Source of the DNA: Chloroflexota bacterium
GTDB taxonomy: Bacteria; Chloroflexota; Dehalococcoidia; Bin125
Reading direction: 5' to 3'
Assembly: GCA_028874365.1 (NCBI GenBank)
Contig: JAPPJZ010000069.1
Location: forward strand, 1 to 42,153
Length of the DNA stretch: 42,153 bases
The first letter of the stretch is position 1. The number at the start of each line of letters is the position of its first letter. The notes under the pieces were generated by a model. The model searched no databases. It was given only the letters and a program-made list of their open reading frames with translations, and was not told where the DNA came from. The translations under genes were made by a program, and so were the position numbers. Positions 1-42,153 of the stretch are shown in pieces.

Positions 1-84
1 GCGCTGGCGCTGGGCATCGTGGTGCGGACGTTCCGCAACCGCGCCACTGCCAACGTCGACGAAGTGAATCTCCTCAAGTGGTAA
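1..84 (+). CDS. nuoK: NADH-quinone oxidoreductase subunit K (3' end only)
   Basis: Only the last 27 codons are inside the window; the gene begins to the left. The readable C-terminus (ALALGIVVRTFR... then NVDEVNLLKW) matches the usual end of NuoK, the small three-helix membrane subunit of respiratory complex I that helps carry the proton pathway. Its stop at 82-84 lies 16 bases before the nuoL start, which fits the standard nuoK-nuoL-nuoM-nuoN order. The identification rests on this short tail plus synteny. Confidence 0.85.
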   Translation, partial: ALALGIVVRTFRNRATANVDEVNLLKW

Positions 85-100
85 GCGGGAGCATGCAGCG

Positions 101-2035
101 ATGATCTGGGCTGACCACGCATGGATTTTGCCGGCGATCCCGGCCATCTCCTTCGTCGTGCTGTTCCTCTTCGGTCGCAAGCTGCCGCGCGGCGGCGACT
201 TCATCTCGGTCGGTGCGGCCCTGGCCGTGTTCGTGCTCTTCTTCTTCGTGCTCGAGTCGCACCTCGACTGGCTGGGCGCCGGTCTGGGCGGGATCCGCAA
301 CGTCGGCACCGACTGGATCAACTTCGACAGTTTCGTCGTAAGGCTCGGGTTCACCGTCGATTCGATCGCGATGGTGATGGTCTTCGTGGTCGCCACCGTG
401 GCGCTGATGGTCAACATCTATTCGACCAACTACCTGCGCCACCACGGCCGACCGGAGCCGCGCTACTGGTGGTACTTCGCGGTGCTGTCGCTCTTCGTGG
501 CGATGATGCTGACGCTGGTCCTGGCCGACAACCTGCTGCTGATGTTCGTCGCCTGGGAAGGCGTGGGGCTCTGCTCGTTCCTGCTAATCGGCTTCTACTA
601 CGAGCGCCGCTCCGCCGTCGAGGCGGCCAAGAAGGCGTTCGTGACCACCCGACTCGGAGATGTCGGACTGTTCATCGGCATCATCCTCTTCTGGCGGGCG
701 ACCGGATCGTTCCAGATTTCCGACATCATCGCCGCCGCCGAAGCGGGCCGGGTCAACGACCTGCCCCAGGTGATGGGCGACGGCTATCTGACGCTTTCGA
801 CTTTGATGCTGTTCCTGGGCGCGGCGGGCAAGTCGGCGCAGGTTCCGTTCCACGTCTGGCTGCCCGACGCGATGGAGGGCCCGACGCCGGTCTCGGCGCT
901 GATCCACGCGGCGACGATGGTCGTGGCGGGTGTCTACCTGGTCGCGCGCCTGCTGCCGGTCTTCGAAGTCACGCCGGGCGCCTCCAACGTGGTGCTCGCC
1001 GTCGGCCTGATCACGGCGCTGTTGGCCGGGATGATGGCGCTGGCGCAGAACGACATCAAGCGAGTGCTCGCATACTCCACTGTGTCGCAGCTGGGATTCA
1101 TGTTCGTCGCCCTGGGGGTCGGCGCCGTTGGCATTGCCATGTTCCATCTGCTCACGCATGCCTTCTTCAAAGCCTGCCTCTTCCTCGGTTCGGGGTCCGT
1201 GATCCACATGACCGAGGAGCAGGACGCGCGAAAGCTGGGCGGACTCTGGTGGCGCATGCCGGTGACCGCCTCGACCTTCATCATTTCCTCGGTCGCCCTG
1301 GCCGGGATCCCGCCGCTGTCCGGATTCTTCTCCAAGGATGAGATCTTCGTGGCCACGCTCGGCGGCGCGAACACCGCCGTGGCCATCTTGCTCGGCGTGG
1401 CCGCCTTCCTGTCGGCGCTCTATATGGCGCGGCTGGTGATCATCACGTTCTTCGGGCCGCCCAAGGACATCGCCGTGATCAGGCGCGCGCGTGAGGCGGA
1501 TCCGACGATCCTGATCCCGCTCGTCTTCCTCACCGTGCTGACCTTCCTGATCGGCTTCGTCGCCTTCGACCAGGTCGGCGATGCGCTTGGGTTCCCGGGC
1601 GGGATCAACAACTACGTCTACTTCCCCGAGCCGCACGACTTCCACTTCTCCAACTCGATCGCTGCCGTGACCGGTACGGTCTCGCTGCTTGGATTCCTGA
1701 CCGCATGGTGGTTCTTCTGGGGCCGCAACTCACATCGGGCGCAGGCGGTGCGTGAGTTCCAGCCGCGCCTGGCTGCGGTGATCGAGAACAAGTTCTACTT
1801 CGACGAGGCCTACCAGTGGGGCATCGACCGCGCGATGCTGCCGCTGGCCCGAATCGTGGCCTGGTTCGACCGCATGATCGTCAACGACACCGGGATCAAC
1901 GCTCCGGCCGACGCGACGCGTTACGCCGCCTACTGGCTGCGCTATCACGTCACCGGACGGATTCCCGACTACGCACTGCTGATGGTGGTCGGCGTCGCCC
2001 TGGCGGGCGGCCTCGCCTTCCTGCTGCGTGGATAG
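101..2035 (+). CDS. nuoL: NADH-quinone oxidoreductase subunit L
   Basis: NuoL is the distal antiporter-like subunit of complex I, a multi-pass inner membrane protein that couples quinone reduction to proton translocation. The 644 residues fit the family. Visible signatures are the glutamate-bearing helix (FVAWEGVGLCSFLLIG, about residues 148-163), the Mrp-antiporter core motif PDAMEGPTPVSALIHA (about 257-272), and a C-terminal extension with KFYFDEAYQW that precedes the last helix, as expected for the lateral helix of NuoL. The ATG at 101 follows a GGGAG sequence about 10 bases upstream. It lies between nuoK and nuoM in the same direction, so it is operonic. Nothing is unusual. Confidence 0.97.
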   Translation: MIWADHAWILPAIPAISFVVLFLFGRKLPRGGDFISVGAALAVFVLFFFVLESHLDWLGAGLGGIRNVGTDWINFDSFVVRLGFTVDSIAMVMVFVVATVALMVNIYSTNYLRHHGRPEPRYWWYFAVLSLFVAMMLTLVLADNLLLMFVAWEGVGLCSFLLIGFYYERRSAVEAAKKAFVTTRLGDVGLFIGIILFWRATGSFQISDIIAAAEAGRVNDLPQVMGDGYLTLSTLMLFLGAAGKSAQVPFHVWLPDAMEGPTPVSALIHAATMVVAGVYLVARLLPVFEVTPGASNVVLAVGLITALLAGMMALAQNDIKRVLAYSTVSQLGFMFVALGVGAVGIAMFHLLTHAFFKACLFLGSGSVIHMTEEQDARKLGGLWWRMPVTASTFIISSVALAGIPPLSGFFSKDEIFVATLGGANTAVAILLGVAAFLSALYMARLVIITFFGPPKDIAVIRRAREADPTILIPLVFLTVLTFLIGFVAFDQVGDALGFPGGINNYVYFPEPHDFHFSNSIAAVTGTVSLLGFLTAWWFFWGRNSHRAQAVREFQPRLAAVIENKFYFDEAYQWGIDRAMLPLARIVAWFDRMIVNDTGINAPADATRYAAYWLRYHVTGRIPDYALLMVVGVALAGGLAFLLRG

Positions 2036-2078
2036 CAAGCGAACGAGATCGACATGAACGTAGGAAGGGGCACACGGC

Positions 2079-3599
2079 GTGGACGCAGGTGAAGCTCTCC
2101 TCCTGCTGTTGCTGATCCCGGGAGCGGCGATGCTGCTCACGATCCTCGTGCCCTCGCGGCACGCCAACGTCGTGCGCTGGATCGCGCTGATCGCCACGAC
2201 CGCCACGCTGATCGACTCGATCTGGATCTTCGCCGTCTACGACTTCGCGCAGGGCGGCTACCAGTTCGACTTGCAATACCCGTGGATTGAGAACATCGGC
2301 TTCCTCGGCGAGAACGGCATCTCGCTGCATCTCGCCGTCGACGGTATTGCGGCGCCGATGGTGTTGTTGAACGGGCTGGTTGGGTTTGCGGGCGTGCTCG
2401 TCTCCTGGAAGATCACGCACCGGGTCAAGGACTTCTTCATCCTCTTCATGGCGCTGTTCACCGGCGTCTACGGCGTCTACATCGGCCAGGACCTGTTCTT
2501 CTGGTTCTTCGCCTACGAGCTCGCCGTGCTGCCGATGTACCTGCTGATCGTGATCTGGGGCTCGACGAACAAGGAATACGGCGCGATGAAGCTGACCATG
2601 GTGCTGGTCGGTGGCTCCGTGCTGATCTTCGTCGGCATCTTCGCCGTCTTCGCCGAGGCCGGCGCGGGCACCTTCGATATGGCGGTCCTGCGCGATATCG
2701 AGTTCGGCCGCGGCTTCGCCAACACGTTCTTCCCCTTCTTCATGATCGGCTGCGGCGTCCTGGCCGGTCTGTTCCCCTTCCATACCTGGTCGCCCGACGG
2801 TCACGTGGCCGCTCCGACGGCGGTCTCGATGCTCCACGCGGGCGTGTTGATGAAACTGGGCGCATTCGGCATCATCCGGCTGGGCATGGAGATCCTGCCG
2901 GCCGGCACCGACTTCTGGATGCCGGTCCTGCTCGTGCTGGGCGGCGTGGCCGCCGTCTACGGCGCGATTTCGGCCATCCACCAGACCGACCTCAAGTTCG
3001 TGATCGGTTATTCGTCCGTCTCCCACATGGGCTTCGTGCTCATGGGCCTGGGCACGATGAACAACATCGGCGTCAACGGCGCCGTGCTGCAGATGTTCTC
3101 GCACGGCGTGATGACCGCCCTCTTCTTCGCCATGGTCGGCGGACTCTATGACCAGGCCCACACCCGGGATATCCGCGTCTTCGGCGGGCTCGTGCGCAAG
3201 ATGCCGTTGTTTGTGATCTTCTTCGGCATCGCCGGCCTGACCTCGCTCGGCTTACCGGGATTGTCGGGATTCGTGGCCGAGTTCCACATCTTCGTCGGCA
3301 CGATCGACACGTTCCCGCTCTTCGCCGCGCTGGGCATCCTCTCGGCCGCGCTGACCGCGATCTACGTGCTGCGGCTGATGGGCCGCGCCGCGCTTGGTCC
3401 GTTCAACCCGCGCTGGGAGAACCTGAAGGAGCTCTCGCGCTGGGAAATCGCCGCGGCGATCGTGCTGATCGCGCCGATTATCGCGATGGGCGTCTGGCCC
3501 GACCCGTTCATCGACCGGATCGCGCCCACCGTGGCGGAATTGCCGAACATTGACCAGATTGGCGGACTGTTCACGCTCAGTTCGCTGACCGGACGGTGA
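2079..3599 (+). CDS. nuoM: NADH-quinone oxidoreductase subunit M
   Basis: This is the second antiporter-like membrane subunit of complex I, 506 residues. Recognisable features are the glutamate helix FFAYELAVLPMYLL (about residues 145-158), the core motif PFHTWSPDGHVAAPTAVS (about 232-249) and IGYSSVSHMGFVLMGLG. It starts with GTG at 2079, chosen because a strong AGGAAGGGG ribosome binding site lies at 2062-2070. The stop codon overlaps the GTG start of nuoN by 4 bases (GTGA at 3596-3599), pointing to translational coupling. Confidence 0.97.
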   Translation: MDAGEALLLLLLIPGAAMLLTILVPSRHANVVRWIALIATTATLIDSIWIFAVYDFAQGGYQFDLQYPWIENIGFLGENGISLHLAVDGIAAPMVLLNGLVGFAGVLVSWKITHRVKDFFILFMALFTGVYGVYIGQDLFFWFFAYELAVLPMYLLIVIWGSTNKEYGAMKLTMVLVGGSVLIFVGIFAVFAEAGAGTFDMAVLRDIEFGRGFANTFFPFFMIGCGVLAGLFPFHTWSPDGHVAAPTAVSMLHAGVLMKLGAFGIIRLGMEILPAGTDFWMPVLLVLGGVAAVYGAISAIHQTDLKFVIGYSSVSHMGFVLMGLGTMNNIGVNGAVLQMFSHGVMTALFFAMVGGLYDQAHTRDIRVFGGLVRKMPLFVIFFGIAGLTSLGLPGLSGFVAEFHIFVGTIDTFPLFAALGILSAALTAIYVLRLMGRAALGPFNPRWENLKELSRWEIAAAIVLIAPIIAMGVWPDPFIDRIAPTVAELPNIDQIGGLFTLSSLTGR

Positions 3600-5161
3600 C
3601 ACTGATGGACCTCGAATATCAGCTGATCATCCCCGAATTCGTCATGGCCGGCCTGGCCGTGGTCGTGATCGCGGCTGCGCTGATGTTCCGCCAGGTGGAC
3701 CAGAAATGGTTCGGCTACTTCACGGCCGCCGGCCTGGCGGTGATCGCGATCGTGACCGCAGCCGCCTATTGGAACACCAACGACGATTTCGGCACGGTGC
3801 TCGCGGTCGACCACTTCACGGTGCTGTTCCGTGTGTTCTTCCTCGGAATCGCATTCTTCACGGTCATGGCCGCGGTTCAGTTCGCCGGAGACCGGCTCAA
3901 GAACCACGCCGAGTTCTACGGCCTGATCGTCTTCGCGACGCTGGGAATGATGCTGCTGGCGGCGTCGCGTGAGCTGTTGACCGCGTACCTCTCGCTCGAA
4001 CTGCTCTCCTTCAGCTTCTACATCCTGGTCGGCTTCAACAAGCTGAATCCCTTCTCCAACGAGGGATCGCTGAAGTACATGCTGCTGGGCGCGTTCTCGT
4101 CGGCGCTCATGCTCTACGGCATCTCGCTGATTTACGGCGTGACCGGGACGACGACCTATTCGGCCATCGGCCCCGACGTGGCCGAGGGCACCCGCAACAT
4201 CGCCGACCAGCTCGCCTCGTTCGCGGGCGGCAGCGGCGGCGTTGACCCCGACGGCGCGCGGCCCGGCCTGCTGATTGGCCTGGTCCTGATCATCGCCGGG
4301 CTCGGCTTCAAGGTCTCGGCTGTGCCCTTCCACCAGTGGACGCCCGACGCATACCAGGGAGCGCCGCTGCCGATCACCGCATTCCTCAGCGCCGGCGGCA
4401 AGGCCGCCGCCTTCGCCTTCTTCCTGCGCCTCTTCTCCGAGGCCTTCCTGCCCGCCGCTGCCGAATGGGTCTGGTTCGTCGGCATCCTGGCCGCGGTGAC
4501 GATGATCGTCGGCAACCTGATGGCGCTGCAGCAGACCAACTTCAAGCGACTGATGGCCTATTCGTCTATCTCGCAGGTCGGATATCTGCTGGTCGGGATC
4601 GTCGCGCTCAACGCGGCCGACATCGGCCAATCGCAGGACGCCGCCTCGGCGCTGGTGCTGCATTTGATCGGCTACGTCACGACCAATATCGCCGTGTTCG
4701 CTGCGATCATCGCCTTCTACAACCGCAGCGGACGCGACGACATCATCGATCTGCGCGGCCTGGCCGAACGTCAACCGTTCCTCGCCTTCTCAATCGCGGC
4801 TGCGCTGTTCTCGTTAGCCGGGATGCCGCTGTTCGCCGGGTTTGCGACGAAGTTCATCATCTTCCAGGCCGCGTTCAACAACGGATTCCTCTGGCTGGGG
4901 GCGATCGGCGTGACCGTCTCGTTCGTTTCGCTCTACTACTACCTGATGGTGATCAAGCAGATGTACCTGTACGAGCCGGAGGGCTCCGACCGGGCCCGCT
5001 TCCACGTCTCGCGGCCGCTGGCCGGGGCGCTGGTCGTGTTGGTCGCCGGAGTGCTCTTCATCGGCCTCTACCCGACCCCGTTGTTCGACGTGATCCACAG
5101 CTCGACCGAGGGTCTGTTCGAGCAGGCAGCCGCGCTGTCGGCCTCGGTGGTCGGGAACTAG
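3596..5161 (+). CDS. nuoN: NADH-quinone oxidoreductase subunit N
   Basis: Third antiporter-like membrane subunit of complex I, 521 residues and normally last in the nuo operon. The core motif PFHQWTPDAYQGAPLPITAF, the AYSSISQVGYLLVG segment and LAGMPLFAGFATKF are all typical of NuoN. The GTG at 3596 overlaps the nuoM stop; an in-frame ATG at 3605 is an equally possible start three codons later. The next gene, a methyltransferase, begins 60 bases after the stop on the same strand and could be co-transcribed. Confidence 0.96.
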   Translation: MTLMDLEYQLIIPEFVMAGLAVVVIAAALMFRQVDQKWFGYFTAAGLAVIAIVTAAAYWNTNDDFGTVLAVDHFTVLFRVFFLGIAFFTVMAAVQFAGDRLKNHAEFYGLIVFATLGMMLLAASRELLTAYLSLELLSFSFYILVGFNKLNPFSNEGSLKYMLLGAFSSALMLYGISLIYGVTGTTTYSAIGPDVAEGTRNIADQLASFAGGSGGVDPDGARPGLLIGLVLIIAGLGFKVSAVPFHQWTPDAYQGAPLPITAFLSAGGKAAAFAFFLRLFSEAFLPAAAEWVWFVGILAAVTMIVGNLMALQQTNFKRLMAYSSISQVGYLLVGIVALNAADIGQSQDAASALVLHLIGYVTTNIAVFAAIIAFYNRSGRDDIIDLRGLAERQPFLAFSIAAALFSLAGMPLFAGFATKFIIFQAAFNNGFLWLGAIGVTVSFVSLYYYLMVIKQMYLYEPEGSDRARFHVSRPLAGALVVLVAGVLFIGLYPTPLFDVIHSSTEGLFEQAAALSASVVGN

Positions 5162-5221
5162 CGCCGGTTCACTTGCTTCTGGTCGGACTCGACTGTTCGT
5201 CAACCCGATGACAAGGGACGC

Positions 5222-6259
5222 ATGAGACTACATACGCTTTCCCGCCGACTGCACGCAGCGTTTCGAGGCTCGGACGTCCAACGTCGGGTGCGAGACTTCG
5301 ACGAATGGATGGACCACGCGGATACGGGCGATGCCGGTGGCACCGGCTACAACCACGCAGAAACGGTCCTGGAGTACTACAACCTGTGCAGCGATTTCAT
5401 GGTCTTCGGCTGGAGCGAGTCGCTGCATTTCGCCCCGCTCTCGCCCCGCGAGAGCCTGGAGGAGTCCCAGATCAAGCATCAGCGATCGATCATTGACAGC
5501 CTCGATCTGCAGGAAGGCATGTCGGTCATCGACGTCGGTTGCGGGGTCGGCGGCCCGATGCGCAGAGTCGTCCGTGAAGCGGGCGTCCGCGTGCTTGGCG
5601 TGAACATCAATGAACAGCAGCTCGCTCGCGCGAAAGCGCTCCATGCCGAGGCCGGGATCGGCGACATGGTCGACTATCTCGCCGCCAGCTTCATGGACAT
5701 GAGCGCGATTGCGGATGAGACCTTCGATCGCGGCTATGCAATTGAGTCGACCTGTCACGCGCCGGACAAGGTGGGCGCGTTCGCCGAGATCTACCGGGTG
5801 CTCAAGCCCGGCGCCCTGTTCTGGGGTCAGGAGATGTGCCTGACAGATGTGTTCGATCCCGAGGACAGCCGTCACCAGACAATCAAGGCTGAGTTGCAGC
5901 GAGGGATCGCACTCAATGAGATCGCGACGACCGGAGAGGTGGACCGGGCGCTTGAGGCGGCGGGATTTGAGATCATCGAAGGCCGGGATCGGGCCGTGGG
6001 ACAGGACTACGCGGGCACGCCCTGGTACCTGCCGATGCAAACGTACGGCGGCACCAAGCGCGGCGCTCTACACACGATCCCGTTGGGCCGACAGGCCATG
6101 ATCGGCGGCGTTCAACTCGCGGAGATGCTCAGAATCTTCCCAAAGGGTTCGGCGGATGTGATCAGAATGATGGATCGCACGGCGAACGCGTACACCGCGG
6201 GCGGCGAGACCGGGATCTTCACGCCGCTCTACTGCTTCCTGGCGCGCAAGCCTCTGTAG
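5222..6259 (+). CDS. Sterol 24-C-methyltransferase-like SAM-dependent methyltransferase
   Basis: The 345-residue protein matches the sterol 24-C-methyltransferase (SMT/Erg6) family along its length, not just a generic methyltransferase fold. In order: the substrate-region motif YYNLCSDFMVFGWSESLHFA (about 52-71, the counterpart of the YEYGWG...SFHFAP region), SAM motif I VIDVGCGVGGPM (about 102-113), the SMT-specific YAIESTCHAP (about 174-183), IYRVLKPGALFWGQE, and a C-terminal domain ending IFTPLYCFLARKPL, which is the usual SMT ending. ATG 5222 follows AAGGGA at 5213-5218. Family members transfer methyl from SAM to the C-24 side-chain carbon of sterols. No sterol-synthesis genes (squalene epoxidase, oxidosqualene cyclase) are in the window, so the real substrate is unknown: an acquired sterol, an endogenous sterol or another isoprenoid. 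It is convergent with the glutamine synthetase-like gene. Confidence 0.82.
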   Translation: MRLHTLSRRLHAAFRGSDVQRRVRDFDEWMDHADTGDAGGTGYNHAETVLEYYNLCSDFMVFGWSESLHFAPLSPRESLEESQIKHQRSIIDSLDLQEGMSVIDVGCGVGGPMRRVVREAGVRVLGVNINEQQLARAKALHAEAGIGDMVDYLAASFMDMSAIADETFDRGYAIESTCHAPDKVGAFAEIYRVLKPGALFWGQEMCLTDVFDPEDSRHQTIKAELQRGIALNEIATTGEVDRALEAAGFEIIEGRDRAVGQDYAGTPWYLPMQTYGGTKRGALHTIPLGRQAMIGGVQLAEMLRIFPKGSADVIRMMDRTANAYTAGGETGIFTPLYCFLARKPL

Positions 6260-6272
6260 ACGTTCCCGCTGC

Positions 6273-7622
6273 CTAGAGGACGGCGAGGTAGCGGCGCAGT
6301 TCGTAGTCGGTCACCTGCGAGCGGTACTCGTCCCACTCAAGCCGCTTGTTTTGCAGCACGGTCGACCAGACGTATTCGCCCAGCACGTTCTTCATCAGGT
6401 CGGACTTCGAGAACGCCTCGATTGCGCGTCCCTGGGTGGTGGGCATCTCGAGGATGTCGCGAGCGGCGCGCTGCGCCTGGGTCAGTTCGAAGACGTTGTC
6501 CTCGGCGGCCGGGGGCGGAGCCAGACCCTCGTCGATGCCGCGTAGTCCGGCCGCGAGGAAGGCCGAGAAGGCCAGGTAGGGATTGGTGGCTGAGTCAGCG
6601 CCGCGATACTCGAGCCGGGTCGACTCGGAATCGCCCGGATCGTATTCGGGGATGCGGACGAGGTCGGACTGGTTCGCGTGCGACCAGGTCAGGTAGACGG
6701 GCGCCTCGGTGCCGGGCGCGAGCCGCTTGTAGCTGTTGGACCACTGGTTGGTGATCAGGGTGAACTGCGGGGTGTAGGCGAGCAGGCCGGCAAGGAAGGA
6801 GCGCGCGATCTCGGAGAGGCCGCCGCCCTCCTCGTAGAACAGGTTCTGCTCGTGATCCCAGAGCGAGAGGTAGACGTGCATCCCCGAGCCGTTGACGCCG
6901 TTGAGCGGCTTGGGCATGAAGGTCGCGTGGACGCCCTGCTTGATCGCGACCTCCTTGACCACCAGACGCGTCGTCATGACCTGGTCGGCCATGGTCAACG
7001 CGTCGGTGTAGCGCAGGTCAATCTCGTGCTGCGACGGCGCGGCCTCGTGGTGGGAGGACTCGACGCCGATGCCCATCTCCTCGAGCGTGAGCACCGTCTC
7101 GCGGCGCAAGTCGGTGGCGGTGTCGAGGGGTGAGAGGTCGAAGTAGCCCCCGGAGTCGAGCGGCGACGGATCGTCGGGGGCGCGGAAGTAGAAGTACTCG
7201 ATCTGCGGCGCGACGTAGAAGGTATAGCCGCGCTGCTGGGCGGACTCGAGCTGACGTCGCAGGACGCGGCGGGGGTCGCCTTCGAACGGTTCGCCGTTGC
7301 GCCGATGGATGTCGCAGATCATTCGCGCCACCCGGTGTTGCTGCGGACGCCAGGGCAGGACGACAAAGGTGTCCGGATCGGGCAGGGCGACCATGTCCGA
7401 TTCATCGTGTCGGGCGAAGCCCTCGATCGACGCGCCGTCGAACTCGACGCCGTTTTCCAGGGCGTTCGGCAGCTCGTCGATCGTGATCGCGACCGACTTG
7501 AGCTGGCCCAGGAGGTCCGTGAACCAGAGCCGTACGAAGCGAACGTCATGCTCGCGGCACGCGTTAAGAACGTGCTGGTGCTCACTCGGAGGAGCGTTGA
7601 GGTCGCCGTTCAGGCTGGTCAT
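6273..7622 (-). CDS. Glutamine synthetase-like protein, divergent at catalytic positions
   Basis: A 449-residue type I glutamine synthetase homologue of the shorter alpha class (Bacillus/Thermotoga-like), complete with the FDGASIEGF loop, SHHEAAPSQHEID, NGSGMHVYLSLW and the C-terminal RLEYRGADSATNPYLAF. Two positions stand out. The usual PEPEF metal-site motif reads PQIEY, so the counterpart of Salmonella Glu129 is Gln. The usual RNRS segment reads ANQS, so the counterpart of Arg339 is Gln. The adenylylation-site tyrosine is Phe (NVFEL). It lies 63 bases downstream of the canonical glnA on the same strand and is probably co-transcribed with it. The gap holds a 21-bp palindrome. It may ligate glutamate to another amine, or be a regulatory or inactive paralogue; a normal glutamine synthetase is less likely. 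Confidence 0.85.
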   Translation of the reverse strand: MTSLNGDLNAPPSEHQHVLNACREHDVRFVRLWFTDLLGQLKSVAITIDELPNALENGVEFDGASIEGFARHDESDMVALPDPDTFVVLPWRPQQHRVARMICDIHRRNGEPFEGDPRRVLRRQLESAQQRGYTFYVAPQIEYFYFRAPDDPSPLDSGGYFDLSPLDTATDLRRETVLTLEEMGIGVESSHHEAAPSQHEIDLRYTDALTMADQVMTTRLVVKEVAIKQGVHATFMPKPLNGVNGSGMHVYLSLWDHEQNLFYEEGGGLSEIARSFLAGLLAYTPQFTLITNQWSNSYKRLAPGTEAPVYLTWSHANQSDLVRIPEYDPGDSESTRLEYRGADSATNPYLAFSAFLAAGLRGIDEGLAPPPAAEDNVFELTQAQRAARDILEMPTTQGRAIEAFSKSDLMKNVLGEYVWSTVLQNKRLEWDEYRSQVTDYELRRYLAVL

Positions 7623-7639
7623 GTCGACTGGTGCACTCT

Positions 7640-7660
7640 CCCTCTCCCTCAGGGAGAGGG
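7640..7660. repeat. Dispersed palindrome, copy 1 (CCCTCTCCCT / AGGGAGAGGG)
   Basis: A perfect inverted repeat with 10-bp arms around one central base, located between the two glutamine synthetase genes. Near-identical copies occur at 36664-36684 and 39690-39710. Such CCCTCTCCC...GGGAGAGGG elements are a known type of intergenic repeat in several bacterial groups. On the - strand one arm supplies a GGGAGAG sequence upstream of the second synthetase start, about 13 bases away. Confidence 0.8.
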
Positions 7661-7685
7661 GATCAGCGGGAGATTTACGCGCCCC

Positions 7686-9104
7686 CTAGATGTGGTAATA
7701 GTGGAAGAACTCAGCCGCCACCGGGTGCATGAAGACATCACGCGCTTCGGTCAGCTTGAAGTCCTGGTACTCGTCGATCAGATCCTGGGTGAAGACTCCG
7801 CCTTCCATCAGGAAGTCGTGATCGGCGGCCAGCGCCTCGAGCGAACCTTCGAGCGAGTGCGGCACCGAGGGAATCCCCGCGGCCTCTTCGGCGCTCAGCT
7901 CGTAGATGTCCGTGTCGACCGGGTCGTCCGGCTCGATCCTGTTGCGGATCCCGTCGAGGCCGGCCATCAGCATCGCCGAGAAGGCGAGGTACGTGTTGGC
8001 CGAGGCGTCGGGCGGTCGGAACTCGATGCGCTTGCTGTTGGGCGACGTCTCGTACGTCGGGATGCGGACCGCCGCCGAGCGGTTGCGCTGCGAGAACGCC
8101 AGGTAGATCGGCGCTTCGAAGCCGGGCACCAGTCGCTTGTAGGAGTTGGTCGTGGGCGCGCAGAAGGCGAGCAGCGCCGAGCCGTGCTTGAGCAGGCCGC
8201 CGATGTAGTGGCGTGCGGTGTCGGATAGCTCGGCGTACCTGCCCGCCTCGTAGAAGAGCGGCGAGCCGTCCTTCCACAGCGACTGGTGGCAGTGCATGCC
8301 GGTGCCGTTGTCGCCGTAGAGCGGCTTGGGCATGAAGGTCGCCGACTTGCCGTGCGCCTTCGCGACGTTGCGGACGATGTGCTTGTACCACTGGGTCTCG
8401 TCGGCCTTGTTGCGCAGCGTGTTGAAGCGCGTGGCAATTTCGCCCTGGCCGCCGGTCGCGACCTCGTGGTGGTGGACTTCCAGCTCCATCCCGACTGCTT
8501 CCATCGCGTCGGCCATCTCCCAGCGGATGTCGCTCAGGGTGTCGAACGGCGCGGTCGGCGAGTAACCCTGCTTGGGCGGGATCTTGTAGCCCAGGTTGCT
8601 CTCGTCTTCGTCGCGGCCGCTATTCCAGTCGGCCTCGTCCGATTCGACGACGTAGAAGGCCTGGTTGATCGACATCTGGAACTGGACGTGATCGAACATG
8701 AAGAACTCGAGCTCGGGACCGAAGAACGCCTGGTCGGCGATCCCGGAGTCGATCATGTGCTGTTCGGCCTTTGTCGCGACGTAGCGCGGGTCGCGGCTGT
8801 AGCGGTCGCCGGTCACGGGGTCGTGGACGTCGCAGATGAACTTCAGCGTCGGCACGTTCTCGGTCGGGTCGATCCGCGCCGAGTCGAGATCGGGGCGCAG
8901 CAGCATGTCCGATTCGTCGATGCTCTGGAAGCCGCGCAGCGAGGAGCCGTCGAAGCCCTGGCCGCGATTGACCAGATCCTCGTCGACCTTCGAGGCCGGG
9001 ATGCTGAAGTGCTGCCAGCGGCCGATCAGGTCGGTGACCAGCAGGTCGACGCGGCGGATGCCCTGATCCTGGATCAGGGCCTGGATGTCGCCAAGGGTTG
9101 CCAT
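7686..9104 (-). CDS. glnA: Glutamine synthetase, type I
   Basis: Canonical 472-residue glutamine synthetase, which makes glutamine from glutamate, ammonia and ATP and is the core of nitrogen assimilation. Signature segments are GFDGSSLRGF, FGPELEFFMF with both metal-site glutamates, HHHEVATGGQGE, NGTGMHCHQSLW, NSYKRLVPGFEAP, SQRNRSAAVRIP and KRIEFRPPDASANTYLAFSA. The stretch DIYELSAEE corresponds to the adenylylation loop and keeps a tyrosine, as in the beta class. The ATG at 9104 was chosen over the upstream in-frame ATG at 9167 because GAGAGG sits 9 bases before it and MATLGDIQALIQ is the usual kind of N-terminus. A candidate promoter and regulator box lie at 9206-9259. Confidence 0.96.
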   Translation of the reverse strand: MATLGDIQALIQDQGIRRVDLLVTDLIGRWQHFSIPASKVDEDLVNRGQGFDGSSLRGFQSIDESDMLLRPDLDSARIDPTENVPTLKFICDVHDPVTGDRYSRDPRYVATKAEQHMIDSGIADQAFFGPELEFFMFDHVQFQMSINQAFYVVESDEADWNSGRDEDESNLGYKIPPKQGYSPTAPFDTLSDIRWEMADAMEAVGMELEVHHHEVATGGQGEIATRFNTLRNKADETQWYKHIVRNVAKAHGKSATFMPKPLYGDNGTGMHCHQSLWKDGSPLFYEAGRYAELSDTARHYIGGLLKHGSALLAFCAPTTNSYKRLVPGFEAPIYLAFSQRNRSAAVRIPTYETSPNSKRIEFRPPDASANTYLAFSAMLMAGLDGIRNRIEPDDPVDTDIYELSAEEAAGIPSVPHSLEGSLEALAADHDFLMEGGVFTQDLIDEYQDFKLTEARDVFMHPVAAEFFHYYHI

Positions 9105-9205
9105 GGGCCTATGCCTCTCTATGCTCTGCGCGGTGGAGTGGGGGCCGGTTGGAGTGGCACGGGGCACTGCCGCCTACCGCACAGGATCGATGACTGCTGC
9201 GAATC

Positions 9206-9259
9206 ATCCTATGGCCAGCGATTGCCGAGCCAACCCCTGCTGGGTTACACCTGAGTTAC
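9206..9259 (-). promoter_or_regulatory. Candidate glnA promoter with GlnR-like box
   Basis: Read on the - strand: GTAAC-TCAGGT-GTAAC (9259 down to 9244), then a -35-like TTGGCT (9233-9228), a 16-base spacer and a -10-like TAGGAT (9211-9206). The paired half-sites are 11 bp apart, centre to centre, resembling the actinobacterial GlnR box (GTnAC-n6-GaAAC), and they lie directly upstream of the -35, a position suited to an activator. A GlnR-like regulator gene lies about 0.8 kb away. The sites are visible; their function is inferred. Confidence 0.5.
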
Positions 9260-9383
9260 GCCCGCTGCGGGCGCGGCGGTTGGAGGCATTCTGTATCGCG
9301 GTTATCGCTCGTCGCTCGTCAACCGCCAACGCCTCTCGCTCCGATCCGTCCCTCCGTCTCGTTGCCCCGCACCTCCTTCCGTT

Positions 9384-9407
9384 GCCCCGCACTTGATGCG
9401 GGGCCCA
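9384..9407 (+). repeat. 24-bp palindromic repeat, copy 1
   Basis: Arms CCCCGCA and TGCGGGG around the loop CTTGA. The identical 24 bases occur in opposite orientation at 36582-36605. Each copy lies just over 200 bp upstream of a small acidic-tailed protein gene, pointing toward that gene in the same sense. Confidence 0.8.
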
Positions 9408-9543
9408 GAGCACCCAACCGCGCAACCGAGACCCGGGCCCTCACGCCGCTACCGCCTCGCGCACCAGCCACGCAACGCCCGACCGGTTTTTTTTTCCTCC
9501 CCCCGCCCCTCCGGAGCGCCTGTCAACCCCGCCACACCGACGC

Positions 9544-9571
9544 TTGATCTGCACAACCGTTCGAGTAAGAT
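9544..9571 (+). promoter_or_regulatory. Candidate promoter for the small gene at 9611
   Basis: TTGATC (9544-9549), a 16-base spacer, and TAAGAT (9566-9571), a fair match to the sigma-70 consensus. It stands 39 bases before the ATG at 9611 and is the best such match in this interval. Confidence 0.5.
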
Positions 9572-9610
9572 GAACGTCGGTGAGGCAGAACGAAAGAGCG
9601 AGGTAAGCGA

Positions 9611-9919
9611 ATGAGGCGACCGATGAGTTACCGGGAAGCGATGTGCGACCTCTCGGACATTGCCAAGGAGGGCCCAGCCTACGTGCGGGTCAAGGCACTG
9701 GTCACGATTGTGCGCGAGACGTCGCCGAACAACGCGCGTCACGGGGACGTGATGCGCGAGCTGGGGCTGGCCGACGAGTTGCCCGAGTCGAGCATCCAGG
9801 GATGCGCCAAGTGCGGACACGGGAACAAGGCGCTGGAGTCGTTCGACTTCTACGTCGAAGAAGGCAAGCGTGCGGAGGAGGAAGAGAGAGCCGGCGAAGA
9901 TGAGGAGGACCCCCACTGA
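9611..9919 (+). CDS. Small hypothetical protein with acidic tail (GPAYV motif, copy A)
   Basis: A 102-residue protein I do not recognise. The N-terminal half contains SYREAMCDLSDIAKEGPAYV followed by KALVTIVRET, which looks like two helices with a tight turn. A CAKCGHGNKAL segment follows, with a single CxxC, and the last 20 residues are almost all Glu, Asp, Arg and Lys. GAGG lies 10 bases before the ATG at 9611; MSYRE at 9623 is an alternative start. The gene at 35974-36375 shares the GPAYV turn, a nearby helix pattern and an acidic tail. The helix-turn-helix-like segment loosely recalls phage small-terminase proteins, a weak resemblance. It is convergent with the GlnR-like regulator, 14 bases apart. 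Confidence 0.7.
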   Translation: MRRPMSYREAMCDLSDIAKEGPAYVRVKALVTIVRETSPNNARHGDVMRELGLADELPESSIQGCAKCGHGNKALESFDFYVEEGKRAEEEERAGEDEEDPH

Positions 9920-9933
9920 CCCGGGGGCGACCG

Positions 9934-10596
9934 CTAGCGCAGCGGCAGCGCGAAGCGGTAGCCGACGTTGCGCACGGTCTCCACGTAGCGCTGGCCGCCG
10001 GCTTCCAGCTTGGAGCGCAACCGACGGATGTGAACGTCGACGGTGCGTGAGCCGCCGTAGTAGTTGTAGCCCCAGACCCGGTTGAGCAAGGTCTCTCTGG
10101 TGAACACCTGCTGGTTGTGGGTCATCAGGAAGCGCAGCAGCTCGAACTCCTTGAAGGTCAGCGAGACGGATCGTCCACTCTCGAAGACCTGGTAGTTCGA
10201 GGTATCAACGACAAGGTCGCCCGCTTCGAGCGTGTTGCGGGTCAATGCCCTGCCGTGGCGCCAGAGCACGAGTTGGACCCTGGCAATCAGTTCCGCTTCA
10301 TGCACCGGCGCGAGGATGAAGTCGTCGAGCTCCTGGGTCGGTCCGAGCAGGTGCGTATCGGCGGGGCGCAGCACGGCGAGGCGCATGGCGTCGGGCCAGG
10401 CCTGCACCTCGGCCGGCCTGGTGACGGGGACGGCATGGCGCCAGTCGAGCAGCAGGACGTCGGGGGCGGCAGCGGGATCGGGCTGGTTGCCCTCAGCCGG
10501 GGTGAAGCGCATGACCTGGAGGCCCTCGCGCTCAAGGCCCGGTTGGAGCGGAGCCACGAATTCGTCGTCAAGGGTCGAGATGGTCAGTCGGAACAT
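9934..10596 (-). CDS. GlnR-like orphan response regulator (OmpR/PhoB-type winged helix)
   Basis: 220 residues: a degenerate receiver-like domain (about 1-115) and an OmpR-type winged-helix DNA-binding domain (about 120-220). The C-terminal half, with LTFKEFELLRFL, then WGYNYYGGSRTVDVHIRRLR and TVRNVGYRF, is very close to actinobacterial GlnR, and the receiver retains PDVLLLDWRHAVP, comparable to the atypical GlnR receiver that works without phosphorylation. The usual acidic pocket and kinase partner are not evident; no histidine kinase gene is nearby. GlnR controls glnA and other nitrogen genes, and two glutamine synthetase genes lie next door. No ribosome binding site precedes ATG 10596; TATGGT ends 7 bases upstream, so a leaderless transcript is possible. 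PhoP/NrrA-like regulators are alternatives. Confidence 0.8.
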   Translation of the reverse strand: MFRLTISTLDDEFVAPLQPGLEREGLQVMRFTPAEGNQPDPAAAPDVLLLDWRHAVPVTRPAEVQAWPDAMRLAVLRPADTHLLGPTQELDDFILAPVHEAELIARVQLVLWRHGRALTRNTLEAGDLVVDTSNYQVFESGRSVSLTFKEFELLRFLMTHNQQVFTRETLLNRVWGYNYYGGSRTVDVHIRRLRSKLEAGGQRYVETVRNVGYRFALPLR

Positions 10597-10793
10597 GGTT
10601 TAGACCATAGAGCAGACGCGATCCTCAGCGACCGATGCAATGAAGACATCTATGCCTCAAGGGATCTTCGATGGAGGGGTCGCAGAGCATCGGTCTGGTT
10701 CGGAGTCGCACGACTCGAGGCGCAAGGACGAGCCTGGCGCGAATCATCGGCTGCGATCTGGTCGGCTTGCGATACGCTCTGACCCAGGTCCCT

Positions 10794-10868
10794 GCCGGCG
10801 TAGCTCAGAGGTAGAGCAACGGTTTCGTAAACCGTAGGCCGAGGGTTCGAATCCCCCCGCCGGCTCCA
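10794..10868 (+). tRNA. tRNA-Thr (anticodon CGT)
   Basis: A full cloverleaf: acceptor GCCGGCG with CGCCGGC, D arm GCTC/GAGC, anticodon stem ACGGT/ACCGT around loop TTCGTAA giving anticodon CGT (reads ACG), and T loop TTCGAAT. One A-C mismatch lies in the T stem. The 3' CCA is encoded. It converges on the GYD gene. Confidence 0.95.
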
Positions 10869-10875
10869 GTACGCC

Positions 10876-11208
10876 CTAACTCGCTGCCTGGCCGGGCAGC
10901 GGCTCCGATGTCGCTTCGAACTCTTCAATCCCGCCGCGCTCTTGCAGATGCGAGATCGGTACCGCCGGCATGGTGGTGATCTCGCCTCGAATGCGGGCGG
11001 CGAAGGCGATCGACCAGCGTGCGGCAGCGTCGTTGTCCGGTGCGTCGATGATGCAGGTGAAATCGTACGGTCCGAGGACCGCGTAGATGCCAAGGGCGCT
11101 CACGCCGGGCACCATCACGCCGCGCTCCGCATCGAGCGGCGCTTGTGGATTGGCCAGGGTCTGGTCAATGCCTTCGGTCGATAACCGCACCAGCAGGATG
11201 TATTGCAT
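10876..11208 (-). CDS. GYD domain protein
   Basis: A 110-residue protein resembling the small GYD family (a ferredoxin-like alpha/beta fold of uncertain function). The segment GIYAVLGPYDFTCIIDAPDN contains the conserved GPYD...APD core, and the N-terminus MQYILLVRLSTEGID is the expected first strand. The ATG at 11208 follows GAGGGG about 4 bases upstream. The last 25 residues are a low-complexity extension. It is a single gene ending 7 bases from the tRNA, with no obvious functional link to its neighbours. An AsnC-type ligand-binding domain has a similar fold and is the alternative. Confidence 0.75.
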   Translation of the reverse strand: MQYILLVRLSTEGIDQTLANPQAPLDAERGVMVPGVSALGIYAVLGPYDFTCIIDAPDNDAAARWSIAFAARIRGEITTMPAVPISHLQERGGIEEFEATSEPLPGQAAS

Positions 11209-11428
11209 GTGGCCCCTCGATTCCCCGTCGCGATGCCAATCGATGCTCCAATGTGGCCAGTATCGCGCCTCTCACGGGCCGTTGCGCGGGGGTTCCCGGC
11301 ACCTGCTCATTCGGCGGTTCGTCTCTGATCGTGGGATACACTCCGATCACAATCCCCTGCGCAATGTGAGGGCTGAGACGTCAGGCCAAACGCCGATGAG
11401 CCGTGTCGTGACAGCGACGGGAGCCGAG

Positions 11429-13450
11429 ATGACCCTACCCATGCCGACCAACCATCTGCGCCTGCGCGGACTCTGGCTGTTTGCGCTTCTGATCGCTGCC
11501 GCACTGGTTCTCAGCGCCTGCGATCTCGTCGGCGACGACTCCGATGACGAGGAACAGCAACAACAGTCGCAGGAGCAGCAGGCTGAGCAGGCGGAACCGG
11601 CTGCGGCGGCGCCGGCGGCCAGGCCAGCGGCACAGCCGCCCGAGGCAGAGGGTCCGAAGCCTCCGCCCGAGGCGGAAGGCGGCGGCGAGGGTGCCAACGC
11701 GTACAGCATCGTCTTCCCCAGTCTCGCGTTCGTGATGACGCCGAACGGCGTGGCGACGGGACTGGTGATCGCAGAGGGCTACGTAATCGTCGACGAACGG
11801 GCGCTGGGCGGGGCGATGGCGGCCGACGTGTTGTTGTCCAACGGCGAAACACTGACGGGTCTTGCGGTTGTGGGACGCGACCAGTTCACCGGTCTCGCGT
11901 ACCTTGGCCCGCTTGATCCGAACTTCGTGCGGCGGTTGCCGGGCGCGCGCATGGGTGACGGCGAAGGCATCCGACCGGGCTCATCGGTGTTCGCCATTGG
12001 CTACGCCGTGGGCGACACGAGCGATGCTCTGCCATCCGTCTACTCGGGCGTGTTAAGCGGGGTCGACGAGTGGGAGGCGGGCCAGCGCACGTTCCTGCGG
12101 ACGGACGCTCGGCCACCGGGCGCCAGCGCCGGGATGGTAATGGTCGACGGCGCCGGGACGGTGATCGGTGTCGCTCCGGCTTCGTTAGTCGGATTGGGCT
12201 GGTACGTCTCGACCGGCGATCTCGCGCGCAGTTTGCCTCCGGAGGCCATCATCCCGGCCCGCACGCTGGATCCAAACTCGGCCTCGATGGAACACACATT
12301 GAGCATCGGGCCGTTGCAGCATTCGACATCGCTCTACATCGGTGACGAGCTGACCGGCGAGACGATATCGCTGTCGATCTCGGCGACGGAGCCGGCGCTG
12401 TTGCAACTGATCGACGCGAACGGCGAGGTGTTGCAGGACTCGAACCTGATCGCAGGCGCGACCATCATCAGCGTGGCGCCCGACACGGTCGGTCCCTACC
12501 GCCTGGCGATCATTCCGGTGCGCGCGATGGACGTGAGTCAGCCCGCAGCGCAGCAGAGCGAGGAAGCGTCGGAGGCGATGCCGGCGGAGGCTGGCTATCG
12601 GATCACGGCCAGCGCGGAGCTGATGTCTATCGCGGAAGTCGATGAAATGACGCCCCTGGCGATCAATACGCCGTTGGTTGGGACGATCGACATTCCGGGC
12701 GACCAGGACAGCTTTGATTTGGCCGTGCGTGCGGACGGCGTCTACGAGGTCCACGTGCAGAGCCTGCTGTTCGACACGGTGTTGTTCGTCGAGGGTGGCG
12801 GAGTCGACGACATTGACGACGACAGCGGCGGCGGGCCGTTCGGTACCGATTCGGCGCTCACCCTTGCTCCGCAGGAGGACGGCATTGTCCGGTTGACCGT
12901 CAAGGACTACGCCGATGCAGGTACCGGCGCGTACATCTTGACGGTCACCCAGATCGCCGGCGAGCCGCCGGCGGAAGAGGCTGCGATGGAGGCTGAGGCG
13001 GAGACAGGCGTCGTCGCCAGCCTCCCGAGCCCGAGGGCGGACCTGAGCTTGCGGGGCGAGATCACCGAGGATGGTCTGGTTCCAACGCTGATCGGCATCG
13101 GAAGCGAGCTCGACGACACCAACGCGCTGATCATCCCGGACGCCGACGGCATCTTCGAGGTGGTCGTCTCCGTGCTCGGCACAGACGGCAGTACGGCCCG
13201 ACTCTTCGTGCTCGACGCGGAGGAACAGATCGTGGTGTCGGGCCGCGTGATTCTCAGCTGCGAGACCGCGGCGCCGTGTCTGGCCAGTGCGGTGTTCATC
13301 ACGCCGGAAGATGATCCGAGCCCGCCCGGCAAGTGGCGGATCTTGCTGCAGCCGGAAGGCGCGGCCTCGGGCATCACGGACTGGCAGATCGAAGTCCACC
13401 TCTATGAGGGCATGGGAGAACCTGCCGAGGACGAGGCCGACGAAGGCTAG
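11429..13450 (+). CDS. Large lipoprotein with degenerate trypsin-like domain and PPC-like domains
   Basis: About 673 residues from the ATG at 11429, chosen because GGGAG lies 5 bases upstream and a lipoprotein signal follows (lipobox LSAC, Cys31). A Glu/Gln then Ala/Pro-rich linker (about 35-85) leads to a domain of about 190 residues laid out like HtrA proteases. There the His-bearing strand reads VDERALG (His lost), the Asp position reads FTGLAYL (Asp lost), while TDARPPGASAGM keeps the serine. It is therefore probably an inactive protease fold. Downstream are beta domains resembling bacterial pre-peptidase C-terminal domains, for example PGDQDSFDLAVRADGVYEV and a second region near the C-terminus. 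The likely role is extracellular binding. It converges on an MMPL exporter, with a hairpin between them. Confidence 0.75.
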   Translation: MTLPMPTNHLRLRGLWLFALLIAAALVLSACDLVGDDSDDEEQQQQSQEQQAEQAEPAAAAPAARPAAQPPEAEGPKPPPEAEGGGEGANAYSIVFPSLAFVMTPNGVATGLVIAEGYVIVDERALGGAMAADVLLSNGETLTGLAVVGRDQFTGLAYLGPLDPNFVRRLPGARMGDGEGIRPGSSVFAIGYAVGDTSDALPSVYSGVLSGVDEWEAGQRTFLRTDARPPGASAGMVMVDGAGTVIGVAPASLVGLGWYVSTGDLARSLPPEAIIPARTLDPNSASMEHTLSIGPLQHSTSLYIGDELTGETISLSISATEPALLQLIDANGEVLQDSNLIAGATIISVAPDTVGPYRLAIIPVRAMDVSQPAAQQSEEASEAMPAEAGYRITASAELMSIAEVDEMTPLAINTPLVGTIDIPGDQDSFDLAVRADGVYEVHVQSLLFDTVLFVEGGGVDDIDDDSGGGPFGTDSALTLAPQEDGIVRLTVKDYADAGTGAYILTVTQIAGEPPAEEAAMEAEAETGVVASLPSPRADLSLRGEITEDGLVPTLIGIGSELDDTNALIIPDADGIFEVVVSVLGTDGSTARLFVLDAEEQIVVSGRVILSCETAAPCLASAVFITPEDDPSPPGKWRILLQPEGAASGITDWQIEVHLYEGMGEPAEDEADEG

Positions 13451-13461
13451 CCGCTTGAGCG

Positions 13462-13487
13462 GCGCTCGCCGGGGTGGCGGCGAGCGC
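13462..13487. terminator. Hairpin between convergent genes
   Basis: A perfect 9-bp stem (GCGCTCGCC / GGCGAGCGC) around an 8-base loop, 11 bases after the lipoprotein stop and before the MMPL gene end. There is no T-run on either side, so it may terminate or stabilise RNA ends from both directions without being a classic intrinsic terminator. Confidence 0.5.
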
Positions 13488-13521
13488 TGACGGCGCTCCT
13501 CGGAGGGTGGATTCGGCGGCC

Positions 13522-15741
13522 TTAGCGGAGGGCCGACTTTTGCGGCCGGGCCAGGACCATGTGCAGCGCGACTCCGAGCATGCGCCGGACGCGCGTGCGC
13601 ACCGGGATCGGCGGGTCGATCGTGAGGTCCGGCAGTATCGTGTCGAGCCACCTGGGCATGTACCAGTTGATCGGACCGGCAACCTGCATGAAGGCGGGCA
13701 CGAGCACAAGCCGGACGAGCGTGGCGTCGATGAAGATCGCGAACGCCATGCCCATGCCGAACTCCTTGACCGCACGTTCGTCGCCGAAGAAGGCGAAGCT
13801 GCCGAACACGGCAATCAGGATGGCCGCGGCTGCGGTGATCACGCGCGCCGATGCGCCGATACCGAAGGCAACCGACTCGCCGGAGTCTTTGGTCTCCAGC
13901 CAGTGCTCGCGAATCCGCGACAGCAGGAAGATCTCGTAGTCCATCGAGAGCCCGAAGAGGATTGCGAACATGAACATAGGGATGAACGACTCGATCGGGC
14001 CGGTTCTGTCGAGTCCGATCAGCGAGAGTCCCCATCCCCACTGGAAGATGGCGACGGTGAACCCGAGCGCGGCTCCGATGGCCAGCATGTTGAGGACGGC
14101 GGCCTTGAGTGGCACGACGATCGATCGGAAGGCCATCATTAGCAGCAATATTGAGACGCCGATCACAATGACGAAGAAGAACGGCAGCCGCGAGATCATC
14201 TTGGCGGTGACGTCTTCGTAAGCCGCGACCGCGCCGGCGATGTAGATCGTGGTCCGCGGCACAGCGTCCGCGAGTGCGAGGGGAACGGCGCCCTCGCGAA
14301 GCCGTCCGACCAATTGGCGCGACTCTTCTGCCTGGGGCGCTGTCGTGGGAACAATCGGGATCAGCGCTGTCTCGCCGTTGGCAGAGATGTCGGGCGGCAG
14401 GACGGCAGCGACGCCGTCGGTGGCCGCGACGGCGCGGGTGACGGCTTGCAGGTCAGCGGGGGTGAGTCGTTGGTTCGTGTTGTCGACGACGGCAAAGAGG
14501 GTGCCGTTGGTTCCCGGACCGAAGGCATCGGAAATCAGGTCGTAGGCGCGGCGCGAGGTGTAGGAGGTAGGTCGGTTGCCGTCGTCGGAGACGCCAAGTT
14601 CCATGGTGAAGGCGGGAATCGTGAGCGTGATCAGGATGGCAGAAGCGAGGAGCAGGTAGATCAGGGCGCGGCGTTCGATGCGACGGGAGAATCGGTACCA
14701 GCGGCCGTGTTCTCCGCCGGCGGTGTAGTGCAATCCGGGAATCGAGAACCTGTCGATTCGGCGTCCGATGATCACCAGCATTGCCGGCAGCAGCGAGATC
14801 GCGACCAGCATTTCGAGCAGCACGACCATGGCCGCGGCCAGTCCCAGGTTGGCAATCAGGGGGATGCCGATCGCAAACAGCCCCAGCAGCGAGACGACGA
14901 CGATCGATCCGGCAAACGCCACCGCGCGTCCGGCGGTGGTGATCGCGGCTCGCGCTGCCTCCCGCGGATCGAGACCCGCCGCGAGCTGCTCGCGGAATCG
15001 AGCGATCACGAATAGCGCGTAGTCGATGCCGACGCCGATGCCGAGCATGGCGCCGAAGGTGGGGGCGACCGTCGAAATGTCGAGCCATGCGGCGGCGATG
15101 ACGATGCCGACGGTTCCGATGGCGAGGCCGACCAGCGCGGATACGATCGGCATGCCGGCAGCGAAGATTGACCCGAAGCCGATGATCAGGATGATCGCCG
15201 CTGCGGCCAGCCCGACCAATTCGGCCACGCCGGGGGGTTCGGTCTCGTACTCGCGGACCGGCTCGCCGCCGAAGTCGATTTGGAGCGTCTCAGTCCGGAG
15301 TGCCTCTCCGTACTCGATCACCGCGCCAATGTTGTCGACGTCAAGATCGTTGGAGAGCTTGTCGAAGGCAACGCGGACGATGGCGGTCTGACCGTCAGGC
15401 GAGATACTGCCCGGCCGCTGGTGCGGAAGATCGACGAGAGCAACCTCGTCCACGGTCATGGCGTGGCGTGCAAAGGCGTCCATCGCGGTCGCCGCCTCGG
15501 AGCTGTCGACGCGGCCGTTGGGCGCGTGGAAGACGGCCATCAGCTCGGAGCCGGAGCGTGCGGGGTAGCGCTCGGAGAGCAGATCGAAGGCGGCCTGGGA
15601 CTCGGTGCCGGGAACGGTGAACGAGTCGGTGAGCGTGCCGCCGAAATTGCGCACGGCAACAACGGCCACCACGACCAGGACGATCCACATGAGGACGACG
15701 CGCCACGGATGTTCCGCGACGAATGCCGACCAGCGTTCCAT
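13522..15741 (-). CDS. MMPL/RND family transporter
   Basis: A 739-residue membrane protein with the two-fold MMPL layout: a TM helix after the cytoplasmic N-terminus (VVLMWIVLVVVAVVAV), a first extracellular domain, five helices, then a repeat of the pattern. Each half has the GxxxDY motif of the proton relay: GIGVGIDYALFVIARFREQL and LFGLSMDYEIFLLSRIREHW. In actinobacteria such proteins export lipids or other hydrophobic molecules by proton motive force; the substrate here is unknown. GGGAG lies 8 bases before the ATG at 15741. It sits 74 bases downstream of the DoxX gene on the same strand, with a small hairpin between (15763-15781), so a shared transcript is possible. Confidence 0.9.
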   Translation of the reverse strand: MERWSAFVAEHPWRVVLMWIVLVVVAVVAVRNFGGTLTDSFTVPGTESQAAFDLLSERYPARSGSELMAVFHAPNGRVDSSEAATAMDAFARHAMTVDEVALVDLPHQRPGSISPDGQTAIVRVAFDKLSNDLDVDNIGAVIEYGEALRTETLQIDFGGEPVREYETEPPGVAELVGLAAAAIILIIGFGSIFAAGMPIVSALVGLAIGTVGIVIAAAWLDISTVAPTFGAMLGIGVGIDYALFVIARFREQLAAGLDPREAARAAITTAGRAVAFAGSIVVVSLLGLFAIGIPLIANLGLAAAMVVLLEMLVAISLLPAMLVIIGRRIDRFSIPGLHYTAGGEHGRWYRFSRRIERRALIYLLLASAILITLTIPAFTMELGVSDDGNRPTSYTSRRAYDLISDAFGPGTNGTLFAVVDNTNQRLTPADLQAVTRAVAATDGVAAVLPPDISANGETALIPIVPTTAPQAEESRQLVGRLREGAVPLALADAVPRTTIYIAGAVAAYEDVTAKMISRLPFFFVIVIGVSILLLMMAFRSIVVPLKAAVLNMLAIGAALGFTVAIFQWGWGLSLIGLDRTGPIESFIPMFMFAILFGLSMDYEIFLLSRIREHWLETKDSGESVAFGIGASARVITAAAAILIAVFGSFAFFGDERAVKEFGMGMAFAIFIDATLVRLVLVPAFMQVAGPINWYMPRWLDTILPDLTIDPPIPVRTRVRRMLGVALHMVLARPQKSALR

Positions 15742-15762
15742 CCAGCAGACTCCCGACCTGTT

Positions 15763-15781
15763 CGCTTGCCGCAGGCAAGCG
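15763..15781. other. Small intergenic hairpin
   Basis: CGCTTGCC / GGCAAGCG with loop GCA, an 8-bp perfect stem between the DoxX and MMPL genes. There is no T-run on the - strand, so it may only shape the transcript. Confidence 0.45.
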
Positions 15782-15815
15782 TATCTGGGAAGCCACTCAG
15801 GTGGTGAGTCGGCGC

Positions 15816-16253
15816 CTAGGAAAGAATGGAATCAATGGAAGCGGGACCGGCGCCCATCAGGATCAAGCTTATACAGGCGAAGACCATGAGTACATCAAGT
15901 TCGTAACCCTGTTTGTCGGACGAGCCCTGGAAAGGCAGTCCCTCTTTGAACTTGTTGACGTACGTGGCGACCATCATGTTGATCGCGAGCGGGATGGCGA
16001 TCCAGGGCACGAGGAGTCCGGCGAGGAGGAGTAGGCCGCCGACCAGCTCGATCGTCGCGACGCCCGGCCCGGCGAGTTTCGGGAACGGCACGCCGAGCGA
16101 CTCGAGCCATCCGGAGAATCCGCCGATCCCGCGTCGGAACTTGCCCAGTCCTGCGTCGATGAAGATGACGCCAAGCACGATGCGCAGGGGAATCGGGGCC
16201 CAATCGATGATCTCGGCACCGAACGGAGCCGCCAGCCAGTCGCCAACATCCAT
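15816..16253 (-). CDS. DoxX family membrane protein
   Basis: A 145-residue four-helix membrane protein of the DoxX/SURF4-like family. Visible markers are PLRIVLGVIFIDAGLGKF near residue 25, GVATIELVGGLLLLAGLL in the second helix pair and a final helix LDVLMVFACISLILMGAG. The ATG at 16253 is preceded by GGAG 6 bases away. Family members are linked to thiosulfate:quinone oxidoreductase in archaea and to redox stress complexes in mycobacteria; no partner gene here narrows the role. It is divergent from the gene at 16366, with about 110 bases of shared promoter region. Confidence 0.88.
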   Translation of the reverse strand: MDVGDWLAAPFGAEIIDWAPIPLRIVLGVIFIDAGLGKFRRGIGGFSGWLESLGVPFPKLAGPGVATIELVGGLLLLAGLLVPWIAIPLAINMMVATYVNKFKEGLPFQGSSDKQGYELDVLMVFACISLILMGAGPASIDSILS

Positions 16254-16365
16254 GGTTCACTCCGCTTCGAGCGCGCACAGATCGGGGCTGTGGCAGCCCT
16301 GAATTAAGCTGGATTCTAGTTGAGCCAACAACCGATCTGAGTCGCATGAACGAAGGAGTGCAGCT

Positions 16366-17067
16366 ATGGGCAAGTTCGCGGACGCGATCCGTGATCGGCG
16401 TAAGGGTGGTCAGCGGCGGCTGGGGTTCGGCGCGGCGTCCGAGGAACGCCAGCCGACGATGCTGGTCGGGACGATCGGCGTCGTGGACGGGGCAGACTTC
16501 TGTCTCGCGCTTAACGACGACGACCGCGCGGCGGCGGCGTCATCCGACGTTGCCGTGTGGGGCACGCGACTTGACGCGCTCACGGTCGACCACGTTGGCG
16601 CGGCCAAAGAGAGCGGCGCTGCCTTCGTCTCGTTCGACTTGGACGGCGCGCGCGCGGACGCGCTGCTGGACGAGGACGTGGATTACGTCGTCAGGTTGGA
16701 TGATCTGCGGATTGACGAGGCGGACGCGCGCGCACTGGGCAGCCTGAGGCCGGCAGAGCTGGCGGTCGAGGTTGAGTTCCCGGTTGGACTGGGCACCATC
16801 CTGGAACTGCGTCGGCTGGCATTGTTGACCTCTGCGCCGATCGGAGTGAAGTGCCCGACCGACATCTCAGCCGGCGATATCGAGGCGCTGCGGGACTCGG
16901 GTGTGGCAGTGTTCGTGCTCGATCGCGATGTATCGTCCGACGACATCGCGGCCGTCAAGCAGCGGATTGCGGACCTGCCTGAGCGAAAGCCGAAGCGCGG
17001 AGAGGACGCTCAGCCGCTGATTCCGACGATGCGGCCCGGCGGAGACGAGAGCGTGGGGGACGACTAG
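16366..17067 (+). CDS. Uncharacterised protein, possible partial TIM-barrel fold
   Basis: 233 residues that I do not recognise as a named family. After a basic N-terminus (MGKFADAIRDRRKGG) come alternating strand-helix units: MLVGTIGVVDG, VSFDLDGARADALL, DYVVRLDDLRID, AELAVEVEFPVG, APIGVKCPTDIS and VAVFVLDRDVSSDDI. The spacing looks like part of a beta/alpha barrel, with late strands that would suit substrate or phosphate binding. No catalytic motif is clear. The C-terminus is polar and acidic. GAAGGAG lies 7 bases before the ATG, so expression is likely. It converges on the CopC-like gene. Confidence 0.75.
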   Translation: MGKFADAIRDRRKGGQRRLGFGAASEERQPTMLVGTIGVVDGADFCLALNDDDRAAAASSDVAVWGTRLDALTVDHVGAAKESGAAFVSFDLDGARADALLDEDVDYVVRLDDLRIDEADARALGSLRPAELAVEVEFPVGLGTILELRRLALLTSAPIGVKCPTDISAGDIEALRDSGVAVFVLDRDVSSDDIAAVKQRIADLPERKPKRGEDAQPLIPTMRPGGDESVGDD

Positions 17068-17075
17068 CGGGTCGG

Positions 17076-17675
17076 TCAGTCCCTGAAGACGCTGCGGTTG
17101 GTGGGTTCCAGGGAGCTGCGCGAGTTGCCGGTCGCCATGCGGAGGAAGTAGATCAGCCCGCCGGCGACGGCGATCCCGATCAGGATGGCGATTGTCCAGA
17201 GCACCAGCGCCTGGCTGGACTTCGCGGAGACCGGCACCTCGCTCGGGTCTCCCTCGACGGGACCCAGAGTGTGGTCGACGCTGAAGTTGTACGACGAGGC
17301 CACATCAATGCTCTCGCCCTCGCCGAGCAGGCGCACTCGGTAGTGCACTTCGAGGGGGCCGTCGCCCTCCGCGTGGATCGGAACGACCAGGGTGCGCTGG
17401 CTGTAGGTGGAGATCCTGGGATGTCCGTCGTCGACCCCGTGGCCGGCGCCATCGGTGACCTCGACGTGGTGAACTCCCCTGACCTGGGCCAGCGGGCGGT
17501 CGAAGGTGAGGATTAGCTGGTGCGGCGCCTCGGCAACGGTCGAGCCGCGTTCGGGCTCTTCCTGGATCAGGTAGTCGCTCGCCCCGGTCGGGCTGAGCAG
17601 GGCCAGCGTCGCGGCTGCGGCGAGGGCGCCCACCAGGGCCAGTAATGCTCCGAGGGTTCGAAGGCGGAAGCTCAT
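17076..17675 (-). CDS. CopC-like domain protein, membrane anchored
   Basis: 199 residues: a signal sequence (FRLRTLGALLALVGALAAAA), one CopC-like immunoglobulin-type domain (about 40-140; EPERGSTVAEAPHQLILTFD matches the family's first strands) and a C-terminal TM helix (LWTIAILIGIAVAGGLIYFL) with a short cytoplasmic tail. Two copper features of classical CopC appear absent: the mature N-terminus reads ASDYL without the N-terminal His, and the late DGH-type ligand segment reads VASSYNFSV. A structural or binding role other than copper is possible. The ATG at 17675 was chosen over the longer frame because GGAGAG lies 6 bases upstream. Confidence 0.78.
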   Translation of the reverse strand: MSFRLRTLGALLALVGALAAAATLALLSPTGASDYLIQEEPERGSTVAEAPHQLILTFDRPLAQVRGVHHVEVTDGAGHGVDDGHPRISTYSQRTLVVPIHAEGDGPLEVHYRVRLLGEGESIDVASSYNFSVDHTLGPVEGDPSEVPVSAKSSQALVLWTIAILIGIAVAGGLIYFLRMATGNSRSSLEPTNRSVFRD

Positions 17676-17725
17676 GTGCAACTCTCCGACACTGATCCTA
17701 CGAACGGATCGCGTTGCCGACAAGG

Positions 17726-18871
17726 TCAAACATGCGGGTCGAGCACGATTCTGGGTACTCGAGCGGCAATGCTGGTGAAGATCTCGTAAGGGATGGTGCC
17801 CAGCCGGCGGGCGAGGTCCCAGGCGCTGATCGAATCCTGGCCATCGTGTCCGATGATGGTCACGATGTCTCCGACATTGGCTTGGGGGATGTCGGTCAGG
17901 TCGATCATCGTGGTGTCCATGCAGATCGCGCCTCGAATGGGCGCGCGTTGACCCGCGACGAGCAGTTCACCACCTGGCGAGAGCGCGCGACGCAGACCGT
18001 CGGCGTAGCCGGATCCGATGACACCAATCCGTGAGTCGTGCTCGGCCGTCCAGAGCCCGCCGTAGGACACCGATTCTCCTCGGCGGACGCGGCGAACAGA
18101 CAGCAGCCGACTGCGCCAGGAGAGCACCGGGCGCAGTCGCCCGGCCATTGGATGGTCGAGTTCCGGCGCCGGGTCCATTCCGTACAGCGCGATGCCGGCG
18201 CGAACGAAGTCGAGCGCGGTCTCAGGGTGGTTGAACGTCGCGGCCGATGCTGCGGCATGACGCAGCGGCGCAGCTATCCGGTCGGCGGCTTTCTGAAATC
18301 GCCGGAAAGCGTCGAGCGTTTCCGTGCGTTCGGGACTTCCTGCGTTGGGGAAGTGGGTGAAGACCGCCTCGAGCGTGAGGCGCTGTCGGCTGTGCACCGC
18401 TTCGGCGAGCGCTTTGGCGTCGTCGGGTGGGCGGCCGTAGCGGTGCATACCGGCGTCGAGGTTGAGGTGGACTCGGATGTCGGCATCCGCGTCCTGTGCA
18501 GCGTCAGAGAGGCGGGCGGCCGTCTCCTTGGAGTCGGCGACCGCTGCGATATCGAAGCTGGCGATGGAGGGTGGGTCGGCTTCCAGGACCGGTCCCAGAC
18601 AGATGATGTCGGCGTCGATGCCGGCCTGCCGGAGCTCGACGGCCTCGTTGACGGTGAAAACGCACAGGCGCGATGCTCCAGCCTCGATCGCGGCGCGGGC
18701 GATCGGGATGGCGCCGTGGCCGTAGGCGTCGGCTTTGACGACCGCTGCGAGTTCGGCCGGGGAGGCCTGTTGTCGGAGGATGCCGACGTTCTGACGCAGC
18801 GCGGTGAGGTCGATCTCGGCCCAATTCGTGGATGAGGTCGCAGGCATAGACGGGTCCGATAGCCGTGACAT
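17726..18871 (-). CDS. alr: Alanine racemase
   Basis: A PLP enzyme that interconverts L- and D-alanine, providing D-Ala for peptidoglycan. The 381 residues fit the family. VVKADAYGHG (about residues 44-53) carries the PLP lysine; SVSYGG carries the catalytic tyrosine of the opposite subunit; GSGYADGLRR and RGAICMDTTMIDLTD are typical C-terminal domain segments. The ATG at 18871 has no clear ribosome binding site; an alternative ATG lies at 18847. It diverges from a peptidoglycan-active lytic transglycosylase, so two cell-wall genes share this promoter region. It is 50 bases upstream of the CopC-like gene on the same strand. Confidence 0.95.
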   Translation of the reverse strand: MSRLSDPSMPATSSTNWAEIDLTALRQNVGILRQQASPAELAAVVKADAYGHGAIPIARAAIEAGASRLCVFTVNEAVELRQAGIDADIICLGPVLEADPPSIASFDIAAVADSKETAARLSDAAQDADADIRVHLNLDAGMHRYGRPPDDAKALAEAVHSRQRLTLEAVFTHFPNAGSPERTETLDAFRRFQKAADRIAAPLRHAAASAATFNHPETALDFVRAGIALYGMDPAPELDHPMAGRLRPVLSWRSRLLSVRRVRRGESVSYGGLWTAEHDSRIGVIGSGYADGLRRALSPGGELLVAGQRAPIRGAICMDTTMIDLTDIPQANVGDIVTIIGHDGQDSISAWDLARRLGTIPYEIFTSIAARVPRIVLDPHV

Positions 18872-18916
18872 GGGGGTACAGTGTGGGCAGGCGTCGGCGG
18901 GGCTCCCGGGAACGTT

Positions 18917-21247
18917 GTGATACTAGCCGTAGTGGCTGACGCTGCTCGACTTCTCCGTCCCAGCTTGCTCACCTTGATCGCGCTGATCTGTTGCGCCTCC
19001 GTGCTCGTTGTTGCCTGCTCTGGTGGCGACGAAGAACAGCTCGAAGAAGAAGCGCCTGCACCGCAAGCGCAGAGCCGTCCGCCACCTCCGGCGCAGCCAG
19101 CCGCAGCACAGGAGCAACAGACGGCCGAACCGAGTCAGATTGAACGCACGCGGATCGATCCCGTGGCGCTGCTGATGTCCGAGGCGGCCGCGCTCGAGCA
19201 CAACGGCTACTGGGAGCAGGCGCTGGCGGTTCGCGATTCAGCGATCGCTGCGGGCGAAGCGCTGAGCGCTGAGGCGTTGAACTCGCTGAGGCTGGATCGG
19301 GTGCGTCTGTTGCTGCGCCTTGAGCGTCCGGCGGACGCGCAGCAGGCGCTCGCAGAGATTGGCGGGTCTCTGAGCGCCGACGCGACGCGCCGGCACGCCC
19401 TGTTGCATGCTCGGGCGGCGCTGATGCTTGCGCAAGCGGACGTCGCGGTCGCTGCGCTGAGTGAGTATGTCAACTCGGACAGTCCAGCCTGGGCGGTGAT
19501 CGCGCTCGAGATCGCGAGAACGCTGCAGAGCGCGGGCCGAGGGGCCGAGGCGCTGGAATGGGCTGAGCGCGCATTAGGCGGTTCTCTGCCTGCGCAGGAC
19601 CGGTTGCGCGCCCTTCACGTTGCTGCCACCGAACTGGACATCGCCGGGGACACGGAACGTGCATTGCATCGATATGCCGAGCTCCTCCGCGACTCGCCGT
19701 GGCGCGATGATCAGGCGGCGGCGTTGAGCCGAATCGGCGCGCTGCAATCGGCGCAGGGCGACACGTCGGCGGCGCAGAAGGCTTGGACCAGGTTGGTCAG
19801 CGAGTACCGGGAGTATGCGGAGAGTTCGGACGCGCTCAGCCTTCTGCTCGACTCCGGCGCGGACATCGATCACCTGACGATCGGGATTATCCGTTTCCAT
19901 GAGGAGCGTTATGCGGATGCCCGCAGCGCGATGCTGAACGTGCTGGGCTCGTCGGGCGTACTGAGCGAGCAGGTGGCGGGAGAGTTCTACATCGCGGCGA
20001 TTCATCAGCGGAACGATGATCTGGCGAGCGCGGCGCTGGGATATGCGGCGGTGATCGGTCGTGACGCGTCGGATCCGCTGGCGGCGGAGTCGGCAATGCG
20101 GCTGGCCGATTTCGCGATCGCCGCTGGCGATCAGCTCACGGCGGAGGCGCACTGGCGTCGGGTGATGCTGGAGCATCCTGGGCACGAGCGGGCAGTCGAG
20201 GCCGCCCGGCGCTGGGCGTCGTTGGCGACGGCGCGGGGTCAGTGGTTGGACGCGGCGCAGCGCTTCCGCGATGCCGCCAACAGCGGCGCCGACTTCTGGA
20301 GCGACCAGATACGCCAGGAACTGTTGCTCTGGTCGGCGTTGATGTATCGCGAGGCCGGCGATCTCGAGACCGGGATCGACCTGGCCAAGAAGGTGGTGGA
20401 GATCAGTCCTGTCGGCTACTACGCGCTGCGCGCGGCGGAGGTGTTCGAGCTGGAGACGATCGAGTTGATGGAGCTGTCGACCGACGAATGGCTGGCGCGT
20501 TTGACCGGGGAGACCAACCCGACCCAGCTCGATATTGGAACTGTGTCGCAATGGCAGGCCGCGCGGGACCTGCGGATGGGCGGGTTCGATGAGCTCGCGG
20601 ATCGAATGCTGCTCGCGCTGATCGAGGAGCTTGCGGGCGATCCGTGGGCGCTCACGGATGCGGCGGCATATATGTCCGATCGTGGGGAATTCTCCGCGTC
20701 GGCGCGAGCGGCGGAACGCGTGTTGGGGGTCTTCGGGCTGGACTGGACCGAGGCGCCTCCGGCATTGCTGCGGCTGGCGTATCCGCAGCCCTGGACGGAC
20801 GTAATGAGTCTGCATGCGACGGCAGAGGGCGTCGATCCGTTGCTGCTCTGGTCGCTGATTCGACGCGAGAGCTTCTACGAATCGGAGGCACGGGGACTGG
20901 CAGGCGAGGTCGGCCTGACACAGGTGATCCCGTTGACCGGGTCGGACATCGCCGCCGGACTGGGGATCGAGTATCAGCACGACGACCTGGTCCGACCCGA
21001 ACTGGCGATCCGTTTTGGCGCGTGGTACTTGAAGCGTCAACTGGAGGGATTCTCCGACGAGCCGGTCATGGCGCTGGCGGCGTACAACGCCGGTCCGGGC
21101 AATGCCGCCCGCTGGGAGGATGCGGCGGCGCTGCGCGGAGCGGACGGATTCCTGGCGGCGCTGGACTTCAATTCGACTAGAATGTATGTTCAGTATGTCA
21201 TTGAAACGTTGGCCGTGTACCAAGCGCTGGCGGAGGCCGACCGATGA
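18917..21247 (+). CDS. Lytic transglycosylase lipoprotein with helical-repeat domain
   Basis: About 776 residues. A lipoprotein signal (TLIALICCASVLVVAC, lipobox VVAC) is followed by a Glu/Gln/Pro linker, a long TPR-like helical superhelix (about 80-610) and a C-terminal SLT domain. The SLT domain has the catalytic glutamate in WSLIRRESFY, then EVGLTQVIP and ALAAYNAGPGNAARW, the standard lysozyme-like motifs. The layout resembles Slt70: a soluble helical ring attached to the muramidase-like domain that cuts peptidoglycan with 1,6-anhydro product. The start is uncertain: GTG at 18881, 18917 or 18932 are all in frame; 18917 was chosen because GGGAA lies close upstream. Confidence 0.88.
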   Translation: MILAVVADAARLLRPSLLTLIALICCASVLVVACSGGDEEQLEEEAPAPQAQSRPPPPAQPAAAQEQQTAEPSQIERTRIDPVALLMSEAAALEHNGYWEQALAVRDSAIAAGEALSAEALNSLRLDRVRLLLRLERPADAQQALAEIGGSLSADATRRHALLHARAALMLAQADVAVAALSEYVNSDSPAWAVIALEIARTLQSAGRGAEALEWAERALGGSLPAQDRLRALHVAATELDIAGDTERALHRYAELLRDSPWRDDQAAALSRIGALQSAQGDTSAAQKAWTRLVSEYREYAESSDALSLLLDSGADIDHLTIGIIRFHEERYADARSAMLNVLGSSGVLSEQVAGEFYIAAIHQRNDDLASAALGYAAVIGRDASDPLAAESAMRLADFAIAAGDQLTAEAHWRRVMLEHPGHERAVEAARRWASLATARGQWLDAAQRFRDAANSGADFWSDQIRQELLLWSALMYREAGDLETGIDLAKKVVEISPVGYYALRAAEVFELETIELMELSTDEWLARLTGETNPTQLDIGTVSQWQAARDLRMGGFDELADRMLLALIEELAGDPWALTDAAAYMSDRGEFSASARAAERVLGVFGLDWTEAPPALLRLAYPQPWTDVMSLHATAEGVDPLLLWSLIRRESFYESEARGLAGEVGLTQVIPLTGSDIAAGLGIEYQHDDLVRPELAIRFGAWYLKRQLEGFSDEPVMALAAYNAGPGNAARWEDAAALRGADGFLAALDFNSTRMYVQYVIETLAVYQALAEADR

Positions 21248-21311
21248 CCGGGTGCCGGTTGAGCGCCGATCTACGCAGTCCAGGCAACGCGGATGGAATC
21301 AGGGGCTGGCG

Positions 21312-21317
21312 TATACT
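21312..21317 (+). promoter_or_regulatory. Possible -10 element for the rpmH operon
   Basis: TATACT at 21312-21317, about 65 bases before rpmH. No convincing -35 is seen 16-18 bases upstream, so this is only a candidate. Confidence 0.3.
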
Positions 21318-21385
21318 GTTGGGTACTTGTCCTACTGCTCCGCGTTGACCGGGCCCGTGTGTCCCGTGATGTGTCGAGGGAGATG

Positions 21386-21526
21386 ATGCCGAAACGCACC
21401 TACCAACCGAAACGGATTCCGCGCAAGCGGGAACATGGATTCCGCAAGCGAATGTCATCCCGTGGGGGACGCGCCGTGATCAAGCGTCGCCGATCCCGCG
21501 GCCGGCGGCGGTTGACCGTCGTCTGA
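21386..21526 (+). CDS. rpmH: 50S ribosomal protein L34
   Basis: A 46-residue, highly basic protein with the family pattern [19 protein letters not shown], then [13 protein letters not shown] and [10 protein letters not shown]34 is a small exit-tunnel-side protein of the large subunit. The ATG at 21386 gives the standard N-terminus; an ATG directly before it (21383) would add one Met, and GAGGGAG lies at 21376-21382. It is followed by rnpA, the universal rpmH-rnpA pairing. dnaA, which often lies just upstream of rpmH, is absent here; a transglycosylase gene takes that place. Confidence 0.97.
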
Positions 21527-21571
21527 GCACGTTTCGATCCGAATCCATGTTGGACCGCGCGCTCAGGCCGC

Positions 21572-21997
21572 GTGAAGCACCAACGAACGATGCGTGGTGA
21601 CCAACGACTACGACGGAAGTCGGACTTCGATGCCGTGTTCCGAGAGGGCATCTTGCGCTCGAGCGGGGTGCTGGCCGTTCGAGCCAGGCAACGCGACGTC
21701 GAGTCCGCTGAGCTTCCCTGCCGGTTCGGGTTCGCCGTGAGCAAGCGCATGGGCGGGGCAGTGGTGAGGAACCGAATCCGTCGGCGGCTACGCGCGTCGG
21801 CGCGTCGGCTGAACGTCGAAGGCGGTTGCCGTGGTCTTGATGTCGTAGTGATCACACGTCAAGGGGCAGCGGAAGCGGATTTCGCCCGGCTGGATCACAC
21901 ACTCCAGCGGCTGATCATGGATTCGGCCAATCGGCTTTCCGGCGGGCGTTCGGCGGGTGACCACATTCCAGCTGCCGAGATGAGAGGTGAGCGTTGA
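21572..21997 (+). CDS. rnpA: Ribonuclease P protein component
   Basis: The protein subunit of RNase P, which assists the catalytic RNA in trimming tRNA 5' ends. About 141 residues. It shows the family order: LRRKSDFDAVFREG near the N-terminus, RFGFAVSKRMGGAVVRN and the RNR motif in VVRNRIRRRLR. GTG 21572 is the listed start; ATG at 21590 is a reasonable alternative (MRGDQRLRRKSDF). The C-terminal 30 residues are an unconserved extension. The stop overlaps the TTG start of yidD. Confidence 0.93.
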   Translation: MKHQRTMRGDQRLRRKSDFDAVFREGILRSSGVLAVRARQRDVESAELPCRFGFAVSKRMGGAVVRNRIRRRLRASARRLNVEGGCRGLDVVVITRQGAAEADFARLDHTLQRLIMDSANRLSGGRSAGDHIPAAEMRGER

Positions 21998-22308
21998 AGC
22001 GAGTGGGGCTTGCTGTCCTGGCACAATCCGTGAGCCGCTCTGCCAGTCGGCTGGCGATTCTCCTGCTGCGTGGATATCAGGCCGTGCTGTCGCCGGTGTT
22101 CGCGGGGCTTGGATCTCAGTGCCGTTTCGAGCCGTCCTGCTCGCAGTACATGATTGACGCGGTCCAGGCGCGCGGCGCGGTCGTGGGTGTGGGCTTGGGA
22201 ATATGGCGGGTGCTGCGTTGTAACCCGTTCAACCGCGGCGGGTACGATCCAGCGCCAACGGTCGAAGAGGCCAGTCATGGTCAGGATGTTTCACGTGAAA
22301 CAATCTGA
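21994..22308 (+). CDS. yidD: Membrane protein insertion efficiency factor YidD
   Basis: A small protein with the YidD signature GLGSQCRFEPSCSQYMIDAV and LRCNPFNRGGYDPAP. YidD family members assist YidC-dependent membrane protein insertion and lie between rnpA and yidC in most bacteria, as here. It starts with TTG at 21994, overlapping the rnpA stop, with AGGTGA at 21984-21989. At 104 residues it is longer than usual: the last 10 or so residues (ending VSRETI) run through the start of the next gene and through the parS site, so that tail may have no function. Confidence 0.93.
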   Translation: MKRVGLAVLAQSVSRSASRLAILLLRGYQAVLSPVFAGLGSQCRFEPSCSQYMIDAVQARGAVVGVGLGIWRVLRCNPFNRGGYDPAPTVEEASHGQDVSRETI

Positions 22309-23485
22309 CCGCTCAAGCCGCCGTCGCTGGCTATTGTCGGTCCTCTTGCTTGTGATCCCCGTCCTCGTTGCCTGCGACGTCGCCGATCAACCGGACGGTT
22401 GGGCTGCGCCGACGCCCGACCCCGTTGAACCGGAAACGCAGTTGCTCGCCCCGACCGGGGAGAAGACGGTGGTCGCGCTGCGCCTGGTGGACGGCAACTT
22501 CGGCGCGGCCGCCTGGCAGTTCCCCGACGATGACGGCAATTTCCCGGGTCTTGACGTCGAGATTGAGCCGGAAGCCTTCTATGCCGACCCGGTCTGGGTG
22601 GAATCGACCGATGAATGGCTGTTGGCGGGCTACTCGGACGGCGTGCTCTACGCGGTTCGCCGTGACGGTGAGTCGGCCCGCGTTGTCTTCGACAGCGAGG
22701 CGCGTTTGGTAGCAGATCTGGTGGTGGACGGCTCGAGGGTGTACTTGGCCGATACGTCGTACCGGGTCTATGCAGTTGACATCGAGCAGCCGGGCGAACC
22801 GGTCTGGACCTGGAGCGGTGAGTCAGAACTGCAGATCTGGGGAGGGCCGGCGTTGGCCGACACCGATCGCGGGCGGCTGCTCATCGTGGCTGGGCTGGAT
22901 GGCCGCGTCACGGCAATCAATGTTGACGGTGCTCAGGCCGGTACAGAAGCCTGGCAGGTCGAGATTGAGAGCGGGATTGCGGGCGCGGTCAGCGCCTCGG
23001 ACGGTTTGGTCTACGTCGGCGGGCTGGACCGCTCGCTGTACGGTCTGGACGCTGCGACGGGGGGATTGGTGTGGGTGGCCGAAGCGTCGCACTGGCTCTG
23101 GGGCACTCCGTTGATCCACGACGGCGTGATGTACGTGACGGATCTGCGTGGGAACGTCTATGCCTTCGACACGCGCACCGGAGCGAAGCGCTGGCTGGAG
23201 CCGTACGGGGCCGACGATCGGATCCGCGCGCAACCGCTTTTGGTCGAGCGGGAGGACGGAAGTGGCGATGGGATCCTCGTACTGGTCGCTCGCGGCGGCA
23301 TGATTCATCAACTCAACGCAGCGGACGGTTCGCTGCTGAGGCAGTTTCGCCTTGAGGGGGCGAAGGACCTGATGGCGAACGCGATCCTGCGCGAAGACCG
23401 GATTCTGGTCAGCGACGAGGACGGCTCGCTCTACGCCGTGTTGCTCGGCGCCAACCAGGCCGTGAAGCTGTACCCGCAGAACTGA
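22277..23485 (+). CDS. Beta-propeller lipoprotein, BamB/PQQ-repeat type
   Basis: 402 residues from ATG 22277, chosen because GAAGAGG lies 6 bases upstream and MVRMFHVKQ opens a lipoprotein signal (WLLSVLLLVIPVLVAC). The mature protein is a PQQ-like propeller: units such as VYLADTSYRVYAVDI, VYVGGLDRSLYGLDAATGGLVW, MYVTDLRGNVYAFDTRTGAKRW and ILVSDEDGSLYAVLLG are repeated blades. Its place between yidD and yidC is unusual for such a gene; in Gram-negatives BamB helps outer-membrane protein assembly, so a role around membrane insertion is an inference. Its first 32 bases overlap yidD, and the overlap contains a perfect parS site. Confidence 0.85.
   Translation: MVRMFHVKQSDRSSRRRWLLSVLLLVIPVLVACDVADQPDGWAAPTPDPVEPETQLLAPTGEKTVVALRLVDGNFGAAAWQFPDDDGNFPGLDVEIEPEAFYADPVWVESTDEWLLAGYSDGVLYAVRRDGESARVVFDSEARLVADLVVDGSRVYLADTSYRVYAVDIEQPGEPVWTWSGESELQIWGGPALADTDRGRLLIVAGLDGRVTAINVDGAQAGTEAWQVEIESGIAGAVSASDGLVYVGGLDRSLYGLDAATGGLVWVAEASHWLWGTPLIHDGVMYVTDLRGNVYAFDTRTGAKRWLEPYGADDRIRAQPLLVEREDGSGDGILVLVARGGMIHQLNAADGSLLRQFRLEGAKDLMANAILREDRILVSDEDGSLYAVLLGANQAVKLYPQN
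22287..22302. promoter_or_regulatory. parS centromere-like site
   Basis: The exact 16-mer TGTTTCACGTGAAACA, the canonical ParB-binding parS sequence, lying in the overlap of yidD and the propeller lipoprotein, where it encodes the FHVK part of MFHVKQ. parA and parB lie about 3.4 kb downstream. I found only this copy in the window. Confidence 0.93.
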
Positions 23486-23491
23486 TCGACG

Positions 23492-24460
23492 ATGGACATA
23501 CTCGACTTCATCTGGAACGACATACTGATCGGCCCGATCATGAACGGGCTGATCGTGATCGCTCACGCGGTAGACGACAACTACGGCGTCGCGATCATCC
23601 TGTTCACGCTGATCGTGCGGGTGGTGACGTATCCGCTGACGCTGCGCCAGCTGCGGGCGACGCGCTCGATGCAGGAGATGCAGCCGCGGATGCAGGAGAT
23701 CCAGAAGAAATACAAGGATCCGAAACGCCGCCAGGAAGAGTTGATGAAGGTCTACCGCGAGGCGGGCTTCAATCCGCTCGGTTGTCTCTGGCCGTTGCTC
23801 GTGCAGATGCCGATCTGGATCGCGCTCTACCAGGTATTGCGGCGGACGCTGGGCGATACTCCGGAGCAGCTGTTGCGGTTGTCCAGCGACCTGTATGACT
23901 GGGCCTACATCACGTCCGCGATCCCGATCAACCGCGATTTCCTGTTCTGGGACCTGGGATCGTCGTCGTTGGAGCAGTCGTTGCCGCTCGCGATCATGGT
24001 CGGCGCCACGGCGTACATCCAGCAGAAGGTGTCGACCGCGCGGATGGGTCCGCGGGATGAGCGATCAGAGTCGATGAACCGCACGATGCTCTGGATGATG
24101 CCGTTCATGTTCGGCTTTTTCACGCTGCAGGTGCCGGCCGGGTTGGGACTGTACTGGCTGGTGACCTCGATCTTTACGATTCTGACGTCTTACTACTACT
24201 ACTTCTACCGGCAGGGTCTGAAGTGGTCGTGGAAATGGCTGCTGTCGTCCGAACCGCTGCCGGCACCCGCCGCGGCAGTAGCGGCAGCGGGCGGTGGCAC
24301 CGTGGCGGTCGAGGCCAACGCTGAATCGATCGAGGACGCCGAGCCGGCTATCCCAGGCGGGGAAGACGGACAAGCGCAGCAGGAGCGTACGCAACGACGA
24401 CAGACAAGCGCGGCGCGTCGCCGCCGGCAGAGACGCCGGCGTGCGAACCGATCGCGATGA
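23492..24460 (+). CDS. yidC: Membrane protein insertase YidC/Oxa1
   Basis: 322 residues. It lacks the large periplasmic domain of the E. coli protein, so it is the short Gram-positive/Oxa1 type. Features: GVAIILFTLIVRVVTYPLTL, with the positively charged groove arginine in IVRVVTYPL; a cytoplasmic coiled-coil hairpin MQPRMQEIQKKYKDPKRRQE; GCLWPLLVQMPIWIALYQVL; and the late helices MMPFMFGFFTLQVPAGLGLY. The C-terminal tail (last 35 or so residues) is rich in Arg and Gln (RRRRQRRRRANRSR-like), which could touch the ribosome; this is inference. It begins 6 bases after the propeller gene and is followed by jag, the usual order. Confidence 0.96.
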   Translation: MDILDFIWNDILIGPIMNGLIVIAHAVDDNYGVAIILFTLIVRVVTYPLTLRQLRATRSMQEMQPRMQEIQKKYKDPKRRQEELMKVYREAGFNPLGCLWPLLVQMPIWIALYQVLRRTLGDTPEQLLRLSSDLYDWAYITSAIPINRDFLFWDLGSSSLEQSLPLAIMVGATAYIQQKVSTARMGPRDERSESMNRTMLWMMPFMFGFFTLQVPAGLGLYWLVTSIFTILTSYYYYFYRQGLKWSWKWLLSSEPLPAPAAAVAAAGGGTVAVEANAESIEDAEPAIPGGEDGQAQQERTQRRQTSAARRRRQRRRRANRSR

Positions 24461-24542
24461 GAGGAATGTAACGGGCCAGTCGCCGGTGCGGTGAGCGAGC
24501 GATCGGCGCGGTCCGACATCTGCAACAGTTGGAGAAGTGGCC

Positions 24543-25613
24543 ATGGCGAACAGGGATGCGATCGAACAGGCAGGCCGGACCGTGGACGATGCCGTCCAGG
24601 AGGCATTGCGCAAGCTCGGAATGAGTCGAGCGCAGGTCGACGTCGAGGTTCTGCAGGAGGGTCGGACTGGAATTCTGGGCATCGGACACGCGCAGTCGCT
24701 GGTCCGGGTCACACCCCGTGGAGGCCGCGGCGGTTCCGGCGGCGGTTCGGGGGCGCCCGCATTGCCGCGGATCGACGACTATTCCGATCTCACGGAGATA
24801 GAGGGCGGTACGCAGCCCGAGGGCGCGTCGCGCAGCGGTCGATCCGGTGGCGCCAAGCGTTCGAGTGGTAGGCGCACAGTGGTCCAACCCACAGCGCCAG
24901 AATCGACGTCGAGTTCGGACAGCCAGCAGAACGTTCAGCCCGATCATCGATCTCGGTCAAGGCCGCCTGCGGCCGCACCTGCCGCCGGCGCCCGCCGTGA
25001 TCGTGGTCGCGCGCGACAGGGTAACCGTCGCCGGGGCCGAAGCCGCGACGAGACACGCGAGCGGCAACCGGCGCGTCCGCCGATCGGCCCGTTTGAGTTG
25101 CTGGCCGATCCGGACTTCGAACCGAATGAGGACCCTCGCGAGTTCGCGGTTGAAGTGTTGACTGATATCGCCCACCAACTCGGCTTCGATGTGCTGGTCA
25201 CGGCGCGTGACCCGGAGACTCCGATGGACGGCCTGGGACACGCGAAGGCTGTGCTCGATGTGGCGCCGGCGGGAGAAGAAGACCTTGGACTGCTGATTGG
25301 CCGACACGGCGCGCACGTGGCCGCGCTGCAGTACGTGGTGAACGTGATCGTGAGCCGCGCGCTCGACGGCAACAATCCGGTCACAGTGGATGTCGACGGT
25401 TACCGGCGGCGGCGCGAGACGGCGCTCGTGGAGATGGCGCAGCGAGCGGCGACCGAGGTGCGGGAGGGAGGCGAGCCGGTCACCCTGGGGGTGATGCCGG
25501 CCGCCGAGCGTCGGATCATCCACCTGCAGTTGCAGGACGACCCGGAACTGATGACGGAGTCGCAGGGAGAGGGCCCGTCGCGTCGGGTGCGAATTCTGTA
25601 CCGTGACGAGTAG
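24543..25613 (+). CDS. jag: Jag/KhpB family RNA-binding protein (Jag_N-KH-R3H)
   Basis: 356 residues from ATG 24543, with GGAGA 7 bases upstream. The N-terminal Jag_N domain (about 1-60) includes VDDAVQEALRKLGM and VLQEGRTGILGIG. A long disordered, Arg/Ser/Pro-rich linker (about 65-200) precedes a KH domain with LIGRHGAHVAALQYVVN and a C-terminal R3H domain ending in RRIIHLQLQDDP and SRRVRILY. KhpB binds RNA and affects cell division and envelope synthesis in Firmicutes. The linker is much longer than in Bacillus. The yidC-jag pairing is conserved. Confidence 0.92.
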   Translation: MANRDAIEQAGRTVDDAVQEALRKLGMSRAQVDVEVLQEGRTGILGIGHAQSLVRVTPRGGRGGSGGGSGAPALPRIDDYSDLTEIEGGTQPEGASRSGRSGGAKRSSGRRTVVQPTAPESTSSSDSQQNVQPDHRSRSRPPAAAPAAGARRDRGRARQGNRRRGRSRDETRERQPARPPIGPFELLADPDFEPNEDPREFAVEVLTDIAHQLGFDVLVTARDPETPMDGLGHAKAVLDVAPAGEEDLGLLIGRHGAHVAALQYVVNVIVSRALDGNNPVTVDVDGYRRRRETALVEMAQRAATEVREGGEPVTLGVMPAAERRIIHLQLQDDPELMTESQGEGPSRRVRILYRDE

Positions 25614-25664
25614 TCGCCGCCAGACGACGTAACGGGTTGACCCATTATCCTCGGCGTACAGCCG

Positions 25665-26498
25665 ATGGGGGCACATGGACGTGGATTTGACGTGAGTGTG
25701 GTCGCGGTCGCGAACCAGAAGGGAGGCGTCGGCAAAACGACGACCACGGTCAATCTGGCGGCGGCCGCGGCGGAGATGGGTCGGCGCACGCTGGTGATCG
25801 ATGCCGACGCGCAAGCCAACGCGACGTCCGCGCTCGGAGCCGACGCTTCCGGCGCTCACATCTACGACGCTCTGCTCGGTGAGATCCCGCTGAACCAGTG
25901 CATCGTTCCGACCGCGTGGGCCGCGCTCGACCTGGCTCCGTCCTCGATGGACCTGGTGGCTGCCGAGCTCGAGTTGGCCGGTCGGCCTCAGCGCGAGTTC
26001 GTCCTGCGCGGCGCGTTGTCGGCGGTGGCGGCGAGGTACGACCTGATCCTGATCGACTGCGGTCCGTCGTTGGGACTGATGACGCTGAACGCACTGGTCG
26101 CCTCGGACGCCGCGATCGCCCCGGTTCAGTGCGAGTACCTGGCGCTGGAGGGCCTGTCGGCGTTGCTAGAGACGATCCGGCGAGTGCAGATGCATCTGCA
26201 CCCCGGTTTGCAACTGCTTGGGGTCGTGGCGACCATGTACGACGGTAGGACGAGGTTGTCGCAGGATGTGGCAACGCAGTTGAAAGAGCATATCAGTTCT
26301 ACTTTTGAGACCATTATCCCACGATCGATTCGTCTGTCAGAGGCGCCGAGCCATCAGCGACCGATCATTGACTACGCGCCCCGGTCTCGGGGCGCAGAGG
26401 CGTATCGGGAGTTGGCGGGGGAGTTGTTGCTTCGCCTTTCCGAGATGCCTTCGTCGAGGTTGTACGCCAATCGTGTAGGGGATGGAGCCCTGACATGA
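25665..26498 (+). CDS. parA: Chromosome partitioning ATPase ParA (Soj)
   Basis: A P-loop ATPase of the ParA/MinD family, about 277 residues. The deviant Walker A motif KGGVGKTTT lies near the N-terminus (AVANQKGGVGKTTTTVN), with LVIDADAQAN (Walker A' region) and LILIDCGPSLGLMT (Walker B). It drives chromosome origin segregation by moving on the nucleoid in response to ParB-parS. ATG 25665 is the longest start; GTG at 25692 (MSVVAVANQKGG) is shorter and equally credible, as neither has a good ribosome binding site. It overlaps parB by 4 bases. Confidence 0.95.
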   Translation: MGAHGRGFDVSVVAVANQKGGVGKTTTTVNLAAAAAEMGRRTLVIDADAQANATSALGADASGAHIYDALLGEIPLNQCIVPTAWAALDLAPSSMDLVAAELELAGRPQREFVLRGALSAVAARYDLILIDCGPSLGLMTLNALVASDAAIAPVQCEYLALEGLSALLETIRRVQMHLHPGLQLLGVVATMYDGRTRLSQDVATQLKEHISSTFETIIPRSIRLSEAPSHQRPIIDYAPRSRGAEAYRELAGELLLRLSEMPSSRLYANRVGDGALT

Positions 26499-27475
26499 CG
26501 ACGCCGAAGCCGAATCTCGGATCGGTGCCTCGCGAGGACGGTGCGCCAGAGGCAGGTCGACCATGGAGCAGGGCAGCGGCGCGTCGAGGCCTAGGTCGGG
26601 GGCTGGACTCGTTGATTCCGAGTTCTTCGGACTTGACCAATGGCCAGACGAGGGCGCCGATCGGTTCGATATCAGCGAATCCAGCGCAGCCCCGACAGGA
26701 CTTCGACCAGGATCAACTTGAGGAACTGGCTTCCAGCATCCGCGAGCATGGGGTCCTGCAGCCGCTGCTCGTTCGGCCGAACGAATCAGGTGGATACGAC
26801 TTGATCGCGGGCGAGCGGCGCTGGCGCGCGGCCGGTCTGGCTGGCCTGGAGATGGTCCCGATCGTAGTCCAGGAGGGCGCGGGCGATGATGAGCACGAGA
26901 GTCTGACCCTGGCCCTGGTCGAGAACGTCCAGCGCATGGATCTGAATCCGATCGAGCTGGCGAAGGCATTCGAGCAACTGGGTGACGCGGGATGGACGCA
27001 ACAGCGGATCGCCACGCAGGTCGGCAAGAGCCGGGCTTCGGTTGCGAACCTGGTGAGGCTGTTGCAGTTGCCGGAATCGGCGCAGCGCTTGGTCGCTGGC
27101 GGTTCGCTCAGCGAAGGCCACGGCCGCGCCCTGTTGCCGGCGCCGATGTCGGAGCGTCCGTCCCTGGCCGAGCGAGCGGTCGAGCGCGGCTGGACGGTAC
27201 GTCAGCTGGAGGACACGGTTCGCAAGCTGACCGAGCCTGAGATCCAGGGGAGCTCTGAGGTGACCGAACCGTCGCCGCTGGTTCCAGGCGTGGCGCAGCG
27301 ACTTGAAGCCGCGCTGGGCACGAAAGTGGAAGTCCGCGTCGGCCGCAACGGTGCCGGCGGCGGCGGTCGGATCGTGGTGCACTGGTATGACGAGGAGCAA
27401 CTCGACGCGCTTGCGGCTCAGATCAGTGGATCGCTGAGCGACGACGAGGACGCCGCCGAGTCATTCGGCATCTGA
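26495..27475 (+). CDS. parB: Chromosome partitioning protein ParB (Spo0J)
   Basis: 326 residues. The N-terminal LGRGLDSLIPSS and ANPAQPR are typical of chromosomal ParB. The CTP-binding motif appears as LIAGERRWRAA, followed by LVENVQRMDLNPIE; the central helix-turn-helix includes TQQRIATQVGKSRASVANLV. The C-terminal 80 residues form the dimer domain. It should bind the parS site at 22287-22302 and clamp on DNA with CTP. The start overlaps the parA stop, giving a coupled parAB operon. It is convergent with ricT, 5 bases apart. Confidence 0.96.
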   Translation: MTTPKPNLGSVPREDGAPEAGRPWSRAAARRGLGRGLDSLIPSSSDLTNGQTRAPIGSISANPAQPRQDFDQDQLEELASSIREHGVLQPLLVRPNESGGYDLIAGERRWRAAGLAGLEMVPIVVQEGAGDDEHESLTLALVENVQRMDLNPIELAKAFEQLGDAGWTQQRIATQVGKSRASVANLVRLLQLPESAQRLVAGGSLSEGHGRALLPAPMSERPSLAERAVERGWTVRQLEDTVRKLTEPEIQGSSEVTEPSPLVPGVAQRLEAALGTKVEVRVGRNGAGGGGRIVVHWYDEEQLDALAAQISGSLSDDEDAAESFGI

Positions 27476-27480
27476 CGAGG

Positions 27481-28839
27481 CTACTCAGGCGGCGTGGAGT
27501 CCTCGCCGGGCTGGTTGACGGCGCGCCGAGAGCGACGCCGCCGGCGGCGAGAACGCCGGCCATCGCCCTCGGGCCGCTGCAGCGGAGCACTGGTCTCACC
27601 CGATGACGCATCGGATTGTTGCTGGTTGACGACCTGCGCCTTGCGCCGCCTCCGTCGTCTTGACGGCCGGTTGCTGGGGCTCTCTCCGGTCGCCTCCGGT
27701 TGCTCGCTCGACTGGGTTGCGGCGGACTCGTCGCTTCGCCCGTCGGACTGGGACTCCGCTTTTGACTGGCGTGATCGGCGACGCTTGCGCCGTTGCCCCG
27801 GTTTGCGATCCGAGTCGCTCGGTTCCGATCCGGGCGCTGGAGCGGCTGCTTCGCGCAGCGCCGCGGCCCGTTCTTCGTCCTCTTTGCGGTAGCGTTCGGC
27901 ATCGACGAGAGCCTGATTGGGAGCGTCCTCGGTCCGCACGGCGAGGCCGATTTCGTCGGCCGGCACATCGACGCGCTGCGGATGATCGTCGAGCGCGATA
28001 GTCACCTTCTGCTGGAGCACGTTGAGCTTAATCACCTTACCCATACCGGCGGGCGTACTGACGCGCTTGCCGACGCGAGGTAGGGAGCCGCGCATCTCGC
28101 GGTAGACCTCGTGCTCGAAGGTGAGGCAGCAGAGCAGGCGGCCGCAGACGCCGGAGATGCTGTCGGGGTTGAGCGAGAGGTCCTGGTCCTTGGCCACCCG
28201 AATGCCCACGTGAGGGAAGTCGGTCATCCAGCTCGAGCAGCAGAGTCGCAGTCCGCAGATGTCGTAGCCGTCTACCAAGCTGGCGCGTTCTCTCTGGTTG
28301 GCCTGTTGCATGTTCAGGCGGACGTCGTACTTGTCCTGTACGTCGTCCAGCATCTGTCGGAAGTCGACATGATCGGGCGCCTGGAACCAGGCCGTGCCGC
28401 GGTCACCGTCGAGGTTCAACTCGATTGCGACTGGATAGAGGCCAAGGTCGTCCCGCACAGCGGTTGAGCGCATGTCCTGCAGAATCTGATCGGCGCGCTC
28501 GGCTTGCTGCGAGGCGCGCTCGCGGTCCTCGCCATCTGCGATGCGGACGATCGGACGGACGTCGCGAGGGATTTCCTGGGTCGGCGCATCGTCGTCGGGG
28601 ACGGTGACGACCCGGGCGAGTTGGTCTCCGCGGGCGCGGTCGACCACGACGTAGTCGCCCATGAAGACGCGGCCGCGCGGTGCGGAAAAGTGGTAGATGC
28701 GCGAGGCCTCGCGGATGCGGATGCCGATGACGACGCGTTCGTCCTCTGTCGACTGTGGCTCGGACGTACAGGCAGGGTCGTCAGCAGGCGTCTCTGATGT
28801 GGTCTGAGAAGTTGAACCGTCGTCGGATACTTGATTCAT
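27481..28839 (-). CDS. ricT: PSP1 domain protein (RicT/YaaT-like)
   Basis: 452 residues. The middle (about 60-290) is a PSP1 domain with the family's cysteine clusters CGLRLCCSSW and CGRLLCCLTFE, which in Bacillus RicT (YaaT) take part in an Fe-S-containing RicAFT complex that modulates RNase Y processing. The first 35 residues are acidic and disordered. The C-terminal 140 residues are a disordered tail with four Arg clusters (for example RRKRRRSRQ, RRSRRRRRRSRRA), much longer than in Bacillus and suggestive of RNA or ribosome contact. It overlaps the holB stop by 4 bases; holB-yaaT adjacency is also found in Firmicutes. Confidence 0.9.
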   Translation of the reverse strand: MNQVSDDGSTSQTTSETPADDPACTSEPQSTEDERVVIGIRIREASRIYHFSAPRGRVFMGDYVVVDRARGDQLARVVTVPDDDAPTQEIPRDVRPIVRIADGEDRERASQQAERADQILQDMRSTAVRDDLGLYPVAIELNLDGDRGTAWFQAPDHVDFRQMLDDVQDKYDVRLNMQQANQRERASLVDGYDICGLRLCCSSWMTDFPHVGIRVAKDQDLSLNPDSISGVCGRLLCCLTFEHEVYREMRGSLPRVGKRVSTPAGMGKVIKLNVLQQKVTIALDDHPQRVDVPADEIGLAVRTEDAPNQALVDAERYRKEDEERAAALREAAAPAPGSEPSDSDRKPGQRRKRRRSRQSKAESQSDGRSDESAATQSSEQPEATGESPSNRPSRRRRRRKAQVVNQQQSDASSGETSAPLQRPEGDGRRSRRRRRRSRRAVNQPGEDSTPPE

Positions 28840-29951
28840 GGGGACTCCCTGGGGACCGGGATGTTGAGTAGCAGCACATCAAGCGCGAGTCGGGCGTTGA
28901 CGCCTCGTCGGACAAGGGCGCGAGTGCGTTGAATCATCTCCAGAAACTGGCTGGTCTGCCCTTGATCGTACAGGGCCGCGATCCGCTGGATGCGTTCGCG
29001 TTGCGAGAGGTGGATCAGGCCTTCGGACTGTTCGGTCTGCTGCAACCAGAGGTCGCGCCACCAATCGGTCCACGCTTCAAGGATAAGTTCGACATTGGCG
29101 ACGCTCTGTGGCGTCGCAGCGCGGCCGACGAGCTGCTCCGACCAGTTCAGGCGCTCGGCCCGATCCGACTCGGCGATTCGCACAGCGTCGTCGATCTGAG
29201 CGGCGCGAAGCGTGACGGGGTCGCCCTCGCGGAGGTTGACCTGGAGCCAGCCCGGCCGACCGCGGGCGAGTCGACCGAGTTCCGCCCGGCGCTGCGGATC
29301 GTCGGGCAAGCTGACGTCTTCAGATTGTGACCATCGATCGACCCAAGCGTCGAGTTGCCGAGGTGCCAACGGGGAGAGGGTGAGCGTCCTGCACCTCGAG
29401 CGGATCGTCTCTGGGAGTTCGGCTGCGCGTGCGGTCAGGAGGATGAAGTGCACGCCGCTTGGCGGTTCTTCGAGGGTCTTGAGAAAGGCGTCGGCCGCCT
29501 CGGGCGTGAGCGCGTCGGCAGGGGTGATAACGAAGATGCGACGGTCGGCCTCGAACGGCGCGAGATTGGCTGCGCGTTCGATCCGTCGGACAATGCAGAT
29601 TCCGATCCGGCGCGAGTTGCGGTGGTCATGGTCGGTCTCGATGCACAGAGCGCCGGGGGTGACCACTTCGACATCGGTGTGCTGCGGCTCGATCATCGGC
29701 TGGGACGGGTCGTGCAGGCGTCGGCAGTTGCGGCACGCACGGCATGGGCCGCTGGATGACGGAACGTCTGAATCGCAGAGCATCGCCTGCGCTGCGCGGA
29801 TAGCGAGGTCGCGCTTGCCTACGCCGATTGGACCGGTGATCAGCAGGGCATGAGGCAGGCGGTCCGATTCAAGCATCGCGGTCAGGGTTCGGCAGGCGAG
29901 GGAAGCGGCGTGCGGCCCCCAGTCACCGACGGGCTGCGCGGAAGCGGTCAT
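28836..29951 (-). CDS. holB: DNA polymerase III delta-prime-like subunit
   Basis: A 371-residue AAA+ clamp-loader subunit. It shows a Walker A region GPIGVGKRDLAI, a zinc-module cysteine pattern in CRACRNCRRLHDP, the FVITPADALTPEAADAFLKT segment with LEEPPSGVHFILLT, and the sensor/SRC motif IRSRCRTL. The delta-prime subunit is part of the clamp loader that places the sliding clamp on DNA. The gene overlaps lysA upstream (one base) and ricT downstream (4 bases), so it is translated from one polycistronic message. Insert-like residues around PQHTDVEVVTPG are ordinary for the family. Confidence 0.9.
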   Translation of the reverse strand: MTASAQPVGDWGPHAASLACRTLTAMLESDRLPHALLITGPIGVGKRDLAIRAAQAMLCDSDVPSSSGPCRACRNCRRLHDPSQPMIEPQHTDVEVVTPGALCIETDHDHRNSRRIGICIVRRIERAANLAPFEADRRIFVITPADALTPEAADAFLKTLEEPPSGVHFILLTARAAELPETIRSRCRTLTLSPLAPRQLDAWVDRWSQSEDVSLPDDPQRRAELGRLARGRPGWLQVNLREGDPVTLRAAQIDDAVRIAESDRAERLNWSEQLVGRAATPQSVANVELILEAWTDWWRDLWLQQTEQSEGLIHLSQRERIQRIAALYDQGQTSQFLEMIQRTRALVRRGVNARLALDVLLLNIPVPRESP

Positions 29952-31291
29952 CAGAGTTCAAGATGTAGCAGATCGTCGAGCGTCTGGCGTCGCCGGACGA
30001 GACGCGCGTCGCCGTCGTTGACCATGACGATGGCGGGGCGGAGCGAGAGGTTGTAGTTACTCTCCATCGCGATCTGGTAGGCGCCGCTGGCAGGGATGGC
30101 AATCAATTCGCCCAGTTGCAGTGTGGGCAGTTGCGCGTCGCGGACGAGGACATCGCCGGACTCGCAGAACTTGCCCGCGATGGTCGCGGTCAAGCTGGGT
30201 ACGGTGTTCATCTGCTCGGCTGCGGCTGCCTCGTACTTCGATTCGTACATGGCGGGGCGGATGTTATCGGACATGCCGCCGTCGACCGTGACGTAGTCGC
30301 GTGTCTCGGGGATGTGCTTGCGGCTGACGACGGAGTAGAGCGCAAGTCCGGCGCGGCCGACGACGGAACGCCCCGGTTCGATGTGGACATCGGGCATCGG
30401 CAACCCATGGGTGTCGCAGGCGGTGTGGATCGATTCGGCGATCTGTACGGCGTAGTTTTCGGTTGCGGGCGCCACGCGGTCGGCGGTGTAGGTCAGTGCC
30501 ATTCCGCCGCCGGGCGAGAATTCGCGCCATTCGTAGCCGTGACGTTGCTTCATCTCGGCTGCGAACTCGCCGATCGTGGCGATGCCGTCTGCATAAGGTT
30601 CGAGGTTGAACAGCGGCGAGCCGAGGTGGATGTGGAAGCCGGTGACGTCGAGGAAGGGCGCCTCGAGCGCTCGAACGAGGGCGGCTTCGGCCTGACCGGA
30701 GGGCAGTGGGAAGCCAAATTTGCTGTCGCGTAGACCAGTGGTGGTCTTGGCGTGGGTCTGCGCGTCGACGCCGGGGGTGATGCGCAGCATGATTCGCTGC
30801 TCGGAGGCTCGTTCGCGAGTGAGTTGGTCGAGCACCGTCAATTCGTCGTCGTTGTCGACGATGATCCTGCCGACGCCTGAGCTGAGGGCGTATTCGAGCT
30901 CCTCCGGCGTTTTGCCGTTGCCGTGGAAGGCGATGTGATCCGGATCCATGCCGCCGGCGATTGCGACGTGCAGTTCGCCGGCGGAGACCACGTCGAGGCC
31001 GAAGCCTTCCTCGACCAGCAGCGCGGTCAGGGCCGGGCTGAGCCAGGCTTTGCCGGCGTAGTGCGCGCGGGCGCCGGGCAGATGCGCCTGGAAGTCGCGC
31101 AGGTAGTCGCGACAGGTCTGTCGAATGGTGTGCTCGTCGTAGACATAGAGCGGCGTGCCGAAGGCGCCGGCGAGATCGCGGACACTGCAGCCGCCGAGTT
31201 GCAGCACGCCGGCAGCGTTGGCTCGGGCCGTCAGCGGCAGCACGTCTCCGAGCGCATCGATTGGCGCCGCGTTCGTGATGGCGTTGGTCAT
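29951..31291 (-). CDS. lysA: Diaminopimelate decarboxylase
   Basis: 446 residues, a fold-type III PLP enzyme that converts meso-diaminopimelate to lysine, the last lysine-biosynthesis step. ARAHYAGKAWLSP carries the PLP lysine; FHIHLGSP, GGGMAL and HIEPGRSVVGRAG are the phosphate-binding and substrate loops; GKFCESGDVL contains the active-site cysteine of the partner subunit. Near the N-terminus FGTPLYVYDEHTIR is typical. AGG lies about 8 bases upstream of the ATG at 31291. It heads the lysA-holB-ricT transcription unit and diverges from the gene at 31351. Confidence 0.95.
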   Translation of the reverse strand: MTNAITNAAPIDALGDVLPLTARANAAGVLQLGGCSVRDLAGAFGTPLYVYDEHTIRQTCRDYLRDFQAHLPGARAHYAGKAWLSPALTALLVEEGFGLDVVSAGELHVAIAGGMDPDHIAFHGNGKTPEELEYALSSGVGRIIVDNDDELTVLDQLTRERASEQRIMLRITPGVDAQTHAKTTTGLRDSKFGFPLPSGQAEAALVRALEAPFLDVTGFHIHLGSPLFNLEPYADGIATIGEFAAEMKQRHGYEWREFSPGGGMALTYTADRVAPATENYAVQIAESIHTACDTHGLPMPDVHIEPGRSVVGRAGLALYSVVSRKHIPETRDYVTVDGGMSDNIRPAMYESKYEAAAAEQMNTVPSLTATIAGKFCESGDVLVRDAQLPTLQLGELIAIPASGAYQIAMESNYNLSLRPAIVMVNDGDARLVRRRQTLDDLLHLEL

Positions 31292-31350
31292 GAATGCACC
31301 TGTCGGCTGGCTAGACTGCTTGAGGAACCGCTGACTGACGGGAGCTCGTC

Positions 31351-32070
31351 ATGAGTATGGAGTTGCACGCGGAATCGCGTCTGTTGCGAGTGTATTCGCG
31401 GGTGGTGGTAATGCAGATGTCGTGGGGCCCGTTCGAGAACAACGCGTTTGTGCTGGTTGACAAAGGCACGGGCGATGCGGCGATCATCGACGCGGTCGCG
31501 CAGCATGAACTGGTCATGGCCGGCGTCGAACAGTCGGGCGCGACGCCGAAGATGGTCCTGTTTACGCATTCGCACCCCGATCACATCAAGTCGTACCACG
31601 AGTTGCGTGAGCGGTTGGGAGCCAATGTGCCGTACTACATGCATGTCTCGGATACAGTCGCCGACGAGCAGCATCCGTGGTTGGAGACGGACCTCGATGT
31701 CGACATTCATCTGCAGGGGGGCGAAACCATCCTGCTGGGCGACAACGAGCTTGAAGTGTTGCACACGCCCGGACATACAACCGGTTCCGTCTCCTACTAC
31801 ATCGCAGATCCCGACGACCCGTACTGTGTGGTCGGAGATACGCTGTTCCCGGGCGGTCCCGGGAACACCCGTGGAATGCCGCAGGTGACGCAGGAGGTGC
31901 GCTCGATCGTGACCAAGCTCTACCCGCTGCCGGAGGACACGCTGACGTTCAACGGTCACGGCGATGACACGACGATTGGCGCGTCGATCGACGAGTTCGT
32001 CAAGGGCGCGATGGGGCACACGATCGTGCGCGACGACGCATCTGGCGACACGACCTGGGGCGCGGAGTAG
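31351..32070 (+). CDS. Metallo-beta-lactamase-fold hydrolase
   Basis: 239 residues with the metal motif THSHPDHI (about 71-78), a second His in HTPGHTTGSVSYY, an Asp in CVVGDTLF and a terminal His in FNGHGDDT, the order of glyoxalase II-like hydrolases. The exact substrate cannot be told. The ATG at 31351 follows GGGAG 6 bases upstream. The stop (TAG at 32068-32070) overlaps the GTG start of the M16 peptidase by one base, so the two are translationally coupled. Confidence 0.92.
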   Translation: MSMELHAESRLLRVYSRVVVMQMSWGPFENNAFVLVDKGTGDAAIIDAVAQHELVMAGVEQSGATPKMVLFTHSHPDHIKSYHELRERLGANVPYYMHVSDTVADEQHPWLETDLDVDIHLQGGETILLGDNELEVLHTPGHTTGSVSYYIADPDDPYCVVGDTLFPGGPGNTRGMPQVTQEVRSIVTKLYPLPEDTLTFNGHGDDTTIGASIDEFVKGAMGHTIVRDDASGDTTWGAE

Positions 32071-33362
32071 TGGTGGCCCCAGCGGACGACGGGGACGGCA
32101 CGCCTCGGATTGCAGTTCTGGATAACGGACTTCGGGTGCTGTGCGCGCCGATGGCGTCGGCGCGTTCGGCTTCGGTCTCGCTCTACGTCGGCGCGGGCTC
32201 TCAGTACGAACGCGACGAACTCGCGGGTGTTTCTCATATGGTCGAGCACTGCGTGTTCAAAGGCTCTGAGCTGCATCCGTCGGCGGCCGACATTTCCACC
32301 GCGATCGAAGGTGTCGGCGGCTACATCAATGCCGGCACCGATCGGGAACTGACGGTCTACTACGCCAAAGTGCCCGGTCCTGACTGGGAGACGGCCGTTG
32401 ACGTGATTGTCGACATGGTGTCGCGCCCCCAGCTCAAGCGGGAAGAGCTTGAGAAGGAGCGTTCGGTCATCCTTGAGGAACTGGCCCAGGTGGAGGACTC
32501 TCCGTATCAGTTGGTGTCCGAGTTGTTGTCGGAAGTGTTGTGGCGGGGGACGCCGCTGGGCCGCGACATCGCCGGCACGCCTGAGTCGGTGCGGTCGATT
32601 CCATACGAAGATGCGGTGTCCTATTGGCAAACTCAGTACTCCCCGGGCAACGCCCTGGTGTCGTTGGCGGGCGATATCGATCCTGACGCGGTGTTGGCAC
32701 GGATCTCGGAGCTGACTGCGAGCTGGTCGCCGGTGGAGGCAGAGGTACGGCGGGATGCGCCGCTATGCAGCGACGGGGCGCGCGTCTCGGTACGAATCAA
32801 AGACACGGAGCAGGCGCAGATCAGCATTGGCCTGCCCGCGCTGACATCGCGGCATCCTGATCGTCATGCGCTGGGACTACTGACGGCGATGCTGGGCGAC
32901 GGAATGAGTTCACGGCTGTTCCTCAAGGTGAGGGAAGAGTTAGGACTAGTGTACGACGTTCACGCGTCGTTGGCGCTGCTGCGGGACTCGGGCGTGTTGC
33001 AGGTGTCAATGGGCGTCGATCCGGAGAACGTCGAAGAGGCGTTGCGAGCGACTCTGGGCGAGTTGTCGCGCATGCGTGACGGGGTGCCCGAGGAGGAGTT
33101 GCAGCGTGCTCGCAGGTTGGCCGCGGGCCGGATGCTGATGGGGATGGAGGATTCGCGGGCGGTCTCGGCGTGGAATGGGGGCCAGGCGCTGCTGCACGAT
33201 GAGGTGAAATCGGTTGACGAGGTGAATGAGCGATACCAGGCCGTGACGACCGAGGACATCGAGCGGTTGGCCACCGAATATCTGCGTGAGGACGAGCTGC
33301 GGTTGGCGGTGGTCGGACCATCGGGCGAGGCGGAACGGCTCCGGGAACTGCTTCGGTTCTAG
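32070..33362 (+). CDS. M16 family zinc peptidase
   Basis: 430 residues, about the length of a single-chain M16 member. The inverted zinc motif HMVEH is at 56-60, with the distal glutamate in ERSVILEEL about 75 residues later. The C-terminal half has the typical R/Y region (LFLKVREELGLVYDVHASL). Such proteases cleave small unfolded peptides; bacterial members next to other genes often process signal peptides or peptide products. The GTG at 32070 overlaps the previous stop, so it may work with the hydrolase upstream. Confidence 0.93.
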   Translation: MVAPADDGDGTPRIAVLDNGLRVLCAPMASARSASVSLYVGAGSQYERDELAGVSHMVEHCVFKGSELHPSAADISTAIEGVGGYINAGTDRELTVYYAKVPGPDWETAVDVIVDMVSRPQLKREELEKERSVILEELAQVEDSPYQLVSELLSEVLWRGTPLGRDIAGTPESVRSIPYEDAVSYWQTQYSPGNALVSLAGDIDPDAVLARISELTASWSPVEAEVRRDAPLCSDGARVSVRIKDTEQAQISIGLPALTSRHPDRHALGLLTAMLGDGMSSRLFLKVREELGLVYDVHASLALLRDSGVLQVSMGVDPENVEEALRATLGELSRMRDGVPEEELQRARRLAAGRMLMGMEDSRAVSAWNGGQALLHDEVKSVDEVNERYQAVTTEDIERLATEYLREDELRLAVVGPSGEAERLRELLRF

Positions 33363-33379
33363 TCCGATCGGCATCCGTG

Positions 33380-33859
33380 TCAGTCGACCTGATGGAGGAG
33401 GGCTCGGAGGTGGTTGATTTCGCCGGCGTGGTAGACGTCGTGTACGGCGATGGCATCGAGGATGCGCCGGGTCTCCCACTCTTCGCCCCAGTAGGTGGGG
33501 CGCTTGGCGACGAGCTCGTCGTCGTCGCGTAGGTCATTGACGGCCTGGATCACCTGGGCGTGGGCCGCTTCGAGCCAGTCGAGCAGGTCCTCGAACGACG
33601 CTTCACTGACCGGCTCTTCCTGATCCCAGGTGTTCCAGAAGGTGGCGGTGGCGTCGCCGAAGGCGTGGTTGGCGTGCATGAATTTGACCGCGGCGCAATG
33701 GATGATCAGGTCGCGCATGGTGCGGCCGCCGCCGGGCACGACCTCGTCCAGGTCGTCGGTGGTGACCGAGGAGAGATTTTGGACCAGGGAGTGTTCTTTC
33801 TTTTCCTGGAATGATTGATTGAGGCTCCATATGAGATGTTCGAGAACTTCTCGGGACAT
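33380..33859 (-). CDS. DinB-like four-helix bundle protein
   Basis: 159 residues of the DinB/YfiT superfamily. The metal-binding histidines are seen as MRDLIIHCAA (about 48-57) and AIAVHDVYHAGEI (about 138-150), the latter being the characteristic HxxxHxGEI-type ending. Members include thiol-dependent transferases (mycothiol/bacillithiol) and many of unknown role. It follows the radical SAM gene by 22 bases on the same strand. No ribosome binding site is obvious at 33859; AGAGG is 15 bases upstream. Confidence 0.85.
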   Translation of the reverse strand: MSREVLEHLIWSLNQSFQEKKEHSLVQNLSSVTTDDLDEVVPGGGRTMRDLIIHCAAVKFMHANHAFGDATATFWNTWDQEEPVSEASFEDLLDWLEAAHAQVIQAVNDLRDDDELVAKRPTYWGEEWETRRILDAIAVHDVYHAGEINHLRALLHQVD

Positions 33860-33881
33860 GACGTCGTCGGCCTCTTTTTCC

Positions 33882-35759
33882 CTACAAGACGCTGATGAGT
33901 TCTTCAGATGGGGCGCGGCGTTTGGCGATCAGGTCGCCGAGCTTGAGTTCGCAGAGCTGTGCGGCGTGCTCCATACCGCAGACATTGCAGCCGTCGCGAC
34001 AGTCGGCGGTGGTGAGTTCCTTCCAGGTGCGCTGCCATTCCTTGCGCAGGAAGGCTTCAGAGACGCCGGAGGCAATGTGCATCCAGGGGAAGCGCTCCCA
34101 AAGGTCGCGCTCGCGGTGGCAGTAGAAGGCAGGATCGAGACCCTCCTGGGCCATGGCGTTCCACCAGATGTCCTCGCGGAGATGCTCACTCCATGCGTCG
34201 AAGCGGGCGCCGTTGCGCCAGGCGGCCTCTACGACCGGGGCGAGGCGACGATCGCCGCGGGAGAGGACACCCTCGAGGATCGATTCCTGCGGGTCGTTCC
34301 AGCTCAAGTCGAGGCGTGCTTTGCGCGTCATCTGTTTGAGCAGTTGGTGTTTCGGCTCGAGTTCTGCGGGAGTCTCCTGCCGGGCCCACTGGAAGGGTGC
34401 GTGCGCTTTGGGCACGTGGTTCGAGGTGGAGACCCGGACGCGAACGCGGTTGCCGACGATTTGACGACCGATCTGGCGCACCTGCGAGGCCCAGTCGACG
34501 ATGCCTTCGACATCGGACATGGTCTCGGTCGGCAGGCCGACCATGAAGTAGAGCTTGATCGAGGTCCAGCCCTGCTCGAAGGCGTTGCACGCGGCGTCGA
34601 GCAGGTCCTGTTCGTCGACGACCTTGCTGACCGCGTTGCGTAATCGCTGGGAGCCGGCCTCTGGGGCGAAGGTCATCGAGTGTTTCTTGCGCGGCGAGCA
34701 GAGCAGGGCGACATCGACGCTGAAGCTGTCGACGCGGGTTGAAGGCAGGGAGATGCCGATGTTGTCGCCGAACTCCGAGCGCAGGGCGCGGACGATGGCC
34801 TTGATCTGCGAGTGGTCGGTGGAGGAGAGGGAGACGAGCGAGAGGTCGTCAAAGCCGGTGTTGCGGAAGAGTTCCCTGGCTCCGGCGACGACTTCCTCGG
34901 GCGTGCGCTCGCGCAGCGGCCGGTAGATCATGCCGGCCTGGCAAAAGCGGCAGCCCTGGGTGCAGCCGCGCTGGATCTCGATGCCGGCGCGGTCGTGGAC
35001 GGTTTGCAGGTAGGGGACGATCGGTTTGGTCAGGATCGGGGGGAGTCCCTGGAGGAATCGCTTGACGACCGGGACAGAGGCCGCGTCGTCAGTGGCGAAG
35101 ACCTCCGCCGGAGTGCCGTCGGGCTCGTAACGCCATTCGTAGAAACGGGGGACGTAGACGCCGGGAGTTCGGGCGAGGGCTCGCAGCAGGTCGAGACGGG
35201 ATGCGCCTTGATTCTTGGCCTCGTGGAGGAGGTCGTTGATTTCAAGGATGACGTCTTCTGCCTCGCCGAGTACGAAGGCGTCGATGAACGGGGCGAGCGG
35301 CTCGGGGACGAGCGCGCCGGAGCCGCCGGCGAGGATGATTGGGTCGTCCTCGGTGCGGTCGAGGCTGCGGATCGGGATGCCGGAGAGGTCCAGCATTTCG
35401 AGGATGTTGGTGTAGGTCAGTTCGTAGGAGAGGGAGAAGCCGAGGGCATCGAAGTCGCGCAGGCCGCGGCGGTTTTCAAGTGAGAAGAGCGGTTGGCCTC
35501 GGCTGCGCAAGCTGTCGGCCATGTCGGGCCAGGGCGTGTAGCAGCGCTCGGCCAGGGTGTCGTCGGTGTGGTTGAGGATGTCGTAGAGGATGGCGAGGCC
35601 GCCGTTGGACTGGCCGATGTCGTAGAGGTCGGGGTAGATCAGGGCCCAGCGGACGCAGCGCTCGTTCCAGTCGTGCTCGATCGCGTTCCACTCGCCGCCG
35701 ACGTAGCGAGCGGGTTTGGAAACGCCTCGGAGGAGGGGATCGATGTCGATGGCGGGCAT
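33882..35759 (-). CDS. Radical SAM protein, TIGR03960-like, B12-binding type
   Basis: 625 residues. The first 170 residues resemble a degenerate B12-binding-type domain (YPDLYDIGQSNGGLAIL, then GFSLSYELTYTNILEM). The radical SAM core has IQRGCTQGCRFCQAGMIYRP, giving the CxxxCxxC cluster site, and GISLPSTRVDSF and KLYFMVGLPTET further on. A cysteine-rich C-terminus (CRDGCNVCG) may hold a second cluster. In many bacteria this protein is followed by or fused to a DUF2344 domain; neither is present here. The ATG at 35759 lacks a clear ribosome binding site. The substrate is unknown. Confidence 0.85.
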   Translation of the reverse strand: MPAIDIDPLLRGVSKPARYVGGEWNAIEHDWNERCVRWALIYPDLYDIGQSNGGLAILYDILNHTDDTLAERCYTPWPDMADSLRSRGQPLFSLENRRGLRDFDALGFSLSYELTYTNILEMLDLSGIPIRSLDRTEDDPIILAGGSGALVPEPLAPFIDAFVLGEAEDVILEINDLLHEAKNQGASRLDLLRALARTPGVYVPRFYEWRYEPDGTPAEVFATDDAASVPVVKRFLQGLPPILTKPIVPYLQTVHDRAGIEIQRGCTQGCRFCQAGMIYRPLRERTPEEVVAGARELFRNTGFDDLSLVSLSSTDHSQIKAIVRALRSEFGDNIGISLPSTRVDSFSVDVALLCSPRKKHSMTFAPEAGSQRLRNAVSKVVDEQDLLDAACNAFEQGWTSIKLYFMVGLPTETMSDVEGIVDWASQVRQIGRQIVGNRVRVRVSTSNHVPKAHAPFQWARQETPAELEPKHQLLKQMTRKARLDLSWNDPQESILEGVLSRGDRRLAPVVEAAWRNGARFDAWSEHLREDIWWNAMAQEGLDPAFYCHRERDLWERFPWMHIASGVSEAFLRKEWQRTWKELTTADCRDGCNVCGMEHAAQLCELKLGDLIAKRRAPSEELISVL

Positions 35760-35973
35760 TGCGGGACTCGCAGTCGTCTTTCAAGTGCGACGCGAATGGT
35801 GGATTCACGCTACCAGAGAGCAGCGTCAGCCGGTCCGCGTCCTGAATGGCGTCTGGAGCGGGGTAGGGGGCGCTGAGGAGCGCGTCAATGAGTTCGCGTT
35901 GGCGGTCGGTCGGAAAAAAACGCGCCGCTCGTGCAGCTGCTCGACGATGGCGAGCCGCCGCTGGTCTTGGGTA

Positions 35974-36375
35974 TTAGGGTGGTTCGTCCTCGTCATTGCC
36001 GGAGCCTTCCTCTTCTTCCTCTGCTTCCTCGCGCTGCTTGACGAATTTGGCGAAGCCGCCGAGTTCCTCCTCGGTGGGGTCCGCTCCGTTCTTGAGTTCG
36101 GTGATGCGCTCGTAGCCGGTCAACACCTTTTCGGTGGCCTGGTCGGTGGCCTCGTGGGCGGCGTCGCGGACGGCGTCGCGGGCGGTCTCGAAGGCGAGTT
36201 GGGCCTCGTAGCGGGCTTCGGCGTAGAGGCCGGTGAGTCGGGCGAGGGCCTTGGTCGCGCCGAGTTGGACGTAGGCGGGTCCGTTGGTGGCGTGATGGGC
36301 GAGGTGGTTGAGGATGGCGTCTTTGCGCAGCGGCAGCGGGGGGTTGACCTGCTGGGTGGCGGTGATGACGGTCAT
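35974..36375 (-). CDS. Small hypothetical protein with acidic tail (GPAYV motif, copy B)
   Basis: 133 residues from ATG 36375, chosen because GGAAGG precedes it by about 10 bases; a longer frame starts at 36414. The protein is not recognised. LNHLAHHATNGPAYV plus ATKALARLTGLYAEARYE resembles two helices joined at the GPAYV turn, then a long Ala-rich helix (FETARDAVRDAAHEATDQAT), and a tail of almost all Glu and Asp with DEDEPP at the end. The GPAYV motif and acidic tail are shared with the gene at 9611. Small-terminase-like helices are a remote possibility. It is downstream of the repeat region and reads away from it. Confidence 0.72.
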   Translation of the reverse strand: MTVITATQQVNPPLPLRKDAILNHLAHHATNGPAYVQLGATKALARLTGLYAEARYEAQLAFETARDAVRDAAHEATDQATEKVLTGYERITELKNGADPTEEELGGFAKFVKQREEAEEEEEGSGNDEDEPP

Positions 36376-36535
36376 GGGTTGGCGTCCTTCCGGGTGCGAT
36401 TGGCGATTGATCATATACGTACTGGTGTTCGATGTGGGGATGGCGGGTGTGTCGGAGTTTGCGGAGGATGGGCGAGGGGGAGCAGGTCCCCGATCGAGTC
36501 CGGGAACTGGGGATGCCCCCCTCTGCCTTCGGCAT

Positions 36536-36560
36536 CTCCCCCCGCCGGAGGCGGGGGGAG
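36536..36560. repeat. GC-rich hairpin repeat
   Basis: Perfect 11-bp arms CTCCCCCCGCC / GGCGGGGGGAG with loop GGA. A partial relative (CTCCCCCCGCCCCTCCGG) occurs at 9497-9514 in the other repeat-rich intergenic region. Confidence 0.75.
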
Positions 36561-36581
36561 AGGGGAATGGGGAGTGCGGGA

Positions 36582-36605
36582 TGGGCCCCGCATCAAGTGC
36601 GGGGC
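36582..36605 (-). repeat. 24-bp palindromic repeat, copy 2
   Basis: This is identical to the copy at 9384-9407, but on the - strand. It is 206 bases upstream of the acidic protein gene on the - strand; the other copy is 203 bases upstream of its counterpart. Confidence 0.8.
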
Positions 36606-36663
36606 ATCGGAGGAGGAAGGGGCGGCCGCTGACCTTCGCGGGACAGAAGGGCCTTCACCCCAG

Positions 36664-36684
36664 CCCTCTCCCTCGGGGAGAGGG
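36664..36684. repeat. Dispersed palindrome, copy 2
   Basis: CCCTCTCCC and GGGAGAGGG arms around a TCG-type centre. It is one base different from the copy at 7640-7660 and identical to the copy at 39690-39710. Confidence 0.8.
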
Positions 36685-36780
36685 AGTCAGAGAGGGGACG
36701 GGTGGAATGGAATCCTGTATGATTGGAGGTGCGCAGGGATGCGCCCGGATTTATTGGGCGGTTGACCGCTCTGGACTGAT

Positions 36781-36808
36781 TGGCGGCCGCATGGCCGCCA
36801 TTTTCTTT
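36781..36808 (+). terminator. Intrinsic terminator just upstream of the PIN-TRAM gene
   Basis: An 8-bp stem (TGGCGGCC / GGCCGCCA) with loop GCAT, followed directly by TTTTCTTT. It works only on the + strand, yet no + strand gene lies upstream in this interval. It ends 13 bases before the GTG start at 36822 and before its ribosome binding site, so it would cut transcription of the operon or end a short RNA. Confidence 0.75.
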
Positions 36809-36821
36809 GCTGGGGGCTGTC

Positions 36822-37757
36822 GTGACAGAGGCAGCGTTTCGGTTCTGGGACTGGTTGATTCAGCCTGTCACCTGGATTCGTCAGGGGATCGGGCGTTCGC
36901 TGTCGACGCTCGAGATCCTGCTGGGCGGGTTCGGACTGGTTGCCGCGCTGGTCGCGGCGTCGCTGCTGTCGACGGTGTTGGACAACCTGCCGGGAGCGGC
37001 AGGGCACTTCGCTCCGATCGGAGTGGCGATTCTTCTCGCCCCGATCGGAATCGGGGTGGCTCTGGGTCGGCGGGCCGAGGTCGAGCGGTTCGTGAATACG
37101 GTCCGAGGCCGGGCCGAGTCGGTCACGCTGAGCCGACAGCCTGCGCCATCGGAAGTGATCCTCGATACCTCGGCGATCATCGATGGCCGGATCGCCGAGG
37201 TGGCGAGCAGCGGGTTCATCCTGGCAAATGTCGTGGTGCCGCGTTTTGTGCTGGACGAACTGCGGCGCGTGGCGGACAGCTCGGACTCGCTGAGGCGGGG
37301 TCGCGGCCGGGCGGGCCTGGAGTTGCTGTCGCGATTGCAGTCTGACGAAGTGGTGGGAGCGGAGATCGTTGATGACGGGTCGACGGAATCGGACGGCGAT
37401 GTCGACGCGCGTCTGGTGCGGATGGCCGTTGAGCGCGGTGCGGCGCTGGCGCTGACGGATGGGAACCTGGCTCGGGTGGCGGAGCTGGAGGGGGTGAGAA
37501 CGCTGAACCTCAATGTGTTGGCCAATGCGGTGAAGACCAACGTATTGCCGGGGGAGCCGTTGACGGTTGAGGTGATCGAACGCGGGCGGGGCGAGGACCA
37601 AGGCGTGGGATATCTCGCGGACGGGACAATGGTGGTGGTGGAGGAGGGCGCGGACGCGATCGGCGAAATGCGTTCGCTGGTGGTGAAAAGGGTGATCCAG
37701 ACGCAGGCAGGGCGAATGGTCTTCGCCCAGCTGGCAGCGGAGGAGGAGATCGAGTGA
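36822..37757 (+). CDS. PIN-TRAM domain membrane protein (YacL-like)
   Basis: About 311 residues from GTG 36822, with GGGGG 5 bases upstream (an earlier in-frame TTG at 36780 would begin inside the terminator). It has an N-terminal part with about two TM helices (LGGFGLVAALVAASLL; FAPIGVAILLAPIGIGVAL), a PIN nuclease-like domain (about residues 93-230, VILDTSAIIDGRIAEV with acidic residues and TDGNLA later), and a C-terminal TRAM domain (LTVEVIERGRGEDQGVGYL). It resembles Bacillus YacL but with fewer helices. The neighbourhood yacL-ispD-ispF-cysE-cysS also occurs in Bacillus. The function is likely RNA cleavage at the membrane; this is uncertain. Confidence 0.88.
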   Translation: MTEAAFRFWDWLIQPVTWIRQGIGRSLSTLEILLGGFGLVAALVAASLLSTVLDNLPGAAGHFAPIGVAILLAPIGIGVALGRRAEVERFVNTVRGRAESVTLSRQPAPSEVILDTSAIIDGRIAEVASSGFILANVVVPRFVLDELRRVADSSDSLRRGRGRAGLELLSRLQSDEVVGAEIVDDGSTESDGDVDARLVRMAVERGAALALTDGNLARVAELEGVRTLNLNVLANAVKTNVLPGEPLTVEVIERGRGEDQGVGYLADGTMVVVEEGADAIGEMRSLVVKRVIQTQAGRMVFAQLAAEEEIE

Positions 37758-37767
37758 GGATGGGGGC

Positions 37768-38949
37768 GTGACGCAAGGCGGGCGAGTGGGGGCGATCATC
37801 CTGGCGGCCGGCAGCAGTCGTCGGATGGGGGGCGGAGACAAGCTGCTGGCGGACCTGGCCGGGCGTCCGGTGTTGAGTTGGAGTCTGGCCGCATTCCAGG
37901 AATGCGACGCGGTTAGCGACATCGTGGTGGTGACGTCGGGGGCGAATCGGTCGGCCGTGGCGGAGCTCTGCCGCGGGTATGACAAGGTCCGCGTCCTGGT
38001 GACCGGCGGCAAGGAGCGACAGGATTCGGTGGGCGCCGGGCTGTCGGCGCTGCAAAGTGTCGGGGTCGTGGCGGTGCACGACGGCGCTCGTCCCCTGATT
38101 TCGGCGGGAGCAATCGCCGGCTGCGTCGCTCGCGTCCGGGACGGCGTCGGGGTGGTTGCCGGCGGACCGGCGGTCGACACAATCAAGGTGGTCGACGAAT
38201 TTGAGCAGATCCAGGCGACGCCGGCTCGTTCGACGCTGCGGGCGGTCGCGACTCCACAAGTGTTTCAGGCGGAGATGCTGCGGCGCGCTCACGAACAGGC
38301 GCGTCGGGACGGGGTCGTGGCCACCGATGACGCTGCGCTAGTCGAACGGCTGGGTGAGTCGGTGGTGGTGCACGACGTGGGCGAGCCCAACCCGAAGATC
38401 ACGTCGCCGTCGGACCTCGTGATCGCGGAGGCGTTACTGGGCACGACATTCGAGGTGCGGACCGGAATCGGTATTGATTTTCATCGCTTCACGCCGGATC
38501 GGAAGCTGGTCCTTGGCGGGGTCACGGTTCCCAATGCGGCGGGTCTGGCCGGACACTCGGATGCCGATGTCCTGACCCACGCGATTATCGATGCGCTGTT
38601 GGGGGGCGGAGGATTGGGCGATATCGGCGCTCACTTCGGAACGTCGGAGCCCGAATGGGAGGGTGCGAGTTCGATTGCGATGCTGCCCGCGGTTCTGGAA
38701 CGGCTGGCGGAGGTCGGTGCGAGTCCTCAGTCGGTTGATGCCACCGTGATCGCCGAACGGCCTCGGCTGCGGCCTCACGTCGAAGCGATGCGTGGGGAGT
38801 TGGCGGGGGCGCTGGGGCTCGGCAAGTCGGCGGTTAACGTCGCGGCGACGACGGCGGAAGGGATGGGAGCGCTGGGGCGGGGCGAAGGTATCGCCGTGCA
38901 TGCAGTGGCGACGCTGCGCGTGCGACGTGTGCAGAGCGAGGACGTATAG
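37768..38949 (+). CDS. ispDF: Bifunctional IspD-IspF fusion
   Basis: 393 residues carrying two MEP-pathway enzymes of isoprenoid synthesis. The N-terminal half is IspD (4-diphosphocytidyl-2-C-methyl-D-erythritol synthase): IILAAGSSRRMGGGDKLL, VHDGARPLIS and ATDDAALVERLG. The C-terminal half (about 233-393) is IspF (MEcDP synthase): GIGIDFHRFTPDRKLVLGG with the D-x-H metal site and GLAGHSDADVLTHAIIDALL. It begins with GTG 37768, 10 bases after the PIN-TRAM stop. The IspDF fusion is well known in alpha- and epsilonproteobacteria. It feeds quinone and undecaprenol synthesis; the window shows no IspE. Confidence 0.95.
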   Translation: MTQGGRVGAIILAAGSSRRMGGGDKLLADLAGRPVLSWSLAAFQECDAVSDIVVVTSGANRSAVAELCRGYDKVRVLVTGGKERQDSVGAGLSALQSVGVVAVHDGARPLISAGAIAGCVARVRDGVGVVAGGPAVDTIKVVDEFEQIQATPARSTLRAVATPQVFQAEMLRRAHEQARRDGVVATDDAALVERLGESVVVHDVGEPNPKITSPSDLVIAEALLGTTFEVRTGIGIDFHRFTPDRKLVLGGVTVPNAAGLAGHSDADVLTHAIIDALLGGGGLGDIGAHFGTSEPEWEGASSIAMLPAVLERLAEVGASPQSVDATVIAERPRLRPHVEAMRGELAGALGLGKSAVNVAATTAEGMGALGRGEGIAVHAVATLRVRRVQSEDV

Positions 38950-38958
38950 GCTGCGGCT

Positions 38959-39669
38959 ATGGAAGTTCTGGCACGGCTTGTTGGTTGGTACAACTCGTTC
39001 GTTGACGACACGTGGGCGGACATCCAGTTCACGATGGAGCGGGATCCGGCGGCGACCAACTGGCTCGAGGTCTTGCTGGCATATCCCGGCGTGCATGCAT
39101 TGATGCTGCATCGGGCGTCTGGCGCGTTGCTGCGGCTGGGCGTCCCAGTGTTACCCCGGTTTCTGTCTCACCTGGGGCGGAACATGACCGGGATCGAGAT
39201 TCACCCGGGCGCGCAGATTGCCTCGCCGTGTCTGATCGACCACGGGATGGGCGTGGTGATCGGGGAGACGGCGCGACTTGGGAAACGGTGCCACCTGCAC
39301 CAGGGGGTCACGCTGGGTGGGACATCGACGATGCGCAAGCAGCGCCACCCGATGTTCGGCGCCGACGTGCTGGTGGGCGCCGGGGCCTCGATCATCGGCG
39401 CGGTCTCGATTGGCACCGGAGCGCGGATTGGCGCGGGGGCGGTGGTGGTCTCGAATGTGCCTCCGCATTCGACGGTGGTCGGCGTGCCGGGGCACGTGGT
39501 GGCGTACTACGACCCGGGGGATGACACGGTGTTGCGTCTGCCAGACCCTGAGCATGACCGGATTGAGTCGCTGGAGTTGCAGGTGTCGGAACTGCGGGTG
39601 GAGCTGCGGCGGATGCGGGATCAGATGGGGGAAGCGAGCGATCGGCCTGGAGAGACGGCGGCGGGATAG
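38959..39669 (+). CDS. cysE: Serine O-acetyltransferase
   Basis: 236 residues. Left-handed beta-helix hexapeptide repeats are visible from about residue 78: GIEIHPGAQIASPCLIDHG, VVIGETARLG, VTLGGTSTMRKQRHP and VLVGAGASIIGAVSIG. It transfers acetyl from acetyl-CoA to serine, the first step of cysteine synthesis, usually inhibited by cysteine. The C-terminal tail is a coiled-coil-like polar segment (LELQVSELRVELRRMRDQ). The ATG at 38959 is 9 bases after the ispDF stop. It precedes cysS, the same pairing as in Bacillus. Confidence 0.94.
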   Translation: MEVLARLVGWYNSFVDDTWADIQFTMERDPAATNWLEVLLAYPGVHALMLHRASGALLRLGVPVLPRFLSHLGRNMTGIEIHPGAQIASPCLIDHGMGVVIGETARLGKRCHLHQGVTLGGTSTMRKQRHPMFGADVLVGAGASIIGAVSIGTGARIGAGAVVVSNVPPHSTVVGVPGHVVAYYDPGDDTVLRLPDPEHDRIESLELQVSELRVELRRMRDQMGEASDRPGETAAG

Positions 39670-39671
39670 GC

Positions 39672-39693
39672 AGGGTTAGCGGGCCCTAACCCT
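39672..39693. repeat. Inverted repeat upstream of cysS
   Basis: AGGGTTAG and CTAACCCT around CGGGCC. It overlaps the CCCTCTCCC palindrome by four bases, making alternative hairpins between cysE and cysS. Confidence 0.6.
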
Positions 39694-39710
39694 CTCCCTC
39701 GGGGAGAGGG
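39690..39710. repeat. Dispersed palindrome, copy 3
   Basis: It is the same 21 bases as copy 2 (36664-36684): CCCTCTCCC and GGGAGAGGG arms. It lies between cysE and cysS. Confidence 0.8.
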
Positions 39711-39806
39711 GACCGGAGGCGATTTGCCCGGGCTGGTTGTTGAGGGAAGAGGGTTGGGTAGGCTGTCACTGAATTTGCTCGTTCATGGTGAGTAGAGGGT
39801 TGTTCC

Positions 39807-41237
39807 GTGAAGCTGTACAACACGCTGACTCGACGCAAACAGCCGTTTGAGCCGTTGGATGATCCGATCTCGATGTACGTCTGCGGGATCACGCCGTACG
39901 ACGATGCGCACCTGGGCCACGCGATGTCGATCATCATATTCGACACGCTCCGGCGGTTCCTGGAGTGGCGTGGGCGGCGAGTGCGGCTGGTGTACAACTT
40001 CACGGATGTCGACGACAAGCTCATCGCTCGTGCGGCGCAGGAAGGGATTTCGGTCTCAGAACTGGCGGAGCGGCAGATTGCCTCGTTCATGGGCGAGTGG
40101 CGCGAGCTGGGTATCGCGCCGGCCGATGTGCATCCGCGCGCGACCGAGGAGATTCCGCAAATGCTGGATCTGATCAGCGAGCTGATCGAGAAGGGGATGG
40201 CCTATCCGGCGGGCGGCGACGTGTACTTTCGCGTCGGCGAGATGCCGGGTTACGGCAAGCTGTCGGGTCGGTCGTTGAACGACATGATCTCGGCCGAACC
40301 GACGGACATCGGCGTCGAGAAGGAGCACGCCATGGACTTCACGCTCTGGAAGGGCGCGAAGCCGGGCGAGCCGCAGTGGGAGAGTCCGTGGGGGCCGGGT
40401 CGTCCGGGCTGGCACATTGAGTGTTCAGCGATGTCAATTCGTTACCTGGGCGAGCAGATCGACCTGCACGGCGGCGGGATGGATCTGATTTTTCCGCATC
40501 ACGAGAACGAGATCGCTCAGTCGGAGGGCTATTCGGGACTCGATCCATTCGTGCGGCACTGGATGCACAACGCGATGATGCAGGTCGGCGGCGAGAAGAT
40601 GTCGAAGTCGACGGGGAAGATCGTGGCGCTGCGCGAGGGCCTGGATCGATACGGCGCGGACGGCCTGCGGATGTTCGTATTGGGTGGGCACTATCGGTCG
40701 CCGCTGACGTACTCAGAGGAGTCCCTGTCCGCCGCGGCGCGCGGGGCGGAGCGGTTGCGAACGGCGGCGATGCTTCCGCTGGTCGACGGGGACGGTGAGA
40801 TCGACCCAGCGGAGTTTCGGGAGACGTTTGTTGCGGCGCTCGAGGATGACCTGAACACGCCGCAGGCGCTGGCGGTGTTGTTCGACCTGGCGCGGGAGAT
40901 TAATCGGGCGCGTTCGGAGGATCGACCGGCCGGGTTGGCTCGAGACGCGCTGATGGAACTGGGCGACGTGCTGGGTCTTGGCTTCGCCGGCGTGTCCGCG
41001 AGCGGTGAGTCGGACGCTGAGCCGTTTATTGATCTACTCGTCTCGATTCGGCAGGAGTTGCGCGGGGCGAGGCAGTACGAACTGGCCGATTCGGTCCGCG
41101 ATCGTCTGACGGATCTGGGTGTAGCGCTGGAGGATACGCGCGACGGAACGCGCTGGCGCCGGGTCCAGCCCGAACCTGAGGAGGTCGCGGAGGAGCCCGG
41201 CGCCGAATCGCTGGTAGAGAGCGCGCTGCGGTTCTAA
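39807..41237 (+). CDS. cysS: Cysteinyl-tRNA synthetase
   Basis: 476 residues, class I. It has the HIGH-like motif AHLGHAMS (about residues 34-41), the KMSKS loop as EKMSKSTGK, zinc ligands in MYVCGITPYDD, GWHIECSAMS and LHGGGMDLIFPHHENE, and an anticodon-binding C-terminus. It attaches cysteine to tRNA-Cys. The GTG at 39807 follows AGAGGG about 8 bases upstream. It is 137 bases after cysE, with two overlapping palindromes between, where transcription could be tuned. No T-box motif (TGGNACCGCG) was found there. Confidence 0.97.
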   Translation: MKLYNTLTRRKQPFEPLDDPISMYVCGITPYDDAHLGHAMSIIIFDTLRRFLEWRGRRVRLVYNFTDVDDKLIARAAQEGISVSELAERQIASFMGEWRELGIAPADVHPRATEEIPQMLDLISELIEKGMAYPAGGDVYFRVGEMPGYGKLSGRSLNDMISAEPTDIGVEKEHAMDFTLWKGAKPGEPQWESPWGPGRPGWHIECSAMSIRYLGEQIDLHGGGMDLIFPHHENEIAQSEGYSGLDPFVRHWMHNAMMQVGGEKMSKSTGKIVALREGLDRYGADGLRMFVLGGHYRSPLTYSEESLSAAARGAERLRTAAMLPLVDGDGEIDPAEFRETFVAALEDDLNTPQALAVLFDLAREINRARSEDRPAGLARDALMELGDVLGLGFAGVSASGESDAEPFIDLLVSIRQELRGARQYELADSVRDRLTDLGVALEDTRDGTRWRRVQPEPEEVAEEPGAESLVESALRF

Positions 41238-41240
41238 GGC

Positions 41241-41966
41241 TCAGTCGTCGCGTCGAATGACGATGCGACGTCGCTGGCGGAAGGCGGCGATCGAGATCAG
41301 GACCACGGCGAGCGATGCCAGTCCGGCCCAGAGACCCGTGAGGCTGTCGGAGTCGGCGAGGCCGCCGCTACCGGTGTAGGGGAATGCCTTGGTCGGCTCA
41401 CAGGGCACGATCTCGATGTGGGGCGGGATGGATGCGCCGAACTGGGCGAGCAGGTCGAGCGCTTCGGCGGGCCCGTACGATTCGCCGAGGACGTCGACCG
41501 CGATCAACCGGTTGCCTTCGCCGACGTGGATCGTGATGTCGACGACTCTGCCGCTGGCGCTGACGGATTCTTCGTAGGTTCCCGGATCGAGGTTGAGACA
41601 CAGCTCGGGCGCCTTGCCGGCCTCCCCCATGCCGTCGCCGGAAGCTTCACATTCGATGAACGAGACACCTTCCGGGAGTGGGTAGGCGTCTTCACCGGTG
41701 AAGATTTCCAGCATCGCGGCAGGTGGGATCGACTGTCCGCCGGGTTCGGTGAAGGCGGTCACGAGGCCGCCATCTCCGACGGTGACGGTAAACGAAACCT
41801 CGCCATCACGGTCCTGCGAAGGAGCAGTGAACGTGTGGTCTCCGGGCGGGAGCGACAGACAGACGGACGGTCCGCCGGGCTGGGCGGAGATTGGCTGCAT
41901 TGAGGCCAGGCCGACGGCTCCGGCCACGAGTGCCGCTGCAACGGCGGCAATCAGGATGCGTGTCAC
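41241..41966 (-). CDS. Secreted duplicated-domain protein with FPYTG sorting-like C-terminus
   Basis: 241 residues. A signal peptide (LIAAVAAALVAGAVGLASM) is followed by two similar domains of about 70 residues: Cys36 to Glu107 and Cys123 to Glu190. Each begins CLxL, is rich in beta-strand pattern and ends with a Cys-Glu, so each could hold one disulfide. The C-terminus has AFPYTGSGG, a TM helix (LWAGLASLAVVLISIAAF) and RQRRR, the layout of sortase substrates (LPxTG-like, here FPYTG), although this may simply be a membrane anchor. GTG 41966 follows AGGGA by 5 bases. It is convergent with cysS, 3 bases apart. Its promoter region is at 41967-42051. Confidence 0.8.
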   Translation of the reverse strand: MTRILIAAVAAALVAGAVGLASMQPISAQPGGPSVCLSLPPGDHTFTAPSQDRDGEVSFTVTVGDGGLVTAFTEPGGQSIPPAAMLEIFTGEDAYPLPEGVSFIECEASGDGMGEAGKAPELCLNLDPGTYEESVSASGRVVDITIHVGEGNRLIAVDVLGESYGPAEALDLLAQFGASIPPHIEIVPCEPTKAFPYTGSGGLADSDSLTGLWAGLASLAVVLISIAAFRQRRRIVIRRDD

Positions 41967-41982
41967 GGGAGTCCCTTACCAA

Positions 41983-42017
41983 GCGTTTATTGGATGTTCG
42001 GAATGATGAATAAACGC
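41983..42017. promoter_or_regulatory. Inverted-repeat operator candidate
   Basis: Perfect 9-bp arms GCGTTTATT (41983-41991) and AATAAACGC (42009-42017), 17 bases apart. On the - strand it spans the expected transcription start and early leader of the secreted-protein gene, a place where a repressor would block transcription. Confidence 0.5.
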
Positions 42018-42023
42018 AATCGC

Positions 42024-42051
42024 AGGATAGATACTGCGTTGACGTCGTCAA
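42024..42051 (-). promoter_or_regulatory. Candidate sigma-70 promoter for the secreted protein
   Basis: On the - strand: TTGACG (42051-42046), a 16-base spacer, and TATCCT (42029-42024). The start would fall near 42017, at the edge of the inverted repeat. The -35 lies in a small palindrome (TTGACG-T-CGTCAA, 42039-42051). Confidence 0.55.
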
Positions 42052-42098
42052 GTGCAAAAAACTGTCGGGGGATGGAAATCGGTCTAGGATCGAGAGGT

Positions 42099-42153
42099 GC
42101 CCAGGTGGCGCAATTGGCAGCGCAGCCGATTTGTAATCGGCAGGTTGGGGGTT
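42099..42153 (+). tRNA. tRNA-Thr (anticodon TGT), 3' part outside the window
   Basis: The first 55 bases of a tRNA: acceptor 5' strand GCCCAGG, D stem GCGC/GCGC, anticodon stem GCCGA/TCGGC around TTTGTAA with anticodon TGT (reads ACA), then the T-arm start GGGGGTT. TAGGAT at 42085-42090, ending 8 bases before it, may be its -10. Confidence 0.93.

Follow-up and report, generated by a model that had tools for sequence, protein, structure and literature searches.

Bacterial sterol methyltransferases (SMTs), their presence in sponge symbionts, their horizontal transfer and fused SMO/OSC proteins have all been published. Most of the bacterial SMTs tested by Brown et al. 2023 (PMC10070321) methylate sterols, with desmosterol as substrate. 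Kelly et al. 2022 (PMC9531527) describe ERG24-CYP51-LSS clusters in Ircinia symbionts from 10 phyla, with evidence of horizontal gene transfer and an SMT at the edge of the cluster. In the yeast enzyme, the segment known as region I directs methylation and deprotonation (PMC5711494). The view that sponge biomarkers are the oldest fossils of animals is anchored in sponge sterols whose side chains are unusual, and it is disputed which partner produces these sterols.

Here, we analysed a window of 42,153 bp, which is an entire contig (C17) of a 3.12-Mb MAG from a Dehalococcoidia-like member of the Chloroflexota (96.1% complete, 2.3% contaminated; the host genome). We propose, with a probability of roughly 0.6, that the SMT encoded in this window serves as the methylating enzyme in a mobile sterol-tailoring module carried mostly by sponge symbionts and acting on home-made or host sterols.

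Judged by its domains and motifs, the window protein is a member of the SMT family and a predicted SAM-dependent C-methyltransferase. It displays the family architecture, namely a class I SAM methyltransferase domain (Methyltransf_11, aa 103-200, with additional Pfam matches to the CMAS superfamily) followed by a C-terminal Sterol_MT_C domain (PF08498; 58.1 bits against a cut-off of 21.7), and carries the family motifs DVGCGxGGP and YAIExTCHAP. The preliminary description had pointed to SMT-specific motifs, and YAIESTCHAP, GWSESLHFAP (aa 63-72) and IFTPLYCFLARKP (aa 332-344) were indeed all found. A tocopherol, glycine/sarcosine or mycolate methyltransferase, which it had named as the outcome that would overturn the assignment, is contradicted by NCBIfam scores far under the respective cut-offs (e.g. 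60.9 against 550 bits), and no NCBIfam family scored above its cut-off. The protein is 35% identical to yeast Erg6, with which it shares the domain order, the SAM motif and the YAIE-CHAP region. A fold search with the model of the window SMT returned superfamily methyltransferases only, with no solved SMT among the matches listed; the nearest solved folds include prenyl-substrate C-methyltransferases (TleD and the GPP and FPP methyltransferases), which represent the superfamily. The atypical region I noticed earlier is also real: in place of the canonical YEYGWGxSFHF with Y81 and E82, residues M60-V-F-G-W-S65 align to Y81-E-Y-G-W-G86 of yeast Erg6. We have therefore filed the window SMT as a divergent branch of the family rather than as a proven C24-SMT. 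Methylation of a sterol at C24 is plausible from the sequence, and the canonical reaction is uncertain because the sterol site is remodelled.

Table 1. Features of the window SMT locus and sterol-related genes elsewhere in the host genome (positions without a contig name refer to the window)
Feature	Position	Strand	Evidence or remark
nuoN	3596..5161	+	60 bp upstream of the SMT, same strand; Pfam PF00361; neighbour conserved within the genus only
Window-type SMT, 345 aa	5222..6259	+	Single frame from ATG; Pfam Sterol_MT_C and Methyltransf_11; in the 81-sequence clade
Region I, MVFGWSESLHF (aa 60-70)	5399..5431	+	Erg6 Y81>M, E82>V, F89>L; columns tallied across 110 SMTs
SAM-binding motif, DVGCGVGGP (aa 104-112)	5531..5557	+	Conserved across all SMT clades
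Region III, YAIESTCHAP (aa 172-181)	5735..5764	+	Erg6 E195 and H199 retained
WGQEM (aa 201-205)	5822..5836	+	Clade-fixed W, Q, M; most other SMTs have A, Y, W/Y
Sterol_MT_C domain (aa 286-344)	6077..6253	+	Pfam; put at C17:6074-6253 by a profile search of the genome's contigs
Glutamine synthetase	6273..7622	-	Convergent with the SMT; Pfam Gln-synt_C; 96-98% identical in five relatives
Cluster SMT	C58:34586-35722		Sterol cluster
Squalene epoxidase-oxidosqualene cyclase fusion, 1164 aa	C58:35750-39244 (L008 11750-15244)		Pfam SE, SQHop_N, SQHop_C
CYP51	C58		357 bits to Methylococcus CYP51
ERG4/ERG24-type reductase	C58		ERG4_ERG24, 242 bits
SdmA-like Rieske oxygenase and 3Beta_HSD-like dehydrogenase	C58		SdmA/SdmB identity by homology only
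Squalene-hopene cyclase, separate	C59		DxDD motif

The position directly after nuoN, which the preliminary description had stressed, is genuine: the order nuoL-nuoM-nuoN-SMT-glnA is kept in five independent genomes (L012, L013, L014, L026 and L034), so that neither the frame nor the position of the SMT is due to chance. Chloroflexota/Dehalococcoidia MAGs come nearest at this locus, their NuoL being 97-100% identical. The complex I neighbourhood proved to be a property of this genus, since in other phyla the neighbours of the SMT are a P450, a Rieske oxygenase and transporters. The remark that no other sterol gene is in view applies to the window but not to the genome, where sterol genes are found on contig C58. 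Nor is the SMT an isolated acquisition: the clade in which it falls crosses phyla, and its partner genes are conserved. At its fixed locus, the SMT is under purifying selection yet evolves much faster than the neighbouring nuoN: in the five relatives it is 71-79% identical, against 95-99% for the adjacent NuoN, and compared with the closest relative its dN is 0.138 and its dS 0.80, against 0.006 and 0.38 for nuoN. The dN of the SMT on C58 is 0.041. Two glutamine synthetase genes adjoin in tandem downstream (6273-7622 and 7686-9167, minus strand). An MMPL-family transporter gene (13522-15741, minus strand), 80-93% conserved in the relatives, lies about 7 kb from the SMT; it encodes a different protein from the MMPL transporter of the module described below.

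The window SMT has 338 relatives in GTDB genomes, the best 80 of which are 63-79% identical and span at least seven phyla, namely Chloroflexota, Actinomycetota, Pseudomonadota, Gemmatimonadota, Nitrospirota, Acidobacteriota and Dadabacteria. A quick tree of 110 SMTs, built with provisional eukaryotic sequences as outgroup and confined to SMTs, places the window type in a single clade of 81 sequences (SH-aLRT 100; stem of 0.76 changes per site), apart from the C58 cluster type, the type of a further SMT on contig C14 and a third, FYEYGWG type. In a subtree of 71 rows, 66 of them labelled by phylum, 15 changes of phylum were counted for six phyla, a pattern consistent with horizontal transfer and, possibly, some binning error; all but a few of the loci come from MAGs, so some cross-phylum placements may be such errors. 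By their records, most carriers seem to come from marine sponges. Ten are Aplysina aerophoba bins (L015, L031, L039, L048, L052, L053, L054, L079, L083 and L089); a table of PMC5649159 contains their accession prefixes and bin numbers. The record names of the remaining carriers resemble sponge projects.

Residue columns were counted over the same 110 SMTs, numbered after yeast Erg6. All 81 window-type proteins have M in the Y81 column, where other bacterial SMT clades have Y or F, and L in the F89 column, where these clades have F. The A221 and W225 columns are likewise invariant (W and M, respectively, in 81/81), Q occupies the Y223 column in 80/81, and V or I the E82 column in 72/81. At these positions, canonical residues prevail in the other bacterial SMT clades. 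The window-type clade retains the SAM motif, E195 and H199, which suggests that the core of the chemistry was kept while the sterol pocket changed. Since region I is altered throughout the clade, its members may act on something other than an ordinary delta-24 sterol.

To identify partner genes, neighbours were clustered around 80 window-type SMT loci. A fusion of a GPP34 domain to a cytochrome P450 (e.g. L019 11075-13099 and relatives) neighbours the SMT at 44 loci by clustering and lies within 10 kb of it at 47 by blast; a KshA-type Rieske oxygenase was found at 29 loci by clustering and at 40 when the host genome's own protein served as query. An MMPL protein (23 loci), a flavin amine-oxidase-like protein (23-26) and a second RND protein (11-12) recur less frequently. 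The host genome has its SMT alone at nuoN and four partner genes together at C58:47138-54395, some 3 kb further along than the sterol cluster, and at three Nitrospira loci a window-type SMT/partner pair adjoins the sterol cluster itself. Linked or not, the genes co-occur: a full-length GPP34-P450 is present in 21 of 22 carrier genomes across phyla, the exception being a 1.7-Mb assembly, and a KshA-type Rieske oxygenase in 20 of the 22, one of them only partial. Among 400 Chloroflexota genomes, the P450 accompanies the window-type SMT (≥59% identical) in 23/23 cases and is found in 4/377 genomes devoid of it; these four count against the module reading. At the genus level, the figures are 6/6 and 0/218 (Fisher p ~6e-12). 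The distances of SMT and P450 correlate (Mantel r 0.57; 0 of 5000 permutations), a measure that on its own does not separate co-evolution from shared ancestry.

The closest PDB relatives of the Rieske partner are 3-ketosteroid 9-alpha-hydroxylases, its C-terminal Pfam domain being KshA_C, and the MMPL protein of the module matches the Sterol-sensing domain at 55 bits. The GPP34-P450 keeps the ExxR and heme-cysteine (FGLGTHxCLG) motifs and seems to lack the usual I-helix threonine, the CYP51 position aligning without gaps to an invariant tyrosine, Y481; the oxidation step that it may perform is therefore uncertain. A fold search with its model returned general P450s including CYP51, which leave the substrate undecided.

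Searching the host genome for squalene epoxidase and oxidosqualene cyclase, as had been suggested, revealed both, fused, on C58 (SE 79.7 bits; SQHop_N and SQHop_C 171 and 200 bits). The cyclase carries the motif DCTAE (WHGWPVSDCTAEA); two residues before it stands a valine, which we take to be the lanosterol-type residue and which makes lanosterol the likely first product. With genes for C14 and C4 demethylation also present (Table 1), the host genome is, by gene content, predicted to be able to make sterols. A profile search of the contigs gave four Sterol_MT_C matches, of which three remain as credible SMT genes: those on C17 (window), C58 (cluster) and C14. The fourth, on C73, was rejected as the host's own because its contig probably is contamination from a diderm symbiont: its tetranucleotide correlation is 0.38-0.55 with the host's contigs and 0.66 with an alphaproteobacterial locus (host contigs among themselves, 0.57-0.82), and its RND, LolA-like and P450 genes best match diderm symbionts. 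This 9.8-kb contig (L010) holds a second GPP34-P450 (4366-6375) and a window-type SMT (7092-8132). Contig C20, likewise foreign-looking, was also set aside. Beside the C14 SMT, genes for a membrane protein (L009 11209-12945 and 13537-15273) and an amidohydrolase-like protein (L009 8164-9780 and 15469-17076) are duplicated.

We propose that the window-type SMT, the GPP34-P450, the KshA-type Rieske oxygenase, the flavin amine-oxidase-like protein and the MMPL/RND transporters form a module that would have spread by horizontal transfer among bacteria living mostly in sponges. The SMT would methylate an alkene in the sterol side chain; oxidation or desaturation of that molecule would fall to the P450 and Rieske enzymes, and its transport to the MMPL/RND proteins. 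We infer the nature of the substrate and of the transported compound, the order of the steps and the supply by the host from sequence data. In the window's bacterium the sterol could be home-made, since C58 encodes epoxidation and cyclisation, C14 and C4 demethylation and a second SMT. No oxidosqualene cyclase was found in most other carriers, whose sterol would be expected to derive from the sponge or neighbouring symbionts. That the partner oxidases travel with the SMT even in bacteria apparently unable to make sterols suggests that symbionts remodel sterols inside sponges. A bolder version, to which we give only tentative credit, is that the horizontally shared module enables symbionts from many phyla to methylate and oxidise sterols of the sponge that they do not make themselves, the methylation by the SMT being non-canonical, e.g. 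at C26 as in aplysterol. Aplysterol is the main sterol of A. aerophoba, the sponge from which ten of the carrier bins derive.

It is unlikely, in our estimate, that the window SMT is instead an ordinary C24-SMT, one of three paralogues (C17, C58 and C14) that methylate the bacterium's own sterols at C24 in succession, its linkage to the P450 and Rieske genes being incidental. The three credible SMT genes and the complete-looking sterol cluster with its own SMT would suit such a division of labour, and single bacterial SMTs perform one to three methylations (Brown 2023, PMC10070321). The distribution of sterol synthesis among the carriers argues otherwise. A fused oxidosqualene cyclase was found in 13 of 50 carrier genomes (G017 having the C-terminal part only), with full-length fusions also in Nitrospira and Acidimicrobiia carriers; no such cyclase was found in the other 37, so most carriers appear unable to make sterols, although carriers other than L023 and L045 (below) are MAGs and some absences may be gaps. 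Cyclase matches at 28-36% identity in carriers were not accepted as oxidosqualene cyclases, since all those fetched carry the DxDD motif of the squalene-hopene type. Among the 22 carrier genomes screened for CYP51, it was found in eight, every one a cyclase carrier, and in none of those lacking the cyclase. Two nearly single-contig assemblies, a 2.6-Mb Dehalococcoidia (L023) and a 1.6-Mb Dadabacteria (L045), have neither cyclase nor CYP51. The near-perfect co-occurrence with the P450 and the replacement of Y81, E82, F89, Y223 and W225 also speak against an ordinary C24-SMT.

The strongest counter-argument to a sterol-tailoring module is the changed sterol pocket, which allows for a non-sterol substrate. 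The enzyme could have evolved from an SMT into a C-methyltransferase for another isoprenoid or lipid, such as a squalene-type triterpene, a quinone, a carotenoid or a fatty acid, and algal squalene methyltransferases are SMT relatives. The long stem branch, the rarity of sterol synthesis among the carriers, the CMAS-superfamily match and the prenyl-substrate enzymes among the nearest folds, although the latter similarities are superfamily-wide, point the same way. We nevertheless consider this improbable given that the Sterol_MT_C domain is retained, that the partners include a KshA-type steroid Rieske oxygenase and an MMPL protein with a sterol-sensing match, and that a sterol cluster adjoins the pair in the three Nitrospira loci and the partners in the host genome. 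That the sequence is contaminating or chimeric, or the gene decaying, is hardly credible: the MAG contains some contamination and C73 and C20 look foreign, but C17 matches the host's other contigs in tetranucleotides (0.68-0.82), the recurrence of the locus in five relatives with near-identical NuoN refutes contamination for the window contig, and purifying selection (dN 0.14, dS 0.80 against L012) contradicts decay.

If the bolder version is true, some unusual sponge sterols and the fossil biomarkers derived from them would be products of bacterial tailoring. A defined gene set in symbionts of at least seven phyla, mostly without detected sterol synthesis, gives grounds for expecting bacteria to tailor host sterols and provides concrete enzymes to test. 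In biomarker arguments, the sequence type of an SMT is worth checking beyond its copy number.

Compared with described systems, the sterol cluster on C58 is of the type reported from Ircinia symbionts by Kelly et al. 2022 (PMC9531527), where a mean cluster length of 5.9 kb agrees with the presence of a fused squalene epoxidase-oxidosqualene cyclase. The fusion itself is not new, as fused SMO/OSC homologues are mentioned in the methods of Brown 2023 (PMC10070321). The part of Kelly et al. 2022 considered here mentions no additional, remodelled SMT accompanied by GPP34-P450, Rieske, flavin oxidase and MMPL partners, and no occurrence of it in genomes devoid of the cyclase. In a limited literature search, which covered the main text of PMC10070321, we found no description of the remodelled clade, its GPP34-P450 and Rieske partners or its occurrence without sterol synthesis. 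The SMTs of Brown et al. 2023 (PMC10070321) belong to the same family and to sponge-symbiont settings (A. aerophoba), some of them in sterol gene clusters; no P450 is mentioned in the main text, and a remodelled region I marks the window type. Relative to the yeast and plant enzymes (Erg6 and SMT1), six sterol-site columns differ, and the residues that replace them are fixed, or nearly so, throughout the window-type clade.
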